Source: Exiguobacterium aurantiacum
Lineage (GTDB): Bacteria; Bacillota; Bacilli; Exiguobacteriales; Exiguobacteriaceae
Length of the DNA: 64,000 nt
NCBI RefSeq assembly: GCF_024362205.1
Contig: NZ_CP101462.1
Span: 896,501 to 960,500, forward strand
Direction: 5' to 3'
Part shown: positions 1 to 64,000 of the stretch, in pieces
How the letters are laid out: each line of letters begins with the position of its first letter
Numbering within the stretch: position 1 is the stretch's first letter
Position numbers and translations under genes: made by a program
Notes under the pieces: model-generated
Told to the model about the DNA's origin: nothing
Database searches by the model: none
The model's input: only the letters and a program-made list of their open reading frames with translations

Positions 1-1
1 G

Positions 2-124
2 ACGATCGTCATGGCGACGCACAACCGTGACATCGTCGACCGAATCCGCCATCGCGTCATCGCGATCGAGAACGGGAAAGTCGTCCGCGATGAAGAGAAA
101 GGAGCATATGGCTATGATATTTAA
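2..124 (+). CDS. ftsE: Cell division ATP-binding protein FtsE, C-terminal end (partial)
   Basis: Forty codons of an open frame that enters from the left edge and stops at TAA 122-124. It reads TIVMATHNRDIVDRIRHRVI then a short acidic tail; the ATHN stretch is the H-loop (switch histidine) of an ABC ATPase, which in FtsE follows Walker B. FtsE drives the FtsX membrane partner and so activates cell-wall hydrolases. The assignment leans on the downstream overlapping ftsX. The 5' part lies outside the window. Confidence 0.85.
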   Translation, partial: TIVMATHNRDIVDRIRHRVIAIENGKVVRDEEKGAYGYDI

Positions 125-1016
125 AAGTGGATTCCGTCATCTGCGCGAAGGGTTCAAGGGAACACTTCGCAACGGTTGGATGACATTCGCGGCAATCAGT
201 GCCGTCACCATCACCTTGTTACTCGTCGGGGTATTCGCCCTCGTCATGTTCAACGTCAACGAGATCTCGGAGAACGTCGAGAACGACGTCGAGATTCAAG
301 TGTTCGTCACCCGCACTGCGGAGGAAGCGAACGTCGAGAAGCTCGGGGAGAACTTAGAACAAATCCCTGGCGTCGCGTCGGTCACGTTCAGCTCGAAAGA
401 GGATGAACTTGAAAACTTCCGTAACCAGCTCGGGGAAGACGCGAACGCGTACGGGACGGTCGAGAAGGATAACCCGCTCCACGACCGTTATATCGTCAAG
501 GCGTCAGACCCGCTCAACACGGAGACGGTCGCGGACGCGGTCCAGTCGCTCGACAACGTCGATAAGGTCACGTATGGACAGGACTATATCGACAAGATGT
601 TCGCTTTCTTCAACGGGATTCGCATCGGTGGACTCGTGTTGATCGTCGGTCTCACGCTCATGGCGATGTTCCTCATCTCGAACACGATCAAGATGACGAT
701 CTTCTCACGCCGTCGCGAGATTGAGATCATGCGTCTCGTCGGGGCGAAAAACAGCTTCATCCGCTGGCCGTTCTTCATCGAAGGACTTCTCCTCGGTGTA
801 CTCGGCGCGCTCATCCCGATCGCCGTCATCTACTTCGGTTATGACGTCGCATATAGTGCTTTACAACCATCGCTAGATCAACTGAATAGTGATATATTTA
901 AATTGATTGATCCATCGGTACTGACGACACAAGTGTCGCTCGTCCTCTTGGCGCTCGGTGCCTTCATCGGGATCTGGGGCTCGACGACTTCGCTCGGTCG
1001 ATTCTTGAAAGTCTAA
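114..1016 (+). CDS. ftsX: Cell division ABC transporter permease FtsX
   Basis: A 300-residue protein with the FtsX layout: a cytoplasmic start (MIFKSGFRHLREG), a first membrane segment around residues 23-46, an extracellular domain of about 120 residues, then three more segments near 167-190, 219-244 and 273-295. FtsEX does not transport; it transmits ATP hydrolysis across the membrane to a peptidoglycan hydrolase. The start at 114 has GGAG nine bases upstream and matches the usual FtsX N terminus; ATG 108 is too close to it, and a longer in-frame extension to 27 would lie over ftsE. It overlaps the end of ftsE by 11 bases, so the two are translationally coupled. Confidence 0.95.
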   Translation: MIFKSGFRHLREGFKGTLRNGWMTFAAISAVTITLLLVGVFALVMFNVNEISENVENDVEIQVFVTRTAEEANVEKLGENLEQIPGVASVTFSSKEDELENFRNQLGEDANAYGTVEKDNPLHDRYIVKASDPLNTETVADAVQSLDNVDKVTYGQDYIDKMFAFFNGIRIGGLVLIVGLTLMAMFLISNTIKMTIFSRRREIEIMRLVGAKNSFIRWPFFIEGLLLGVLGALIPIAVIYFGYDVAYSALQPSLDQLNSDIFKLIDPSVLTTQVSLVLLALGAFIGIWGSTTSLGRFLKV

Positions 1017-1046
1017 TTCAATTTAAATATGAGGAGGAGTTGGCGG

Positions 1047-2417
1047 ATGAAACGTTCGCTTGCGCTTGGATTAAGTTTGACGCTACTTGCCTCGCCGGTC
1101 ATGGCGACGGAGAAAGACACGCTGAAAGCACGACAAGATCGTCTATCCAATCAATTGGAGGAGTCCAAGAAAGCGCAAGACGAGACGGACGCCGAGCTCG
1201 ACATCACCGAGGCGGAACGCGACGCGGTATCGACAGAGATTCGCGCCGTCAATGAACGTCTCGAGGGATTAAGTGAACAGATCGCCGTCCAACAGGAAGA
1301 AGCGGACGCGGCGCGCACTGAGCTCGAGGAAACCCGTGATCAACTCGCTGCCCATGGGCAGTACCTCGAAAGCCAGAAGGCGCTCCTTAGTGAGCGTCTT
1401 CGTGTGCTTCAAGTACACGAGGACCGGTCCTATCTCCAAGTCGTCTTTGAGTCCCGCTCGTTCGGAGACTTCGTGACGCGGCTGTTGACCGCGCAGACGA
1501 TCGCGGAGCAGGACCGGGACCTCATACATACGTACATGAATGAAGTCGAGCGGCTCGAAACGCTCGAGGCACGGCAGCGGACCCAGCTGTCGTTCTTGAA
1601 ACAGAAAGAGCGGGAGCTCGTCGTGACGAAACAAGCGCTCGACGTCGCCGCCGAACAGAAGCGCGACTTGTTGTCGGAGCTGAACGAACAGGTCGAACTG
1701 CTCGAGCTTGAAAAAATGAGCCGGGAAGAAGAGCAGGCGCTCATGAATGAACAGAGCCGCATTATCGCCGGTCAACTTGAAGCAATCGCCGAGGCGGAAC
1801 GGGAAGCGGCCGCAGCCCAGGCCCGAGCCGAAGCAAAGGCTAAAGCCGAGGCCGAAGCACGGGCGGAAGCCGAGGCGAGAGAACAGGCCGACGCCAAAGC
1901 CGCAGCGGACGCGAAAGGGCAGACGGAGGATAAGGCTACGACCTCTCCAGCGCCGACAGCACCACCGCCTGCGGAAACCCCGACGAACGTGACGGGACCG
2001 GCGACCTCGTTCGTCCGTCCGGTGTCCGGCTACGTGTCGAGCCCGTTTGGACCGCGTCAAAACCCGCTCACGGGCGTGGCGGAGTCGCATCGCGGCATCG
2101 ATCTCGTCAATGCCACCGGGACCCCGATCGTCGCGGCGGCGCCAGGCATCGTCATCAAGGCGGCGCCGGCGACCGGATACGGCAATGTCGTCTTCGTGTC
2201 TCATATCGTCGGTGGGGAAGTGTGGACGACCGTCTATGGCCATCTTGACGCGATCACGGTCACGTCAGGCCAAACAGTCTCTGCCGGTCAGACCGTCGGC
2301 ACGCTCGGCAACACGGGCTGGTCGACGGGACCGCATCTCCATTTCGAGTTACATCGCGGACAATGGGCGCCAGGGCAACCGAATGCGGTCGACCCGGGTC
2401 CTTATATCGGTTACTGA
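1047..2417 (+). CDS. Murein hydrolase/activator with coiled coil and M23 (LytM) domain
   Basis: A 456-residue secreted protein. Residues 1-20 form a signal peptide ending in PVMA. A long coiled coil rich in Glu, Gln and Ala follows (about 25-280), continuing into an Ala/Glu/Lys-rich stretch and a Pro/Thr-rich linker. The C-terminal 130 residues are a peptidase M23 domain with the zinc-ligand motifs HRGID and HLHFE both intact, so it may be catalytic rather than a degenerate activator like EnvC. The start is the ATG with GAGGAGG about ten bases upstream. Position directly after ftsX and the EnvC/PcsB-like architecture suggest that it is the periplasm-side partner of FtsEX; in Bacillus subtilis that role is played by CwlO, which has a different (NlpC/P60) catalytic domain. 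Confidence 0.9.
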   Translation: MKRSLALGLSLTLLASPVMATEKDTLKARQDRLSNQLEESKKAQDETDAELDITEAERDAVSTEIRAVNERLEGLSEQIAVQQEEADAARTELEETRDQLAAHGQYLESQKALLSERLRVLQVHEDRSYLQVVFESRSFGDFVTRLLTAQTIAEQDRDLIHTYMNEVERLETLEARQRTQLSFLKQKERELVVTKQALDVAAEQKRDLLSELNEQVELLELEKMSREEEQALMNEQSRIIAGQLEAIAEAEREAAAAQARAEAKAKAEAEARAEAEAREQADAKAAADAKGQTEDKATTSPAPTAPPPAETPTNVTGPATSFVRPVSGYVSSPFGPRQNPLTGVAESHRGIDLVNATGTPIVAAAPGIVIKAAPATGYGNVVFVSHIVGGEVWTTVYGHLDAITVTSGQTVSAGQTVGTLGNTGWSTGPHLHFELHRGQWAPGQPNAVDPGPYIGY

Positions 2418-2421
2418 TGAG

Positions 2422-2459
2422 ACGGACGTGTTCCAAATTTGTGGAACGCGTCCGTTTTT
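2422..2459 (+). terminator. Intrinsic terminator after the M23 gene
   Basis: Inverted repeat ACGGACGTGTTCC / GGAACGCGTCCGT around an AAATTTGT loop, followed by a T run. It separates the ftsEX group from ctpB. Confidence 0.85.
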
Positions 2460-2516
2460 CTGAACTTTTTGCTATACTGAATGAAAGACTGACAAAGAGA
2501 AAAGAGGGAATCACCC

Positions 2517-3920
2517 GTGAAAAATACAACCGCAGGATTACTAGCCGGCGCCACGTTCGTCGCCGGGGCCGGTGCAGGGCTCGCGACGATGGCGTTCACC
2601 GATACGGCGCTACCGATTCAACCAAAGGCAGAAGGTTGGGACAAGGTCGACCAAGTCCGGCAATTGATCGAGACGCATTCGCTCAAGGACATCTCGGAAG
2701 AAGACCTGTTGACTGGGGCGCTCGACGGGATGACTGGGGCGCTCGATGACCCGTACTCGGACTTCTTGGACGCTGAAGAGACGTCGCAGTTCACCGACTC
2801 GATCGAGTCGAGTTTTGAAGGAATCGGCGCGACTTTGGAGAAGAAAGGAGAAGACATCTTGATTGTCGCTCCAATCAAAGGCGCACCGGCCGAAGAGGCA
2901 GGCCTCCGGGCCGGCGACGTCATCACGGCGGTCGATGGGGAATCGATTGAAGGGATGGCAGTCGAAGAGGCGGTTCAGCTCATCCGGGGCGAGAAAGGGA
3001 CCGTCGTCACCCTCACGATTCGCCGCGGCGGGCAAGAGGCCGACTACGAGATCACACGGGATACGATTCCGATCGAGACCGTCTACTCGGAAGTGAAAGA
3101 ACAGGACGGCAAAAAGATCGGCTATATCGAGGTGACCCAGTTCTCCGAGCCAACGGCCGACGAGTTTTTAGAGCAACTCGAGACGCTCGAGTCGGAAGAA
3201 ATCGATAGCCTCATCATCGACGTGCGAGGGAACCCAGGTGGATTGCTTCCTGCCGTCATCGCGATGACCGAAGGGTTCGTCCCGACGAATAAGCCGGTCG
3301 TCCAAATCGAGAACGCGGACGGGGACCGCGAGTCGCAGAGCGGCCGCGCCCGGGAAGCGAAGCCGTACGACTTGTTCGTCTTGACGGACGAAGGGTCGGC
3401 ATCGGCGTCTGAAATTTTGGCCGGGGCCCTCAAAGAAGGTGCCGGGGCCACAATCATCGGCAACAAGACGTTCGGCAAGGGCGTCGTCCAGACGGCGTTC
3501 GACTTAGAGGACGGCAGCAACTTGAAGTTGACGACGAGCAAATGGCTCACGCCGGACGGGAACTGGATCAACGAGAAAGGCATCGAGCCGGACGTTGAGG
3601 TCGACCAACCGGACTACTTCAATGTCACCCGCATCCTCGCCGACGCGGACACGCTCAAAGTCGGGGACTACGGGGAAGCGGTCTCGAACTTGCATACCGT
3701 GTTGACGGGCATCGGCTATGAGCCGGGCGGTCAGCCAGGCTATTACGGCGATACGATGGCCCGCGCCGTCAGCGAGTTCCAAGCCGACAACAACTTGCCG
3801 GAAGACGGCGTCGTCAATGAGGCGACGGCATCGGCGCTCGAGTCACGTTTGCTCGAAGAGATTCAAGACGAGGCGAACGATGCCCAGTTGAATCGCGCGC
3901 TCGAAGAAGCCGCAAAATAA
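2517..3920 (+). CDS. ctpB: Carboxy-terminal processing serine protease (S41), CtpB-type
   Basis: A 467-residue S41 peptidase. An N-terminal hydrophobic segment (about residues 6-28) acts as signal anchor. A PDZ domain follows (about 92-170, with the GLRAGDVI loop), then the S41 core with GNPGGLL and the catalytic GSASASE serine motif at about 293-299 and the FGKG lysine near 320, and a C-terminal peptidoglycan-binding type 1 domain (about 385-445). In Bacillus, CtpB cleaves SpoIVFA during sporulation, but S41 proteases have wider roles and sporulation should not be assumed here. The start is GTG with AGAGGG upstream. It is followed by minJ, as in B. subtilis, but the intervening swrA of B. 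subtilis is absent. Confidence 0.92.
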   Translation: MKNTTAGLLAGATFVAGAGAGLATMAFTDTALPIQPKAEGWDKVDQVRQLIETHSLKDISEEDLLTGALDGMTGALDDPYSDFLDAEETSQFTDSIESSFEGIGATLEKKGEDILIVAPIKGAPAEEAGLRAGDVITAVDGESIEGMAVEEAVQLIRGEKGTVVTLTIRRGGQEADYEITRDTIPIETVYSEVKEQDGKKIGYIEVTQFSEPTADEFLEQLETLESEEIDSLIIDVRGNPGGLLPAVIAMTEGFVPTNKPVVQIENADGDRESQSGRAREAKPYDLFVLTDEGSASASEILAGALKEGAGATIIGNKTFGKGVVQTAFDLEDGSNLKLTTSKWLTPDGNWINEKGIEPDVEVDQPDYFNVTRILADADTLKVGDYGEAVSNLHTVLTGIGYEPGGQPGYYGDTMARAVSEFQADNNLPEDGVVNEATASALESRLLEEIQDEANDAQLNRALEEAAK

Positions 3921-3945
3921 GGATTAGGGAAAGGATTGGACAAGT

Positions 3946-5097
3946 GTGGACGTTCTACGAATGAGTTTTACTGCTTTGTTGACCTTGATCGGTAGTCCGC
4001 TACTCTGGGCGACGCTCGTCGCCCTCGCTTACATATCCATGACGCGCATCAAAAGGGAGCGGGGCATGTTCCGCTCGCGGCGACGTTCGCCGAAATCGGA
4101 CTGGCGCCATTTTCTATGGCCGAGCCTGCTCCTCGCCGTCATCGGTTCGACGGCACTGATTCTGCTCGAGACGACCGTCAACTGGGAGTGGGTCGTGACG
4201 TTCAGCGTGCTCTACGCGCTCATCGTCTTGACGATGCACCCGCGCTTCGGAAGCCCGGCGTTCCCGTTTTTGATCATGCTGACAGCGCTCACGCTTCGTG
4301 ACGTCGTCGAGTATGGCGTTTTCTCAGGCTGGATGGACCGCTTGGCCGAGGTCGGCTGGCCGGTGTATGCGCTCGTGTTCGGTGTCGTCACATTGGCCGA
4401 GGCGATCCTCTTACGTTGGAACGGTCCCATCGAGACGTCGCCGACGCTCATCTTGTCCAAACGGGGCCAGTTCATCGGCGGACACGTCGTCAAACGGCTC
4501 TGGTTCTTCCCGCTCGTCGTCTTTTTGCCACCGTCATTCGGTCTCGACGTGTCGGTGCCGGTCATCTTGCCGATCCCAATCGGGGTCAGCCTGTTGTCGA
4601 CGGGAGCGCTCCCGGGGACGCTGCTCGGTCGCTTGAGCGTGTATCGTGGCCTGCTCGCGCTCATCGCCCTCGGTTTGTTCGGGGCCTCCTACGTCATCGA
4701 CGTGGCGTATGCGGCCTACGGATTGCTCGGTCTGTTCGTCCTGTATGAGCTCGCATTGCAACTCATCAAGCGGGAGAACCGAGGAACGACGCCGGTGTTC
4801 ATCAACGGCAACCGGGGCGCGGTCATTATCGACACGCTCCCGGGTTCACCGGGCGAGGCGATGCAGCTCATCCCGGGCGAATCGATCTATAAAGTGAACG
4901 GGAGTGTCATCACGGGCGGGAGCAGCTTCTATGAGGCGCTCCAGCTCCATAAGCCATACATCAAGCTCGAGGTGCTCAACTTGAACGGGGACATCCGTTT
5001 CGTGCAACGAGCGATGTATGAGACCGACCCGCACGAGCTCGGCATCTTGTTCGTCGCTGAACCGGCGAGCCCACGTCTGCGGCTACGGAAATTATAA
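3946..5097 (+). CDS. minJ: Cell division topological determinant MinJ (membrane PDZ protein)
   Basis: A 383-residue polytopic membrane protein with roughly six to eight hydrophobic segments in the first 270 residues and a soluble C-terminal PDZ-like domain (about 280-370, with NRGAVIIDTLPGSPGEAM). In B. subtilis MinJ links DivIVA to MinCD and sits next to ctpB; the length (about 397 there), architecture and neighbour agree. The start is GTG with AAAGGA upstream. The call rests on synteny plus architecture, since sequence identity cannot be measured here. Confidence 0.8.
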   Translation: MDVLRMSFTALLTLIGSPLLWATLVALAYISMTRIKRERGMFRSRRRSPKSDWRHFLWPSLLLAVIGSTALILLETTVNWEWVVTFSVLYALIVLTMHPRFGSPAFPFLIMLTALTLRDVVEYGVFSGWMDRLAEVGWPVYALVFGVVTLAEAILLRWNGPIETSPTLILSKRGQFIGGHVVKRLWFFPLVVFLPPSFGLDVSVPVILPIPIGVSLLSTGALPGTLLGRLSVYRGLLALIALGLFGASYVIDVAYAAYGLLGLFVLYELALQLIKRENRGTTPVFINGNRGAVIIDTLPGSPGEAMQLIPGESIYKVNGSVITGGSSFYEALQLHKPYIKLEVLNLNGDIRFVQRAMYETDPHELGILFVAEPASPRLRLRKL

Positions 5098-5132
5098 AAG
5101 GGAGCATCCTCGACGGATGCCCCCTTTCGTTC
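5097..5132. terminator. Bidirectional terminator between minJ and glpK
   Basis: A near-perfect hairpin, GGGAGCATCC / GGATGCCCCC flanked by A and T runs, lies between the converging minJ and glpK genes. Confidence 0.75.
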
Positions 5133-5138
5133 GTTCGA

Positions 5139-6677
<1,539 letters not shown>

Positions 6678-6686
6678 TTAGAAAGA

Positions 6687-7394
6687 TTATGGTACGAGAA
6701 TGCCGTAAAGCAATGCGGCGATGACCGCCCCGATGATCGGTCCGACGACCGGGATCCATGAGTAGCCCCAGTCCGACGTGCCTTTGCCTTTGATAGGAAG
6801 GATCGCATGTGCAATCCGCGGTCCGAGGTCACGCGCCGGGTTGATGGCATATCCCGTTGTACCACCAAGCGAGAGACCGATCGAGACGATCAAGAAACCG
6901 ACAATGAGCGGATTCAAACCGTCGGCAAACGTGTTGGCCCCGAATGACAAGAGGGCGAAGACGAGTACGAACGTACCGATGATTTCGCCGATCAAGTTGA
7001 ACGGCGTGTTACGAATCCCTGGTGCGGTCGAGAACGTCGCCAATTTGGCGCCCGGGTCGTCGGTCACATCGTAGTGCGGTTTGTAGTGGACATAGACGAG
7101 GACGGCCCCGATGAACGCCCCGATGAATTGTGCCAAAATATACGCTGGCACATCGGCCCATGGGAACGTGCCTGCTGTCGCAAGTCCGATGGTGACGGCA
7201 GGGTTAATATGCGCCCCTCCGTAGATACCGGCTGCATAAACCCCGACCATAACGGCCAAGCCCCAACCGAACGTGATGACGATCCAGCCCGCGTTCTCCG
7301 CTTTCGAATGACGGAGGACGACGCCGGCGACGACACCGTTACCGAGCAAGATGAGTAGCATTGTACCAATAATTTCGCTGACGAATGCTGACAT
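6687..7394 (-). CDS. glpF: Glycerol uptake facilitator (aquaglyceroporin)
   Basis: A 235-residue MIP-family channel with six membrane segments and both half-helix NPA motifs: NPAVTIG in the first half and NPARDLG in the second. The aspartate after the second NPA favours glycerol over water selectivity. The start is the ATG seven codons inside the longest frame, with GGAAGGAAGGGAG just upstream. First gene of a glpFK operon; no antiterminator-type leader is visible in the short 5' UTR. Confidence 0.96.
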   Translation of the reverse strand: MSAFVSEIIGTMLLILLGNGVVAGVVLRHSKAENAGWIVITFGWGLAVMVGVYAAGIYGGAHINPAVTIGLATAGTFPWADVPAYILAQFIGAFIGAVLVYVHYKPHYDVTDDPGAKLATFSTAPGIRNTPFNLIGEIIGTFVLVFALLSFGANTFADGLNPLIVGFLIVSIGLSLGGTTGYAINPARDLGPRIAHAILPIKGKGTSDWGYSWIPVVGPIIGAVIAALLYGILVP

Positions 7395-7437
7395 GTGATA
7401 CTCCCTTCCTTCCATATTAAATTTGGCTTACCACTTC

Positions 7438-7466
7438 ATTATATGCCCCAAATGTAAGCGTTTCAA
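7438..7466 (-). promoter_or_regulatory. glpF promoter with overlapping cre-like site
   Basis: On the minus strand: TTGAAA, 17-base spacer, TATAAT. The stretch TTGAAACGCTTACA covering the -35 resembles the CcpA operator (TGWAANCGNTNWCA) with two mismatches. This would place glycerol uptake under carbon catabolite repression, as is usual in Firmicutes. The promoter is strong by sequence; the cre call is tentative. Confidence 0.7.
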
Positions 7467-7481
7467 AACCGAATATGTAAA

Positions 7482-7512
7482 AAAAGCCACTTTTCTCATG
7501 AAAAGTGGTTTT
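7482..7512 (-). terminator. Terminator of the TauE/SafE gene
   Basis: Hairpin AACCACTTTT / AAAAGTGGCTT followed by a T run on the minus strand. It overlaps the last codons of the gene it ends. Confidence 0.8.
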
Positions 7513-8350
7513 GATTGGTAATGCGACGTCTGAAGTCGAGGGCGATGCCGGCGAGAAAGACGATCAGGACCGCCAAGCTCACGTACGCGAGCGGAGGGAA
7601 GACCGTGGCGCCGAGGTCGAGTAGAATCGAAGCGATGACGGCGAGATAGAGCCAGGCGAGGCGTTGCGAAATCTCTTTATCGTCATAACGATTCGTGAGG
7701 GCTGCGCCGATCGGCGCACCGATGAACGCCCCGATGACCAGCGCGAGCGGTGTCACGTAATCGAGCGATAGCGACGGGAGATAGCCGATGAGTCCGCCGA
7801 GCGAGATGAACAAGACGGCAGCCAGGCTCGTCCCGACCCCTCGATGTGTCGAAAAACCGAGCCAACTGACGAGGAGCGGTACGATGATGAAGCCGCCACC
7901 GATGCCGAGGAGGGCCGACAGCAATCCGGCCATCGCCCCAATCATCATCGAGGCAAGAAGGATCGATTTTTTCGGCTTCTGCGGTTTCGATGTTTTCTTT
8001 AGTAACGTAACGGCAAAATAAGATAGGATAGCCAGATAAAATAGGTTCAGTAACCAATCGTACGTCCCGGAGATTGAGAGGACGAGCCGACTCGACAGCT
8101 GTGCCGTGACGGCCCCGGTCAATCCGACCGTGATGCCGGTCGACCAGGACACGTTGCCGAGCGACGTATGTTTCTTCGCACCGAACAAGCTCGTCCCGAC
8201 GACGAACAGAAGCGACGTGGCGACGGCCTCGGCCGCCGAGTATCCGCTAAAAAGGAGCACCGGGACGATGATGACCCCGCCGCCGATGCCGAAGAACCCG
8301 GACAAGGCACCGACGATGGCACCGAGCGGGATGAAGAGAAGTGACCACAT
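7496..8350 (-). CDS. TauE/SafE family membrane permease (sulfite/sulfonate exporter-type)
   Basis: A 284-residue polytopic protein with about eight hydrophobic segments in two halves, each opening with a glycine-rich motif (SGFFGIGGGVIIVPVLL and SALLGIGGGFIIVPLLV). This duplicated GIGGG pattern is typical of the TauE/SafE (DUF81) family, whose members move sulfite, sulfoacetate or other organic anions. The substrate cannot be read from sequence. The start is the internal ATG encoding MWSLLFIPLG; its ribosome site is weak, so an upstream TTG is possible. Confidence 0.85.
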   Translation of the reverse strand: MWSLLFIPLGAIVGALSGFFGIGGGVIIVPVLLFSGYSAAEAVATSLLFVVGTSLFGAKKHTSLGNVSWSTGITVGLTGAVTAQLSSRLVLSISGTYDWLLNLFYLAILSYFAVTLLKKTSKPQKPKKSILLASMMIGAMAGLLSALLGIGGGFIIVPLLVSWLGFSTHRGVGTSLAAVLFISLGGLIGYLPSLSLDYVTPLALVIGAFIGAPIGAALTNRYDDKEISQRLAWLYLAVIASILLDLGATVFPPLAYVSLAVLIVFLAGIALDFRRRITNQNHFS

Positions 8351-8427
8351 GACGACCAACTCGTTTCTGCATAGATTCACTCTTCATGATAACGAAAAGC
8401 GGAACGGTTTGGGAAGCGTGTCAGAAG

Positions 8428-8456
8428 CGAATATTTGTTCGTGTATGTGCTATAAT
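8428..8456 (+). promoter_or_regulatory. uvrB promoter with LexA (DinR) box
   Basis: CGAATATTTGTTCG at 8428-8441 matches the Gram-positive SOS box CGAACNNNNGTTCG with one mismatch. A TGCTATAAT extended -10 follows at 8448-8456, so bound LexA would cover the -35 region. This predicts damage-inducible uvrBA. Confidence 0.85.
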
Positions 8457-8494
8457 CAAGTCAATATGCAAGAAACAGAAAGCGAGGAATATAC

Positions 8495-10471
<1,977 letters not shown>

Positions 10472-13345
10472 ATGGCTGAAAAGAAAAATGCGATCGTCAT
10501 AAAAGGGGCGCGCGTCAACAACTTGAAAAACATTGATATCGACATTCCACGGGACCAGCTCGTCGTCTTGACGGGCTTGTCCGGGTCCGGGAAATCGTCA
10601 CTCGCGTTCGACACAATCTACGCCGAAGGGCAGCGCCGTTATGTCGAGAGCTTATCGGCCTACGCCCGTCAGTTCCTCGGTCAGATGGACAAGCCGGACG
10701 TCGATACGATTGAGGGCCTCAGCCCGGCCATCTCGATCGACCAGAAGACGACGAGCCGCAACCCGCGCTCGACCGTTGGGACGGTGACGGAAATCTATGA
10801 CTACTTACGTCTGTTGTTCGCCCGTATCGGAAAACCGGTCTGTCCGCGTCACGGCATCGAGATCTCGAGCCAGACGATCTCGCAGATGGTTGACCAAGTG
10901 ATGGAACTGCCGGAGAAGACACGCCTGCAAATCTTGGCGCCGATCGTCTCGGGCCGTAAAGGGACGCACGTCAAAGTGTTCGACTCGCTCAAAAAGGAAG
11001 GCTTCGTCCGCGTCCGTGTCAACGGCGAGACGATCGAATTGACCGATGAGATCGAACTCGATAAGAACAAGAAACATTCGATTGAAGTCGTCGTCGACCG
11101 CCTCGTCGTCCGTGCTGACGTCGAGGGGCGCCTTGCCGATTCACTCGAGACGGCGCTTCGCCTCGCCGATGGCCGGGCCATCATCGACAAGATGGACGGG
11201 ACCGAGCTTTTGTTCAGCGAGCATCACGCCTGTCCGATTTGCGGCTTCTCGATCGGCGAACTTGAGCCGCGCATGTTCTCGTTCAACTCGCCGTTCGGCG
11301 CTTGTCCGACTTGCGACGGCCTCGGCACGAAGCTCGACGTCGACCCTGAACTCGTCATCCCAGATCCGTCGAAGACGCTGAAGGAAGGCGCGGTCGTGGC
11401 CTGGCAGCCGACGAGTTCTCAATATTACCCACAATTGCTCGCCTCGATGTGTAAACATTTCGATATCGACATGGACGTCCCATTCGAACGTCTGTCGAAG
11501 CGTGACCAAGACCTCGTCTTGCACGGGACGGATGAAGAGTCGTTTTTGTTCCGTTACGAGAACGATTTCGGACAAGTCCGGACGAACACGATCTTCTTCG
11601 AAGGGGTGCTCCGTAACATCGAGCGCCGTTATAAAGAGACGACGTCGGATTACATCCGTGAACAGATGGAGACGTACATGGCGACACACGCTTGTCCGAC
11701 ATGTAGCGGCTACCGGTTGAAAGAAGAGACGCTCGCCGTCAAAATCACGGGCCACCATATCGGCCAAGTGACGAACTTGTCGGTCGTCAATGCCATCGAT
11801 TTGTTCGATTCGATCATGACGGAACTGAGCGAGAAAGACATCGCCATCGCCCGCCTCATCTTGCAAGAGATTTGCGAGCGGCTCAGCTTCTTGAACAACG
11901 TCGGGCTCGACTACTTGACGTTGTCACGCGCGGCCGGGACGCTCTCCGGGGGAGAAGCGCAACGGATTCGTCTCGCGACGCAAATCGGTTCGCGGCTCAC
12001 GGGCGTCTTGTACGTCCTCGATGAACCGTCGATCGGGTTGCATCAGCGTGACAACGACCGCTTGATCGCGACGCTGAAACAGATGCGCGACATCGGCAAT
12101 ACGCTCATCGTCGTCGAGCACGACGAAGACACGATGATGGCAGCCGACTACTTGATCGACATCGGACCGGGCGCCGGCGAACACGGTGGAGAAGTCATCG
12201 CCGCCGGGACGCCGAAACAGCTCATGAAGAACAGAAAATCGCTCACCGGCCAATATTTGTCCGGTAAGAAATTCATTCCGCTCCCAGCGGAACGGAAAGT
12301 ACCAGACGAGCGGTTCTTGAAGATCTTGAAGGCCGAGGAGAACAACTTGAAAGGGGTCGACGTCTCGATCCCGCTCGGTATGTTCATCGCCGTCACCGGT
12401 GTCTCGGGCTCGGGAAAATCGACGCTCATCAACGAGATCCTCTACAAATCGCTCGCCCACCACATTAACCGGGCCAAGGCGAAGCCAGGGAAGCACAAGA
12501 AAATTGAAGGGCTCGACCATATCGACAAAGTCATCGATATCGATCAGTCGCCAATCGGACGGACGCCACGATCGAACCCGGCCACGTACACCGGCGTGTT
12601 CGACGATATCCGTGACGTGTTCGCCTCGACGAACGAGGCGAAGATGCGCGGCTATAAGAAAGGCCGTTTCAGTTTCAACGTCAAGGGCGGACGCTGCGAG
12701 GCGTGCCGCGGGGACGGGATCATCAAAATCGAGATGCATTTCTTGCCGGACGTCTACGTCCCGTGTGAAGTCTGTCACGGGAAGCGCTATAACCGCGAGA
12801 CGCTCGAAGTGAAATACAAAGGCAAGACGATTGCCGATGTGCTCGATATGACGATCGAGGAAGGGCTCGACTTCTTTGACAAGATTCCGAAAATCAAGCG
12901 CAAGATTCAGACGATTTATGATGTCGGTCTCGGCTATATGAAGCTCGGCCAACCGGCGACGGAACTGTCGGGCGGGGAAGCGCAGCGCGTCAAGCTCGCC
13001 TCTGAGCTTCATAAACGTTCGACCGGCAAGACGATTTACATCTTGGACGAGCCGACGACGGGACTCCATGTCGACGACATTGCCCGCCTGTTGAAAGTGC
13101 TGCAACGCCTCGTCGAGAACGGGGACACGGTGCTCGTCATCGAGCATAACCTTGACGTCATCAAATCGGCCGACTACTTGATTGACCTCGGACCTGAAGG
13201 CGGGGACGGCGGCGGCACGATCGTCGCGACCGGGACGCCGGAAGAAGTCGCCGAGGTCGCTGCGTCATATACCGGCAAGTATTTGAAGCCGGTGTTAGAA
13301 CGAGATTCGGCCCGAGCGAAACCAAAAGCAGGAAAACGAAAGTAA
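10472..13345 (+). CDS. uvrA: Excinuclease ABC subunit A
   Basis: A 957-residue dimeric ABC ATPase that finds bulky DNA lesions. Two Walker A motifs (GLSGSGKSS and GVSGSGKST), two signature motifs ([12 protein letters not shown] and [12 protein letters not shown]), and zinc-binding cysteine sets (CPIC, CPTC; CEAC, CEVC) are all present, so every functional module is intact. ATG follows the uvrB stop directly, which implies coupled translation. Confidence 0.98.
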
Positions 13346-13411
13346 GGTATAGAAATGATGAGAAACGGGAACATGATTGACGTGTGACCAAATCGAAGGG
13401 GGAAACGAACA

Positions 13412-14590
13412 GTGAAACAAGAAATGCGTGAACTGATTCTCCAGCAAGTGAAAGACGGGAAGTTGACGATTGAAGAAGGCATGACCCAGCTCGAACGGCT
13501 CGAGAAGCTAGAGCCGGAGCGCGTCCAAGCGCTCGAGGAACGTCAAGAAACGGAGAAAGTCGATGCGTACTCGGTCGAGTCGCTCACGACGAAACTGACG
13601 TCGGCCGTCGAAGGGCTCGTGACGAAACTTCGCGACAGCGACTTCACGTTCAGCTCGAACTTCGGGCCGGAAGTGACGTATTCGAAGTCGTTCCCGTTCA
13701 CCGGGAAAGACATCTCGCTCGACTTGTTCAACGCTTCGGCGACGATTGTTTCGTCGGACCACGACGAGTGTGAACTGATCGTCACCGGCCGCCCGCTCCG
13801 TCAACAGGACGCGGACAAGGCGCTCGAACAGCTCCAGTCGGCGGTCAAACACTCGGTCATCGGTGACCGTCTCGTCGTGTCACTCCGCGACAAACTCGTC
13901 CGGGCGCACGTCGAACTGTACGTCCCGCACCATCATTTCGATCACCTGCACGTGCAGACGCTCAACGGTGAGGTCCGTGCCGACGGCCTCGACGTCGAGA
14001 GCGTCCGCATCCAGACGGCGAACGGTCGCGTCGTGCTCCATGAAGTGCACGCCTCGGAGCTGCTCCTCAATACGGGGAACGGCACGGTCGAAGTCGAAGG
14101 CGTCGAATCGGAACTCGTTCACGTCCGGACCGGCAACGGGGCCGTCATCGTGAACGGTAAATACGACAAGGCGTCGCTCAAGACCGGCAACGGGAACATC
14201 CGCGCCGAACTCGCGACGGCACGTCCGGCCAAGTTCGAGCTCGCCTCGCTCGCCGGGAACGTCCGTCTCGTCTTGCCGCACGGCGTCGAGGTCGAAGGAG
14301 AACTCGAGACGAACTTCGGTGGTCTCCACTGTAACTTAGACGAGCTCGAGATTATCCGCGACCGGAAAGACGTCGCCCAGCGCCGGCTCGAATTCTTGTC
14401 GGGCCGTGGCCAGACACCGCGCATCGAAGTCGAGGCCGGGACGCGTACCGGCACGATCGACCTCGAACACGGTTCGCTCCACACGCCGTCGACGTTCCTC
14501 GAAGAGGACAAGCATGAACCGACGGAACCGATCGATCCGGTCGACCCGGTCAATCCGGGCGACTTGAACAACCCGTTCCATCAGCAATGA
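13412..14590 (+). CDS. yvlB: YvlB-like protein: SHOCT-like N terminus plus DUF4097 beta-helix
   Basis: A 392-residue protein. The first 40 residues (MKQEMRELILQQVKDGKLTI) resemble the short helical YvlB/SHOCT-type N-terminal domain. Residues about 90-350 carry repeats such as VRIQTANGRV, LLLNTGNGTV and VHVRTGNGAV, the beta-helix pattern of DUF4097 proteins. The tail is rich in Pro, Asp and Glu. In B. subtilis yvlABCD follows uvrBA and is tied to envelope stress; the same position here supports orthology with yvlB. The start is GTG with GAAGGGGG upstream. Function is not known in detail. Confidence 0.8.
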   Translation: MKQEMRELILQQVKDGKLTIEEGMTQLERLEKLEPERVQALEERQETEKVDAYSVESLTTKLTSAVEGLVTKLRDSDFTFSSNFGPEVTYSKSFPFTGKDISLDLFNASATIVSSDHDECELIVTGRPLRQQDADKALEQLQSAVKHSVIGDRLVVSLRDKLVRAHVELYVPHHHFDHLHVQTLNGEVRADGLDVESVRIQTANGRVVLHEVHASELLLNTGNGTVEVEGVESELVHVRTGNGAVIVNGKYDKASLKTGNGNIRAELATARPAKFELASLAGNVRLVLPHGVEVEGELETNFGGLHCNLDELEIIRDRKDVAQRRLEFLSGRGQTPRIEVEAGTRTGTIDLEHGSLHTPSTFLEEDKHEPTEPIDPVDPVNPGDLNNPFHQQ

Positions 14591-14597
14591 CCGACAA

Positions 14598-14627
14598 CCC
14601 GAAGGCCCACGCCTTCGGGTTTCTTTT
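14598..14627 (+). terminator. Terminator after the YvlB-like gene
   Basis: Perfect CCCGAAGGC / GCCTTCGGG hairpin with a T-rich tail, eight bases past the stop codon. Confidence 0.85.
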
Positions 14628-14652
14628 AACTTCACAGACGAGGAGGAATGGG

Positions 14653-15009
14653 ATGAGGCGATTTGTGTCAGCGTACGGATGGATGATGGTCGCGGCGCTA
14701 TTGCTCGGTGGGTGTGACGAGGAGCAACGGGTCGTCAACAACGAGCCGGATGACGACGAAGCGATTACCATCGCCTGGGCGTATGTGACCGCGCGAAATT
14801 GGCAGGAACCCGCAATCGATGCGGGAGCAACTGCCGAGGTACAGCGTGTCACAGTCGATGACGATTATGAATTGTTAGACGATGCGTATGCAGGGACCGA
14901 GGCGCTCGCCGTCTCATTCGAAGTGGACCCGAACAGCAGCGTTGGCGTCCCGACGATTTTGATCGCGCCGGAAACGAATACCGTGGTCGGTTACTTGCCG
15001 GCTGAATGA
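14653..15009 (+). CDS. Small predicted lipoprotein
   Basis: A 118-residue protein with an N-terminal signal segment ending in the lipobox LLGGC (Cys near residue 21), so it should be acylated and anchored outside the membrane. The mature part is acidic with no domain I recognise. GAGGAGG lies upstream of ATG 14653; the longer in-frame start would run over the preceding terminator. Its own terminator has been split by the downstream insertion sequence. Confidence 0.75.
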   Translation: MRRFVSAYGWMMVAALLLGGCDEEQRVVNNEPDDDEAITIAWAYVTARNWQEPAIDAGATAEVQRVTVDDDYELLDDAYAGTEALAVSFEVDPNSSVGVPTILIAPETNTVVGYLPAE

Positions 15010-15017
15010 ATCCATTG

Positions 15018-15031
15018 AAAAACCCGGAGGC
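15018..15031. terminator. Left half of a bidirectional terminator split by an insertion sequence
   Basis: AAAAACCCGGAGGC here pairs with GCCTTCGGGTTTT at 16725-16737 (one G-T pair) and would enclose a four-base GATT loop if the element between were removed. The reconstructed hairpin would serve both the lipoprotein gene and the converging membrane gene on the minus strand. Confidence 0.8.
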
Positions 15032-15103
15032 GATTGATATGCTCCCCAATAGGTAGACAGATGAAATAACAAATCTGTTTATCTGATTGGGGAGTGTTTT
15101 TTT

Positions 15104-15778
15104 ATGGCGAGAAGTCGGCATTCGATCGAACAAAAACTGGCTGCGCTGCGCATGATGGAAGAAGAAACCTATACGTGGAAGGAAATCATGGAAGCGCATA
15201 ACGTCTCTGAGAATACCCTCCGGGTGTGGAAAGTGAAATTCGATACCGGCGGGATCGACGCGTTGAAGGAATCGAGGACCTGGAGACATTACACCAAGGA
15301 ACAAAAGATTGCCGCCGTCCGTGACTATCTCGATGGGGCCACCACGGTGGAAGTCCTCTCCAACCATCAAATCAGTGATGGATCTGTTCTTCGAAAATGG
15401 ATTAAGAAGTATACTAGTCATAGCGAGTTAACAGATTCGAGAAAAGGGATGAATCGAGCTATGACAAAAGGAAGAAAAACTACATTCGAAGAGCGCTTCG
15501 AGATCGTGAAATACTGTTTGGAGAATGGACGCAACTACCAACAGACCGCGGAACAATATCAGGTGTCTTATGGGCAAATCTATGGCTGGGTCAAGAAGTA
15601 TGACACGGACGGGGCAGAAGCGCTCCTGGACCGCCGTGGGCGTACGAAGCCAGAGGACGAACTAAGTGAAGAGGAGAAGCTGAAACGCCGGATCCGGCAA
15701 ATGGAGCTTGAGAACGAACTTCTTCGTGCGGACAACCTGTTCCTAAAAAAGTTAGAGGAGATCGAGAGGAGGTCGTGA
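15104..15778 (+). CDS. IS3-family transposase OrfA (helix-turn-helix protein)
   Basis: A 224-residue DNA-binding subunit. It contains three helix-turn-helix-like modules (around 8-60, 62-115 and 122-175), each with a W-K/V-K-K/F signature, followed by a leucine-rich coiled coil (MELENELLRADNLFLKKLEE). This is longer than many IS3 OrfA proteins. An in-frame slippery heptamer A AAA AAG at 15745-15751 lies near the end and would give an OrfAB fusion by -1 slippage. Confidence 0.9.
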   Translation: MARSRHSIEQKLAALRMMEEETYTWKEIMEAHNVSENTLRVWKVKFDTGGIDALKESRTWRHYTKEQKIAAVRDYLDGATTVEVLSNHQISDGSVLRKWIKKYTSHSELTDSRKGMNRAMTKGRKTTFEERFEIVKYCLENGRNYQQTAEQYQVSYGQIYGWVKKYDTDGAEALLDRRGRTKPEDELSEEEKLKRRIRQMELENELLRADNLFLKKLEEIERRS

Positions 15779-16674
15779 TCAGCCAGGTACGGCTACAGCA
15801 ACGATATATCGCCATCAAAGAATTATACGAAGAGGAGGCCATCTCGGTCGTCCTCCTCTGTCGAGTCGCCGGCATCTCACGGGCGGCCTATTACAAATGG
15901 TTGAACCGCACCATACCGGTGCGTCAAGAAGAGAACGAGAAGCTTCTGGAGGACATTCGTCTACTCTATGACCAGGCGAACGGCACATACGGGTACCGTC
16001 GGATCACGATGACAATCAATCGGCTGCGCCGGCAACAGAGCCTGTCCCCATTCAATGAAAAGCGAATCTATCGCTTGATGCATAGCCATGGGATCCAATC
16101 GGTCATCCGCCGGAAGCGGAAGAGACATAAGAAGTCAACGCCGCAACATGTGGCCGAAAACCTGATGAACCGAGAATTCAGTGCGTCCCGCCCGGACGAG
16201 AAATGGTGCACCGACGTCACCGAGTTCAAGTATGGGACCGGGAAGAAGGCGTATCTGAGCGCGATCATCGACCTGTATGACGGCTCGATCGTCGCCTACC
16301 GCATCGGAAGGTCCAACAACAACGGGCTCGTCTTCCAGACGATGATGCCAGCCATCGCGGGGCTCCGTACAGGAGCACGTCCGATGATCCATAGCGACCG
16401 AGGGTTCCAATATACCTCAAGAGGGTTCAAACGGATGGTAGAAGACGCGGGAATGACCCGCAGCATGTCCCGGGTCGGGCGTTGCATCGACAACGCCCCG
16501 ATCGAGAGCTTTTGGGGCACCTTGAAAGTGGAGATGTACTACTTGCGTGAGTTCCAGGCCTATAGCGAACTCACGAGGGCCATCGAGACCTACATATCGT
16601 TCTACAACCACGATCGTTTCCAGAAACGACTAAACGGCTTGAGCCCTGTCGAATACAGGTCTCAAGCCGCCTAG
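15775..16674 (+). CDS. IS3-family transposase OrfB (DDE integrase core)
   Basis: A 299-residue transposase with an HTH_21-like segment (YDQANGTYGYRRI) and an rve integrase core. The DDE residues lie in WCTDVTEFKY, IHSDRGFQYTS and ENAPIES-like NAPIESFWGTLK; the YNHDRFQKRLNGLSPVEYR tail is typical of IS3 OrfB. The GTG start overlaps the orfA stop by four bases with GAGGAGGTC upstream, so it can be translated separately or as an OrfAB fusion through the upstream slippery site. Confidence 0.92.
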   Translation: MISQVRLQQRYIAIKELYEEEAISVVLLCRVAGISRAAYYKWLNRTIPVRQEENEKLLEDIRLLYDQANGTYGYRRITMTINRLRRQQSLSPFNEKRIYRLMHSHGIQSVIRRKRKRHKKSTPQHVAENLMNREFSASRPDEKWCTDVTEFKYGTGKKAYLSAIIDLYDGSIVAYRIGRSNNNGLVFQTMMPAIAGLRTGARPMIHSDRGFQYTSRGFKRMVEDAGMTRSMSRVGRCIDNAPIESFWGTLKVEMYYLREFQAYSELTRAIETYISFYNHDRFQKRLNGLSPVEYRSQAA

Positions 16675-16724
16675 GCTGGTTTTCATTATTTGTCCTGTCT
16701 ACTTGACAGGGAGCACTTCAGATT

Positions 16725-16737
16725 GCCTTCGGGTTTT
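16725..16737. terminator. Right half of the split bidirectional terminator
   Basis: GCCTTCGGGTTTT, the partner of the arm at 15018-15031. The T run stays attached to this half, so the plus-strand terminator of the lipoprotein gene is broken and the minus-strand gene beside it now lacks its hairpin. Confidence 0.75.
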
Positions 16738-16744
16738 GTCATGC

Positions 16745-17101
16745 TTAAAGATTCATCTCATACTCCATCTGTTCCCAATCCATCATTTGACCGTCATACA
16801 ACGTGAATGAACCGATGATGAACAGGATGAATAGGACCGGTCCGGCGATGAGCAAGAAAATACCGAGGTAACGCATCTTCTTCGACCGGTTCCAATAGAA
16901 GATGATGGCGACGATCATCGACAAGAGCGACCCGGACAAGAACAAGCCGACAATGTTCAAGATGAACAAGAGCAAGACCGTCTCGTTTTTTGTCGCCGCA
17001 TACTCGCGCCACATGTCAAAGAGTGACTTGACCAAGTAAACGAGCGCCGCGATCCCGACGATAAAAATAAAGACAATGGCAATCCAAAATAGTGAATTCA
17101 T
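16745..17101 (-). CDS. Small membrane protein of unknown function
   Basis: A 118-residue protein with three strongly hydrophobic segments (about 5-27, 42-66 and 76-98) and an acidic, Met-rich tail. GGGAGGTG precedes the ATG. I do not recognise the family. It converges on the lipoprotein gene, and the IS element now separates them. Confidence 0.7.
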   Translation of the reverse strand: MNSLFWIAIVFIFIVGIAALVYLVKSLFDMWREYAATKNETVLLLFILNIVGLFLSGSLLSMIVAIIFYWNRSKKMRYLGIFLLIAGPVLFILFIIGSFTLYDGQMMDWEQMEYEMNL

Positions 17102-17196
17102 TTCATTTCACCTCCCTAATCGTCTATACCCGTTCTACGCAATCACCACGAATTAGTTTCATCTCTTTTTTTCGACACGTTTCAGCTCACTTTCGT

Positions 17197-17225
17197 TGAC
17201 GCTTCTCAAGTAGAGCTATGATACA
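17197..17225 (+). promoter_or_regulatory. Promoter of the hprK operon
   Basis: TTGACG, 17-base spacer, TGATAC; a TACAAT three bases further is an alternative -10. It lies 30 bases upstream of hprK. Confidence 0.6.
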
Positions 17226-17253
17226 ATAATGAGCGTGAAAGGGGCAGATACTC

Positions 17254-18192
17254 ATGCAAAATATCGTACGCACGGCTCAACTCGTTGAGCGCTTCAAACT
17301 TCAAGTCATCGCCGGGGAAGAGGGACTTCATCGTCCCGTCGCCACACCGGACCTCAGTCGACCGGGACTCGTCCTTGCCGGCTACTATACCCACTATGCG
17401 AAAAATCGTCTGCAAGTGCTCGGAAAGACCGAGCTCACATTCTATGCGAGCTTGTCGGAAGAGAGCCGCCGCGATCGGGCGAAGATTTTATGCACGGAAT
17501 TGACACCGGGCATCCTCATCACGCGCGGCTTCGACATCCCGAAAGAGATCGAAGAAGAAGCCGAGGCGGCGAACGTCCCGCTCATGCGGACGAACGCGGT
17601 GACGACATCGATTGAGTCACAAATCACGAACTTCCTCGAGATGGAACTCGCGCCGATGACGGCGATGCACGGCGTACTCGTCGACATCTATGGCGTCGGG
17701 GTGCTCATCAAAGGTCAGAGCGGCGTCGGTAAATCCGAGACCGCACTCGAACTCGTCAAACGGGGCCATCGCCTCGTCGCCGATGACTCGGTCGAGATTC
17801 GTCAGACCGGGGACCAGCTGCTCGTCGGTTCGGCACCGAAACTGATTCGTCACTTGCTCGAGATTCGCGGGATCGGCATCATCGACGTGATGACGTTGTT
17901 CGGCGCCGGCGCCGTGCGCTCACACAAGAAGATCAGCTTGATCATCAACCTCGAGAACTGGGATGCGGGCAAAGTGTATGACCGCGTCGGGCTCGACCAT
18001 AACACGATGAAAATCATCGACAGCGAAGTGCCGTTGCTCACGATCCCGGTCCGTCCGGGACGCAACTTGGCCGTCATCGTCGAAGTCGCGGCGATGAACT
18101 ATCGCTTACAGAACATGGGCATCAACACGGCCGAAGAGTTCGCGGAACGGCTCGCGAACGCCATCCATGACAACGAAGGGGACATGGAATAA
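17254..18192 (+). CDS. hprK: HPr kinase/phosphorylase
   Basis: A 312-residue bifunctional enzyme that phosphorylates, and dephosphorylates, Ser46 of HPr; HPr-Ser-P is the corepressor of CcpA. Walker [10 protein letters not shown] (near residue 153), the catalytic HprK loop and the family signature [11 protein letters not shown] (near 206) are present. GGGG-type ribosome site upstream of ATG 17254. First of four tightly packed genes (hprK, lgt, ppaX, yvoF), as in B. subtilis. Confidence 0.97.
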
Positions 18193-19010
18193 TGGTAGAG
18201 CCGACATTTGACCGCGTCGCGTTTGAAATCGGGTCGCTCCCGATCTATTGGTACGGCATGATCATCGCCTTCGGTGCGATGCTCGGCCTCATCCTCGCCT
18301 TGTTCGAGGCGAAACGACTCAATTACGATTCAGAACGGGTCGTCGACGTCATCATCTGGTCGATCCCGATCAGTATCGTCTTCGCCCGGATTTATTACGT
18401 CATCTTCCAATGGGACTACTATAGCGAGAACCTCGGACAAATCATCGACATCCGCCAAGGCGGGATCGCGATTCACGGGGCCATCTTCGGAGCGCTCCTC
18501 GTCGTCGTCATCTATTGCATGCGCAAGTCGATGTCGTTTTGGAAGATCACCGATATCCTCGCGCCGTCGCTCTTGCTCGGACAAGCGGTCGGACGTTGGG
18601 GCAACTTCATGAACCAAGAGGCGCACGGTGCCGAGACGACGAGCCGTTTCTTGAAAGAGACGCTTTTCCTCCCGGACTGGATCGTCAATCAGATGTATAT
18701 CGACGGCGCCTATTACTTGCCGACCTTCTTGTTCGAGAGCGTCTGGAACATCATTGGCGTCATCTTGCTCGTCGTCTGGCGCATGGTCGGTAACCCGCCG
18801 CGCGGCTATATCTTCTTGTCGTATCTCGTCTGGTATTCAATCGGGCGTTTCTATATCGAAGGGCTCCGCACGGATAGCCTCATGGCCGGGGATCTCCGGA
18901 CGGCACAGCTCGTCTCGATCGCGATGATCGTGTTCGGTGTCGTCATGATGATCGTCCGCCGCAAAGCGAAACGATACGACGACCCCTCAGAGAAAGGATT
19001 GTTTGATTGA
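18192..19010 (+). CDS. lgt: Prolipoprotein diacylglyceryl transferase
   Basis: A 272-residue membrane enzyme with about seven membrane segments. It attaches diacylglycerol to the lipobox cysteine of prelipoproteins. The motifs GGIAIHGAIFGA and the Lgt signature GRWGNFMNQEAHG are present. Its ATG overlaps the last base of the hprK stop. Predicted lipoproteins in this window, such as the one at 14653, would be substrates. Confidence 0.97.
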   Translation: MVEPTFDRVAFEIGSLPIYWYGMIIAFGAMLGLILALFEAKRLNYDSERVVDVIIWSIPISIVFARIYYVIFQWDYYSENLGQIIDIRQGGIAIHGAIFGALLVVVIYCMRKSMSFWKITDILAPSLLLGQAVGRWGNFMNQEAHGAETTSRFLKETLFLPDWIVNQMYIDGAYYLPTFLFESVWNIIGVILLVVWRMVGNPPRGYIFLSYLVWYSIGRFYIEGLRTDSLMAGDLRTAQLVSIAMIVFGVVMMIVRRKAKRYDDPSEKGLFD

Positions 19011-19660
19011 TGGATACACTTCTATTTGATTTGGATGGCACGTTGCTCGATACGAACCCGCTCATCATCGCAAGCTTCCGTCACACGCTCGGGTATTACT
19101 TCCCGGACGAGACGTATCGCGATGAAGACATCTTCCCGTTCATCGGACCGACGCTCGAGAAGTCGTTCAAGGCGCTCAATGAGCCGGAATGGAAAGAGAT
19201 GCAGGCGTTCTATCGCAGTTTCAACATCGCGATGCACGACCAGCTCGTCGCCGAGTACCCGGGTGTGATCGAGGGGTTGTACCGTCTCCACGCCAAAGGC
19301 TACAAAATGGGAGTCGTCACCTCGAAAGGCCGTCCGGTCGTCGAGCGAGGTTTACGTCTGTTCAACATCGACCACTTGTTCGACGTCGTCGTCACGGCCG
19401 ACGATGTGGTATATGAGAAACCTCACGCCGAACCGGTCGAACGGGCGCTCCGTGCGCTCGGGTCGACGGCGGACCGCGCCGTCATGGTCGGCGATAACGA
19501 CACGGACATCTTCAGCGGCAAAAACGCCGGGACGAAGACGGTCGCCGTCGGTTGGGCCCTCAAAGGCCGCGCTTTCCTAGAAGCGCTCGAACCTGATGTC
19601 ATCATCGACTCGATGGAACATTTCGAGGCGTGGCTCGACGAGGTCACCGTCCATGCGTAA
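19010..19660 (+). CDS. ppaX: Pyrophosphatase PpaX (HAD family)
   Basis: A 216-residue haloacid dehalogenase-type phosphatase with motif I DLDGTLLDT, motif II VTSKGR and motif III GDNDTDI. In Bacillus PpaX hydrolyses the pyrophosphate released when HprK/P dephosphorylates HPr, which fits its place two genes after hprK. The ATG overlaps the lgt stop; a TTG one codon earlier is possible. Confidence 0.93.
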   Translation: MDTLLFDLDGTLLDTNPLIIASFRHTLGYYFPDETYRDEDIFPFIGPTLEKSFKALNEPEWKEMQAFYRSFNIAMHDQLVAEYPGVIEGLYRLHAKGYKMGVVTSKGRPVVERGLRLFNIDHLFDVVVTADDVVYEKPHAEPVERALRALGSTADRAVMVGDNDTDIFSGKNAGTKTVAVGWALKGRAFLEALEPDVIIDSMEHFEAWLDEVTVHA

Positions 19661-20135
19661 GACGGAACGGTTCCGTCTCGACGGGCCGAACCCGCTCTGG
19701 CAAATGTATCGGACGATTCGTTTCCTGCGCGTCTTCAAGAACACGACCGTCGTCTTGATTGGCCGTTACTTCCCGTCCGTCAAAGCGAAGCGCTGGTTGT
19801 ACCAGACGTTTCTCGGCATGAAGATCGGGGAGTATAGCGCGCTCGCCCTCATGGTGACGCCAGACGTCATGTTCCCGGAGCGGATCTCGATCGGCCGCAA
19901 CACGGTCATCGGGTTCAACTCGACGATCCTCTGTCACGAGTACCTCGTCGACGAGTATCGGATCGGCGATGTCCACATCGGGGACGAGGTGTTGATCGGG
20001 GCGAACGTGACGATTCTTCCGGGCGTCACGATTGGCGACCGTGCCGTCATCGGTGCCGGGGCCGTCGTCCATCGCGACGTCCGGCCTGGAGAGCGCGTCG
20101 TTGGGGCAAAGCTCCATACCATCGACACGAAATAG
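19653..20135 (+). CDS. yvoF: Hexapeptide-repeat acyltransferase (YvoF-like)
   Basis: A 160-residue left-handed beta-helix acetyltransferase: an N-terminal amphipathic region, then isoleucine-patch repeats (ISIGRNTVIG, VHIGDEVLIG, VTIGDRAVIGAGAVVHRDV). The start ATG 19653 overlaps ppaX by eight bases; the longer frame start lies deep inside ppaX. The acceptor is unknown, but in B. subtilis yvoF is the last gene of the same operon. Confidence 0.85.
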   Translation: MRKTERFRLDGPNPLWQMYRTIRFLRVFKNTTVVLIGRYFPSVKAKRWLYQTFLGMKIGEYSALALMVTPDVMFPERISIGRNTVIGFNSTILCHEYLVDEYRIGDVHIGDEVLIGANVTILPGVTIGDRAVIGAGAVVHRDVRPGERVVGAKLHTIDTK

Positions 20136-20197
20136 ACACAATTTAGTACGAAATCATTTTGAGGTCAAGACATGTATGGCCTCATAAAAATACTAGG

Positions 20198-20234
20198 GCG
20201 GTATCACTTTTTTTAAAGGGGATGCCGCTTTTTT
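20198..20234 (+). terminator. Terminator of the hprK operon
   Basis: GCGGTATC / GATGCCGC stem (one G-T pair) with a T6 tail. A second weaker hairpin, GAGGTC / GGCCTC, sits at 20161-20183. Confidence 0.75.
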
Positions 20235-20349
20235 GTGTCTACGGGCGCTAACATGAAACCTCCATATTTTTGTCAAAAAGCATTTAAACGACCTAGCAAA
20301 ATATATTCATTATAGAAGGAATATAGTCCCGATTTTTTTTAAGTTTTTC

Positions 20350-20393
20350 AGTTGCCCTCACTGATTGAGTGCGGTATTCTTAACCCTGCAACT
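20350..20393 (+). other. Structured leader upstream of the TPR gene
   Basis: AGTTGC pairs with GCAACT across 32 bases that hold an inner CTCA/TGAG hairpin; an A7 run follows. Together with the AT-rich stretch 20235-20349 this forms the 5' region of the next gene. I see no clear promoter hexamer pair and no known riboswitch. Confidence 0.35.
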
Positions 20394-20430
20394 AAAAAAA
20401 GATTTAGAGATGATGTGGAGGATTTAGAAT

Positions 20431-21903
20431 ATGGAAGCGAACTATGAAGCAGTAATGACGCTACCCGAACCAGAATCTCCGCTCGCCGCGGAGCTCCACT
20501 ACTATAGAGGTCGTCGTGCGTTACGTGAAGGTCGCCTAGATGAAGCGACTTTTTTCATGGCTGAAGCCACTGCCGCTGCAGCCCACCGCGTCGACTATCA
20601 CAAACAGTACGCTGAACTGTTATTTGAAGTAGGGGAGATCTACCACGCCAATGACGTGTGGAAACGGGTGCTAGAACTCGATGAGACGTCAACCGAGGCT
20701 TTGTATCACCTTGCGAGCAACTGCGCTTATATCTCTTTATATGAAGAAGCGGCGATGTATGCGAAACGTTACCTCGAAGTCGAGGCGCACGGACGCTACG
20801 CGGACTCGGTCCAATCGCTATTAGAACTGATTGAACTCGAGCAAGAGCTCGAAGATGAAGACGAAGATGAGTTGATCACGTGGCACACCGAAGCCCAGCA
20901 GCATATCGACAAAGGCCGCCTGTTCGCCGCCAAGTCGACGCTCGAACGGTTGATCGATCGTTATCCGCGCTTTTGGCCGGCGTACAACAACTTGGCCGTC
21001 GTCAATTTCTATCTCGGCAACGATGAAGCGGCGTTCGAGACGCTCGAGTACGTGCTCGACGAAAACCCGGGCAATTTGCATGCGCTCTTGAACACGATTC
21101 TGTTGTTGCATGAAGCCGGGCAATCGGAAGCGGCGCTCCAACTGTCGGTCCCGCTGACACGTGTCCGTCCGCTCCAGTTCGACTTACGCTACAAACTCGC
21201 CACGACGCTCGCGCTCGTCGGTCAATACGACCGCGCGTACGAAGAACTCCGCCTCTTGAAAGATCGCGGATTCCGTGGGGACTCACTGTTCGGGCATTGG
21301 CTCAGCGTGTCCGCCTACAAGACCGGGCGTCTTGAAGAAGCGGCCACCTATTTGAACAGTGACGAGTTGAAACAATTCGAAGAAGCGAGCCCGTATGACA
21401 TTCGCGATAACCTTGAGTTCCGTTCGGCGCTCGTTCAAGGGTTGCGTCAAGAAGAAGATGCGGCCCGGATTGAAATCATCCGAATCATCTCGAAACTCGC
21501 CGACGACGAGGCGTTCGAGGCACTCGCATTGACGAACGGAATCACCGACAACGAGACGGTGCTCGCCTTCGCCGAGAAGTGCCGCGCTGAGATTTGCGGG
21601 GCCCCGTTCACGGGTGACGCCCGCATCGCTCGAGCGTATGACGCGCTCCTGCTCGCCGAGACGGAAGTGACGGAAGCGGAACAGATGAGCCTCGAAGGCG
21701 ACTTCTATGAACGGTTCTCACTCCTGCTCCTCGCCGGGGCATCGTTCGAGGACACAACGGCATCAGCCGCGGCCCTCGTCTGGATGTTCTATGCGAAACG
21801 GGACGCCCTCGTCCTCGACGACTGCGCCGATGCGTTCGGAATCGATGTCGCGACGCTCACGGAGACGATCCGTTCGTTCAAACAGACACTCGAACAAGCA
21901 TAA
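20431..21903 (+). CDS. Tetratricopeptide-repeat protein (YvcD-like)
   Basis: A 490-residue soluble protein made mostly of TPR helices; clear repeats lie around 18-150 (ALREGRLDEATFFMAEATA, LYHLASNCAYISLYEEAAMY) and 150-330 (YNNLAVVNFYLGNDEAAFET). An acidic linker (EQELEDEDEDE) separates the two blocks. No catalytic motif is visible, so it is probably a scaffold. B. subtilis has a TPR gene, yvcD, just upstream of trxB, and the same order is seen here. GGAGG precedes the ATG. Confidence 0.8.
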   Translation: MEANYEAVMTLPEPESPLAAELHYYRGRRALREGRLDEATFFMAEATAAAAHRVDYHKQYAELLFEVGEIYHANDVWKRVLELDETSTEALYHLASNCAYISLYEEAAMYAKRYLEVEAHGRYADSVQSLLELIELEQELEDEDEDELITWHTEAQQHIDKGRLFAAKSTLERLIDRYPRFWPAYNNLAVVNFYLGNDEAAFETLEYVLDENPGNLHALLNTILLLHEAGQSEAALQLSVPLTRVRPLQFDLRYKLATTLALVGQYDRAYEELRLLKDRGFRGDSLFGHWLSVSAYKTGRLEEAATYLNSDELKQFEEASPYDIRDNLEFRSALVQGLRQEEDAARIEIIRIISKLADDEAFEALALTNGITDNETVLAFAEKCRAEICGAPFTGDARIARAYDALLLAETEVTEAEQMSLEGDFYERFSLLLLAGASFEDTTASAAALVWMFYAKRDALVLDDCADAFGIDVATLTETIRSFKQTLEQA

Positions 21904-21938
21904 AGATAGACGATACCTCCCTAGGTTTCTTATACTGA

Positions 21939-22925
<987 letters not shown>

Positions 22926-22934
22926 CACGAGACA

Positions 22935-22975
22935 GAAGGGATTGCGGGCGACCGCAATCCCTTCTCTTTTTTTCA
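22935..22975 (+). terminator. Terminator after trxB
   Basis: GAAGGGATTGCGG / CCGCAATCCCTTC, 13 perfect pairs, then a T-rich tail. Confidence 0.9.
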
Positions 22976-23050
22976 GGCGTTCGTTATACTAAAGACAGAA
23001 GAGAGCTACACACACGGCTCGGTTGTCAATTTTAAGGGGGCGTCAGTGAC

Positions 23051-23923
23051 ATGGAAGACTTTAAAGGATTAGAAGAATTGATTATCATCAGCGGGATGAG
23101 CGGGGCCGGAAAATCGGTCGCGATGAACAGCTTTGAGGACCTCGGCTATTTTTGCGTCGATAACTTGCCGCCGGTACTTTTGCCGCAATTGATCGATGTC
23201 ATCAGCTCGGTCCGGCCGAAGATCGCCGTCGCCATCGATACGCGCACGCGCGACTTCATCGACAGCCTGTTCATCGTTATCGACGATTTGGAACAGAAGA
23301 ACGTGCACCCGCACTTGCTCTATCTCGACACACGGGACGAAGTGCTCGTGCGCCGCTACAAGGAGACGCGCCGGTCGCATCCACTCGCCCCGGAAGACGC
23401 ACCGCTCGTCGGCATCGGGATGGAGCGTTCGTTGCTCGAAGGGTTCCGGGACCGGGCCCATACGCTCTACGATACGAGCGACTTGAAACCGCAGATGCTC
23501 AAAGACCGCATCTTGCTCCAGTTCAACGAGGAACGAATCCCGTTCACGGTCAATTTCATGTCGTTCGGGTTCAAGCATGGCGTCCCGCTCGACATCGACT
23601 TGTTGTTCGATGTGCGCTTCATCACGAATCCGTTCTATATCCCGGAGCTCCGTCCGCTCACCGGGCAGACAGAAGAAGTCCAGAATTACGTCATGTCGCA
23701 CCCCGAGGCGCGGGCGTTCTATAAGAAACTGATCGACATGCTCGAATTCCTGTTGCCGCAGTACAAGCGCGAAGGGAAAACGCAAGTCGTCGTCGCCTTC
23801 GGTTGTACGGGCGGGAAGCACCGCTCGATCACGTTCGCCGAGAAAGTGTCGGCCCATTTCGCCGAGCGCTATAACGTCAAGACCGTCCATCGCGACCTCG
23901 CGCATGCGACGAAGGAGAAGTGA
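23051..23923 (+). CDS. rapZ: RNase adapter / nucleotide-binding protein RapZ (YvcJ)
   Basis: A 290-residue P-loop protein with Walker A GMSGAGKS near residue 16, Walker B-like LYLDT and the conserved C-terminal [11 protein letters not shown] segment. In E. coli RapZ guides RNase E decay of GlmZ RNA; in Bacillus YvcJ binds nucleotides and affects competence. First of three consecutive genes (rapZ, glmR, whiA) in the standard Firmicute order. A TATACT -10 candidate lies at 22985-22990. Confidence 0.95.
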
Positions 23924-23924
23924 G

Positions 23925-24920
23925 ATGAGACGCGATAGAAAAGTGGTGGCCATCGGTGGCGGGACGGGCCTGTCGACGCTCGTCCGTGGTTTGAAGCATT
24001 ATCCGCTCGACATCACGGCCATCGTCACGGTCGGGGACGACGGGGGCAGCTCGGGACGCCTTCGAGACGAGTTCCACATGTTGCCGCCGGGCGATATCCG
24101 GAACGTCATCCTCGCCTTGTCCGAGGTCGAGCCGCTCATGGACAAGATTTTGCAATACCGGTTCGACAGCGGTTACGGGCTCGAGGGGCACTCGCTCGGC
24201 AACCTGATGCTGACGGCGGCAACGCACATCTGTGAGGGTTCGTTCGTCAAAGCGGTCGACGTCTTGTCGCAACTGTTGAACGCCCAAGGCAAGGTGCTCC
24301 CGGTGACGGAGACGCTCATGACGCTCGCGGCCGAGTTCGAGGACGGGACGATCATCAAAGGTGAATCGAAGATCCCGCTCGTCGAGAAACCAATCAAGCG
24401 CCTGTTCTTGCTTGAAGAAGGCATCAAGCCGGCGGCCGGTGTCGTCGAGGCGATCGAGGATGCGGATTTGATCGTGCTCGGACCAGGGAGTCTGTATACG
24501 AGCATCATCCCGAACTTGTTGATCCCAGAAGTGCGCGACGCCATCGTCCGCTCCGGAAAGCCGGTCGTCTATATCTGCAACGTCATGACGCAGCCCGGTG
24601 AGACGAAAGGGTACGACGCGATGAAACATTTGAAATCGATCGAGGCGTATCTCGGCAAGTCGACGGTCGATACGATCGTCGTCAACAACGAGCCGATCGA
24701 GGACATCTATTTGGAGCGTTATCTCGAGGACGGCTCGGAAGAGGTCCGGTTCGATCGCAAGAAGCTCCGAAACTACGGCACGAACGTGCTCGCCGGTGAC
24801 ATTGTCGACTACAACCGCGATTACATCCGCCACGACTCGGACGCCATCGCCGGACTCGTCATGCAACGCGTGTTGCGCATCAAGAAACCACGCTCGTTCC
24901 AAGAACTCGAGCTGAAATAA
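23925..24920 (+). CDS. glmR: GlmR/YvcK family gluconeogenesis and morphology factor
   Basis: A 331-residue CofD-like protein with the N-terminal GGGTGLSTLVRGLK motif, GDDGGSSGRLRDEF and NNEPIEDIY. In B. subtilis GlmR (YvcK) binds UDP-GlcNAc and stimulates GlmS, and it is needed on gluconeogenic carbon. The chosen ATG is one base past the rapZ stop with AGGAGAAG upstream; a longer frame start would lie inside rapZ. Confidence 0.93.
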   Translation: MRRDRKVVAIGGGTGLSTLVRGLKHYPLDITAIVTVGDDGGSSGRLRDEFHMLPPGDIRNVILALSEVEPLMDKILQYRFDSGYGLEGHSLGNLMLTAATHICEGSFVKAVDVLSQLLNAQGKVLPVTETLMTLAAEFEDGTIIKGESKIPLVEKPIKRLFLLEEGIKPAAGVVEAIEDADLIVLGPGSLYTSIIPNLLIPEVRDAIVRSGKPVVYICNVMTQPGETKGYDAMKHLKSIEAYLGKSTVDTIVVNNEPIEDIYLERYLEDGSEEVRFDRKKLRNYGTNVLAGDIVDYNRDYIRHDSDAIAGLVMQRVLRIKKPRSFQELELK

Positions 24921-24951
24921 GTTGTGATTGAACAGAAAGGAGGGGACTGGC

Positions 24952-25905
24952 ATGAGCTTTGCCTCTGACGTCAAAAAAGAACTGACGCAACTCGTTGTGA
25001 CCGATGCCGAGGCGAAAGCGGAACTGTCCGCGCTCGTTCGGATGAACGGGGTCATCTCGCTCGCCTTAGGGCGGGGAATGACGCTCGACGTCTCGACCGA
25101 GAACGCCGCCATCGCACGCCGAATCTATTCCCTCATGAAGCGACTGTACGACCATCATCTCGATTTGTTCGTACGGAAGAAAATGCGGTTGAAGAAGAAC
25201 AACGTCTATATCGTCCGCGTCTCTCAACGCGCCGAGACGATGTTGAAGGACCTCGAGATCCTCGGGGAGAACTACGAGATGATTCGGACGCTCAACTCGG
25301 AGATGACGCGTGACGAGAACCTCGCCCGAGCGTATTTACGCGGGTCGTTCCTCGCCGGCGGGTCGATCAACCATCCGAAGACGTCGTCGTATCACCTCGA
25401 GGTGTACAGCCTGTATGAGAACCACAACCAGGCGCTCCGTGACCTCGCCAACCGCTTCGGCTTGAACGCGAAGACGCTCGAACGGAAGAAAGGGCACATC
25501 CTCTACATCAAAGAGAGTGAGAAGATCTCGGACTTCCTGAAGCTCATCGGGGCGACGCGCGGCATGCTCGACTTCGAGGATGCGCGCATCATCAAAGACA
25601 TGCGTAACTCGGTCAACCGGCTCGTCAACTGTGAGACGGCGAACTTGAACAAGACCGTCGGGGCGGCACTGCGCCAAGTCGAGAACATCAAGTTTCTCGA
25701 GCGCACGGTCGGGCTTGAGATCTTGCCGGTCAAGCTCCGGGAAATTGCCGAGCTCCGGGTCACCCACCAAGACGTCTCGCTCCAAGAACTCGGTGAGATG
25801 CTCGAAACGGGACCGATCTCGAAGTCGGGGATCAACCACCGGCTCCGCAAGATTGACCAGATTGCGGACAAGGTGCGCAACGGTGAGGAAATCAGCTCAT
25901 CGTGA
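24952..25905 (+). CDS. whiA: DNA-binding protein WhiA
   Basis: A 317-residue protein with a degenerate LAGLIDADG-type N-terminal domain (about 15-200, including [17 protein letters not shown]) and a C-terminal helix-turn-helix (about 225-315, including [20 protein letters not shown]). WhiA affects sporulation in Streptomyces and division and chromosome segregation in Bacillus. AAAGGAGGGG precedes the ATG. Third gene of the rapZ operon; B. subtilis has crh next, which is missing here. Confidence 0.95.
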
Positions 25906-25911
25906 CGCCGG

Positions 25912-25940
25912 TTGCGCCAAAACCATTCTTCCTATATAAT
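25912..25940 (+). promoter_or_regulatory. Promoter of the ribbon-helix-helix gene
   Basis: TTGCGC, exactly 17 bases, TATAAT. It begins just after the whiA stop codon and points at the gene at 25993. Confidence 0.75.
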
Positions 25941-25992
25941 TAGCAATTGTGTATAGGACTTTAGAAATGTAATTCAAAGGAGCTTCATGATT

Positions 25993-26229
25993 ATGTCGAA
26001 TGCAAAGAAAAGAATTTCGCTCACGATCGACGCTGATTTAGACCAGGTCATCACGGAGCGCGCGAAACAAATCGGGATCCCGAAAAGTGCCCTCGTCACG
26101 TTCGCGACAAGCCTCTTCCTCAACCAATTGCGCGCGGAAGAAGTATTGTCGGGCGACACGAATGCCATCTATCAGGTCATCCGTAAAGATTATGAACTGC
26201 TCACGAGCGTTGATAACTTAGACAAATAA
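25993..26229 (+). CDS. Small ribbon-helix-helix DNA-binding protein
   Basis: A 78-residue protein with the pattern KRISLTIDADLDQVITERAKQIGIPKSALVTFA, a CopG/MetJ-type beta strand plus two helices, and an acidic tail. Such proteins bind as dimers to short operators. No toxin partner is adjacent, and its own promoter and terminator make it monocistronic, so it reads as a stand-alone regulator. AAAGGAG favours ATG 25993; ATG 25987 is only four bases from it. Confidence 0.75.
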   Translation: MSNAKKRISLTIDADLDQVITERAKQIGIPKSALVTFATSLFLNQLRAEEVLSGDTNAIYQVIRKDYELLTSVDNLDK

Positions 26230-26235
26230 TTGCGA

Positions 26236-26262
26236 AAGGCTGACTCCGGTCAGCCTTTTTTG
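26236..26262 (+). terminator. Terminator of the ribbon-helix-helix gene
   Basis: AAGGCTGAC / GTCAGCCTT with a TCCG loop and a T6 tail. Confidence 0.9.
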
Positions 26263-26324
26263 GTTGCATCCGGCCTTGAAATTTGGAATAGTGGTTATAT
26301 TGAATTCGAATGGAGGTCGATCCT

Positions 26325-26840
26325 ATGGGGCAAATCTTGCTCATCCTAGTATTACAACTCGTCTACGTACCGGTGCTGACGCTTCGGACCATCATGCTCG
26401 TCAAAGGAAAAACGATGATCGCAGGTCTGTTCGGGACGCTTGAGACGCTCATCTATATCTTCGCGCTCGGTATCGTCTTCCAAGATTTGACGACGCTCGG
26501 CATGGTCGTCTATGCGGTCGGATTCGGGCTCGGGATTCTCGTCGGCGGTTACGTCGAGCGTAAGCTTGCCATCGGCTACAATATGATCCAAGTGCACACG
26601 CAAGAGTTTCCGGCCGAGCTCATCCAAAAGATGCGCGACAGCGGTTATGGCGTGACGCACTACCAAGGGCAAGGACGTGACGGCATCCGCTATCGTCTCG
26701 ACGTGTTGGCGGCGCGGACACGGATGAAAGATTTGCGGCAAATGGTCGAGGAGTATGAGCCGAAGGCGTTCCTCGTCGCATTCGACCCGATCGACTTTAA
26801 AGGCGGCTATATGATGAAAGGGCTCCGACGCCCGAAATGA
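26325..26840 (+). CDS. UPF0316 membrane protein with DUF2179 domain
   Basis: A 171-residue protein with three N-terminal membrane segments (about 3-25, 34-52, 58-78) and a soluble DUF2179-like domain (about 85-170, with GYGVTHYQGQGRDG). This layout matches the UPF0316/YebE group, whose role is unknown; DUF2179 also ends YitT proteins, one of which is encoded at 42452. GGAGG lies upstream of ATG 26325. Confidence 0.85.
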   Translation: MGQILLILVLQLVYVPVLTLRTIMLVKGKTMIAGLFGTLETLIYIFALGIVFQDLTTLGMVVYAVGFGLGILVGGYVERKLAIGYNMIQVHTQEFPAELIQKMRDSGYGVTHYQGQGRDGIRYRLDVLAARTRMKDLRQMVEEYEPKAFLVAFDPIDFKGGYMMKGLRRPK

Positions 26841-26844
26841 ACGG

Positions 26845-26875
26845 GACGACTCACGAAAGTGGGTCGTCTTTTTCG
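26845..26875 (+). terminator. Terminator of the UPF0316 gene
   Basis: ACGACTCAC / GTGGGTCGT stem with a GAAA loop and T-rich tail. Confidence 0.85.
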
Positions 26876-26912
26876 TGGAACGGGAATACCAAATACAAAG
26901 GAGATGAGCGAG

Positions 26913-27344
26913 TTGAGACGAAAAGGGTTATGGATCGTCGTGATTGGATTGATGCTCGTCGGTGGCACGCTGTTCGCCACCTCGTTTTGGAAGTCGGAGA
27001 CGTCGATCAAACCGCCGCTCCCGACGGTACGGGTCGGGTCGGTGACGGCCGAAGTGAAGCAGTCGACATTCTGTTGGTCCAATGGGGGCGAGGCGGTATG
27101 TGAAGACCATGGGTTGCCGGAAGCGAACGACTTGCAGCTCGTACCGGTCGAGCCGGGCGCGGAGATCGCTGTCGAGTTCCATGCCGAACCAGCGAACGCC
27201 TCGTTCCATCGAATCATCGACGGGGAGCTCGTGTGGTCTGAACCGGTCGTCCCCGACGAACCGGGCGTCTATCTGTTCGAGACGGGTGGGGAGTGGCCGC
27301 GTGGGGACAGCCGTTACGTGTTCGGGGTCGAGGTCGAAGAATAA
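26913..27344 (+). CDS. Membrane-anchored hypothetical protein
   Basis: A 143-residue protein with one N-terminal hydrophobic segment (about 6-25) and an extracytoplasmic part holding two cysteines (FCWSNGG and VCEDHG) that could form a disulfide. AAAGGAG sits nine bases before TTG 26913; ATG 26904 directly abuts the same ribosome site, so I prefer TTG. I cannot name the family. The C-terminal half looks like a small beta-sandwich. Confidence 0.65.
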   Translation: MRRKGLWIVVIGLMLVGGTLFATSFWKSETSIKPPLPTVRVGSVTAEVKQSTFCWSNGGEAVCEDHGLPEANDLQLVPVEPGAEIAVEFHAEPANASFHRIIDGELVWSEPVVPDEPGVYLFETGGEWPRGDSRYVFGVEVEE

Positions 27345-27349
27345 AAGAG

Positions 27350-27380
27350 TTGACCTGTCCGCTACGGGCGGCTTTACGAT
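27350..27380 (+). promoter_or_regulatory. MerR-type promoter with 19-base spacer
   Basis: TTGACC, 19 bases, TACGAT, with a CCGC/GCGG dyad centred in the spacer. Long spacers of this kind are typical of promoters activated by MerR-family proteins through DNA distortion, and the next gene encodes one, so autoregulation is likely. Confidence 0.6.
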
Positions 27381-27401
27381 ATAGGAGAAGGGGGGACGCC
27401 A

Positions 27402-28097
27402 ATGATTCAAATCGGAAAAGTGGTCCATCTGACGGGGTTGTCCACGAAAGCAATCAAATGGTATGAAGCGAAAGGACTCGTCCAGCCGACTCGATTAGAC
27501 AATCAGTATCGGTTATACGGGATGGAAGAAATAAGACGGCTGAACGAAATCAAATTACTGCGGCAAATGGGCATCTCGCTCGAACAAATTCAGACGGCAG
27601 GAAGTGTGAGCGAGTTACTCGACAGCAGGCTTGATGAAGTCCAACGCGAAATCGAGGCGTTGCGACAAGTCGAGCAACAAATCAAATGGATGCAAACAGG
27701 GGGAGATTCAATGAAAGTTCGTTATGAGATGTGGGACCGACCGAAAATCGTAAACGGTTATGTATCCGAACTCACCACAATCCCATTCGTTTGGGAGAAA
27801 CTTCAGCCAGAACTGACGACAGATGAATCGTATGGCGTCTGTTTGGCGAAAGAAGAAGCCTATTTGGCAGGGATGACCGAACCGGTGAAGGGAAGGGATT
27901 CACGCCAAGTCGAACTGTCGGCAGGACGTTATCTTGTCGCCACGGTCGAAGGGGGAATCCCGGCCATCCCCACGACGTATAACCAAGTTTTGGCGTTGCC
28001 GGATGTGACGTTGCGGGATGCACTCGATTTTGAGCGCTACATTCACGGCCAAGACGGAGCCGACGATTTGATTGAGATTTGGTTACCTGTGCAATAA
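27402..28097 (+). CDS. MerR-family regulator with GyrI-like effector-binding domain
   Basis: A 231-residue regulator. Residues 1-70 form a MerR winged helix (GKVVHLTGLSTKAIKWYEAKGL, then RRLNEIKLLRQMGISL), a coiled-coil dimer helix follows (about 75-110), and residues 115-231 resemble the GyrI/AraC-type effector-binding domain seen in BmrR-like multidrug sensors. The ligand is unknown and no efflux gene is adjacent; the only candidate target visible is its own promoter. Confidence 0.85.
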   Translation: MIQIGKVVHLTGLSTKAIKWYEAKGLVQPTRLDNQYRLYGMEEIRRLNEIKLLRQMGISLEQIQTAGSVSELLDSRLDEVQREIEALRQVEQQIKWMQTGGDSMKVRYEMWDRPKIVNGYVSELTTIPFVWEKLQPELTTDESYGVCLAKEEAYLAGMTEPVKGRDSRQVELSAGRYLVATVEGGIPAIPTTYNQVLALPDVTLRDALDFERYIHGQDGADDLIEIWLPVQ

Positions 28098-28098
28098 A

Positions 28099-28134
28099 AG
28101 AAGCGCTTTTCCCGAATTTGGGAAAAGCGCTTTT
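28099..28134. terminator. Bidirectional terminator between the MerR gene and clpP
   Basis: AAGCGCTTTTCCC / GGGAAAAGCGCTT around GAATTT, with A and T runs on both sides, between converging genes. Confidence 0.9.
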
Positions 28135-28137
28135 GAA

Positions 28138-28713
28138 TTAGCGTGTCATGACTTTGTCGATAAGACCGTAGTCTTTCGCTTGGTCAGCTGACATGAAGTA
28201 GTCGCGCTCTGTGTCGCGCTCGATGACTTCAAGCGGCTGGCCTGTGTTGTCGGCCATGATTTGGTTCAACTTCTCGCGCATCTTGATGATGCGTTCGGCA
28301 TGGATCTTGATGTCCGATGCTTGACCTTGCGTACCGCCGAGCGGTTGGTGAATCATGATTTCCGCGTTCGGAAGCGCGAAGCGTTTGCCTTTTTCACCGG
28401 CTTGGAGCAAGAAGGCACCCATCGATGCGGCCATTCCGATACAAATCGTCGACACGTTCGGCTTGATGAAGTTCATCGTGTCATAAATCGCCATTCCGGA
28501 AGTGATCGAACCACCCGGGCTGTTGATGTAAAGCGAGATGTCCTTATCTGGGTCCTCGGCTGCAAGGAAGAGAAGCTGGGCGACGATCGAGTTGGCGACG
28601 TTGTCGTCGATCGCACTTCCGAGCAAGATGATGCGGTCCTTGAGCAAGCGTGAGTAAATATCGTACGCGCGTTCCCCGCGACCTGTTTGTTCGATAACTG
28701 TTGGAATTAACAT
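28138..28713 (-). CDS. clpP: ATP-dependent Clp protease proteolytic subunit
   Basis: A 191-residue serine protease that forms the tetradecameric chamber used with ClpC, ClpX or ClpE. The catalytic serine lies in GMAASMGA, the histidine in MIHQPLGG and the aspartate in the [10 protein letters not shown] region. The ATG with AAGGAGG upstream at 28713 is preferred to the longer frame start, which would place the -10 of the promoter near the start codon. Controlled by a CtsR box. Confidence 0.97.
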
Positions 28714-28746
28714 TGAATCTGCCTCCTTTATGTAGGTTGTAAACAT

Positions 28747-28776
28747 ATCATACCGCTATAGTCAATGTTGGTCAAA
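28747..28776 (-). promoter_or_regulatory. clpP promoter overlapped by a CtsR operator
   Basis: Minus strand: TTGACC, 17 bases, TATGAT. The heptads TTTGACC and ATTGACT (plus strand AGTCAAT-GTT-GGTCAAA, 28760-28776) match the CtsR direct repeat RGTCAAANANRGTCAAA with one mismatch in a heptad. A further TTTGACC at 28791-28797 is inverted to it. This predicts heat- and stress-induction through CtsR. Confidence 0.88.
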
Positions 28777-28827
28777 CGATAGTCATCGTTTTTGACCTAT
28801 TCCACGGTTTGATGATTCTAAAACGAC

Positions 28828-28858
28828 AAAAGAGGCCAGGCATCTGCCTGACCTCTTT
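28828..28858 (-). terminator. Terminator of the tRNA-Arg gene
   Basis: AAAGAGGTCAGGCA / TGCCTGGCCTCTTTT on the minus strand, six bases past the tRNA end. Confidence 0.85.
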
Positions 28859-28864
28859 CTTTGA

Positions 28865-28937
28865 TACACCCGGAGAGATTCGAACTCCCGACACCTGGCA
28901 CCGGAAACCAGTGCTCTATCCCCTGAGCTACGGGTGC
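28865..28937 (-). tRNA. tRNA-Arg, anticodon CCG
   Basis: Minus strand, 73 bases. Acceptor GCACCCG pairs with CGGGTGT (first pair G-U), the D arm holds GCTCAGGGGATAGAGC, the anticodon arm is CTGGT-TTCCGGT-GCCAG with CCG at 34-36, and the T arm is GGGAGTTCGAATCTCTC. CCA is not encoded. It reads CGG codons. B. subtilis also has a single tRNA-Arg next to clpP. Confidence 0.95.
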
Positions 28938-28956
28938 ATGTTCTCTGACACGATTT

Positions 28957-28985
28957 ATTATACATTTGTTTTTTTAAAAAAGCAA
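28957..28985 (-). promoter_or_regulatory. Promoter of the tRNA-Arg gene
   Basis: Minus strand: TTGCTT, 17 bases, TATAAT, about 20 bases before the mature 5' end. Confidence 0.75.
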
Positions 28986-29006
28986 TCCTGTTCCTATCAC
29001 TTTTTT

Positions 29007-29037
29007 TTGAGCGCGATTTCCGGCTGTTCGATACAAT
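29007..29037 (+). promoter_or_regulatory. Promoter of rpoN
   Basis: TTGAGC with GATACA after 17 bases or TACAAT after 19 bases, a housekeeping-type promoter 25 bases before the start codon. Confidence 0.5.
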
Positions 29038-29060
29038 AGGAAGCGAGAGGGGTGTGACCG

Positions 29061-30206
29061 ATGCAACGGCAAGAACAGCAACAACTTCAAAAGCAACAGC
29101 TGACCCAGGACATGGTCCGACGGTTGCCGATTCTCGAGGCGGACCGGACCGCGATCGCGTTTCAACTCGGCCGGTTGTCGCGACGCAACCCATGTATCGC
29201 CACGGGGAAAGGTGCGGTCGACTGGGTGGCCGACACGGCGAGCGGGTTCGAGGATCGGTTGTTCGTGCAAATCGATGAAGGGAGCGGGACCGAGGCCCAA
29301 AAACAGCTTCAAAAGCAACTCGTCATGGCGCTCGATCATCGCGGCTTACTACCGGAGAGCGACTTCGTGCTTGGTCATCGCTTCGGGGTCGACGTGGCGG
29401 ACATTGAGGCAGCTCGCCAAGCGCTCTTATTTTTAGAGCCGACGGGAATCGGGGCGAAGAACGAACGCGATTGCCAATATCGGCATGCGATCGAACATGA
29501 CGACCCACTCGTCCTGGATGTGTTCGAGGCGCTCGACGCGAACGCCGATGACATCCCGACTCGACTCGGTATCTCGGCTGCCGAGTTCGACCGGGTGACG
29601 CGCATCGTGGCGACGTTGCCGAAAGTACCATTATTATATGAAGGAACCGAACATGTCGTTCCAGAACTCGAAGTCGTCCGGCGGGACGGCGGGCTCGTGA
29701 CGACGTGGTTCAGCCCGACGATCGATGCGGCTCGAATCGGGGACGACCGCGAGGCGAAGTGGTGGCACGAGACGCTCGAGATGCGGAACGCGACGCTCCG
29801 GTCGGTATGGGAGCTCATCGCCGAACGTCAGCAGGACTGGCTCGACGGCAAACTCGTCTTGCATCCGTTGACGCGGAAAGAAGTCGCCGAGCGGATCGGC
29901 AAGCACGAGTCGACCGTCGGACGGGCGATTCAAGGCAAGTATGTGGCGACCGAGGGCGGTGTCATGGCGTGGCGGCATTTTTTCGTCCGGTCGACGGAGC
30001 ATGGGCAATCGCCGTTCATGGTGAAAAAGGCGCTCGCCGAACTGATTCAACAAGAGACGTCGCCTTTGAGCGATGCCGCGCTCACACGGGAGTTGGCACG
30101 GCTCGGCTATACGGTGACGAGACGGACCGTGGCGAACTATCGGGAAGCGCTCGGTTTTGGAAACTCGCGGGAGCGGGAACGACAATATTGGAAAGGAGGG
30201 GACTGA
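29061..30206 (+). CDS. rpoN: RNA polymerase sigma-54 factor (RpoN/SigL)
   Basis: A 381-residue sigma-54. The N terminus is Gln-rich (QQQLQKQQLTQDM), the core-binding and activator-binding middle is recognisable, and the C terminus has the HTH region (LTRKEVAERIGKHESTVGRAI) and the RpoN box TRRTVANYRE near residue 357. It is shorter than the usual 430-480 residues, as are many Gram-positive SigL proteins. It overlaps nothing, but the next gene starts two bases after its stop. No sigma-54 activator is encoded nearby. Confidence 0.95.
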   Translation: MQRQEQQQLQKQQLTQDMVRRLPILEADRTAIAFQLGRLSRRNPCIATGKGAVDWVADTASGFEDRLFVQIDEGSGTEAQKQLQKQLVMALDHRGLLPESDFVLGHRFGVDVADIEAARQALLFLEPTGIGAKNERDCQYRHAIEHDDPLVLDVFEALDANADDIPTRLGISAAEFDRVTRIVATLPKVPLLYEGTEHVVPELEVVRRDGGLVTTWFSPTIDAARIGDDREAKWWHETLEMRNATLRSVWELIAERQQDWLDGKLVLHPLTRKEVAERIGKHESTVGRAIQGKYVATEGGVMAWRHFFVRSTEHGQSPFMVKKALAELIQQETSPLSDAALTRELARLGYTVTRRTVANYREALGFGNSRERERQYWKGGD

Positions 30207-30207
30207 C

Positions 30208-30465
30208 ATGGTCCTGACGTTATACCGCCGCGACAACTGCTCGCTCTGCGAGGAGGCGCTCGTCATGCTCGAATGGCTCATGGAAGACTATCCGTTCGAG
30301 CTCGAACAGATCGACATCACGGGCAACGAAGAACTCGAGGCGAAATACTTGTTTGAGATCCCCGTCGTCTTACACGAGGGGCGCGTCATTAGTCAAGGGC
30401 GATACGATGACAGTAAAGTTGAAGATTTTGTTAAGTATACGCTTACATCGAAAAAAAACGTTTGA
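30208..30465 (+). CDS. Glutaredoxin-like thiol protein (CxxC)
   Basis: An 85-residue thioredoxin-fold protein: LTLYRRDNCSLCEEALVML with a CSLC redox pair near residues 10-13 and the cis-proline in FEIPVVL. It resembles the glutaredoxin/DUF836 group. It begins one base after the rpoN stop with AAAGGAGGGG overlapping that gene, and its end lies just before the cggR promoter. The substrate is unknown. Confidence 0.85.
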   Translation: MVLTLYRRDNCSLCEEALVMLEWLMEDYPFELEQIDITGNEELEAKYLFEIPVVLHEGRVISQGRYDDSKVEDFVKYTLTSKKNV

Positions 30466-30470
30466 AGGGG

Positions 30471-30499
30471 TTGCAAGACGGAAAGGTCATTGATAAGAT
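30471..30499 (+). promoter_or_regulatory. Promoter of the cggR-gapA glycolytic operon
   Basis: TTGCAA, 17 bases, TAAGAT, starting five bases after the glutaredoxin-like gene. Confidence 0.75.
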
Positions 30500-30512
30500 G
30501 AAGTCGTAGCGG

Positions 30513-30547
30513 TGGGACGCAAATATAAAAGTGGGACAAAAATTGTC
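30513..30547 (+). promoter_or_regulatory. CggR operator
   Basis: Two TGGGAC half-units at 30513 and 30532; the second is followed after six bases by TGTC. This fits the B. subtilis CggR operator (CGGGAC-N6-TGTC-N4-CGGGAC-N6-TGTC), except that the repeat period here is 19 rather than 20 and the first TGTC is degenerate (ATAA). It lies between the promoter and cggR, where bound CggR would block elongation until fructose-1,6-bisphosphate binds. Confidence 0.8.
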
Positions 30548-30574
30548 CACGCTTTAAGTCGAGGGGGAATGAGC

Positions 30575-31603
30575 ATGATCCAGCAACTGATTCAAGTTCA
30601 GAAGCAAATCGTTCCCGACATGCTCGATACGCTCCGACATCGTTACGACATCTTACATTATGTCCGATTGATGCAGCCGATTGGCCGCCGGACATTGGCC
30701 ACAAGCCTCGGGCTGACGGAACGAATCCTAAGACGAGAAGTCGACTTTTTGAAAGACCAAGGTCTGTTGATGGTCGCTACTCAAGGTATTTCCCTTACGG
30801 AATCGGGCCGAAACGTTCTCCGGGACTTGCATGAGGTGATGGGAGAAATCCTAGGCATCTCGGAAGTCGCACGAGAACTCGAGCGCAAACTAGGCGTTCG
30901 CCAAGTCGTCATCGTACCGGGTGATTCCGACGAGACGTTCTGGGTCCAGCGAGATATCGGTCGGGCCGCCGTCACGCAACTGAAAGCGCGACTGGCACCG
31001 GACGACAATATCATCGCGGTCACAGGCGGGACGACGATGGCATCGGTTGCGGCCATGATGTCGCCCGATAAAAAAGAACGGCCGATGCATTTCGTGCCGG
31101 CACGCGGCGGACTCGGAGAGACGCTTGAGTTACAGGCGAACACCGTCTGCTCTCGAATGGCCGACCGAGCCCATGCCGACTATCATTTACTCCACATTCC
31201 GGACGAGGTTTCGCAAGAGACGTTCGAGCGGATGGTGGAGGAACCTAGCATAAAAAATGTCCTGGAAATGATTAGAGCGGCGCGAATAGTGGTACATGGA
31301 ATTGGTGAGGCGGAAACGATGGCGAAACGTCGTCACGCGTCACCGGAGCATTTGCGGATGATCGAACGGCACGATGCCGTCGCCGAGGCGTTCGGATATT
31401 ACTTCAACGCTGAAGGTGAAATCGTGCATCGGGTCAAGACGGTCGGGATCCAATTAGAGGAACTCGACGACATGGACACCGTCATCGCTGTCGCCGGAGG
31501 GAAATCAAAGGCACAGGCGATCGCCGCATATGCGAAACACACGCCGAACATCATCCTCGTCACAGACGAAGGTGCGGCGACAGAATTATTAACTCGTTAT
31601 TAA
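30575..31603 (+). CDS. cggR: Central glycolytic genes regulator CggR
   Basis: A 342-residue SorC/DeoR-type repressor. The N-terminal winged helix (about 20-75, with PIGRRTLATSLGLTERILRREV) is followed by a sugar-phosphate-binding domain (ITGG-like VTGGTTMASVAAMM, ending GGKSKAQAIAAY). CggR represses gapA and the rest of the lower glycolysis operon in the absence of fructose-1,6-bisphosphate. ATG 30575 lies eight bases after GAGGGGG; ATG 30569 is too close to it. Confidence 0.95.
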   Translation: MIQQLIQVQKQIVPDMLDTLRHRYDILHYVRLMQPIGRRTLATSLGLTERILRREVDFLKDQGLLMVATQGISLTESGRNVLRDLHEVMGEILGISEVARELERKLGVRQVVIVPGDSDETFWVQRDIGRAAVTQLKARLAPDDNIIAVTGGTTMASVAAMMSPDKKERPMHFVPARGGLGETLELQANTVCSRMADRAHADYHLLHIPDEVSQETFERMVEEPSIKNVLEMIRAARIVVHGIGEAETMAKRRHASPEHLRMIERHDAVAEAFGYYFNAEGEIVHRVKTVGIQLEELDDMDTVIAVAGGKSKAQAIAAYAKHTPNIILVTDEGAATELLTRY

Positions 31604-31626
31604 AGAGTTGACCCCCGTTGGCTCTT
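31603..31626 (+). promoter_or_regulatory. Stem-loop between cggR and gapA
   Basis: AAGAGTTGAC / GTTGGCTCTT, a ten-pair stem with three G-T pairs and a CCCC loop, starting at the cggR stop codon. In B. subtilis the cggR-gapA transcript is cut in this interval and a 5' stem protects the gapA part; this hairpin could do the same. That function is inferred. Confidence 0.5.
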
Positions 31627-31662
31627 CAATAAATAGCTTCTACCCTAAGGAGGAAATTAACT

Positions 31663-32670
31663 ATGGCAGTAAAAGTTGGTATTAACGGATTTGGACGTAT
31701 TGGTCGTTTGGCATTCCGCGAGATCATCAAAAACGAAGGAATCGAAGTTGTTGCAATCAACGACTTGACTGACACGAAGATGCTTGCTCACCTTCTCAAG
31801 TACGACACGACTCAAGGTCGTTTCGACGGAGACGTTGAAGTACACGACGATCACTTCCTCGTAAACGGCGAGAAAGTCATCACACTTGCTAACCGTAACC
31901 CAGAAGAACTTCCATGGGGCGAGCTCGGTGTTGACATCGTACTCGAATGTACTGGATTCTTCACAGACAAAGAAAAAGCGGAGCTTCACTTGAAAGCTGG
32001 CGCTAAAAAAGTTGTCATCTCGGCTCCAGCTACAGGTGACATGAAGACTGTCGTTTACAACACAAACCACGACATCCTCGATGGTACAGAGACAGTTATC
32101 TCTGGTGCTTCATGTACGACAAACTGCTTGGCGCCAATGGCGAAAGTTCTCCAAGACCAGTTCGGAATCATCGAAGGTCTCATGACAACGATCCACGCTT
32201 ACACAGGCGACCAAAACACGCTTGACGCTCCACACCCGAAAGGCGACTTCCGTCGTGCACGTGCGGCAGCAGCAAACATCGTACCGAACACAACTGGTGC
32301 GGCTAAAGCGATCGGCCTCGTTATCCCAGAACTTCAAGGTAAACTTGACGGTGCGGCACAACGTGTACCAGTTGCTACAGGTTCACTCACAGAGCTCGTA
32401 ACAGTTCTTGAGAAAACTGTATCTGTTGACGAAATCAACGCAGCAATGAAAGCAGCAGCGAACGAGTCTTACGGTTACACTGAAGACGAAATCGTATCTT
32501 CTGACATCGTCGGAATCACTTACGGTTCACTCTTCGATGCTACGCAAACTAAAGTAATGACAGTTGGCGACAAGCAACTCGTTAAGACAGTTTCTTGGTA
32601 CGACAACGAAATGTCTTACACTGCACAATTGGTTCGCACACTCAAGCACTTCGCTGAAATCGCGAAGTAA
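31663..32670 (+). CDS. gapA: Glyceraldehyde-3-phosphate dehydrogenase (NAD, glycolytic)
   Basis: A 335-residue enzyme that oxidises glyceraldehyde-3-phosphate to 1,3-bisphosphoglycerate. NAD-binding [10 protein letters not shown] at the N terminus and the catalytic cysteine in SCTTNC near residue 153 are present. Codon choice differs from most neighbours (GTT/GTA, TCT, ACA and CAA are common), a mark of very high expression. A strong AAGGAGG site lies 10 bases before ATG 31663. Confidence 0.98.
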
Positions 32671-32691
32671 GTTCGTGAACTAAATAGAATC

Positions 32692-32731
32692 AAATAGGAG
32701 CGGAAACAAGAGATTGTTCTCCGCTCTATTT
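32692..32731 (+). other. Stem-loop between gapA and pgk
   Basis: AAATAG-G-AGCGGA with AACAA folds against TTGTT-C-TCCGCTCTATTT: about 17 pairs with two single-base bulges and a GAGA loop, but no T run. It looks like a partial attenuator or an mRNA end-stabilising element that lets gapA accumulate above the downstream genes. Confidence 0.5.
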
Positions 32732-32768
32732 ATGAAATTGACACGCACGACATATGGAGGCGAAGGTT

Positions 32769-33953
32769 ATGAACAAACAGTCTATTCGTGACATCGATGT
32801 AAAAGGGAAACGCGTCTTTTGCCGCGTTGACTTCAACGTTCCACTCAAAGATCGCGTCATTCAAGATGAAACGCGGATCCAAGCGGCTCTTCCAACGATC
32901 AAGCACTTGATCGACGGCGGCGCGAAAGTCATTTTGGCGAGCCACCTCGGCCGTCCAAAAGGCGAGAAGAACCTCGAGTACTCACTCGCACCGGTCGCTA
33001 AACGTCTCGCTGAACTTCTCGGCAAAGATGTACCCCTCGTTGAAGAGGCGTACGGTCCAGTCGCAGAAGAAGCCGTTTCAAAACTTGGTGAAGGTGACGT
33101 CGTCGTTCTCGAGAACGTCCGTTTCTACCCTGGTGAAACGAAAAACGACCCAGAACTCGCGAAAGGTTTCGCGGCACTCGCTGATATCTTCGTCAACGAC
33201 GCGTTCGGTGCGGCTCACCGTGCCCACGCTTCAACAGAAGGTATCGCGCAAAACGTGGACCACGCGGTAGCTGGTCTCTTGATGGAGAAAGAACTTGAAG
33301 TCCTCGGGAAGGCACTCTCGAATCCAGACCGTCCGTTCACGGCGATTATCGGCGGATCGAAAGTTGCTGACAAGATTGGGGTCATCGACCACCTTCTTGA
33401 CATCGTTGACACACTCATCATCGGTGGCGGTCTCTCGTACACGTTCTCGAAAGCACTCGGGCACGAAGTCGGGACGTCACTCCTTGAAGAAGACAAGCTC
33501 GACCTCGCTCGTCAGTTCATGAAAAAAGCAGAAGACAAAGGCGTGAAGTTCTTGATGCCGGTCGACTGTGTCATTGCGAAAGAATTCGGCGAAGAGACAT
33601 ACGTCGGACCAGTCGATATCGACTCGATCCCTGCGGATCACATGGGTCTTGATATCGGACCGAAGACAGTCGAAATTTACGCTGAAGCGATTCGCGAATC
33701 GAAACTTGTCGTTTGGAACGGACCGATGGGCGTATTCGAACTCGATAAGTACGCTAACGGAACGAAAGGTGTCGCTCAAGCACTCGCAGACAGCGACGCA
33801 TACTCAATCATCGGTGGTGGTGACTCAGCCGCGGCAGCAGCCAAGTTCGGCCTTGCTGACCAAATGAGCCACATCTCGACTGGTGGCGGCGCTTCACTCG
33901 AATTCATGGAAGGCAAGAAACTTCCAGGCGTCGAAGCGTTGAACGACAAGTAA
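32769..33953 (+). CDS. pgk: Phosphoglycerate kinase
   Basis: A 394-residue two-lobed kinase making ATP from 1,3-bisphosphoglycerate. The N-lobe signature [10 protein letters not shown], the HLGRPKG loop and the nucleotide-binding GGGDSAAAA are intact. ATG 32769 is preferred because GGAGGCGAAGG lies just upstream; ATG 32754 overlaps that site. Confidence 0.97.
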
Positions 33954-33971
33954 AACAGAGGAGGGTTATCG

Positions 33972-34724
33972 ATGCGTAAACCGATTATTGCAGGTAACTG
34001 GAAAATGAACAAAACACTCTCGGAAGCAGTCGCTTTCGTAGAGGAAGTAAAAAACAACATCCCGTCAACGGACAAAGTTGACGCGGCGATTGGTGCACCA
34101 GCTGTATTCTTGGCCCCAATGGTAGAAGCGGCTAAAGGATCGAACTTGAAGCTCAGTGCACAAAACATGTACGACAAAGACAGCGGGGCATACACAGGCG
34201 AAATCAGCCCGGCCATGGTCGCTGACCTCGGCGTGACATACGTCATCCTTGGCCACTCAGAGCGTCGCGAATACTTCGGCGAATCTGATGCGTTCATCAA
34301 CAGCAAAACGAAAAAAGCGTTCGAACACGGTCTTACGCCAATCGTTTGTGTCGGTGAAACATTAGAAGAGCGCGAAGGCGGCAAGTTCGAAGAAGTCATC
34401 AAGACGCAAGTCGAAGGTGGCCTCGCGGACCTCTCAGCTGACCAAGTCAAACAACTCGTCATCGCGTACGAGCCAGTTTGGGCAATCGGCACTGGTAAAT
34501 CAGCGGACGAAGCAGACGCGCAAAGCTCATGCAAATATGTTCGTGACGTGGTAAAAGGTCTTTACGGTGAAGACGTGGCGGCTGCGGTTCGCATCCAATA
34601 CGGTGGTTCTGTAAAACCTGAGAACATCAAGGAGTATATGGCGCAAGAAGACATCGACGGCGCACTCGTCGGCGGTGCTTCACTTGAAGCTGCTTCGTTC
34701 CTCAAGTTGTTGGAGGCGATTTAA
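33972..34724 (+). CDS. tpiA: Triosephosphate isomerase
   Basis: A 250-residue TIM barrel interconverting dihydroxyacetone phosphate and glyceraldehyde-3-phosphate. Residues GNWKMNK (lysine), ILGHSERR (histidine) and [12 protein letters not shown] (glutamate) form the active site. GAGGAGGG precedes ATG 33972, 18 bases after pgk. Confidence 0.98.
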
Positions 34725-36263
34725 ATGGCAAGACCAGTCGCCCTCATCATCTTAGATGGTTTTGGAATGCGGAACGAGACGTTCGGTAATGCGGTCGCTG
34801 CAGCGAACAAACCGAACTTCGACCGCTTCTGGGAGCAGTATCCACATACGCTCTTGAACGCGAAAGGCGAGTACGTCGGCCTTCCGGAAGGTCAGATGGG
34901 GAACTCGGAAGTCGGTCACTTGAACATCGGTGCCGGCCGGGTCGTCTATCAGTCACTTTCACGCGTCAACAACGCCATCAAAGACCGTTCACTCTTCGAC
35001 CGCCAAGCGATGAATCACTTGGCCGGACATGTGAAAAAGTATGATTCGAGCCTCCACATCATGGGCCTCGTCTCAGACGGTGGGATTCACTCTCACATTA
35101 ACCACATGTACGCCATCGTTGAGTTCGCGAAACTCCACGGTATTGAAAAAGTCTACATTCACGCTTTCACGGACGGCCGTGACTGTGATCCGAAATCAGG
35201 CGCTGGCTTCCTCGAACAGACGGAAGCGAAGCTGGCTGAACTCGGACTCGGTCAAGTCGCTAGCGTGTCTGGACGCTACTATGCCATGGACCGCGACAAC
35301 CGTTGGGAACGCGTCGAGAAAGTATACGACGTGCTCGTCAACGCGAAAGGCGAAGTCGGCACGAATTCGGTCGACGTTCTTAAACAGTCATACGCAGACG
35401 GCTTGACGGATGAATTCGTTCTTCCGACGGTCATCGAGAAAGACGGACAACCGGTCGCGACGATCAAAGACAACGACGCGATCATGTTCTTCAACTTCCG
35501 TCCGGACCGGGCGATTGAACTTGCGAAAGTGTTCAAAGAGAAGACCGGCTTCAAAGGCTTCGAACTTTCGAGCGCACATCCAGAGAACATCTTGCTCGTC
35601 TCGATGACGAAGTTCTCAGATGAAATCGACACGGACATCGTCTTCCCACCGGAAGATTTGAAAAACACGCTCGGCGAAACACTCGCCGCGCAAGGGTACA
35701 AACAGCTCCGCGCCGCGGAAACTGAGAAATACCCGCACGTCACGTTCTTCTTGAACGGACAACAAGAAACACCGTTCGAAGGTGAAGATCGTTTCCTCGT
35801 GCCGTCACCGAAAGTGGCGACGTACGACTTGCAACCGGAAATGAGCGCATACGAGCTCACAGAAGGGTTGCTTGAACGCATCGAATCGGACGCGTATGAC
35901 GCGTATATCATAAACTACGCGAACCCGGACATGGTCGGCCATTCCGGTATGCTCGAACCGACGAAGAAAGCTGTCGAAGTCGTCGACGAATGCCTCGGTA
36001 AAGTAGTGGACGCACTCATTGCCAAAGGCGGCGCGGCGATCATCACGGCGGACCACGGGAACGCTGACCTCGTCACGAACCCGGACGGCTCACCGATGAC
36101 GGCCCACACGACGGAACCTGTACCATGTATCGTCACGAAAGAAGGGGTGGAACTGAAACCAGTTCTCCAAGGTGCGTTGTGCGACCTTGCCCCGACACTC
36201 CTTCACCTTCTCGGTGGAGAGCAACCGGCAGAAATGACCGGCACATCAATCGTCACGAAGTAA
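34725..36263 (+). CDS. gpmI: 2,3-bisphosphoglycerate-independent phosphoglycerate mutase
   Basis: A 512-residue manganese-dependent mutase of the alkaline phosphatase superfamily. LDGFGMRNE holds a metal ligand, NSEVGHLN the phosphorylated serine, and ITADHGNAD the C-terminal metal site. ATG follows the tpiA stop directly, with GGAGGCG in the end of tpiA. Confidence 0.97.
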   Translation: MARPVALIILDGFGMRNETFGNAVAAANKPNFDRFWEQYPHTLLNAKGEYVGLPEGQMGNSEVGHLNIGAGRVVYQSLSRVNNAIKDRSLFDRQAMNHLAGHVKKYDSSLHIMGLVSDGGIHSHINHMYAIVEFAKLHGIEKVYIHAFTDGRDCDPKSGAGFLEQTEAKLAELGLGQVASVSGRYYAMDRDNRWERVEKVYDVLVNAKGEVGTNSVDVLKQSYADGLTDEFVLPTVIEKDGQPVATIKDNDAIMFFNFRPDRAIELAKVFKEKTGFKGFELSSAHPENILLVSMTKFSDEIDTDIVFPPEDLKNTLGETLAAQGYKQLRAAETEKYPHVTFFLNGQQETPFEGEDRFLVPSPKVATYDLQPEMSAYELTEGLLERIESDAYDAYIINYANPDMVGHSGMLEPTKKAVEVVDECLGKVVDALIAKGGAAIITADHGNADLVTNPDGSPMTAHTTEPVPCIVTKEGVELKPVLQGALCDLAPTLLHLLGGEQPAEMTGTSIVTK

Positions 36264-37592
<1,329 letters not shown>

Positions 37593-37602
37593 TTGATGTT
37601 TT

Positions 37603-37633
37603 CAGGCTCGCCTCATGGCGGGCCTGTTTTTTT
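37603..37633 (+). terminator. Terminator of the glycolytic operon
   Basis: CAGGCTCGCC / GGCGGGCCTG with a TCAT loop and a T8 tail, ten bases after eno. Confidence 0.92.
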
Positions 37634-37686
37634 GTGGGTAGATTAGATGTTCATCAGACGGTGGGACGACTGATTGGTCGTCAACC

Positions 37687-37803
37687 CGTCCTGGCGGCAC
37701 CGATGCTTTCTGCAGGCAATCCACGGAGCCTCCTCGCACTCCGTGCTTGCGGGGTCTCCGTTAGATTGCTTTCCTGCAAGAGTCACGGTACCGCTTGGAC
37801 GGA
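37687..37803. repeat. Long imperfect palindrome, probable dispersed Bacillales intergenic element
   Basis: A nested inverted repeat: GTCCTGGCGGCACCG pairs with CGGTACCGCTTGGAC (outer), TGCAGG with CCTGCA, CAATC with GATTG, CGGAG with CTCCG, around a core CCTCCTCGCACTCCGTGC then TTGCGGGGTCT. The GAGACCCCGCA...CGAGGAGGCTC core with GCAGGA and GCAGAAAGC arms recalls a repeat I have seen between genes in many Bacillaceae genomes; I do not know a formal name. No T run follows, so it is not a simple terminator. The rest of 37634-37892 holds only a possible TATACT -10 at 37852-37857 for the next gene. Confidence 0.7.
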
Positions 37804-37892
37804 CGCGGACGCTCTCTGTCGAGCCTTCGTCATCGACACCTCGTCGTGCTGTATACTGAACTTGTTATGGATGAGGAGTAAGGGGGAGTCAT

Positions 37893-38690
37893 ATGGACCA
37901 ATCGCATGAGCAAGAAAAAAGGTTGAGTGGCGGGAACGTGTCGACCGTCTATAAAAAGGGGAACCACGTCTATCGCACGCAGAAAGAGGGAAGTGCGAAA
38001 GTCCATTGGTTGCTAACGCATTTGGAGGCGAAGGGGATAGCAGGTGTTCCTCGATTTGTCGGAGTTGATGAACAGGGCCGAGAGGTGTTGACGTACCTCG
38101 AAGGCGAGACGGCCGATTATCCGTTGAAAGCCTACATGTGGTCCGATGAGGCGATTCGAGACGCCGCTCGATTGATGCGTCGGCTGCATGACGCGACCGC
38201 GGATGTCGAGTGGCCGTCTGACTGGCAACCGCTCGACGATACGCCAAAACCGTTTGACGTGATTTGCCACAACGACTTCGCCGTCTACAATACGATTTTC
38301 CATGACGGCAAAGTGGCAGGGGTCATCGACTTTGATTTGGCGGCCCCGGGACCACGAGCCTGGGATATCGTCTATGCGCTCTATACGTTCGTCCCGCTCA
38401 GCCGGCGTCATCAAGCCGAGTCGGGAGAAGTCGTCCACTATGAGGCTGAGCGCGATGATGTGATCTATCGAAAACGAGTGACCTTGTTCTTAGAGGCGTA
38501 CGATTGGGAAGGTTCGACTCCGGAGTTGTTGGACATGTTGCTATTGCGGATTGAGGCACTCTATCTGTTAATCGAACGAAAAGCCTCAGAAGGGGACGTT
38601 GCTTTCCAAACGATGATGGATGAAGGACACCACATGCATTATCAAGAAGAATATCGTTTCATCGAGGCGAACGGCAAGAAATGGTTTTGA
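37893..38690 (+). CDS. Aminoglycoside phosphotransferase (APH)-family kinase
   Basis: A 265-residue kinase-fold protein. The catalytic loop CHNDFAVYNTIF carries the HxDxxxxN pattern and DFDLAAPGP the metal-binding aspartate, so it should be active. The N-terminal lobe (LSGGNVSTVYKKGNHVYRT) has a glycine-rich loop. The family includes antibiotic kinases, choline kinase and many of unknown substrate; context gives no clue. GGAGTAAGGGGGAG precedes the ATG. Confidence 0.8.
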   Translation: MDQSHEQEKRLSGGNVSTVYKKGNHVYRTQKEGSAKVHWLLTHLEAKGIAGVPRFVGVDEQGREVLTYLEGETADYPLKAYMWSDEAIRDAARLMRRLHDATADVEWPSDWQPLDDTPKPFDVICHNDFAVYNTIFHDGKVAGVIDFDLAAPGPRAWDIVYALYTFVPLSRRHQAESGEVVHYEAERDDVIYRKRVTLFLEAYDWEGSTPELLDMLLLRIEALYLLIERKASEGDVAFQTMMDEGHHMHYQEEYRFIEANGKKWF

Positions 38691-38766
38691 GAAAGGATGG
38701 AAGACGAGCGCTTGCCGACCGCTCATTCCGGGAATAGAAGAGTGTAGGTAAAAGGAGGCGTTCGTC

Positions 38767-38859
38767 ATGATGATCAGCGGTTTTCTCCTTCTTCTCATCG
38801 CGCTCGGTGTCGGCGGTTGGTTCCTGTATAAGGTTATGGACGACCGGAAATGGTCGTGA
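38767..38859 (+). CDS. Thirty-residue single-span membrane peptide
   Basis: Reads [20 protein letters not shown] followed by [10 protein letters not shown]. Residues 3-22 form one hydrophobic span and the tail is charged. AAAAGGAGGCG sits at the right distance from the ATG. The stop codon lies inside the downstream terminator stem. I do not recognise a family; whether it is expressed is inferred from the ribosome site and compact arrangement. Confidence 0.6.
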
Positions 38860-38880
38860 CGTGCGTCACGGCCGTTTTTT
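38852..38880 (+). terminator. Terminator overlapping the end of the small membrane peptide
   Basis: GGTCGTGAC / GTCACGGCC with one G-T pair, a GTGC loop and a T8 run. Confidence 0.85.
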
Positions 38881-38947
38881 TTTGGTGCGTGAACGCTGGG
38901 AAATTGGGTATAATCATCAAATACAGCACAACAAAGGAGAGACGTCC

Positions 38948-39829
38948 ATGACACGCGTACGGAAAGCCATCATCCCGGCCGCCGGGCTCGGTACACGCTT
39001 CTTGCCGGCGACGAAGGCGATGCCAAAAGAGATGCTCCCAATCGTCAACAAACCGACGATCCAATTCATCGTGGAAGAAGCCGTCGCTTCCGGCATCGAG
39101 GACATCATCATCGTGACCGGGAAGAACAAACGCGCCATCGAGGACCATTTCGATCGGGCCATCGAGCTCGAACAGAACCTCGAGTCGAAAGGCAAGACTG
39201 AGCTCCTCGAGTCGGTGCGTCACTCGTCGAACCTCGCCAACATCCACTACATACGGCAACAGGAGCCGAAAGGGCTCGGCCACGCGATTTGGTGTGCCCG
39301 CAAGTTCATCGGAGACGAACCGTTCGCCGTCCTGCTCGGGGACGATATCATCGAAGCGGACGTGCCGGCGACGAAGCAATTGATCGACCAGTACGAGCAG
39401 TATGAGCGCTCGATCATTGGGGTGCAGCGCGTCCCGTATGAAATGACGAATCGATATGGTATAATTGACCCGCTTGCCGTCGAAGGGAAGCTGATCCCGG
39501 TCCGGACGTTCGTTGAGAAACCGGCCATTGGAGAAGCCCCATCGAACCTCGCCATCCTCGGCCGTTACATTTTGACGCCGGACGTCTTCGAGGCGTTGTC
39601 GGCGCAAGAAGTCGGGACGGGAGGCGAGATCCAATTGACGGACGCCATCGCTCGTTTGAACGAGGTGGAGACCGTCTTCGCCTATGAATTTGACGGGCGC
39701 CGCTATGACGTCGGGGAACCGATCGGCTTCATCGAAGCGACGATCGCCCACGCGCTTTGCGACCCAGATTTAAAAGCCAACGTCCATACGCTCTTGAAGC
39801 GCTTCGTGGACGAACTCGAACAACAGTAA
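38948..39829 (+). CDS. galU: UTP-glucose-1-phosphate uridylyltransferase
   Basis: A 293-residue nucleotidyltransferase making UDP-glucose for glycolipid, teichoic acid or polysaccharide synthesis. The N-terminal [19 protein letters not shown] motif, the VEKP loop and the EPIGF C-terminal region are typical. CAAAGGAGAG precedes ATG 38948; the longer frame would begin upstream of the preceding terminator. A TATAAT lies at 38909-38914. It heads a short run with two glycosyltransferases. Confidence 0.96.
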
Positions 39830-39841
39830 GGTGTGTTATTT

Positions 39842-41059
39842 TTGAAAACAATGTTAATGGTCTGTCAAAATTATTATCCGGAGATCGGCAGTGCCGGTAA
39901 CCGGATGCAAAATATTACGCATCTCATGAAAGAACGCGGCTACGAGGTGGAGGTCATCACGGCCGCCCCGTCGTATCCGAACTTCAACTTGTACAAAGAC
40001 GACCGCTTCTGGAACGACAAGGCGCTCAACAACCAGTCGTTCATCAAGCGTCTCATCACGAAGAAACGCAAGCATACGTCGAACATGGTGAGCCGGCTCG
40101 CTTTGTTTTTGGAACAGATGATTAAAGGCGTCGCTGCCGTCCAAAAGCTCGACTCGAAACCGGATGTCGTCTTTGCGACGACCCCGTCTTTTTTTATGGC
40201 GTTCGTCGGTGTGTATGCGAAACGCAAGTACGGCGTCCCGTTCATCCTGGACGTCCGTGACCTGTGGCCGGAGTCGGTGAAAGGCGTCGGTGTGTTCAAA
40301 CACGATTGGATGCTCGCCCCGGCGTTCTGGTTCGAGAAGCGTCTCTACAAGTCGGCCGATGCAATCATCATCAACTCGGAAGGGTTCCGCAGCTATCTTC
40401 GCCAGCGCGGTGTCGACAACGAGATGATCCACTACATGCCGAACTCGATTCGTGAGAGCGAGCGCAACCTCGAGCGGACCGTCCCTGAGGACGACCGGAT
40501 GGAGATTCTATACGCTGGGAACATGGGCCTCGCCCAAGACGTGTCGCTCTTGCTTGAACTCGCGGAGCGGTTCCGTGACGAGCCGCGTGTCCATTTCAAA
40601 TTGATTGGCTATGGGTACCGCAAGAACGAGTTGAAGGAGACGATTAAAGCTCGCGGCTTCAAGAACTTCCTTTTCCTCGAGGCGATGCCACGGACGGAGG
40701 CGTTCCAAGCCATCAAGAACGCGGACGTCGCGTTCGTCAGCTTGATTGAGCAAGAAGTGTTCGATACGGTCATCCCGGGCAAACTGATTGATTACATGGC
40801 GGTCGGTAAACCGATCGTCGCGGCGGTGTCAGGCCATGCGGCGAATGTCATCGAATCGGCCGAGGTCGGTTACGTGTCACGGAAGCGTGACATCAACGAA
40901 ATCGAGCACATGCTCCGTAAACTGCTCGAACGTCCCGAGTTGCGTGAGAAATACGGCGTGAACGGGATCCGTTATGTGAAAGACAATTTGTGTTGGGAAA
41001 ACAACATCCACGTCCTCGAAGACGTGATAGAAAAAGTAACGATGGAGGAAACACGATGA
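39842..41059 (+). CDS. Glycosyltransferase family 4 (GT-B, WbuB-like)
   Basis: A 405-residue GT-B enzyme. N-terminal acceptor domain with CQNYYPEIGSAGNRM, then FILDVRDLWPESV, and a C-terminal nucleotide-sugar domain with ILYAGNMGLAQD, the donor-binding EQEVFDTVIPGKLIDYMAVGKP and AAVSG. WbuB-type enzymes transfer N-acetylfucosamine or related sugars; the sugar here is unknown. TTG 39842 has AAGGTG seven bases upstream and avoids dropping conserved residues. Overlaps the next gene by four bases. Confidence 0.85.
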   Translation: MKTMLMVCQNYYPEIGSAGNRMQNITHLMKERGYEVEVITAAPSYPNFNLYKDDRFWNDKALNNQSFIKRLITKKRKHTSNMVSRLALFLEQMIKGVAAVQKLDSKPDVVFATTPSFFMAFVGVYAKRKYGVPFILDVRDLWPESVKGVGVFKHDWMLAPAFWFEKRLYKSADAIIINSEGFRSYLRQRGVDNEMIHYMPNSIRESERNLERTVPEDDRMEILYAGNMGLAQDVSLLLELAERFRDEPRVHFKLIGYGYRKNELKETIKARGFKNFLFLEAMPRTEAFQAIKNADVAFVSLIEQEVFDTVIPGKLIDYMAVGKPIVAAVSGHAANVIESAEVGYVSRKRDINEIEHMLRKLLERPELREKYGVNGIRYVKDNLCWENNIHVLEDVIEKVTMEETR

Positions 41060-42396
41060 AATCAGTATGTATGTTTGTATGGAATCACTTTACGAATGAC
41101 GCGCGCGTCTTGCGCGAATGCTCGGCACTTGCCGAGGCGGGATATGAAGTCGATTTGATCGCGCTCCAAGACCCGAAAAACCCGTCGCTCCCGAAAGAAG
41201 AGATGCGTCCGGAAGGATTCCGCGTCATCCGTGTCAAACGTCAACCGTCGATCTTGGTGAACGGCATGAAAATGGCGAGCCAAGTGAAAAAGTGGATTTT
41301 TGCGAAAAAAACACGCAAAATCGGTGCGGGACTCGTCGGTGCGGGACTTGTCATCCTCGCACCGCTCACAATGATTGGACTCGGCGCGGCAGCAGGAGCG
41401 ATCCTTCTCCCGCCGGTCCGTAAGCAAATCGTCAACGCGAGCGCGATGCTCGAGATGGTGTTCACTTCGACGAAGAAGTCGTACGATTTCTATCACGCCA
41501 ACGACTTGAACACGCTCCCACAAGCTTTGATTGCCGGGAAAATCGTCAACAAAGGCAAGATCGTCTACGATTCGCATGAAGTCCAGACGGACCGGACCGG
41601 TTACGGCTACATCCAAAGTAACCTCGAAGGCTGGCTCTTGCCGTACGTCGACTCGATGATGGTCGAGAACCACACGCGCGCGGCGCACAACGAGGAGCTA
41701 TACGGCTTCTACCCGTACGTGCTCCACAACTATCCGTTCTATCGTCCGCTCGACTTTACGCTCCGCAAAGACTTGCATGCACTCCTCGACTTGCCGAAAG
41801 ATGAGAAAATCCTCTTGTACCAAGGTGGCATTCAAGCCGGCCGCGGACTCGAGCAGCTCATCCTCGCCGTCAAGGACTTCAAAGAAGGCACGCTCGTCAT
41901 GATCGGGGACGGGAAACTCAAGCCGGTGATTAAACAGATGATCGAGGACGAAGGCGTCAGCGACCGTGTCAAGATGATTGACAAAGTACCGGTCGAGGCG
42001 TTACCGTACTATACGATGAACGCATATCTTGGTTTCCAAGTGTTGAACAACGTCTGCTTCAACCACTACTCGGCGTCATCGAACAAGCTGTTCGAATATT
42101 TGATGGCCGAAGTACCGGTCGTCTCATGTGACTTCCCGGAAATCGAACGGGTCGTCGCCGGGAACGACGTCGGTGTCGTCGTCGACTCGCACGATCCGAA
42201 ATCGATCGCCGAAGGCGTCAACCGCCTGCTTGACGATCTAGCACTCTACGCCCGTGTCAAAGAGAACACGAAGACGGCGCGTGAGCAATATAACTGGGAT
42301 TTGGAAAAAGAGGCACTCTTGAACGTCTACACGAACGTCGTGGAGCGCAAGTTGCCGATTATGAAAGACGGTGCGCCAAAGCCAGCTCAACAGTAA
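41056..42396 (+). CDS. Glycosyltransferase with internal hydrophobic segment
   Basis: A 446-residue GT4-like protein. It starts MFVWNHFTNDARVLRECSALA, carries a hydrophobic hairpin at about 90-125 (glycine and alanine rich) that may dip into the membrane, and has a C-terminal donor domain with ILLYQGGIQAGRGLEQLI and SSNKLFEYLMAEVPVV. ATG 41056 overlaps the preceding stop, with GGAGG upstream. Together with galU and the previous gene it suggests synthesis of a surface glycan or glycolipid. Confidence 0.83.
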   Translation: MKSVCMFVWNHFTNDARVLRECSALAEAGYEVDLIALQDPKNPSLPKEEMRPEGFRVIRVKRQPSILVNGMKMASQVKKWIFAKKTRKIGAGLVGAGLVILAPLTMIGLGAAAGAILLPPVRKQIVNASAMLEMVFTSTKKSYDFYHANDLNTLPQALIAGKIVNKGKIVYDSHEVQTDRTGYGYIQSNLEGWLLPYVDSMMVENHTRAAHNEELYGFYPYVLHNYPFYRPLDFTLRKDLHALLDLPKDEKILLYQGGIQAGRGLEQLILAVKDFKEGTLVMIGDGKLKPVIKQMIEDEGVSDRVKMIDKVPVEALPYYTMNAYLGFQVLNNVCFNHYSASSNKLFEYLMAEVPVVSCDFPEIERVVAGNDVGVVVDSHDPKSIAEGVNRLLDDLALYARVKENTKTAREQYNWDLEKEALLNVYTNVVERKLPIMKDGAPKPAQQ

Positions 42397-42401
42397 GACG
42401 A

Positions 42402-42430
42402 AGACTGCGGCTTTGTGCCGCGGTCTTTTT
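42402..42430 (+). terminator. Terminator of the galU-glycosyltransferase group
   Basis: AGACTGCGGC / GCCGCGGTCT stem and a T6 tail, six bases after the stop. Confidence 0.88.
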
Positions 42431-42451
42431 TATATGGAAGGGGGAAATTTG

Positions 42452-43339
42452 ATGAAACGTCAGCAACAACATCTATTGCGTCAACAAGTCTGGAAGAAGC
42501 TCCAATCGATTTCCTTGAAGGATATCGCCTGGATCATCGCCGGCTCATTCATTCTCGCGTTCGGGGTGAACTACTTCACCGTCCCGAACGATTTCTCGGA
42601 AGGCGGCCTGCTCGGGGTCACCATCATTCTGTATTACATGTTCGGCTGGGACCTCGGGGTCACGTCGATTATCGGGAACGGGATCTTATTCATCGTTGGT
42701 TATAAGCTGCTCGACCGCCGGACGATGGTCTATTCGGTCGTCGCCGTCATTGCGACGTCGTTCTTCCTCAGCTTGACCCATAGTTGGGGCAGCCCGGCCG
42801 AGGATAAACTGCTCGCGGCGGTCTATGCCGGAATCATGATCGGGGTCGGCATCGGTATGGTACTCCGCGTCGGTGGGACGACCGGGGGCGGGGTCATCAT
42901 CGCCCGCCTCATGGAGCGGTATTTGCACATGAGCGTCGCCGTGTCGATGTTCATCATCGATGCCATCGTCGTCGGAGCGTCAGGCTTTATCCTCGGGGAG
43001 CAGGTCGTGCTCTATACGTTGATTGCCATCATCATCGGCTCGTGGGTCATCGACCTCGTTGCCGAAGGACTCAACATCCGTAAGGCCGTCACCATCATCA
43101 GCGACAAGCAAGAAGAGCTCGCCGTCGTGTTGACGGAGACGCTCGGCCGCTCGGCGACGATTATCCACGGTCACGGCTACTATACGAAGCAGGATAAGAA
43201 CATGCTGTATATGATCGTCGACAAGCGTCAAATCGGTCCGCTCAAGCGAATCGTTGAAGTGACCGATCCACGTGCCTTCGTCGTCATCCACCAAGTGAAA
43301 GAGGTCATCGGGGAAGGGTTCAGCTACCCATCTCGATAA
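42452..43339 (+). CDS. YitT-family membrane protein (DUF161 + DUF2179)
   Basis: A 295-residue protein. About five membrane segments occupy residues 28-205, with the glycine-rich GGLLGVTIIL and RVGGTTGGGVIIARL stretches of the YitT family, followed by a soluble DUF2179 domain (about 215-290, with GHGYYTKQDKNMLYMIV). Family function is unsettled. GGAAGGGGG lies nine bases before ATG 42452. Confidence 0.9.
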   Translation: MKRQQQHLLRQQVWKKLQSISLKDIAWIIAGSFILAFGVNYFTVPNDFSEGGLLGVTIILYYMFGWDLGVTSIIGNGILFIVGYKLLDRRTMVYSVVAVIATSFFLSLTHSWGSPAEDKLLAAVYAGIMIGVGIGMVLRVGGTTGGGVIIARLMERYLHMSVAVSMFIIDAIVVGASGFILGEQVVLYTLIAIIIGSWVIDLVAEGLNIRKAVTIISDKQEELAVVLTETLGRSATIIHGHGYYTKQDKNMLYMIVDKRQIGPLKRIVEVTDPRAFVVIHQVKEVIGEGFSYPSR

Positions 43340-43412
43340 TTTGAACGCTGGCGTTTTGACGCCAACTTCTATATAATAAGAAGCGTGTAAAAAGAAGGAG
43401 GAACTGACTACT

Positions 43413-43637
43413 ATGCAAACGATCGCTACAATCAGCCTGCTCGTCGTGGCTGTTTTATTGATTGTCGTCGTACTGCTCATGTCAGGTCGGTCGCAAGGTC
43501 TTGGGGCGATTGCAGGTGGCGCGGAGCAGTTGTTCGGCCGCCAGAAAGCGCGCGGCTTCGACGCTGTTTTGAACCGAACTGCAGCTGTACTAGGCACGTT
43601 GTTTTTCATTTTAGGATTACTAGTCGCATCATTATGA
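43413..43637 (+). CDS. secG: Preprotein translocase subunit SecG
   Basis: A 74-residue protein with two membrane segments (about 5-24 and 55-73) joined by the conserved GRSQGLGAIAGGAEQLFGR loop. It assists SecYEA protein export. A TATAAT at 43372-43377 and a strong AAGGAGG site precede it. The order secG, carboxylesterase, rnr, smpB, ssrA is standard for Bacillales. Confidence 0.95.
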   Translation: MQTIATISLLVVAVLLIVVVLLMSGRSQGLGAIAGGAEQLFGRQKARGFDAVLNRTAAVLGTLFFILGLLVASL

Positions 43638-43639
43638 TG

Positions 43640-43690
43640 AAAGGCTGATCGTTCTCGATTTTTACGTGAGGCGGTCGGCTTTTGTTTTTT
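43640..43690 (+). terminator. Terminator-like hairpin after secG
   Basis: AAAGGCTGATCG / CGGTCGGCTTTT pairs over 12 positions (three G-T) with a 20-base loop and a T-rich tail. It may only attenuate, since esterase, rnr and smpB are usually cotranscribed with secG. Confidence 0.7.
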
Positions 43691-43739
43691 TCAATTATTT
43701 TTTGGGAATAATGGATTGTATGAGGAGATGACGTTAGCA

Positions 43740-44480
43740 ATGAAGATTACAGCACCGAAACCGTTCTTCTTTGAAGGCGGACCACGTGCCGTGTTGATGT
43801 TACATGGCTTTACCGGATCGAGCGCGGATGTCCGCATGCTCGGTCGTTTCCTGCAAAAAGAAGGCTATACGTGTATGGGTCCCCAGTACCGGGGTCATGC
43901 CGTCCCGCCGGAAGAATTGCTCCAGTACGGACCGGCGGACTGGTGGGAAGACGTCATGAACGCCTACCAGTCGTTGAAAGATAAAGGCTATGAGGAGATT
44001 GCCGTCTGTGGCCTCTCGCTCGGCGGCGTCATGTCACTCCGTCTCGCTTCACAGGAGAACGTCAAAGGTGTCATCCCGATGTGCGCCCCGACCGGAATCG
44101 ATGCCGAGGATCGGTTATACAAAGGAGTCCAAGCCTATGCTCGAGAATATAAATCTCGAGAAGACAAATCGCCTGAGCAGATCGAACAGGAGATGGCGGA
44201 CTTCAAACCGATGCCGACGCTCAAGGATCTCCGTGCCTTCGTCCGTGACACGACGACAAAACTTGAAGATATTTTCGTCCCGGCGCTCGTCGTCCAAGGG
44301 GCGAAAGATCGCATGGTCGATCCCGAATCTGCACACGAGATTTACGAGGCGATTAACGCGTTCCAAAAAGAACTGCTCATGTTCGAGGAGTCGGGACACG
44401 TGATCACACTCGATAAAGAAAAAGAGAAACTGCACCAGGACGTGCTCGATTTTCTCGAAACGTTAGACTGGTCAGTTTGA
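43740..44480 (+). CDS. Carboxylesterase (Est30-type alpha/beta hydrolase)
   Basis: A 246-residue serine hydrolase close in pattern to Geobacillus Est30: LMLHGFTGSSADVRML oxyanion loop, nucleophile in GLSLGG (near residue 95), aspartate in VVQGAKDRMVD and histidine in ESGHVITLD. It hydrolyses short acyl esters. GAGGAG lies 12 bases before ATG 43740, the start that matches Est30; ATG 43728 is an alternative. Confidence 0.92.
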   Translation: MKITAPKPFFFEGGPRAVLMLHGFTGSSADVRMLGRFLQKEGYTCMGPQYRGHAVPPEELLQYGPADWWEDVMNAYQSLKDKGYEEIAVCGLSLGGVMSLRLASQENVKGVIPMCAPTGIDAEDRLYKGVQAYAREYKSREDKSPEQIEQEMADFKPMPTLKDLRAFVRDTTTKLEDIFVPALVVQGAKDRMVDPESAHEIYEAINAFQKELLMFEESGHVITLDKEKEKLHQDVLDFLETLDWSV

Positions 44481-44496
44481 AAAAGGAGGTGTCACG

Positions 44497-46899
44497 TTGA
44501 ATTTACGTGACCAACTACTAGAAATCATTCAGACAAGCGACAAAGCTTTAACTGTCGACCAATTGACCGAGCGTCTCGCGCTCGAGTCGACGGATGCCTT
44601 TAAAGAGCTCATCCGCACCTTGAACACCCTCGAAGAAGAGGGTTTGATCGGCCGCACCCGGACGAACCGTTACGGGACGCTCGCCGTGCTCGGCCAAGCA
44701 GCGGGGATCATCTCGATCCACCAACGCGGCTTTGGCTTTTTATCGGTCGAAGGCGAGACGGAGGACGTGTTCCTTCCGCCCGACCAATTGAAAGACGTCT
44801 ACCACGGGGATACGATACTCGTCAAAAAACGTGAGGACAACCGCGGCAAGACCGAGGGCGTGCTCCTCAAAGTATTGAAGCGCGGCTTGTCGGAATTCGT
44901 CGGGACGTATACGCTCCCGAGCGGACGCCTCGACCAGTTCGCCTTCATCGAGCCGGACGACAAGCGCATCAACTTCTGGCCGGTCGTCAACCCGGATAAA
45001 TCGCTCGGTGCCGTCGATGGCCATAAAGTCGTCGTCCGCATCACGAAATATCCGGACGGACGTTTCGCCGGAGCGTGTGACGTCGTCCGCATCATCGGAC
45101 ACAAGAACGACCCAGGCGTCGACATCTTGTCGATCGTCTATAAGCACGGCATTCCGACGGAGTTCCCGGAAGATGTCATCGACCAGGCGAACGCCGTGCC
45201 GGACGAGGCCGATGAGAATGACTTCATGGGCCGCGTCGATCTTCGCAACGAGACGATTTTTACGATCGACGGCGAAGACGCGAAAGACTTGGACGATGCC
45301 GTCCACGTCAAGAAACTCGACAACGGTAACTATGAGCTCGGCGTCCATATCGCCGACGTGTCACATTACGTGACGGAAGGGTCACCGCTCGACGTCGAGG
45401 CGTTCGAACGGGGGACGAGTGTGTATCTCGTCGATCGCGTCATCCCGATGTTGCCGCACCGTCTCTCGAACGGGATCTGTTCGCTCAACCCGCACGTCAA
45501 CCGGTTGACGCTCAGCTGCGTCATGGAGATCTCCCCACAAAACGGGAAGGTCGTCAACCATGAGCTGTTCCCGAGTGTCATCAAGACGACGGAGCGGATG
45601 ACGTATACGAACGTCCGTGAAATCATCGAACGCGATGACGAAGCGACGCTCGAACGTTACGAGCCGTACATCCCGTTGTTCGACCTGATGGCCGAGCTCG
45701 CGGAAGTGCTCCGTACGCGCCGTAACTCGCGTGGTGCCATCAACTTCGATTTCGCCGAGGCCAAAGTCGTCGTCGACGAAGAAGGCAAACCGGCCGACAT
45801 CGTCTTACGTCCACGCTCGGTCGCCGAGAAGTTGATCGAAGAGTTCATGCTCGCGGCCAACGAGACGGTCGCCGAACACTTCCACAAGATGGACGTGCCG
45901 TTCATCTATCGTGTCCACGATAACCCGAAACCAGACAAGCTCGATTTCTTCTTCGACTTCGTCGCGAACTTCGGTGTGCATATCGAGCGGTTCAAAGGCC
46001 AAAAGGTCGAACCGAAGACGCTTCAGAAGATTTTGAAGGCGATCTCGGGTGAACCGGAAGAGCCGGTCATCAGCACGATCATGCTCCGTTCGATGCAACA
46101 GGCGAAGTACGATGACGTCTCGCTCGGCCACTTCGGCCTCGCGACCGACTTCTATACGCACTTCACGTCGCCGATCCGTCGTTACCCGGACTTGATTGTC
46201 CATCGTCTCATGCGCACGTACGCCTTCAACGGTGACTTGTCAGAGAAGACGATTGCCAAGTACGAGGACCGTCTCGACTCCATCGCCGAACAGGCGTCGA
46301 AGCGCGAGCGTCGTTCGGTCGATGCCGAACGCGAGACGCAATCCTTGAAGAAAGCCGAGTACATGGAATCACGTCTCGGTGAAGAGTTCGACGGCGTCGT
46401 CAGCGGTGTCACGAACTTCGGAATGTTCATCGAGCTCCCGAACACGATTGAAGGACTCGTTCGTCTCCAGTCGATGGATGACTACTACCACTTCGACGAG
46501 TCGCAGCTCATGTTGCTCGGCGAGCGGACGAAACGTCAGTTCCGCATCGGTGACTCGGTGCGCGTCAAGGTCGACGCCGTCAACTTGGACGAGCGCACGA
46601 TCGACTTCACCGTCGTCGGCATGCCGAAGCGGGAACAGTCGCGCCGTCGCCAACCGACGACGATCAAAGCGACGGAAGGTCGTCCGAAGAAGGATGACAA
46701 AAAAGGCCGCGGCCGTGACGACAAACGTCCGAAGCGCGGCAAACCGGGTAAACCAGGGAAACCGGGCCAAGCCGGGAAACCGTCGAAACCAGGCGAGAAA
46801 CCGAAGACGTCGCAAGGACGCTCGGCACTCGACTTGAAAAAGAAAGACGGTCAAAAACGAACAGGCGACGCCAAACGCGGAGCGAAGAAGCGTCGTTGA
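44497..46899 (+). CDS. rnr: Ribonuclease R
   Basis: An 800-residue 3'-5' exoribonuclease. An N-terminal winged helix (about 1-65), cold-shock domains (about 70-230), the RNB domain with active-site TIDGEDAKDLDDAV (near 260), an S1 domain (about 625-710) and a Lys/Arg/Gly/Pro-rich tail (about 715-800). It degrades structured RNA and works in trans-translation, which fits the neighbours smpB and ssrA. The start is TTG with AAGGAGGTG upstream. Confidence 0.97.
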   Translation: MNLRDQLLEIIQTSDKALTVDQLTERLALESTDAFKELIRTLNTLEEEGLIGRTRTNRYGTLAVLGQAAGIISIHQRGFGFLSVEGETEDVFLPPDQLKDVYHGDTILVKKREDNRGKTEGVLLKVLKRGLSEFVGTYTLPSGRLDQFAFIEPDDKRINFWPVVNPDKSLGAVDGHKVVVRITKYPDGRFAGACDVVRIIGHKNDPGVDILSIVYKHGIPTEFPEDVIDQANAVPDEADENDFMGRVDLRNETIFTIDGEDAKDLDDAVHVKKLDNGNYELGVHIADVSHYVTEGSPLDVEAFERGTSVYLVDRVIPMLPHRLSNGICSLNPHVNRLTLSCVMEISPQNGKVVNHELFPSVIKTTERMTYTNVREIIERDDEATLERYEPYIPLFDLMAELAEVLRTRRNSRGAINFDFAEAKVVVDEEGKPADIVLRPRSVAEKLIEEFMLAANETVAEHFHKMDVPFIYRVHDNPKPDKLDFFFDFVANFGVHIERFKGQKVEPKTLQKILKAISGEPEEPVISTIMLRSMQQAKYDDVSLGHFGLATDFYTHFTSPIRRYPDLIVHRLMRTYAFNGDLSEKTIAKYEDRLDSIAEQASKRERRSVDAERETQSLKKAEYMESRLGEEFDGVVSGVTNFGMFIELPNTIEGLVRLQSMDDYYHFDESQLMLLGERTKRQFRIGDSVRVKVDAVNLDERTIDFTVVGMPKREQSRRRQPTTIKATEGRPKKDDKKGRGRDDKRPKRGKPGKPGKPGQAGKPSKPGEKPKTSQGRSALDLKKKDGQKRTGDAKRGAKKRR

Positions 46900-46948
46900 C
46901 GGGAGGGGGCGACCCCTCCTCCATATTGAAGTAAAGGACTGAATGTCT

Positions 46949-47419
46949 ATGGCCAAGAAGAAAGATTCGAACGCACTCGCGCAAAACCGAAAAGCGTCTT
47001 TCGATTATGCGATCGAAGATACGATTGAAGCCGGCATGGTGTTGACGGGGACCGAGATTAAATCGGTGCGCCAGTCAAAAATCAATATCGCCGACGCGTA
47101 CGTCCGCTTTGACGGTGGCGAGGCGACGCTTCATAACTGTCATATTAGCCCGTTCGAGCAAGGGAACCGGTTCAACCACGAACCGCTCCGTGTCCGAAAG
47201 CTATTGTTGCACAAGAAGCAAATCAATCAGCTCATCGGCGCGCAAGGGCGTGACGGGTATACGATCATCCCGCTCAAAGTGTATCTGAAGAACGGCTTCG
47301 CCAAATGTCTCCTCGGCATCGGGCGCGGGAAGAAGAAGTATGACAAGCGCGACGACTTGAAGAAGAAAGATGCGAAGCGCGACGTCGACCGGGCGCTCCG
47401 GGACCGGCAAAAATACTGA
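46949..47419 (+). CDS. smpB: SsrA-binding protein SmpB
   Basis: A 156-residue protein that brings tmRNA to stalled ribosomes. The core has [26 protein letters not shown] and [12 protein letters not shown], and the basic C-terminal tail ([20 protein letters not shown]) that mimics an mRNA strand in the decoding channel. AAAGGA is 10 bases before ATG 46949 and four before ATG 46943; I prefer the former. Confidence 0.97.
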
Positions 47420-47444
47420 CAGCGAGACCTGATTGTGGTATAGT
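47416..47444 (+). promoter_or_regulatory. ssrA promoter
   Basis: CTGACA overlapping the smpB stop codon, 17-base spacer, TATAGT preceded by TGG (extended -10). This gives ssrA its own transcript with a short 5' leader removed by RNase P. Confidence 0.75.
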
Positions 47445-47468
47445 TGTTGTAGTACCAATTACCACCTC

Positions 47469-47821
47469 GGGGACGTTATGGATTCGACGGGGGTAGGTCG
47501 GTCGTATGTGGCGTGTCGAGGGGTCGGCCTCGTTAAAACGCAAACGCCTATAACTGGCAAAACTAACACACAACTCGCAGCAGCCTAAGTGCCCTGCGGA
47601 TCCTGACATCCATCGCTTGTGTGGATGATTATCAGGGTCTCAAACTAAGCAAGCTACGCTTCAACCTCGCCGTCTGAGGGCGCGAAGAAGAGATGAATCA
47701 GACTGGATGCGACAACGCCTGTTTATCGGCAGTGTCACATTGAGATTCAATAGATAAACTACACACGTAGAAGCATGCGTTACGATGCCTTCGGACGCGG
47801 GTTCGACTCCCGCCGTCTCCA
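47469..47821 (+). ncRNA. ssrA: Transfer-messenger RNA (tmRNA)
   Basis: A 353-base tmRNA. The tRNA-like ends GGGGACG and CGTCTCC pair, the T arm is GGGTTCGACTCCC, and the 5' consensus GGGGACGTTATGGATTCGAC is present. The resume frame at 47556-47588 encodes GKTNTQLAAA then stop, with the tag alanine first, giving AGKTNTQLAAA. CCA is not encoded. It rescues stalled ribosomes with SmpB and marks products for ClpXP-type proteases. Confidence 0.97.
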
Positions 47822-47864
47822 TTTTTAAACAGTCTGCAACGACTGCAATCAATGATTTTTAATG

Positions 47865-47905
47865 AAGACCTTCTAATTTCATTGAGATTAGAAGGTCTTT
47901 TGAAT
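47865..47905 (+). terminator. ssrA terminator
   Basis: AAGACCTTCTAAT / ATTAGAAGGTCTT with a nine-base loop and a T-rich tail, 43 bases beyond the tmRNA end. Confidence 0.88.
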
Positions 47906-47951
47906 TTGACGGAGCAACTTAATCATAATGAAATGAAAGCAGGTGAATCGA

Positions 47952-48107
47952 ATGGGGAAATATCAATTAGATACGAAAAGTAAAGTGGCGGCTGCCAAGT
48001 ATCAAGACGGTAAAAAACCAGCTGTATCGAATAAAAAAGATAAGATCAATCAGATTCGAGAATCATATTTGCAGAAGCAAAAAGATAAGCAACAATCTGT
48101 GGAATGA
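47952..48107 (+). CDS. Small basic protein of unknown function, 51 residues
   Basis: Begins MGKYQLDTKSKVAAAKYQDG and is rich in Lys and Gln, with a predicted helical C-terminal half (KDKINQIRESYLQKQKDKQQ) and no membrane segment. AGGTGA lies five bases before the ATG. It sits alone between the ssrA terminator and the hairpin at 48158, at the left edge of the AT-rich island. No family is recognised. Confidence 0.6.
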   Translation: MGKYQLDTKSKVAAAKYQDGKKPAVSNKKDKINQIRESYLQKQKDKQQSVE

Positions 48108-48157
48108 TTAGATAGTTTAGCTGACTTCAGGTGTTCTGTTATAAGAAGTTGAAATTA

Positions 48158-48206
48158 AAGAAGAGGGTCATCCGTGTGTATTTTATGCGTGGGTGGCTCT
48201 CTTCTT
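48158..48206 (+). terminator. Terminator upstream of the defence module
   Basis: AAGAAGAGGGTCATCC pairs over 16 positions with GGGTGGCTCTCTTCTT (three G-T). The interval 48207-48346 is very AT-rich leader with no promoter I can fix. Confidence 0.75.
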
Positions 48207-48346
48207 ATTTCTCTTTTAATGATTTCAGAGAGATATAGTTAGCTGATTTATTATGCTATCATTTACATTATAAAGTTATTTAAGCTACTACTAAATGTTT
48301 TTTAATGGAATTTTTATTCTATATTTTTTAGTGAAGGAGATTTCTA

Positions 48347-50461
48347 ATGATTTTAAGTCGATTAAATTTATATGATTTTAGAAAGTTTAATTCTGTAGGT
48401 AGCAAACCTGGTATTTCAATATTGTTTAATGAAAATCTTAATATTATTATTGGTGAAAATGATTCAGGTAAAACCGCCATTATTGATGCTCTAAAACTAT
48501 TGCTTGGAACTTCAAGTGATGATTACGAAAAAATTAGGTTAGAAGATTTTTATCGAAATGATGATGGTTTATTTGTTGAAAAATTCGTTATTGAAGGAAT
48601 TTTTTCGAAATTAAACGAAAAGGAAGCAGGTATATTTTTAGAATGGCTCTCTTTTAATGCCTCTAAAGAATATGAATTAAGAGTCGTAATGGAGGTGGAG
48701 AGAAAAACTAGTGAAAATGGAAATGAGTATTTTGATAAAAGATTAATGGCTGGAGAAAAAAACTGTGAATTAAGATTTAATGGAAATGCCAGAGCTATCT
48801 TAAAAGCCACTTATTTAAAACCCTTAAGAGATGCAAATATAGAGTTGAAATCAGGTGTGAAATCTAGGCTCGCAAATATCTTGAAAGCTCATATTTTATT
48901 TAAGGAAGAGGGCGCAACTCAGTTAACTAATATTATGGAAGAAGCAAATGAAAAAATTGAAGGTTTCTTTGAAACTGAATATTCTCCAGGAAAATCAATA
49001 ACAAATGATATTGAAAACATTTTAAAAAATTTTTATGATGAAACAGACAAAAACAAAGCTAAATCTACATTTAGTATTTCTAGAGGAGATTTGACATCAA
49101 TCCTAAGAAAATTAAGTTTAGACAACGAAGAACTCAATCTAGGATTAGGGAATCAAAATCTTTTATTTATGGCTACAGAATTTTTACTATTGAATGAAAT
49201 TGTAGATGACAGAAATATAATAGGGCCTCATTTAATTTTAATTGAGGAGATAGAAGCTCACTTGCATACTCAAGCACAAATAAGATTAGTTAAGTACTTA
49301 GAGGACACATTTATAAAAGGAGAAATCTCAAGACAATTAATTCTTACCACGCATAGCTCAGATTTAGTTGCATCGATTAATCCTGAGAGTATCTTAATGA
49401 TTCACAAAAATACGTGTTATCCGATGAGTAGAGAATATACTAGTCTAGACAGTGAAGACTATAAATTCTTAGAGCGTTTTTTAGATGCGACAAAAAGCAA
49501 TTTATTTTTTGCCAAAGGCATAATATTCGTAGAAGGTGAGTCTGAGATGTTACTTCTGCCTACTTTAGCAGAAATCATAGGTCTACCTTTACATAAATAT
49601 GGTGTTTCTGTTGTTAATGTTCATGGAACTTCATTTGAACGGTATTTAAAACTATTTTCTAGATCCGAAGTTTGGAATGAACTCTTTGACAATCGTTCTA
49701 TCGAAATGCCAATATCAATCATTACGGATTTAGATGTTAAACCGTATGTTTATTACGAGACAAATCCGAAAGACATATTTTCTATTAAGACTTTTGAGAG
49801 ATTAAATCAAATGTGTAGCACCTTAGAAATAGTACCTGATGATTTTCTAATGGAGGATTTAGAAATAGAATTTTCTACGTTAAATCAATTAGCCAAAAAT
49901 TATAACTTTAAAGTGCCTGTTGATAAAAAAGAAGAACTTGAAACTATTTTAAAACTTCAAATAACCGAGGAATTTATTAGACAAACTATTGATAGTAAAA
50001 GAACATCAATTAGTGAAAAATATTCTGTTTATAATAGTAATCATCAAATTTTTATCACACCTGAATGGACTTTGGAATACAGCATAGCAAAGAGTAAACT
50101 ATTTATAGAGCTTTTCACATCAATTCATAATTTAAGATATCAAAAGCCTTTTGAAGGAAAGTATCTAAAAATCTTTAATGATTATAAGGAGCATTTAGAG
50201 AGCTTAGAGGGCATCAATGACTTTACGGCACTAGAGATATTCTCACCAGTATTGAATAAACTTGTATCTAAAGCAGAACTTGCTCAGAATTTTAGTTTAT
50301 TAATTTTACAGAAGTTTAAGGACGAAAAAGAAGACATGAAGACGAAGTTGTTAGAAGATCACTATTTCTTTTATTTAGTATCAGCTATATTGCACGCGAC
50401 CAAAAAGTCAATAGACGATATTAGAGTAATTGATTCTTCTGAAGAAGGTAGTAAACAATGA
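48347..50461 (+). CDS. gajA: GajA-like OLD-family ATP-dependent endonuclease (Gabija system)
   Basis: A 704-residue protein with an N-terminal SMC-like ATPase: Walker A GENDSGKTAII (near residue 37), signature-like LGLGNQNLLF (near 263) and Walker B LILIEEIEAHLH (near 298). A TOPRIM nuclease domain follows: FVEGESEMLLLP (near 394) with the catalytic glutamate and TDLDVKPY (near 465) with the DxD pair. This is the class 2 OLD architecture of Gabija GajA, a nucleotide-sensitive DNA nickase active during phage infection. It is longer than typical GajA (about 580), mostly in the C-terminal part (about 480-704). The gene is very AT-rich compared with its surroundings. Its stop overlaps the helicase start by four bases. 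Another two-gene OLD-UvrD system is possible. Confidence 0.82.
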   Translation: MILSRLNLYDFRKFNSVGSKPGISILFNENLNIIIGENDSGKTAIIDALKLLLGTSSDDYEKIRLEDFYRNDDGLFVEKFVIEGIFSKLNEKEAGIFLEWLSFNASKEYELRVVMEVERKTSENGNEYFDKRLMAGEKNCELRFNGNARAILKATYLKPLRDANIELKSGVKSRLANILKAHILFKEEGATQLTNIMEEANEKIEGFFETEYSPGKSITNDIENILKNFYDETDKNKAKSTFSISRGDLTSILRKLSLDNEELNLGLGNQNLLFMATEFLLLNEIVDDRNIIGPHLILIEEIEAHLHTQAQIRLVKYLEDTFIKGEISRQLILTTHSSDLVASINPESILMIHKNTCYPMSREYTSLDSEDYKFLERFLDATKSNLFFAKGIIFVEGESEMLLLPTLAEIIGLPLHKYGVSVVNVHGTSFERYLKLFSRSEVWNELFDNRSIEMPISIITDLDVKPYVYYETNPKDIFSIKTFERLNQMCSTLEIVPDDFLMEDLEIEFSTLNQLAKNYNFKVPVDKKEELETILKLQITEEFIRQTIDSKRTSISEKYSVYNSNHQIFITPEWTLEYSIAKSKLFIELFTSIHNLRYQKPFEGKYLKIFNDYKEHLESLEGINDFTALEIFSPVLNKLVSKAELAQNFSLLILQKFKDEKEDMKTKLLEDHYFFYLVSAILHATKKSIDDIRVIDSSEEGSKQ

Positions 50462-50926
50462 TTAGTTCTTTTAAAGAATCTTTGTTAAGTGAGATTGAAA
50501 GCTGTTTGTTATCAGATAATATCCATTTTTCATCGCAACAAAAGGAAGTCCTTCGTAACAATAACAGTGTAAATGTTATTGCGGGCCCAGGGTCTGGGAA
50601 AACAACGGTTCTGATAGCTAAGTGCGCATTGCTATTAAAAAGCGAAAATCATAAAGATAAAGGAATTTGTGTGATTACTCATACAAACGTTGCGGTTGAT
50701 GAAATAAAGTCGGGCTTAAAAAAAGCTGGAATAAACGAAATTAGTCATCCAAATTTTGTAGGGACTATTCAGGATTTTATTATTCAGTACTTTTCTAGAA
50801 AAGCTTTTCACTTATTTTTGAAAGACACAGAAATGAAGATATTGGACACTGAAGAGTACTACAATCAATTTTGTAAGGTTTTTTCTGTTCTAAAGCCAGC
50901 TGAATATAGTTATTATCCGCCACGGC
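50458..50926 (+). pseudogene. gajB: GajB-like UvrD/Rep helicase, 5' part (interrupted by IS21-family element)
   Basis: 156 codons plus one base of a superfamily 1 helicase: Q-motif FSSQQKEVLRNN, Walker A VIAGPGSGKTTVL (near residue 42), motif Ia ICVITHTNVAVDEI and motif Ib-like FVGTIQDFII. The frame then runs into the insertion sequence. The fragment overlaps gajA by four bases. Joined to 53297-54588 it gives an uninterrupted 586-residue protein. Confidence 0.88.
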
Positions 50927-50991
50927 TGTATTTTGCAATACAAATGTGCACAATAATGCAACGAAAAGTACAGAACTTTGCCAGCTGGGTT

Positions 50992-51708
50992 TTAGTGTTT
51001 CGACAACGCATGCGTGACACGATAACTGTCACCTGTGAAATTTAATATGTGAGCGTGATGGATGACGCGATCGACGAGTGCCGCCGTTAGGCGCGCGTCG
51101 CCAAAGATGCGATTCCACTGGCTGAACTCAAGGTTGGACGTGATGATCAAGCTCTTTCGCTCATACCAGTCAGTGATGAGATGGAACAGGAGTTCCGCAG
51201 ATTCTTTTGTGAGAGGGATGTATCCCATCTCGTCCAAAATGATCAGGTCTGCCGATTCGAGACGTGAATGGAAGCTGCTCAGCTTCCCATCCCTCCAGGC
51301 CTTGTTAAGTTGCTCTACGAGCTCGGAGACCCGGAAGAACCTCACCTCATAACCTTTGTGACAAGCTTCTCTCCCGAGTCCGATGGCCAAATGGGTCTTT
51401 CCCGTCCCCGGGGACCCTGTCAGAACGACGTTCTGTGAATGCTCGACGAAATTCAATGAGGTCAGTTCGTCCTTATCCAAATGCTTCGGGAAATAGATGT
51501 GATTGCCCCAGTGATAATCGTCGAGTGACTTGTTGTTGATGAATTTAGCCTTTTTGATTAACCGTTGCGCTTTCGCTTCCTCGCGGAGGCGCATTTCCAT
51601 CGAGAAAAGCTCCGTGAGAAACTTTTCAGGGGATTCCGTTGGAATCGATTCATAGATTTCAGCGACATAGGCAAGGCGGAGCGATTTGCACATTTCTTTT
51701 AGGCTCAT
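50992..51708 (-). CDS. istB: IS21 helper ATPase IstB
   Basis: A 238-residue AAA+ ATPase with Walker A GSPGTGKTH (near residue 105), Walker B LIILDEMG and the sensor IITSNLEFSQW. IstB bends target DNA and activates the IstA transposase. GAAGGTGG precedes the ATG, which overlaps the istA stop. Confidence 0.94.
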   Translation of the reverse strand: MSLKEMCKSLRLAYVAEIYESIPTESPEKFLTELFSMEMRLREEAKAQRLIKKAKFINNKSLDDYHWGNHIYFPKHLDKDELTSLNFVEHSQNVVLTGSPGTGKTHLAIGLGREACHKGYEVRFFRVSELVEQLNKAWRDGKLSSFHSRLESADLIILDEMGYIPLTKESAELLFHLITDWYERKSLIITSNLEFSQWNRIFGDARLTAALVDRVIHHAHILNFTGDSYRVTHALSKH

Positions 51709-53132
51709 ACTGCACCACCTTCTCCCCAAGGCCGATTCAGGCTATCGTACTTGCTCCAATCCACATCATAAGGATGGTCCTCAACCACGGCTGGATCGTC
51801 GTCCTCGCTCAGTAGCTCGTATAGGCGTTCATTGATCTCGAGGATTGGATAGAGTGCGAGCTTGGCTCGGATCCAGGCCAGTCTTTCCTGCCGAACGAGT
51901 AAGTTGGGTACGCCCAGGTATTCTTTGATTCTACCCGGCAGATATTCGGAATAACGGGAGTGCCCGAAGCTTCTCGGCTTCTTGTGCCAAGTGCTGATGA
52001 TGTTTTCCCATGGGAGCGCACGCTTTGTCATCATGTAGGGACGTTTTTCTTCGTAAAGGATTTCTCCGTGAAGTGAGAGAATCTTCATCGAATCCCACCT
52101 TAAGATGGCGCGTACTTGCCCATGACGAGCCCCTGAAGGGATCAAGACTTTCGTCTTATCGATCGTTATTTCGCCGTACTTGTTCACCTTGAACAGTTCT
52201 TCCTTGAAGACGGGGAAGTCTTCTTGAGGTAATCGCAATAGATGTCTCTGCTCTTTTTCGAACAGCTCACGGATCAGCACATGCTTTTCGTAATGGACTC
52301 GCTCCATGTCGTCCCGTAGGGAAACTGCGAGCTGTCGGTTCATCGAATCGTAATCATGCATGACAGGGGCCGGGACAAGAAAGTTGTATCGAACGTATCC
52401 GACCTTGTTCTCGACACTTCCTTTCTCGTTCCCGCTGTAAGGATTACAGCTTTGGACTTGGAATCCATAATGAGCCATGAACTGCATGAAAGCATCGGTA
52501 TAGATCGCCTCTTCCCTCGTCGTTCGCGGTTGGATGACTGCCGCGGGGAGATTATCAATTCGGAGTTGTTGCGGCACACCGCCGATTTCTTCAAAAAGCA
52601 TTTTGAGTCCCGTCAGGAAGCACTCTTGGTTTTCTGCGGGGAGGGCGACGGCTGCCGTACGGTTGCTGAAGGGCAGACTCATGACGAGGCACTTCATATC
52701 GACCGCATGACTATCTTTGACGACTTCCATCGTCCCGAAATCCACCTGCGCCTCACCCGGAGGGTGCTGCAGTCGTTCATGCCTTGTGTCGTTTTCCTCT
52801 TCGCTTGTCATATGCCAGTTCTTGATGAAATTGCACACCGTTCGATAAGAGCCCTCGAATCCGTTCGCCACCAGCGTTTCATAAATCTTTTTATTCGTTC
52901 GTCTCAACTTTTTCTGAAGCATCTGATCCTCTGTCAACCAATCTTCGACCATCTCGCCCCATTTCGTTCCGTACATCATGCCCCTCTTGGGGCGAATGGT
53001 TTCGCTTGGCAATTGAGCTGAATCCGCGTATTTTTTTACCGTCCTCCAATTGAGGTCTAGATTTTTAGCGATTCGATTGATTGAATGTGATTTGTGGTTT
53101 CTAAGAAATTTGATACAATTGATATCGGACAT
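51705..53132 (-). CDS. istA: IS21 transposase IstA
   Basis: A 475-residue DDE transposase. N-terminal helix-turn-helix (KSHSINRIAKNLDLNWRTVKKY), then an integrase core with aspartates in AQVDFGTMEV and RIDNLPAAV and glutamate in KGSVENKVGYVR. A C-terminal Mu-type beta-barrel follows. GGAAGGA lies nine bases before the chosen ATG; two earlier ATGs overlap the ribosome site. Confidence 0.94.
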   Translation of the reverse strand: MSDINCIKFLRNHKSHSINRIAKNLDLNWRTVKKYADSAQLPSETIRPKRGMMYGTKWGEMVEDWLTEDQMLQKKLRRTNKKIYETLVANGFEGSYRTVCNFIKNWHMTSEEENDTRHERLQHPPGEAQVDFGTMEVVKDSHAVDMKCLVMSLPFSNRTAAVALPAENQECFLTGLKMLFEEIGGVPQQLRIDNLPAAVIQPRTTREEAIYTDAFMQFMAHYGFQVQSCNPYSGNEKGSVENKVGYVRYNFLVPAPVMHDYDSMNRQLAVSLRDDMERVHYEKHVLIRELFEKEQRHLLRLPQEDFPVFKEELFKVNKYGEITIDKTKVLIPSGARHGQVRAILRWDSMKILSLHGEILYEEKRPYMMTKRALPWENIISTWHKKPRSFGHSRYSEYLPGRIKEYLGVPNLLVRQERLAWIRAKLALYPILEINERLYELLSEDDDPAVVEDHPYDVDWSKYDSLNRPWGEGGAV

Positions 53133-53224
53133 TGCTAGCATTCCTTCCATCTCCTAACGTTCTTGTTTCGCAACTTAAACGTTAGGGTGAGATTATGGTT
53201 GCTGGCAAGTCCTTTTTCTTTTCT

Positions 53225-53281
53225 AAAATAGGAGTGCAGAGTTGTGTACGTTTCCGTTGCACACTTCTGCACTCCTATTTT
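53225..53281. repeat. Perfect 16-bp inverted repeat at the istA-proximal end of the IS21 element
   Basis: AAAATAGGAGTGCAGA and TCTGCACTCCTATTTT separated by 25 bases. The outer arm is part of the terminal repeat and the inner arm is a second copy in inverted orientation. IS21 elements carry several internal transposase sites at each end; the left end has no matching hairpin. Confidence 0.8.
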
Positions 53282-53296
53282 GCACTACACAACGGC

Positions 53297-54588
53297 CTCA
53301 ACACAAAAAACATAATATTAATTTTGGAGTAGATTTTAGTCTCACTGTTACGAGTGATACACCACGCTTTTATCGAAACTCCTTTAACGATAGTATTAAA
53401 AGATTGTTGAACAATGGCTTTATCAATAATTTTCAATGTCTTGAGTTTGCGAAGTGGTATATTTCTAACTATCAACCTTTAGTTCGAGAAGCAATAAAAA
53501 ATAGATTTTTTTGTGTTTTGTTAGATGAAGCACAAGATACTAGTGTTGAACAGTTTGATATTTTAAACGAAATTTTTTTAGGAAATATCCCTTTTCAACG
53601 GTTTGGAGATCCTTGCCAATCTTTGTATACTATCTTTGGAAATGCAAAAGACGCTTGGGTTCCTTTTGAGGAAGAAATGGAAAGGATTGAAATTTCTGAA
53701 ACTGTAAGGTTTGGAGAAGCTATAGCTAAGCATGTTCGTAATGTAGCCACTCGGGAATATAGTGAACTTGCTTCTATCAGTTTGAATCAGTCCTATTGCC
53801 CATATTTTATAACTTATAATTCAACTGAAGAGCTAGTGGAGAAATACGAGGAATTAATTAAGAGTACTACTAGTTCAAATGTTACGTACAAGTTGTCTAA
53901 TAAGAAAGACTCAATAATTTCATTGAAGCATGAAGATTTAAAAGCCGTATTTGAGCATTATGAGAAAAGCAAAACTAATATTTCAACCTCTCAAAGTTTG
54001 GTAATCAAAATGTACAATGCCGTCGTCAAAATCATAGCACATGAGATGCATTCTTCTATTAAAGCATCAGAAGAATTGTTGAAGACGAGCCATGAAGTTC
54101 GAATTAAAATTGCCGAAGGTATAAAACGTGCGTATTCGTTCAATGAATTTGATTGTTTATTAGAGCAAATCGAGCATTTTTGTGAACAACCAATCTCTCA
54201 TTCTCGAAAGGAAGAAATAGAGCTATTGTTAGAGGGTTCATTGTCGGATAATTCTAATTTTCTCGCTATAGAAGACTTAGAACAAGATATTTATATAGGG
54301 ACCATTCATTCAGTTAAAGGCGAGACACACAGATCTACTTTACTACTATTGAATTCAACTCTAAAAAATCACATATTTGAAGTTTTACAATTATACTTTA
54401 TTGGTGCAGGTATACCCGTGGAGGACTTAGCGGATGATATAAAAGATGAAGTAATTAAATTTTTGAAGTTAGCTTATGTGGCTTTTAGTAGACCTACGCA
54501 TTTATTGGTTATTGGAATTGAAGAATCTCTTTTAACAGATGAGTACAAAACGAGTCTAGTACAGTACGGTTGGCAAGAACAAGATTAA
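53297..54588 (+). pseudogene. gajB: GajB-like UvrD/Rep helicase, 3' part
   Basis: 430 codons with helicase motif II VLLDEAQDTS, motif III-like FGDPCQSLYTIFG, motif V region YIGTIHSVKGETHRSTLLLL and motif VI VAFSRPTHLLVIG. After the codon CCT formed across the junction, it continues in frame from the fragment at 50458. A chance TTG start inside the element (53242) could give a truncated product without Walker A, which should be inactive. Confidence 0.88.
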
Positions 54589-54716
54589 AGAGTGTTGTTA
54601 TAAATAAAACAATAATTCTTTTTATTTTCTCTAACCTATTTGCAACAAAATTGCTTTGTTAGTTTAGTCAAATAACCATACGAGGGCCAGAAGGGTTTTG
54701 AAGCTAACTTAATGAG

Positions 54717-54756
54717 AACGCATCGAACCTTGTTCGGAGGGTTCGATGCGTTTCTG
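54717..54756. terminator. Hairpin between gajB and the small membrane gene
   Basis: AACGCATCGAACC / GGTTCGATGCGTT, 13 perfect pairs, between converging genes. The T run is weak on both sides. The rest of 54589-54791 is AT-rich with nothing else recognised. Confidence 0.7.
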
Positions 54757-54791
54757 GTTAAAGCTCTAGTCCCATCATGAACTTAATTCAA

Positions 54792-54983
54792 TCACCACAA
54801 ATTAAACAAATCCGCTACAATCGCATCACTTCCGTCTTGGAACATGAACAAGCCGAGGGCGATTAACAGACCTCCGATGACGAGTGTGCCGAACCGCATC
54901 AGTCCGTTCGTGTTCTTTTTAAATAGGCCGCGAATCACGAGCCCTCCACCGATCAACAGCATCAAGAAATACCAAAACCCCAT
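54792..54983 (-). CDS. Small two-span membrane protein
   Basis: A 63-residue protein with hydrophobic segments at about 2-18 and 30-50, and a short acidic C terminus. AGGAGG is seven bases before the chosen ATG; the ATG two codons earlier touches it. GC content is again like the main chromosome, so it marks the right edge of the AT-rich island. No family recognised. Confidence 0.65.
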   Translation of the reverse strand: MGFWYFLMLLIGGGLVIRGLFKKNTNGLMRFGTLVIGGLLIALGLFMFQDGSDAIVADLFNLW

Positions 54984-55122
54984 AGCCATTCCTCCTTCGC
55001 CTGTAGTTGAGTTCAGTTTACATAAATTTTCCAGTACATACTGTAGGGCGTGAGACTGATTTAATCCTAGTCAAAGATGGGTACATTACCTCTATGTGTA
55101 AATAAAGGGGAGAGTGACTACT

Positions 55123-56535
55123 ATGCGGAAAACCATCGTCATCGCGGGGGCGAGCGGCTATATCGGCTCGAACGTGATGGACCATTTAAAAGAAGAATAT
55201 GACATCATCGCCTTGTCCCGCTCGACGAAGAATAAAGAAGATGAGGACCACATCACGTGGCGGTCGTGCGATTTGTTCTCGTATGAACAGACGCGTGAGG
55301 CGTGCGAGGGGGCGGACTATGCCATGTTCCTCGTCCACTCGATGATTCCGGACGGCGGATTGACGCAGGCAACGTTCGAAGACATGGACGCGCTCATCGC
55401 CGATAACTTCGCCAGGGCGACAAAAGCGAACGACATCGAACAAATCGTCTACTTGAGCGGCATCATTCCGAAAGAGTCGAAGACGTTGTCTCGTCACTTG
55501 AAGAGCCGGCTCGAGGTCGAACGGATTCTCGGCGGCCAAGGGGTGCCGGTGACGACGATTCGGGCCGGGCTCATCATCGGTCCAGAAGGCTCATCGTTCC
55601 CGATTCTCGCGAAACTCGTCAAACGGTTGCCGATCATGATCCTCCCGAACTGGACGAAGACGGAGACGCATCCGATCGATTTGCGTGAAGCCGTCCAAGC
55701 GCTCATCTCGGTCGTCGGGGCCGAGGCGCTGTACGACCATCATATCGATATCGGTGGACCGGAAGTGATGACGTATCGGAAGATGATTGAAGATACGGCT
55801 GACGTCATGGGCAAACGTCGCGTCATGATCGACTTCCCATTCCCGACCATCAAGTTGTCCCGCCTGTGGGTTATGGCCGTGACGGGTGAACCGAAAGACA
55901 CCGTCTATCCGCTCGTCGAGAGCATGGGCCACGCCATGGTCGCGAAAGACACGACCGGCGTCAAACAAGGGGAGATTCCGTTCAAGGAAGCGGTTGAGCA
56001 TGCGCTCGAAGAAGAAGAGAAACAGAAGTCAGGTGGCGGTAAGAAGAAAAAAGCACCGCAGCAATATACCGTCCGCTCGATTCAACGGTTCGGTCTGCCC
56101 GAGAACAAGTCAGCGCTTTGGATGGCCGACACGTATTTCGAGTGGCTCGGCCGGCTCGCGTATCCGCTCATCCAGACGACGAAAGAAGACGATGATTGGG
56201 AGATTGCGCTCCTCCGACCATCACTCGTCGCACTTCACCTGTCGCTCGAAGACGAGGCGACGGACGATATGGCCTCTTATGAAATCGATGGCGGCTTGTT
56301 CGCGAAGTTGACCGAGGACGACAAGACGGGCCGACTCGAGTTCAGACGGCTCCCGGAGTCGGACGAAGGGCTCGTCGCCATCCACGAGTTCGTGCCGGCG
56401 CTGCCATGGTGGTTCTATACGAAGACGCAGGCGAAAGCTCACCTCGTCGTCATGTGGCTGTTCGGCCGTCACGTCCGTCTGCTTGGGGAAGATGCGGATG
56501 AGGGCGATCAAGTCGTCGAGGCACCGACGAATTAA
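55123..56535 (+). CDS. NAD(P)-binding epimerase-like protein with DUF2867 domain
   Basis: A 470-residue protein. An atypical SDR/NmrA-like N-terminal half (about 1-290) has the Rossmann motif GASGYIGSN and YLSGIIP; a Lys/Glu-rich linker near 300 leads to a DUF2867-type C-terminal half (about 315-470, with LPWWFYTKTQAKAHLVVMWL). The pairing resembles YbjT-like proteins of unknown substrate. AAGGGGAG precedes ATG 55123. The last 29 codons are duplicated at 60759. Confidence 0.85.
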   Translation: MRKTIVIAGASGYIGSNVMDHLKEEYDIIALSRSTKNKEDEDHITWRSCDLFSYEQTREACEGADYAMFLVHSMIPDGGLTQATFEDMDALIADNFARATKANDIEQIVYLSGIIPKESKTLSRHLKSRLEVERILGGQGVPVTTIRAGLIIGPEGSSFPILAKLVKRLPIMILPNWTKTETHPIDLREAVQALISVVGAEALYDHHIDIGGPEVMTYRKMIEDTADVMGKRRVMIDFPFPTIKLSRLWVMAVTGEPKDTVYPLVESMGHAMVAKDTTGVKQGEIPFKEAVEHALEEEEKQKSGGGKKKKAPQQYTVRSIQRFGLPENKSALWMADTYFEWLGRLAYPLIQTTKEDDDWEIALLRPSLVALHLSLEDEATDDMASYEIDGGLFAKLTEDDKTGRLEFRRLPESDEGLVAIHEFVPALPWWFYTKTQAKAHLVVMWLFGRHVRLLGEDADEGDQVVEAPTN

Positions 56536-56537
56536 CT
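56443..56537 (+). repeat. 95-bp direct repeat, copy 1 (3' end of the DUF2867 gene)
   Basis: CTCGTCGTCATGTGGCTGTT through ACGAATTAACT. The copy at 60759-60853 has the same length with no gaps and about nine mismatches. The two copies bracket the PadR-ABC operon. Confidence 0.9.
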
Positions 56538-56550
56538 TCATGTTCACACG

Positions 56551-56579
56551 AGAAGACAGGATCCCCTGTCTTCTTTTTT
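56551..56579 (+). terminator. Terminator of the DUF2867 gene
   Basis: AGAAGACAGG / CCTGTCTTCT with an ATCC loop and T6 tail. Confidence 0.92.
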
Positions 56580-56679
56580 GTGGCCTTCCGTCACGGTCTC
56601 GGTCCGATTTTCAAAGTTGATTAGGCGGTAAGACTCAAAAACATAAATACATTGCATAACGAGGTATTAACGTGGGAAA

Positions 56680-56706
56680 ATTAGGTAACGCTAATTGGAA
56701 TATAAG
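56680..56706 (+). promoter_or_regulatory. Candidate PadR operator and -10 of the ABC operon
   Basis: ATTAG-GTAACG-CTAAT dyad at 56680-56695 followed by TATAAG at 56701-56706. The dyad sits in the spacer between -35 and -10, where PadR-type repressors commonly bind. The -35 is not clear. Confidence 0.5.
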
Positions 56707-56718
56707 TAGGGGGATTCT

Positions 56719-57075
56719 ATGGAAATCGATAAAGAATTATTGAAAGGGCATATTGATACGATCATCTTGTCGTTGCTCGAAGATCGCGATATGTATGGCT
56801 ATGAGATTGCGAAAGTCGTCCACGCTCGGACGGACGAAGCGTTCGAATTGAAAGAAGGGACGCTTTACTTGTCGCTGAAACGACTCGAGAAGAAAGGAAG
56901 CGTCGAATCGTATTGGGGCGACGAGCAAGGTGCCGGCGGGCGCCGGAAATATTACCGTGTGACGGCAGAAGGGCTGGCTGCGCTCGAACGGAAAAAGATG
57001 GAGTGGCGGGTAGTGAAGCAATTGATGGATTTATTTTTACACGAAGAAGGTGACTCGTTTGAAACACTTGGATGA
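56719..57075 (+). CDS. PadR-family transcriptional regulator
   Basis: A 118-residue winged-helix regulator: KGHIDTIILSLLEDRDMYGYEI, LKEGTLYLSLKRLEKKG and GGRRKYYRVTAEG are the PadR hallmarks. The small size with one C-terminal dimerisation helix puts it in the LmrR/PadR-s2 type that often controls ABC exporters. The four genes downstream encode one. GGGGG precedes the ATG. Confidence 0.93.
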   Translation: MEIDKELLKGHIDTIILSLLEDRDMYGYEIAKVVHARTDEAFELKEGTLYLSLKRLEKKGSVESYWGDEQGAGGRRKYYRVTAEGLAALERKKMEWRVVKQLMDLFLHEEGDSFETLG

Positions 57076-57805
57076 TTATGTTGACACGCTCTATCAAAAC
57101 GCGGACCCGCGTCTTCAGGAGACCATCGACTTGAAAGAAGAGACGCGGACACATTTGGAACAATCAATCCGTGATTTGATGCTGACGGGCCGCTCCGAGA
57201 CAGAAGCGACGCGAATCGCCCTCGATCGGTTCGGCGGGGCGGAACAGGCCGATTCCATCATCAAGACGATGCAGATTCAACAGAATCGTTTCGCCACACG
57301 GCTGTTCCACATCGGACTGGGCGTATTGTTGTCATCGATGATCGTGTTCATCGCTTCTTTATGGATTGGTGGCAAATATGATTTGACGTTCGCCGACGCA
57401 GTATACTTGAACGTCGCGGAGGCGGTGCCAATAGACGCGGAAACGGGACAAGCCATCTTACAGACAAGTGGTCTGATTCATGGTGTCTCGATGACCGCTA
57501 CCGATACTCCCGGAGAAGCCGTATCGCTCTCGAAACGTTGGGCCGGCACGCTCGGCCTTATTTCAGACGAGCGCTCTTACCTTGAAAATGATGTGTTCAC
57601 CGTAATCGACGTCGTCGACCCGCGCAAAATTGGTAGCATTCTCTTGTTGATAGGATTGACCGTCTATTACGTCTTGTCGACTGTCTGGGGGGTCATCACC
57701 TTACATACGCGCCAGCGATTGAACCTGCTTAGTTTGGCGCTGTTGCTCACGCTGAACGTGATTGGTTTTTGGATGGCGAATCGTGTTACATCGAAGGAGG
57801 AATAA
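57059..57805 (+). CDS. Membrane protein with permease-prefix domain, ABC operon
   Basis: A 248-residue protein. Residues 1-75 are a soluble helical domain (DPRLQETIDLKEETRTHLEQ, then EATRIALDRFGGAEQ) like the permease-prefix domain found beside PadR regulators; three hydrophobic segments follow (about 80-103, 185-207, 220-242). TTG 57059 has GAAGAAGG seven bases upstream; GTG 57050 is an alternative. It overlaps padR by 17 bases. Its role in the transporter is unknown. Confidence 0.75.
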   Translation: MKHLDDYVDTLYQNADPRLQETIDLKEETRTHLEQSIRDLMLTGRSETEATRIALDRFGGAEQADSIIKTMQIQQNRFATRLFHIGLGVLLSSMIVFIASLWIGGKYDLTFADAVYLNVAEAVPIDAETGQAILQTSGLIHGVSMTATDTPGEAVSLSKRWAGTLGLISDERSYLENDVFTVIDVVDPRKIGSILLLIGLTVYYVLSTVWGVITLHTRQRLNLLSLALLLTLNVIGFWMANRVTSKEE

Positions 57806-57808
57806 CGT

Positions 57809-58588
57809 ATGAAGCAACTCATTCAACGAGAACTCACTAACATCTGGACCGTCCGTTCCATGCTTGTCTATGCGACCATCATCTTCATCGTGCCGCTCGT
57901 CCAGTTCATGACGATTCGGGAGCGGTATCAGTTTTTCGAGCCAATCGAAGTGTTTGAGGAGAGCGTCTCGACGATTCCGAGTATGTTGTTCCCCGTGCTC
58001 GCCATCTTGATTTTTTTACCGAACATCCTTGCCGAACACCGTCATCATTTCGTGACGTATACACGGACGCGCGTTGACCTATCGAAATATCTGTTCGTGA
58101 AGGGGCTCGTCAATGCGGTATTGAGCGGTGTCGTGCTCTTCCTCATGATTTTCGTGACCTTTTTGTTCGTCCTGTACATCGAGCCGATGCTTCATCTGGT
58201 CACGTATACCGACGTGACGGCAGGGGCGATTGTACCGCAGACGACGTTATCGTTTTTGGCGGACATCCATCCGTTGCTGTATGGATTCTCCTATGCCGTT
58301 TGGATTGGGTTGAATGGGGCGTTATACGCGACGATGGCCTATCTGTTCATGTTGACGCTTGAGAATGTGTTCGTCGCCATCTCACTCCCATTTTTGGCGT
58401 ATCACATCTTGAATTTTGTCACGGGCATGGTTCAGTTGCCCCAGTTTTCACCGCTCAGCACGTTGTTCCCGTTCAACATCTCGGCGCAGCCGGTATGGAC
58501 GATTTTTGTTCCGTTTCTAATTTTCGTGTCGCTTGTGGTTGGGATTTATGTCTTCCGGCTCCGTCCACGTCGCGAGTGGAGTTTTTAA
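57809..58588 (+). CDS. ABC-2 type membrane subunit
   Basis: A 259-residue protein with six hydrophobic segments (about 18-38, 58-75, 97-121, 160-185, 190-212, 228-250), consistent with an ABC exporter permease. It begins four bases after the preceding stop, with AAGGAGGA upstream. Specific substrate unknown. Confidence 0.75.
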   Translation: MKQLIQRELTNIWTVRSMLVYATIIFIVPLVQFMTIRERYQFFEPIEVFEESVSTIPSMLFPVLAILIFLPNILAEHRHHFVTYTRTRVDLSKYLFVKGLVNAVLSGVVLFLMIFVTFLFVLYIEPMLHLVTYTDVTAGAIVPQTTLSFLADIHPLLYGFSYAVWIGLNGALYATMAYLFMLTLENVFVAISLPFLAYHILNFVTGMVQLPQFSPLSTLFPFNISAQPVWTIFVPFLIFVSLVVGIYVFRLRPRREWSF

Positions 58589-58600
58589 GGGGGATGGGTC

Positions 58601-60091
58601 ATGGTTGTTGAACGCTTGAGATATGAGTTTACGAAACGAATCTGGCTCCTCGCGCTCGTGATCATTTTGCTGTACAGCCTCGTCTTGAAGCGCGAGATGA
58701 TGGAAGTGGTGCGCCTACAACAGACAAAGGTGAACATGTGGGATGGATTTTATGCGCTCATGAACGACATGTATCTATTGACGTATTTCGTGTTTCCGGT
58801 CATGTTGTTTCTATCGGTCGGCATCCTCATTCGGGAGAGCCGTCATGAAGTGTTTATTCGGGTCGCGACGCCTCGGGGCTGGGCTTACCGGACGTTGAAA
58901 CTGTTTCTCGTCGAGACCACTCCACTGTTCACCGTCTTGTTCGTGCTCAGTTTGCTCATGACGATTGGATTGCCTTATGAAGGAGGATGGAGCGGCTATA
59001 CGAAATGGATCGATGATGTGAATGCGACGAGCGTGTTACAGCAGCGATTCTCGATTCCTTTATCTCCGCTCCCGATGCAGTTGTTGTTGTGGCTTTTATT
59101 TGTTGTCACGGTCCATTTCTCGCTCGCGGGGGTATTTTTTCTCCATCAAAAGAAAGGTTGGCTATATACGCAGGCGATGGTAACTTTCTTCTTCGGTGTT
59201 TTTGGGTTTAAGGCGCTTCCGGAGGAGCTGAAGTTTTTGTCGCCGACGACGTATTTGTCGATCTCGATGACGTCCCTCTCCTATTCGAGTTTACTCGTCG
59301 CCACATTCGTCCTTATCGGTGTCGGCGCGGGGCAACATTTGATGTTCGGTCAGCTGACGACCTTGCAACGGATAGACTGGGGCAGGTGGAAAGATTACGG
59401 CGGCTATGTGATATATGGCGGTTTGGCACTATTGCATATTTCATATACCGTGATGATGTCTTCAAATGAATTCACAACAAGCAGCGAGCTCGTGACAATG
59501 ACGTTCATCGGGGTGAATTCGGATTACTTTTCCTATCAGTCGCTCATGTCGTACTTGATTCTCTTCTTTGGGGCGACGTATATGAGTCAGGTTCGGATGC
59601 AGCGAGAACTGCAAGAAATTAGTCACTATAAGCTCATCCGCTATAAGAGTCCTCATCGCTGGTTCCATACGATCATTGTCCGAGAAGTGATGTTTTTCGT
59701 GGTGCTGATCAGCTGTCTGATCGGAGCGACGTTACTCGTCGGGCAGCTCATGCGCCTGGAGTTCGGCTTCGAAGGTGCGTTTGGGTACTCGCTCCCGACC
59801 GTGGTCACGTTTCTATTTGTCAGCACCGTGTTACAAGTACTTGTCTATACGTTGCTCTGCTTTATCGTGACTTGGTTGCTTCGAGAGGCGTATGCGGTGC
59901 CGATGGTATTGGGGGTATTATCAATCTTGCTATTCCCGAGCTTGAACGTCGGCTGGCTACCGGTCGGGATGAACGCTTTGGTCGTACTCGAGTCGCACTC
60001 GATCTTATACGTATTGTCCATATTAGCGGGAACGGTCATCTTATTGATGACGAGTGTGCACCTGTTGTTCAGAAGAAATTTACATGTCTAA
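58601..60091 (+). CDS. Large ABC-associated membrane protein
   Basis: A 496-residue polytopic protein with about twelve hydrophobic segments in two halves (roughly 15-275 and 280-490). The first half resembles the previous permease in layout, so it may be a fused two-domain permease. Its strongly basic loops (KLIRYKSPHRW) predict cytoplasmic contacts with the ATPase. AAGGGGGATGG precedes the ATG. Confidence 0.7.
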   Translation: MVVERLRYEFTKRIWLLALVIILLYSLVLKREMMEVVRLQQTKVNMWDGFYALMNDMYLLTYFVFPVMLFLSVGILIRESRHEVFIRVATPRGWAYRTLKLFLVETTPLFTVLFVLSLLMTIGLPYEGGWSGYTKWIDDVNATSVLQQRFSIPLSPLPMQLLLWLLFVVTVHFSLAGVFFLHQKKGWLYTQAMVTFFFGVFGFKALPEELKFLSPTTYLSISMTSLSYSSLLVATFVLIGVGAGQHLMFGQLTTLQRIDWGRWKDYGGYVIYGGLALLHISYTVMMSSNEFTTSSELVTMTFIGVNSDYFSYQSLMSYLILFFGATYMSQVRMQRELQEISHYKLIRYKSPHRWFHTIIVREVMFFVVLISCLIGATLLVGQLMRLEFGFEGAFGYSLPTVVTFLFVSTVLQVLVYTLLCFIVTWLLREAYAVPMVLGVLSILLFPSLNVGWLPVGMNALVVLESHSILYVLSILAGTVILLMTSVHLLFRRNLHV

Positions 60092-60103
60092 AGGAGGATG
60101 ACC

Positions 60104-60745
60104 ATGTCTGCAGTGATTGAATTAAAAAATGTGACAAAGTCATATAAAGGAAATGTGTTGTTTGACGCAGTCGACTTATCGATTCAACCAGGACGGATCG
60201 TTGGAATCGTCGGACCAAACGGATCGGGAAAATCGGTACTTTTTAAAATGATGTGCGGGTTCGTCTTCCCGGATGTAGGTGAGGTGTACGTCCGAGAGAA
60301 ACAGATGGGGAAGGACCATCGTTTTCCAGAGGACATCGGTATCATCATCGATCGTCCAGGCTATATTGCCAATAAGACCGGGTTTGAGAACTTGAATGAG
60401 TTAGCGCAAATCAAAAACAAGATTAGCGAAGAGACGATTCGGAAAACGATGTTGGTGTTGGGACTGAATCCGGATAATCAACAGAAAGTAAAAAACTATT
60501 CGCTTGGGATGAAACAGAAGCTTGCCATCGCGCAAGCCATTATGGAGAACCAACAGATTTTGATTTTGGACGAAGCGTTCAACGCGTTAGATCATGATAG
60601 CGTCCAATCGCTACGGGAGTTGTTACTCGCGTTTCGGGATGATGGAAAAACAATTTTGATGACGAGTCATAATCAAGAAGACATCGACTATCTGTGTGAG
60701 GATGTATATCGCATCAATCGAAGTAAGTTGGAGAAGATTGTATGA
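60104..60745 (+). CDS. ABC transporter ATP-binding protein
   Basis: A 213-residue ATPase with Walker A GPNGSGKSV (near residue 35), signature YSLGMKQKLAIAQA, Walker B ILILDEAF and H-loop MTSHNQ. It is short, lacking C-terminal additions. AAAGGAGG lies just before ATG 60104; ATG 60098 falls within that site. Last gene of the PadR operon, next to the second direct-repeat copy. Confidence 0.93.
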   Translation: MSAVIELKNVTKSYKGNVLFDAVDLSIQPGRIVGIVGPNGSGKSVLFKMMCGFVFPDVGEVYVREKQMGKDHRFPEDIGIIIDRPGYIANKTGFENLNELAQIKNKISEETIRKTMLVLGLNPDNQQKVKNYSLGMKQKLAIAQAIMENQQILILDEAFNALDHDSVQSLRELLLAFRDDGKTILMTSHNQEDIDYLCEDVYRINRSKLEKIV

Positions 60746-60758
60746 AAGGAGGAGCGGG

Positions 60759-60853
60759 CTCGTCGTCATGTGGCTGTTTGGCAGTCACGTCCGTCTGCTT
60801 AGGAAAGGGGCAGACGAGGGCGATCAAGTCGTCGAGGCACCGACGAATTAACT
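60759..60853 (+). repeat. 95-bp direct repeat, copy 2 (remnant of a DUF2867 gene end)
   Basis: About 90% identical to 56443-56537 and in the same reading frame: LVVMWLFGSHVRLLRKGADE then GDQVVEAPTN and stop. The body of the corresponding gene is absent. An AAAGGAGGAG site and an ATG at 60768 could still give a 27-residue peptide. Confidence 0.9.
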
Positions 60854-60894
60854 AAGGTGCATCCATCGCGTGATGGATGCACCTTTGGTTTTTT
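60854..60894 (+). terminator. Terminator after the ABC operon and gene remnant
   Basis: AAGGTGCATCCATC / GATGGATGCACCTT, 14 perfect pairs around GCGT, then a T-rich tail. Confidence 0.9.
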
Positions 60895-60941
60895 AGTAGG
60901 TAATGAACGTGTTAGATTTTATCTCATTTTATAATAGTTAA

Positions 60942-61538
60942 TCAAATTTTTTCGTTTTCTTTGTAACGATTCAAGTGTTGCATTATTAAATCATGAAACG
61001 CCCTATTTTCTGACTTATTCAGTTCAGTCATCATTTGAGGGATAATGATGGCTTCGTTCATTTCATAGTATAAAAAGAGGTGATGGTCGTCTTCGCCAAC
61101 AACTTTAATGGACTCCCATGCCACATCGGTTTTTTTAATCCCACTGACATAAGACGAAGTTACGTGAATCCCGGTTTCATGAAGGTGCAACGTCACGTCG
61201 CGCGGCCATCGCTTATCATTTTTATGAGCAGATTTAAGTTTGCGAAGCGTGACGAAATCGTAATACTTTCCTATAAGTGGTCTCATTAAAATGACGGGGA
61301 TGATGGCTAAACACACTACAATAAGCTTAAATGTGTTCTCTGAATTCAGATAAAGATTATAAAAATAGAGAGACATCGGCAATATGATATGAAGAACGAT
61401 AAAGCCGAACAGGAAGACCATCATGGCGAGTGCGATGGTTGTGATATTGTATCTAGCTTGGTGATGCTCGCTTCTCTTTAATGAGTCTTTCTGTAGAGCC
61501 ATAAAATCTTCGAAAGTCAGTTGATACTTTATATTCAT
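60942..61538 (-). CDS. YcxB-like membrane protein, copy 1
   Basis: A 198-residue protein: a conserved N terminus (YQLTFEDFMALQKDSLKRS), two membrane segments (about 32-54 and 68-88), and a soluble C-terminal domain (about 105-195) with WPRDVTLHLHETGIHVTSS and the VAWESIKVVGEDDHHLFLYY pattern of YcxB-like proteins. Function unknown. AAAAGGATG precedes the ATG. Confidence 0.8.
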   Translation of the reverse strand: MNIKYQLTFEDFMALQKDSLKRSEHHQARYNITTIALAMMVFLFGFIVLHIILPMSLYFYNLYLNSENTFKLIVVCLAIIPVILMRPLIGKYYDFVTLRKLKSAHKNDKRWPRDVTLHLHETGIHVTSSYVSGIKKTDVAWESIKVVGEDDHHLFLYYEMNEAIIIPQMMTELNKSENRAFHDLIMQHLNRYKENEKI

Positions 61539-61639
61539 CGTGTCATCCTTTTTTGAGTAGAATTGTGTGACGGTTGCTTCTTATTGTTCTGTCTTTTAGT
61601 AAGTGATGCATGTTATGCATGTTGCTCAATTTTATCCCA

Positions 61640-62215
61640 CTATTCATTTACTACGTGACGGTTCAAGTATTGATTTACTAACTTATAAAGTGTTTTGTTC
61701 TCAGTTTCAGTCAAAGAAGGGTTATTTTTCGGAAGAATAATCGCCTCAATGTCTTCGTAGTATAAAAAAAGATAGTTGTCGTCTTCACCCACATCTTTAA
61801 TCGATGCCCAGGTCACATCCATGTTTTTGTTTATTTGATGATTAGAGGAATTCAGGTGTATCCCACTTTGATGGATATGTAATGTAATATTTCGTGGCCA
61901 TCGATTTTCTTTTTTAAAAAGCAATCTATATAGAAATATCATGATCGTGTCATAAAACTTTTTAAAAAGTGGCCTCATAAAAATGACAGGTAAAATACTT
62001 AAGCATGCTGCAAGAATGAAATATAACGTTTCAGAAAACAAATAAATACTTTTAGGCAATATGAGAATCATGATAGCAAATGCTGACATGAAGACCATTG
62101 ATATTAAGAGTGTCAATATGACGGTATATCCGATTTGATGTAACCTGATTCTTTTAAACGAGTCTTTCTGTAACGCCATAAAATCTTCGAAAGTCAGTTG
62201 ATACTTTGTATTCAT
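61640..62215 (-). CDS. YcxB-like membrane protein, copy 2
   Basis: A 191-residue paralogue of the adjacent gene with the same architecture and near-identical first 18 residues (MNTKYQLTFEDFMALQKDSF), WPRNITLHIHQSGIHLNSS and VTWASIKDVGEDDNYLFLYY. The two are in tandem on the minus strand about 100 bases apart. The preferred ATG aligns with the start of copy 1. Confidence 0.8.
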   Translation of the reverse strand: MNTKYQLTFEDFMALQKDSFKRIRLHQIGYTVILTLLISMVFMSAFAIMILILPKSIYLFSETLYFILAACLSILPVIFMRPLFKKFYDTIMIFLYRLLFKKENRWPRNITLHIHQSGIHLNSSNHQINKNMDVTWASIKDVGEDDNYLFLYYEDIEAIILPKNNPSLTETENKTLYKLVNQYLNRHVVNE

Positions 62216-62367
62216 CGTGTTATCCCTCATTTTCTAAGTAACGCTGTAGACGTTTTTTTATACCATTCACATAGTGATTGTATTTATTGCCATCACGACT
62301 TACCTTTTTTTATGTGTTTCACTTTAGAATAACAATAACAAAGTATTTACTGTAATTTCCAATAAAG

Positions 62368-62394
62368 TTACCTTGGTCGTTCGAGTCAAGGTAA
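62368..62394. other. Perfect 8-11-8 inverted repeat upstream of the kinase-like pseudogene
   Basis: TTACCTTG and CAAGGTAA separated by 11 bases, 35 bases before the pseudogene start. No T run follows, so an operator is as likely as a hairpin. The surrounding interval 62216-62429 is AT-rich with nothing else recognised. Confidence 0.5.
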
Positions 62395-62429
62395 TACGCT
62401 AAATAAAGTTGAACAATGGAGGATTGAAT

Positions 62430-62948
62430 ATGTCGATGACGATTCAATAAAGGACCACAGAAAAACGAATCAAGGCGTTCCGACATGCTGGTGTCACCGC
62501 ACCAATTTTTCTTGGTGAAGGTGCGTGGCATGACGCATGGAAAGTGTCAAAAGACGGTCACGAACTGGTTTTGCGGATTCCGAAAGAAGTCGCTTACGGA
62601 AAGCCTGTTTTATTTGACTATGACGCACTGATGGCAGAGTATGCCGCTACGAAATTGTATTATCAGTCCGTGAATCATGCGGTTCAAGGGGCTGCTCCAG
62701 ATTTTTATCAATTCTACGTGTCTGCTGATTTCACGTATACGTTAGAGTTATTCGGGGATGCCCCTCTTTCTTTACATGCAATGACGAAAGAACAAGCTTC
62801 GCAGGTGGGGGTGCAGGTCGGGGAGATTTATCGGAAAACCGATCAAATCCGACACGATGTCGAAGGATTAGGATATTTGATATGGACAGATGACAAGAAA
62901 TTACAAGGTAGTTTGAACGGGGATCTTCACACTGTTCGTATTATGTGA
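62430..62948 (+). pseudogene. Aminoglycoside phosphotransferase-like gene, early stop and truncated
   Basis: ATG 62430 has GGAGG at the right distance, but codon 7 is TAA (62448-62450). After it the same frame stays open for 165 codons: RTTEKRIKAFRHAGVTAPIF, LGEGAWHDAWKV, then LRIPKE and a kinase N-lobe, ending GSLNGDLHTVRIM at 62948. The catalytic HxDxxxxN lobe is absent, so the gene is broken at both ends. A GTG at 62544 could restart, but would give an incomplete kinase. It is a different subgroup from the intact APH-like gene at 37893. Confidence 0.75.
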
Positions 62949-63019
62949 CGCACTGAAACAGTTCGCGACCTCTCGATTGATTGAAATATGAATTTGTTGT
63001 TGTACCCCGGTCACTCTTC

Positions 63020-63051
63020 GACGCATCCATCGCGATGCGTCTTTTTGTTTT
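63020..63051 (+). terminator. Terminator between the pseudogene and the SulP gene
   Basis: GACGCATC / GATGCGTC with a six-base loop and a T5-G-T4 tail. Confidence 0.85.
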
Positions 63052-63081
63052 GTCGATTGTGTTAACGTTTCGCCAGAGTCG

Positions 63082-63110
63082 TTTACAAAGGGCGGGGACA
63101 GGCGTACACT
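63082..63110 (+). promoter_or_regulatory. Promoter of the SulP transporter gene
   Basis: TTTACA, exactly 17 bases, TACACT, 40 bases before the start codon. Confidence 0.7.
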
Positions 63111-63149
63111 GAACTCGTTTTCGACCTAATGGAAAGAAGGAATGCAAGA

Positions 63150-64000
63150 ATGGACAACTTCATGACATCACGCCAAGGATGGCAGAGAGATATCTCGGCT
63201 GGAATCACCGTCGGGGTCGTCGCCGTGCCGCTCGCGATGGCGTTTGCGATCGCCTCGGGCGTCGGACCAGTGTACGGGCTGTATACGGCCATCATCGCCG
63301 GCATCCTCGTCAGCCTATTCGGGGGCTCGACGTTCCAAATCGCCGGACCGACCGGCGCCTTCATCCCGATCGTCTCGGGCGTCATGCTCGCGCATGGCTA
63401 CGAAGGGTTGCTCGTGACGACGTTCCTCGCCGGCTTACTCTTGTTCCTCATGAGCGTGCTCCGCGTCGGACGACTGATCCGCTTCATGCCGCGCGCCGTC
63501 ACAATCGGGTTCACGGCCGGGATCGCCGTCGTCATCTTCGTCGACCAGCTCGATGAACTGTTCGGCATCTCGTTTCAGAAGGCGCCGCACTTCCACGAGA
63601 ATTTACTGAAGCTCGTGACGTCGTTAAATGAAGCGAGCTTATGGCCTGTCTTCATTGCCGCCGTCGGTTTCTTGACGCTCTGGCTCGTACCGAAACTGCC
63701 TGTCAAATTGCCGCTTCTATTGATGGCGATGCTCGTCCCGACGTTCGTCAGTCTCGTCATCCCAGGGGAAGTCGCGACAATCGGTAGTGCCTATGGCGGC
63801 ATCCCGAGCGGGTTGCCGGAGTTCAGCTGGCTCGCGATCGACCTCGATTTGATTGCGACGCTCCTTCCATCGGCGTTCGCTATCGCCTTCCTCGGGGCGC
63901 TCGAGTCGTTATTGTCGGGTGCGGTCGCGGACGGCATGGCCGGTACGAAGATGAACCCGGACAAGGAACTGTTCGGGCAAGGGCTCGCCAACGTCGTCGT
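63150..64000 (+). CDS. SulP-family anion transporter (partial, runs off the window)
   Basis: The first 283 codons of a SulP permease. The N terminus (RQGWQRDISAGITVGVVAVP) leads into the family motif PLAMAFAIASGVGPVYGLYT, and further membrane segments end with AFLGALESLLSGAVADGMAG and MNPDKELFGQGLANVV, the conserved SulP core. Such proteins carry sulfate, bicarbonate or other anions; whether a C-terminal STAS domain is present lies outside the window. GAAGG precedes ATG 63150. Confidence 0.92.
   Translation, partial: MDNFMTSRQGWQRDISAGITVGVVAVPLAMAFAIASGVGPVYGLYTAIIAGILVSLFGGSTFQIAGPTGAFIPIVSGVMLAHGYEGLLVTTFLAGLLLFLMSVLRVGRLIRFMPRAVTIGFTAGIAVVIFVDQLDELFGISFQKAPHFHENLLKLVTSLNEASLWPVFIAAVGFLTLWLVPKLPVKLPLLLMAMLVPTFVSLVIPGEVATIGSAYGGIPSGLPEFSWLAIDLDLIATLLPSAFAIAFLGALESLLSGAVADGMAGTKMNPDKELFGQGLANVV

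Follow-up and report, generated by a model that had tools for sequence, protein, structure and literature searches.

A palindrome downstream of eno in Exiguobacterium aurantiacum as a probable relic of a mobile hairpin module found in IS1182-family insertion sequences and MITEs

The palindrome at the eno locus

The DNA analyzed here, a 64,000-nt stretch of the Exiguobacterium aurantiacum genome (contig NZ_CP101462.1) referred to below as the window, contains a palindrome with five genes, gap, pgk, tpi, gpmI, and eno, upstream of it. The palindrome lies approximately 60 nt beyond the stem of the eno terminator and ahead of an APH-family gene. The features of the locus are as follows.

36300..37592, plus strand: eno (enolase; Pfam Enolase_C and Enolase_N), the upstream neighbor
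37603..37626, plus strand: intrinsic terminator of eno, a 10-bp stem followed by T7, present as a single copy
37650..37668, strand not assigned: probable remnant of a type-B palindrome, 19 nt, TTCATCAGACGGTGGGACG (a weak assignment made by eye)
37686..37804 (119 nt), motif strand minus: palindromic module with a type-A core, relic copy
37726..37759, minus strand: apical motif (GGAGACCCCGCA ... GAGGAGGCTC), common to the Bacillaceae copies
37893..38690, plus strand: APH-family phosphotransferase gene (Pfam APH), downstream of eno and in tandem with it

The 119 nt form an imperfect palindrome, that is, one long hairpin with conserved bulges. The minus strand reads GTCCGTCC...GACTC...GGAGACCCCGCA...GAGGAGGCTCC...GAAAGC...GGACGG, in which GGAGACCCCGCA...GAGGAGGCTCC on the motif strand, together with the internal loops GACTC and GAAAGC, constitutes the type-A core. 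An earlier note, made from the letters alone, had described a large nested palindrome at this place, and the folding calculations bear this out: the RNA fold of the minus strand reached −66.7 kcal/mol (z −8.0) and the DNA fold a z of −6.9, with 0 of 200 shuffles equally stable in either case, and the plus-strand fold of a wider stretch around the palindrome had a z of −5.1. The core quoted in that note appears in reverse-complement form, with GAGCCTCCTCG occupying 37726-37736 and TGCGGGGTCTCC occupying 37748-37759, each part occurring once without mismatch in the window. The covariance model R1, built on five copies from the same genome, the eno copy among them, gave its sole strong match in the window at 37686..37804 (108.7 bits, E 2.7e-26).

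The palindrome is not a plain terminator, as the earlier note had also held: the eno terminator precedes it; when 37400-38100 was scanned, the palindrome gave no terminator-like site, the upstream eno hairpin being the one that qualified in the intergenic region; and no T run follows the module. In Rfam, there was no match at the gathering threshold and none at E ≤ 10 on the element itself. Elsewhere in the window, Rfam RF00023 identified a tmRNA gene at 47469-47824 (191 bits). With two transposase queries, no IS1182 transposase better than E 3.3 was found in the window; terminal repeats like TTTGTCTACAGTCTGA flanking the eno copy matched at best 10-11 of 16 positions, at several equally good places; and no duplicated hairpin was found around the copy, the eno terminator hairpin not being repeated past the palindrome. 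The eno copy is thus a relic without a transposase, insertion sequence (IS) ends, or a target duplication, and its origin therefore has to be read from its likeness to other copies.

We compared by eye the 3' side of eno across 19 genus genomes. The type-A core was intact in seven (G000, G004, G005, G010, G015, G016, and G018), and a type-B palindrome of the same architecture occupied the site in six others (G006, G007, G008, G011, G014, and G017), in two of which, G007 and G014, its left arm is identical to TTCATCAGACGGTGGGACG. In G013, one arm had been replaced and the other kept; several other genus genomes carried apical deletion forms or fragments; and G002, G003, and G009 had neither type. 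This locus (L090-L109) is a hot spot at which type-A, type-B, deletion, and arm-flipped forms interchange between species. A special tie to the glycolytic operon, next to which the earlier note had seen the element, is not supported, the eno copy being a relic that is intact in 7 of the 19 genomes.

The seven intact copies are 92-98% identical; in 19 of 21 pairs this exceeds the identity at fourfold sites of eno, and in 21 of 21 that of both flanks. In the G018 copy, one apical pair is G-C instead of A-T, a change of both bases. Such conservation exceeds what a dead relic predicts, and it would fit a host-kept structured RNA, the eno copy being a domesticated 3' element or small RNA retained by selection. 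We regard this explanation as improbable: 12 of the 19 genomes have no intact copy; the motif strand runs opposite to eno; and the scan found no promoter-like site at the locus. Furthermore, the similarity of the copies does not track eno divergence (for the pair G015-G016, 0.974 for the element and 0.758 for eno fourfold sites), so constraint and exchange are both possible, and transfer or recombination may explain the identity.

IS1182-family insertion sequences carrying the module

In the E. aurantiacum genome, blastn found five clear copies including the eno copy, to which the other four were 78-80% identical, and all four of these folded (z −4.7 to −7.7). R1 gave 23 rows, one of them the opposite strand of the same place and the weakest with E 0.035, and it matched all 19 genus genomes, this one included. 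Eleven of the copies are near-identical and lie inside near-identical ISs whose transposases are 98-100% alike and belong to the IS1182 family (NCBIfam NF033551, E 1e-146). Five further cores adjoin a second IS1182 subtype with a transposase 43-49% identical. In the second subtype (L012, L014, L030, and L033), the transposase appears in several copies as two overlapping tblastn pieces, perhaps owing to a frameshift, either programmed or by decay.

The limits of the Exiguobacterium IS are CAGATTGTAGACAAA, at the 3' side of the transposase, and TTTGTCTACAGTCTG, past the module. The module sits inside the terminal repeats, in the stretch that separates the outer IS end from the start of the transposase. 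From the outside in, the order is a flanking hairpin, a terminal-repeat terminator with a T run, the module, a TATAAT seen by eye, and the transposase; a promoter scan of this IS found no promoter-like site on either strand, the TATAAT not being scored as a promoter. By eye, the terminal repeat of many of the IS1182 elements listed is likewise an inward-facing intrinsic terminator, and a module, if there is one, stands between this terminator and the transposase.

IS boundaries were read for nine elements, eight from Exiguobacterium and one from Bacillus. In six of the Exiguobacterium ISs (L078-L083), a complete terminator-like hairpin of approximately 22-28 bp was present as a direct repeat at both ends; at L084 and at L349 (E. 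mexicanum plasmid), hairpins abutted both ends, but they differed from each other. The Bacillus IS (L168), whose transposase is 63.6% identical, was flanked by a duplicated 27-bp hairpin, so that whole-hairpin duplication was found in 7 of the 9 ISs inspected. Hairpin direct repeats matching at 19-20 of 20 positions, no more than 480 nt from the core, also bounded six shorter, MITE-like units (L015, L017, L019, L023, L031, and L034) among 41 loci examined over 1.5 kb, several of the others being full ISs with the far end outside that distance. Some units contain two cores in inverted order. Hairpin targets have been published for IS1272 and TnSha1, and in the passages available from these papers, the target hairpin is removed without duplication (PMC5678879, PMC4923244), with whole-hairpin duplication drawn in PMC5678879 as a possible pathway b. 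Our 7 of 9 ISs differ from these reports in showing the outcome of pathway b. The duplication leaves a hairpin on both sides of the IS, whereas for IS1272 the reverse, loss of the hairpin, has been published.

The module is found in a minority of the family. When 299 Bacilli genomes were scanned, 80 exceeded the IS1182 cut-off, and from these we took 30 loci, the best-scoring one per genome; the covariance model R2 detected the module beside the transposase in seven (L321, L322, L326, L330, L331, L340, and L346), five of which were also detected by R1. All seven, from approximately four lineages, have the module upstream of where the transposase begins and antisense to it. L322 has two further copies that are part of the G018 eno locus, and for one of the 23 loci without a visible module, L341, the sequence upstream of the transposase is no longer than about 100 nt. 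The plasmid IS L349 is 98.3% identical to the E. aurantiacum IS on the transposase side and 98.1% at the outer end, yet it has a clean gap of approximately 112 nt exactly at the module site and no R1 match. Palindromes are often deleted, and L349 represents either a deletion of the module or a naturally module-less form. The same IS at 98% identity without the module shows that the IS can lose or lack it, which speaks against the module being strictly required.

The named Staphylococcus relatives, IS1272 and ISSau3 of the IS1182 family, resemble the Exiguobacterium IS in that their annotated copies hold the module in the stretch from the start of the transposase to the end of the IS. No mention of the module occurs in the available passages of the IS1272 and TnSha1 accounts (PMC5678879, PMC4923244). 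Plasmid records with DNA resembling that of L340 numbered 34, all from Staphylococcus. Among 12 loci scanned, mostly R2 matches of one genus, four exceeded the cut-off of Rfam RF02577 (tsr24, an S. aureus small RNA) and three matched more weakly. In the IS1272-like element of prophage phiPV83 (IS 205-2150, transposase 225-1871 on the minus strand), tsr24 covers 1861-2086 on the plus strand with 213 bits and R2 covers 1955-2073 on the plus strand; by these coordinates, tsr24 runs antisense across the leader of the transposase and has its end within the module. The ISSau3 copy on an S. aureus plasmid gave 214 bits, so that both named IS records exceeded the gathering cut-off of 50 on the motif strand. 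By R2 positions, the 3' part of tsr24 (approximately 128-206) corresponds to the module on its motif strand.

The overlap extends to weaker matches: in G155, all six of the best-scored tsr24 matches (of at least six, all below the cut-off) fell inside R2 matches on the same strand. The family cut-off of tsr24 was exceeded in only 8 of 299 Bacilli genomes. No match was found in 14 genus genomes, including that of E. aurantiacum, under strict filters with six candidates scored, and the eno copy lies below the gathering threshold of tsr24 and was absent from the matches at E ≤ 10. The study behind tsr24 was reportedly based on RNA sequencing; a literature search by the name tsr24 returned only unrelated papers. 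A promoter scan of IS1272 found no promoter-like site on the motif strand, which faces outward.

Spread and covariation of the module in the Bacilli

R2 matched 81 of 299 Bacilli genomes, belonging to 26 of 118 genera, in agreement with the earlier claim of a dispersed and widespread family. This class-wide scan scored no more than 10 candidates per genome, so its copy numbers are floors, and a fuller R2 count reached up to 91 copies in one genome. The exact 24-base apical core was found in at least 120 stretches in named genomes; the pattern searched has GCAG and the eno copy GCAA, so the eno copy itself is not a match. Among the 80 core records listed, 73 bore Bacillus-type genus names, one was from Paenibacillus, two were labeled Pseudomonas sp. 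ISL-84, three were Gemmatimonadota metagenome-assembled genomes (MAGs), and one was a Spirochaetaceae MAG. We take the Bacillus-type genera to be Bacillaceae. The phylum-level outliers with the exact apical core are L114 (4277), L169 (337), L186 (5586), and L150 (3396), and in L114 the core is immediately downstream of a putative groEL-like ORF. The outer stems differ in the Gemmatimonadota and Spirochaetaceae copies, for which spread across phyla and MAG contamination are the alternatives.

An IS1182 transposase accompanied 5 of the 80 core loci when the Exiguobacterium query was used, and one more with a second query. A different carrier was found in a Neobacillus genome (G304), which has 77 end motifs: a 184-bp MITE with GGCTGTGTTAAA ends as terminal inverted repeats and no transposase inside, the distance between the ends being mostly 183-187 bp (157-308 overall; L287-L316). 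At the 17 of 30 loci at which both ends, including the right end, were found, the MITEs are flanked by AT-rich 8-bp target duplications, with a mean of 7.24 of 8 flanking bases alike and 8 of 17 perfect. Flank identity across these 17 copies was 90%, compared with 44% when shuffled, and the match occurred at 8 bp and not at 5-6 or 10-11. By our own count, five units, one of them from the same Neobacillus genome, had 6 to 8 of 8 flanking bases alike. An ISL3 transposase, the one family sought as a mover of the MITE, was found in none of 7 genomes, and no full-length partner IS with GGCTGTGTTAAA ends was seen by eye among the 77 end matches in the Neobacillus genome. A plasmid search with the Bacillaceae MITE gave one record, from Cytobacillus firmus. 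The same core thus occurs both in IS1182-family ISs and in MITEs with 8-bp duplications, that is, in two types of transposon. The earlier note had considered the element unexplained in its own right; instead, given the carriers found, the dispersed Bacillales element exists as a module of mobile elements, with named relatives in Staphylococcus, and not as a feature of glycolysis.

To describe the conserved structure, we used an alignment (A4) of 42 copies, the rows of R2, made up of 32 Bacillaceae-type (of 36 candidates passing a motif filter that included GACTCC) and 10 from Exiguobacterium, with none from a Staphylococcus-named record. Its consensus has 32 pairs, 22 of which show changes on both sides. 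There were 132 double-change cells compared with 31.5 after shuffling, a value reached by 0 of 500 shuffles, and 94.5% of cells were paired, compared with 34-51% under sliding; the helices were not a selection criterion. Across the 42 copies, hardly any variation is seen in the apical motif or in the two loops, GACTC and GAAAGC; the apical invariance is partly by choice, because the alignment was picked by an exact apical motif, with GGAGACC a selection criterion for the Bacillaceae rows. A strand test based on G.T and A.C mismatches gave 1 versus 1 in common pairs. The structural conservation claimed by the earlier note is therefore supported, and its reading withstands the objection that it had itself raised, a single copy in this genome without covariation in relatives, since copies are multiple and relatives covary.

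Covariation of this kind might also be mutational, as quasi-palindromes can correct their own arms by template switching, which would require no selection. The arms do differ between subfamilies with pairing kept, and arm-flipped and apically deleted forms occur at eno. Arm correction should, however, erase bulges and mismatches, and almost every one of the 42 copies retains the bulged A of GAGACC and both internal loops, GACTC and GAAAGC (GGAGACC and GACTCC having been partly selected for in the Bacillaceae rows). We therefore judge that the covariation is quite unlikely to have a purely mutational origin.

Among known repeats, the stem-loop families Bhal-1, Bcr1, Sta-1, and others, which are dispersed and intergenic in B. 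halodurans, B. anthracis, and S. aureus, the three named being 74-167 bp long (Petrillo et al. 2008, PMC2267715, as far as that paper was available), resemble the module by description only. The bcr1 repeat of B. cereus is a candidate for comparison. REP sequences, including the GTAG and CGTC repeats, are likewise dispersed bacterial palindromes, with GTAG linked to a transposase. According to the available part of PMC3733652, they are 20-40 bp long with tag motifs, and GTAG repeats go with tyrosine transposases; the module, in contrast, is approximately 120 bp and is carried by DDE IS1182 elements or by MITEs with 8-bp duplications. We rejected identity with REP or CGTC repeats because size and tags differ. 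A search of literature text with the core sequence gave no paper that was relevant by title among those listed, and searches on the repeat, on IS1182 with MITE, terminator, or stem-loop, and on Bacillaceae repeats yielded as useful only the IS1272/TnSha1, stem-loop survey, and REP papers.

Orientation and possible roles of the module

Solo copies avoid divergent gaps (8 of 99, compared with 48 of 270 gaps; p 0.02). When the gap is tandem, the motif strand is co-directional with transcription in 40 cases and opposite in 19 (p 0.009), and the counts rest on crude ORF calling and may include Neobacillus copies twice. From the orientation sets, 6 of 82 elements were set aside as lying in ORFs and 18 as lying at edges, as were 14 of 30 Neobacillus loci and 8 of 44 other loci, which had no clear signature. 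The eno copy belongs to the minority orientation.

Two other roles for the module bear on these observations. The first is at the DNA level: an extruding hairpin recognized, in single- or double-stranded DNA form, by a transposase or a repair nuclease would aid transposition, with any RNA incidental. The good DNA fold, the targeting of hairpins by IS1182-type elements (here and in the available passages of PMC5678879 and PMC4923244), and the presence of the same core in two different transposon types are consistent with this, and the even outcome of the strand test is neutral. However, the module is internal to the terminal repeats, is not seen in 23 of 30 IS1182 elements, and is missing from L349; the fixed polarity with respect to the transposase and the bias with respect to genes would be unexpected for a symmetric DNA signal. 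We consider a DNA-level role unlikely. The second is insulation or termination of transcription: the module would protect the promoter of the transposase against transcription entering from outside, and solo copies would serve as 3' roadblocks. This would accord with the outside-in order in the Exiguobacterium IS and with the avoidance of divergent promoter regions, but no T run follows the module, and a terminal-repeat terminator hairpin is already there, also in module-less ISs (by eye, among those listed). We give this role a low probability.

We consider it probable that the eno palindrome is a relic of a mobile structured hairpin module, for which we infer an antisense RNA role in the IS. 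The module is an internal part of a minority of IS1182-family ISs, in which its motif strand runs counter to the transposase. Full IS copies and MITE-like derivatives beside terminator-like hairpins, mostly with whole-hairpin duplication, have spread it in Exiguobacterium, and a second MITE type with 8-bp target duplications in the Bacillaceae. Within the IS, the module may be transcribed outward as a structured RNA antisense to the transposase leader (in Staphylococcus, the 3' part of tsr24), and this RNA might restrain transposase expression or insulate it against transcription from outside. Insertion directly behind genes, a position in which one more hairpin would do little harm, may be the reason that solo copies persist. 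The eno copy has lost all but the hairpin and is perhaps a remnant that the host tolerates, which may still be of some local use as a hairpin at the 3' side.

A broader proposal, which is possible but which we put forward tentatively, is that the module is a transmissible structured RNA common to unrelated transposons of the Bacilli (hairpin-duplicating IS1182 elements and 8-bp-duplication MITEs), that it would provide an outward antisense RNA on the transposase leader, that tsr24 may be one member, that its apical motif may reach other phyla (the Gemmatimonadota and the Spirochaetaceae MAG), and that copies of the eno type may have been taken over as 3' elements.

The module ties together a dispersed Bacillales palindrome, IS1182 elements that insert at terminators, an abundant Bacillaceae MITE, and tsr24 of S. 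aureus, which are treated apart in the families seen here and in the available parts of the papers. The analysis yields a covariance model with which further copies can be searched for and predicts a motif-strand RNA antisense to the transposase leader. It also provides sequence evidence for whole-hairpin duplication, which in the available part of PMC5678879 is drawn only as a possible pathway. Finally, it gives a warning that, in staphylococci, a small RNA called in many copies can be the end of a transposon.
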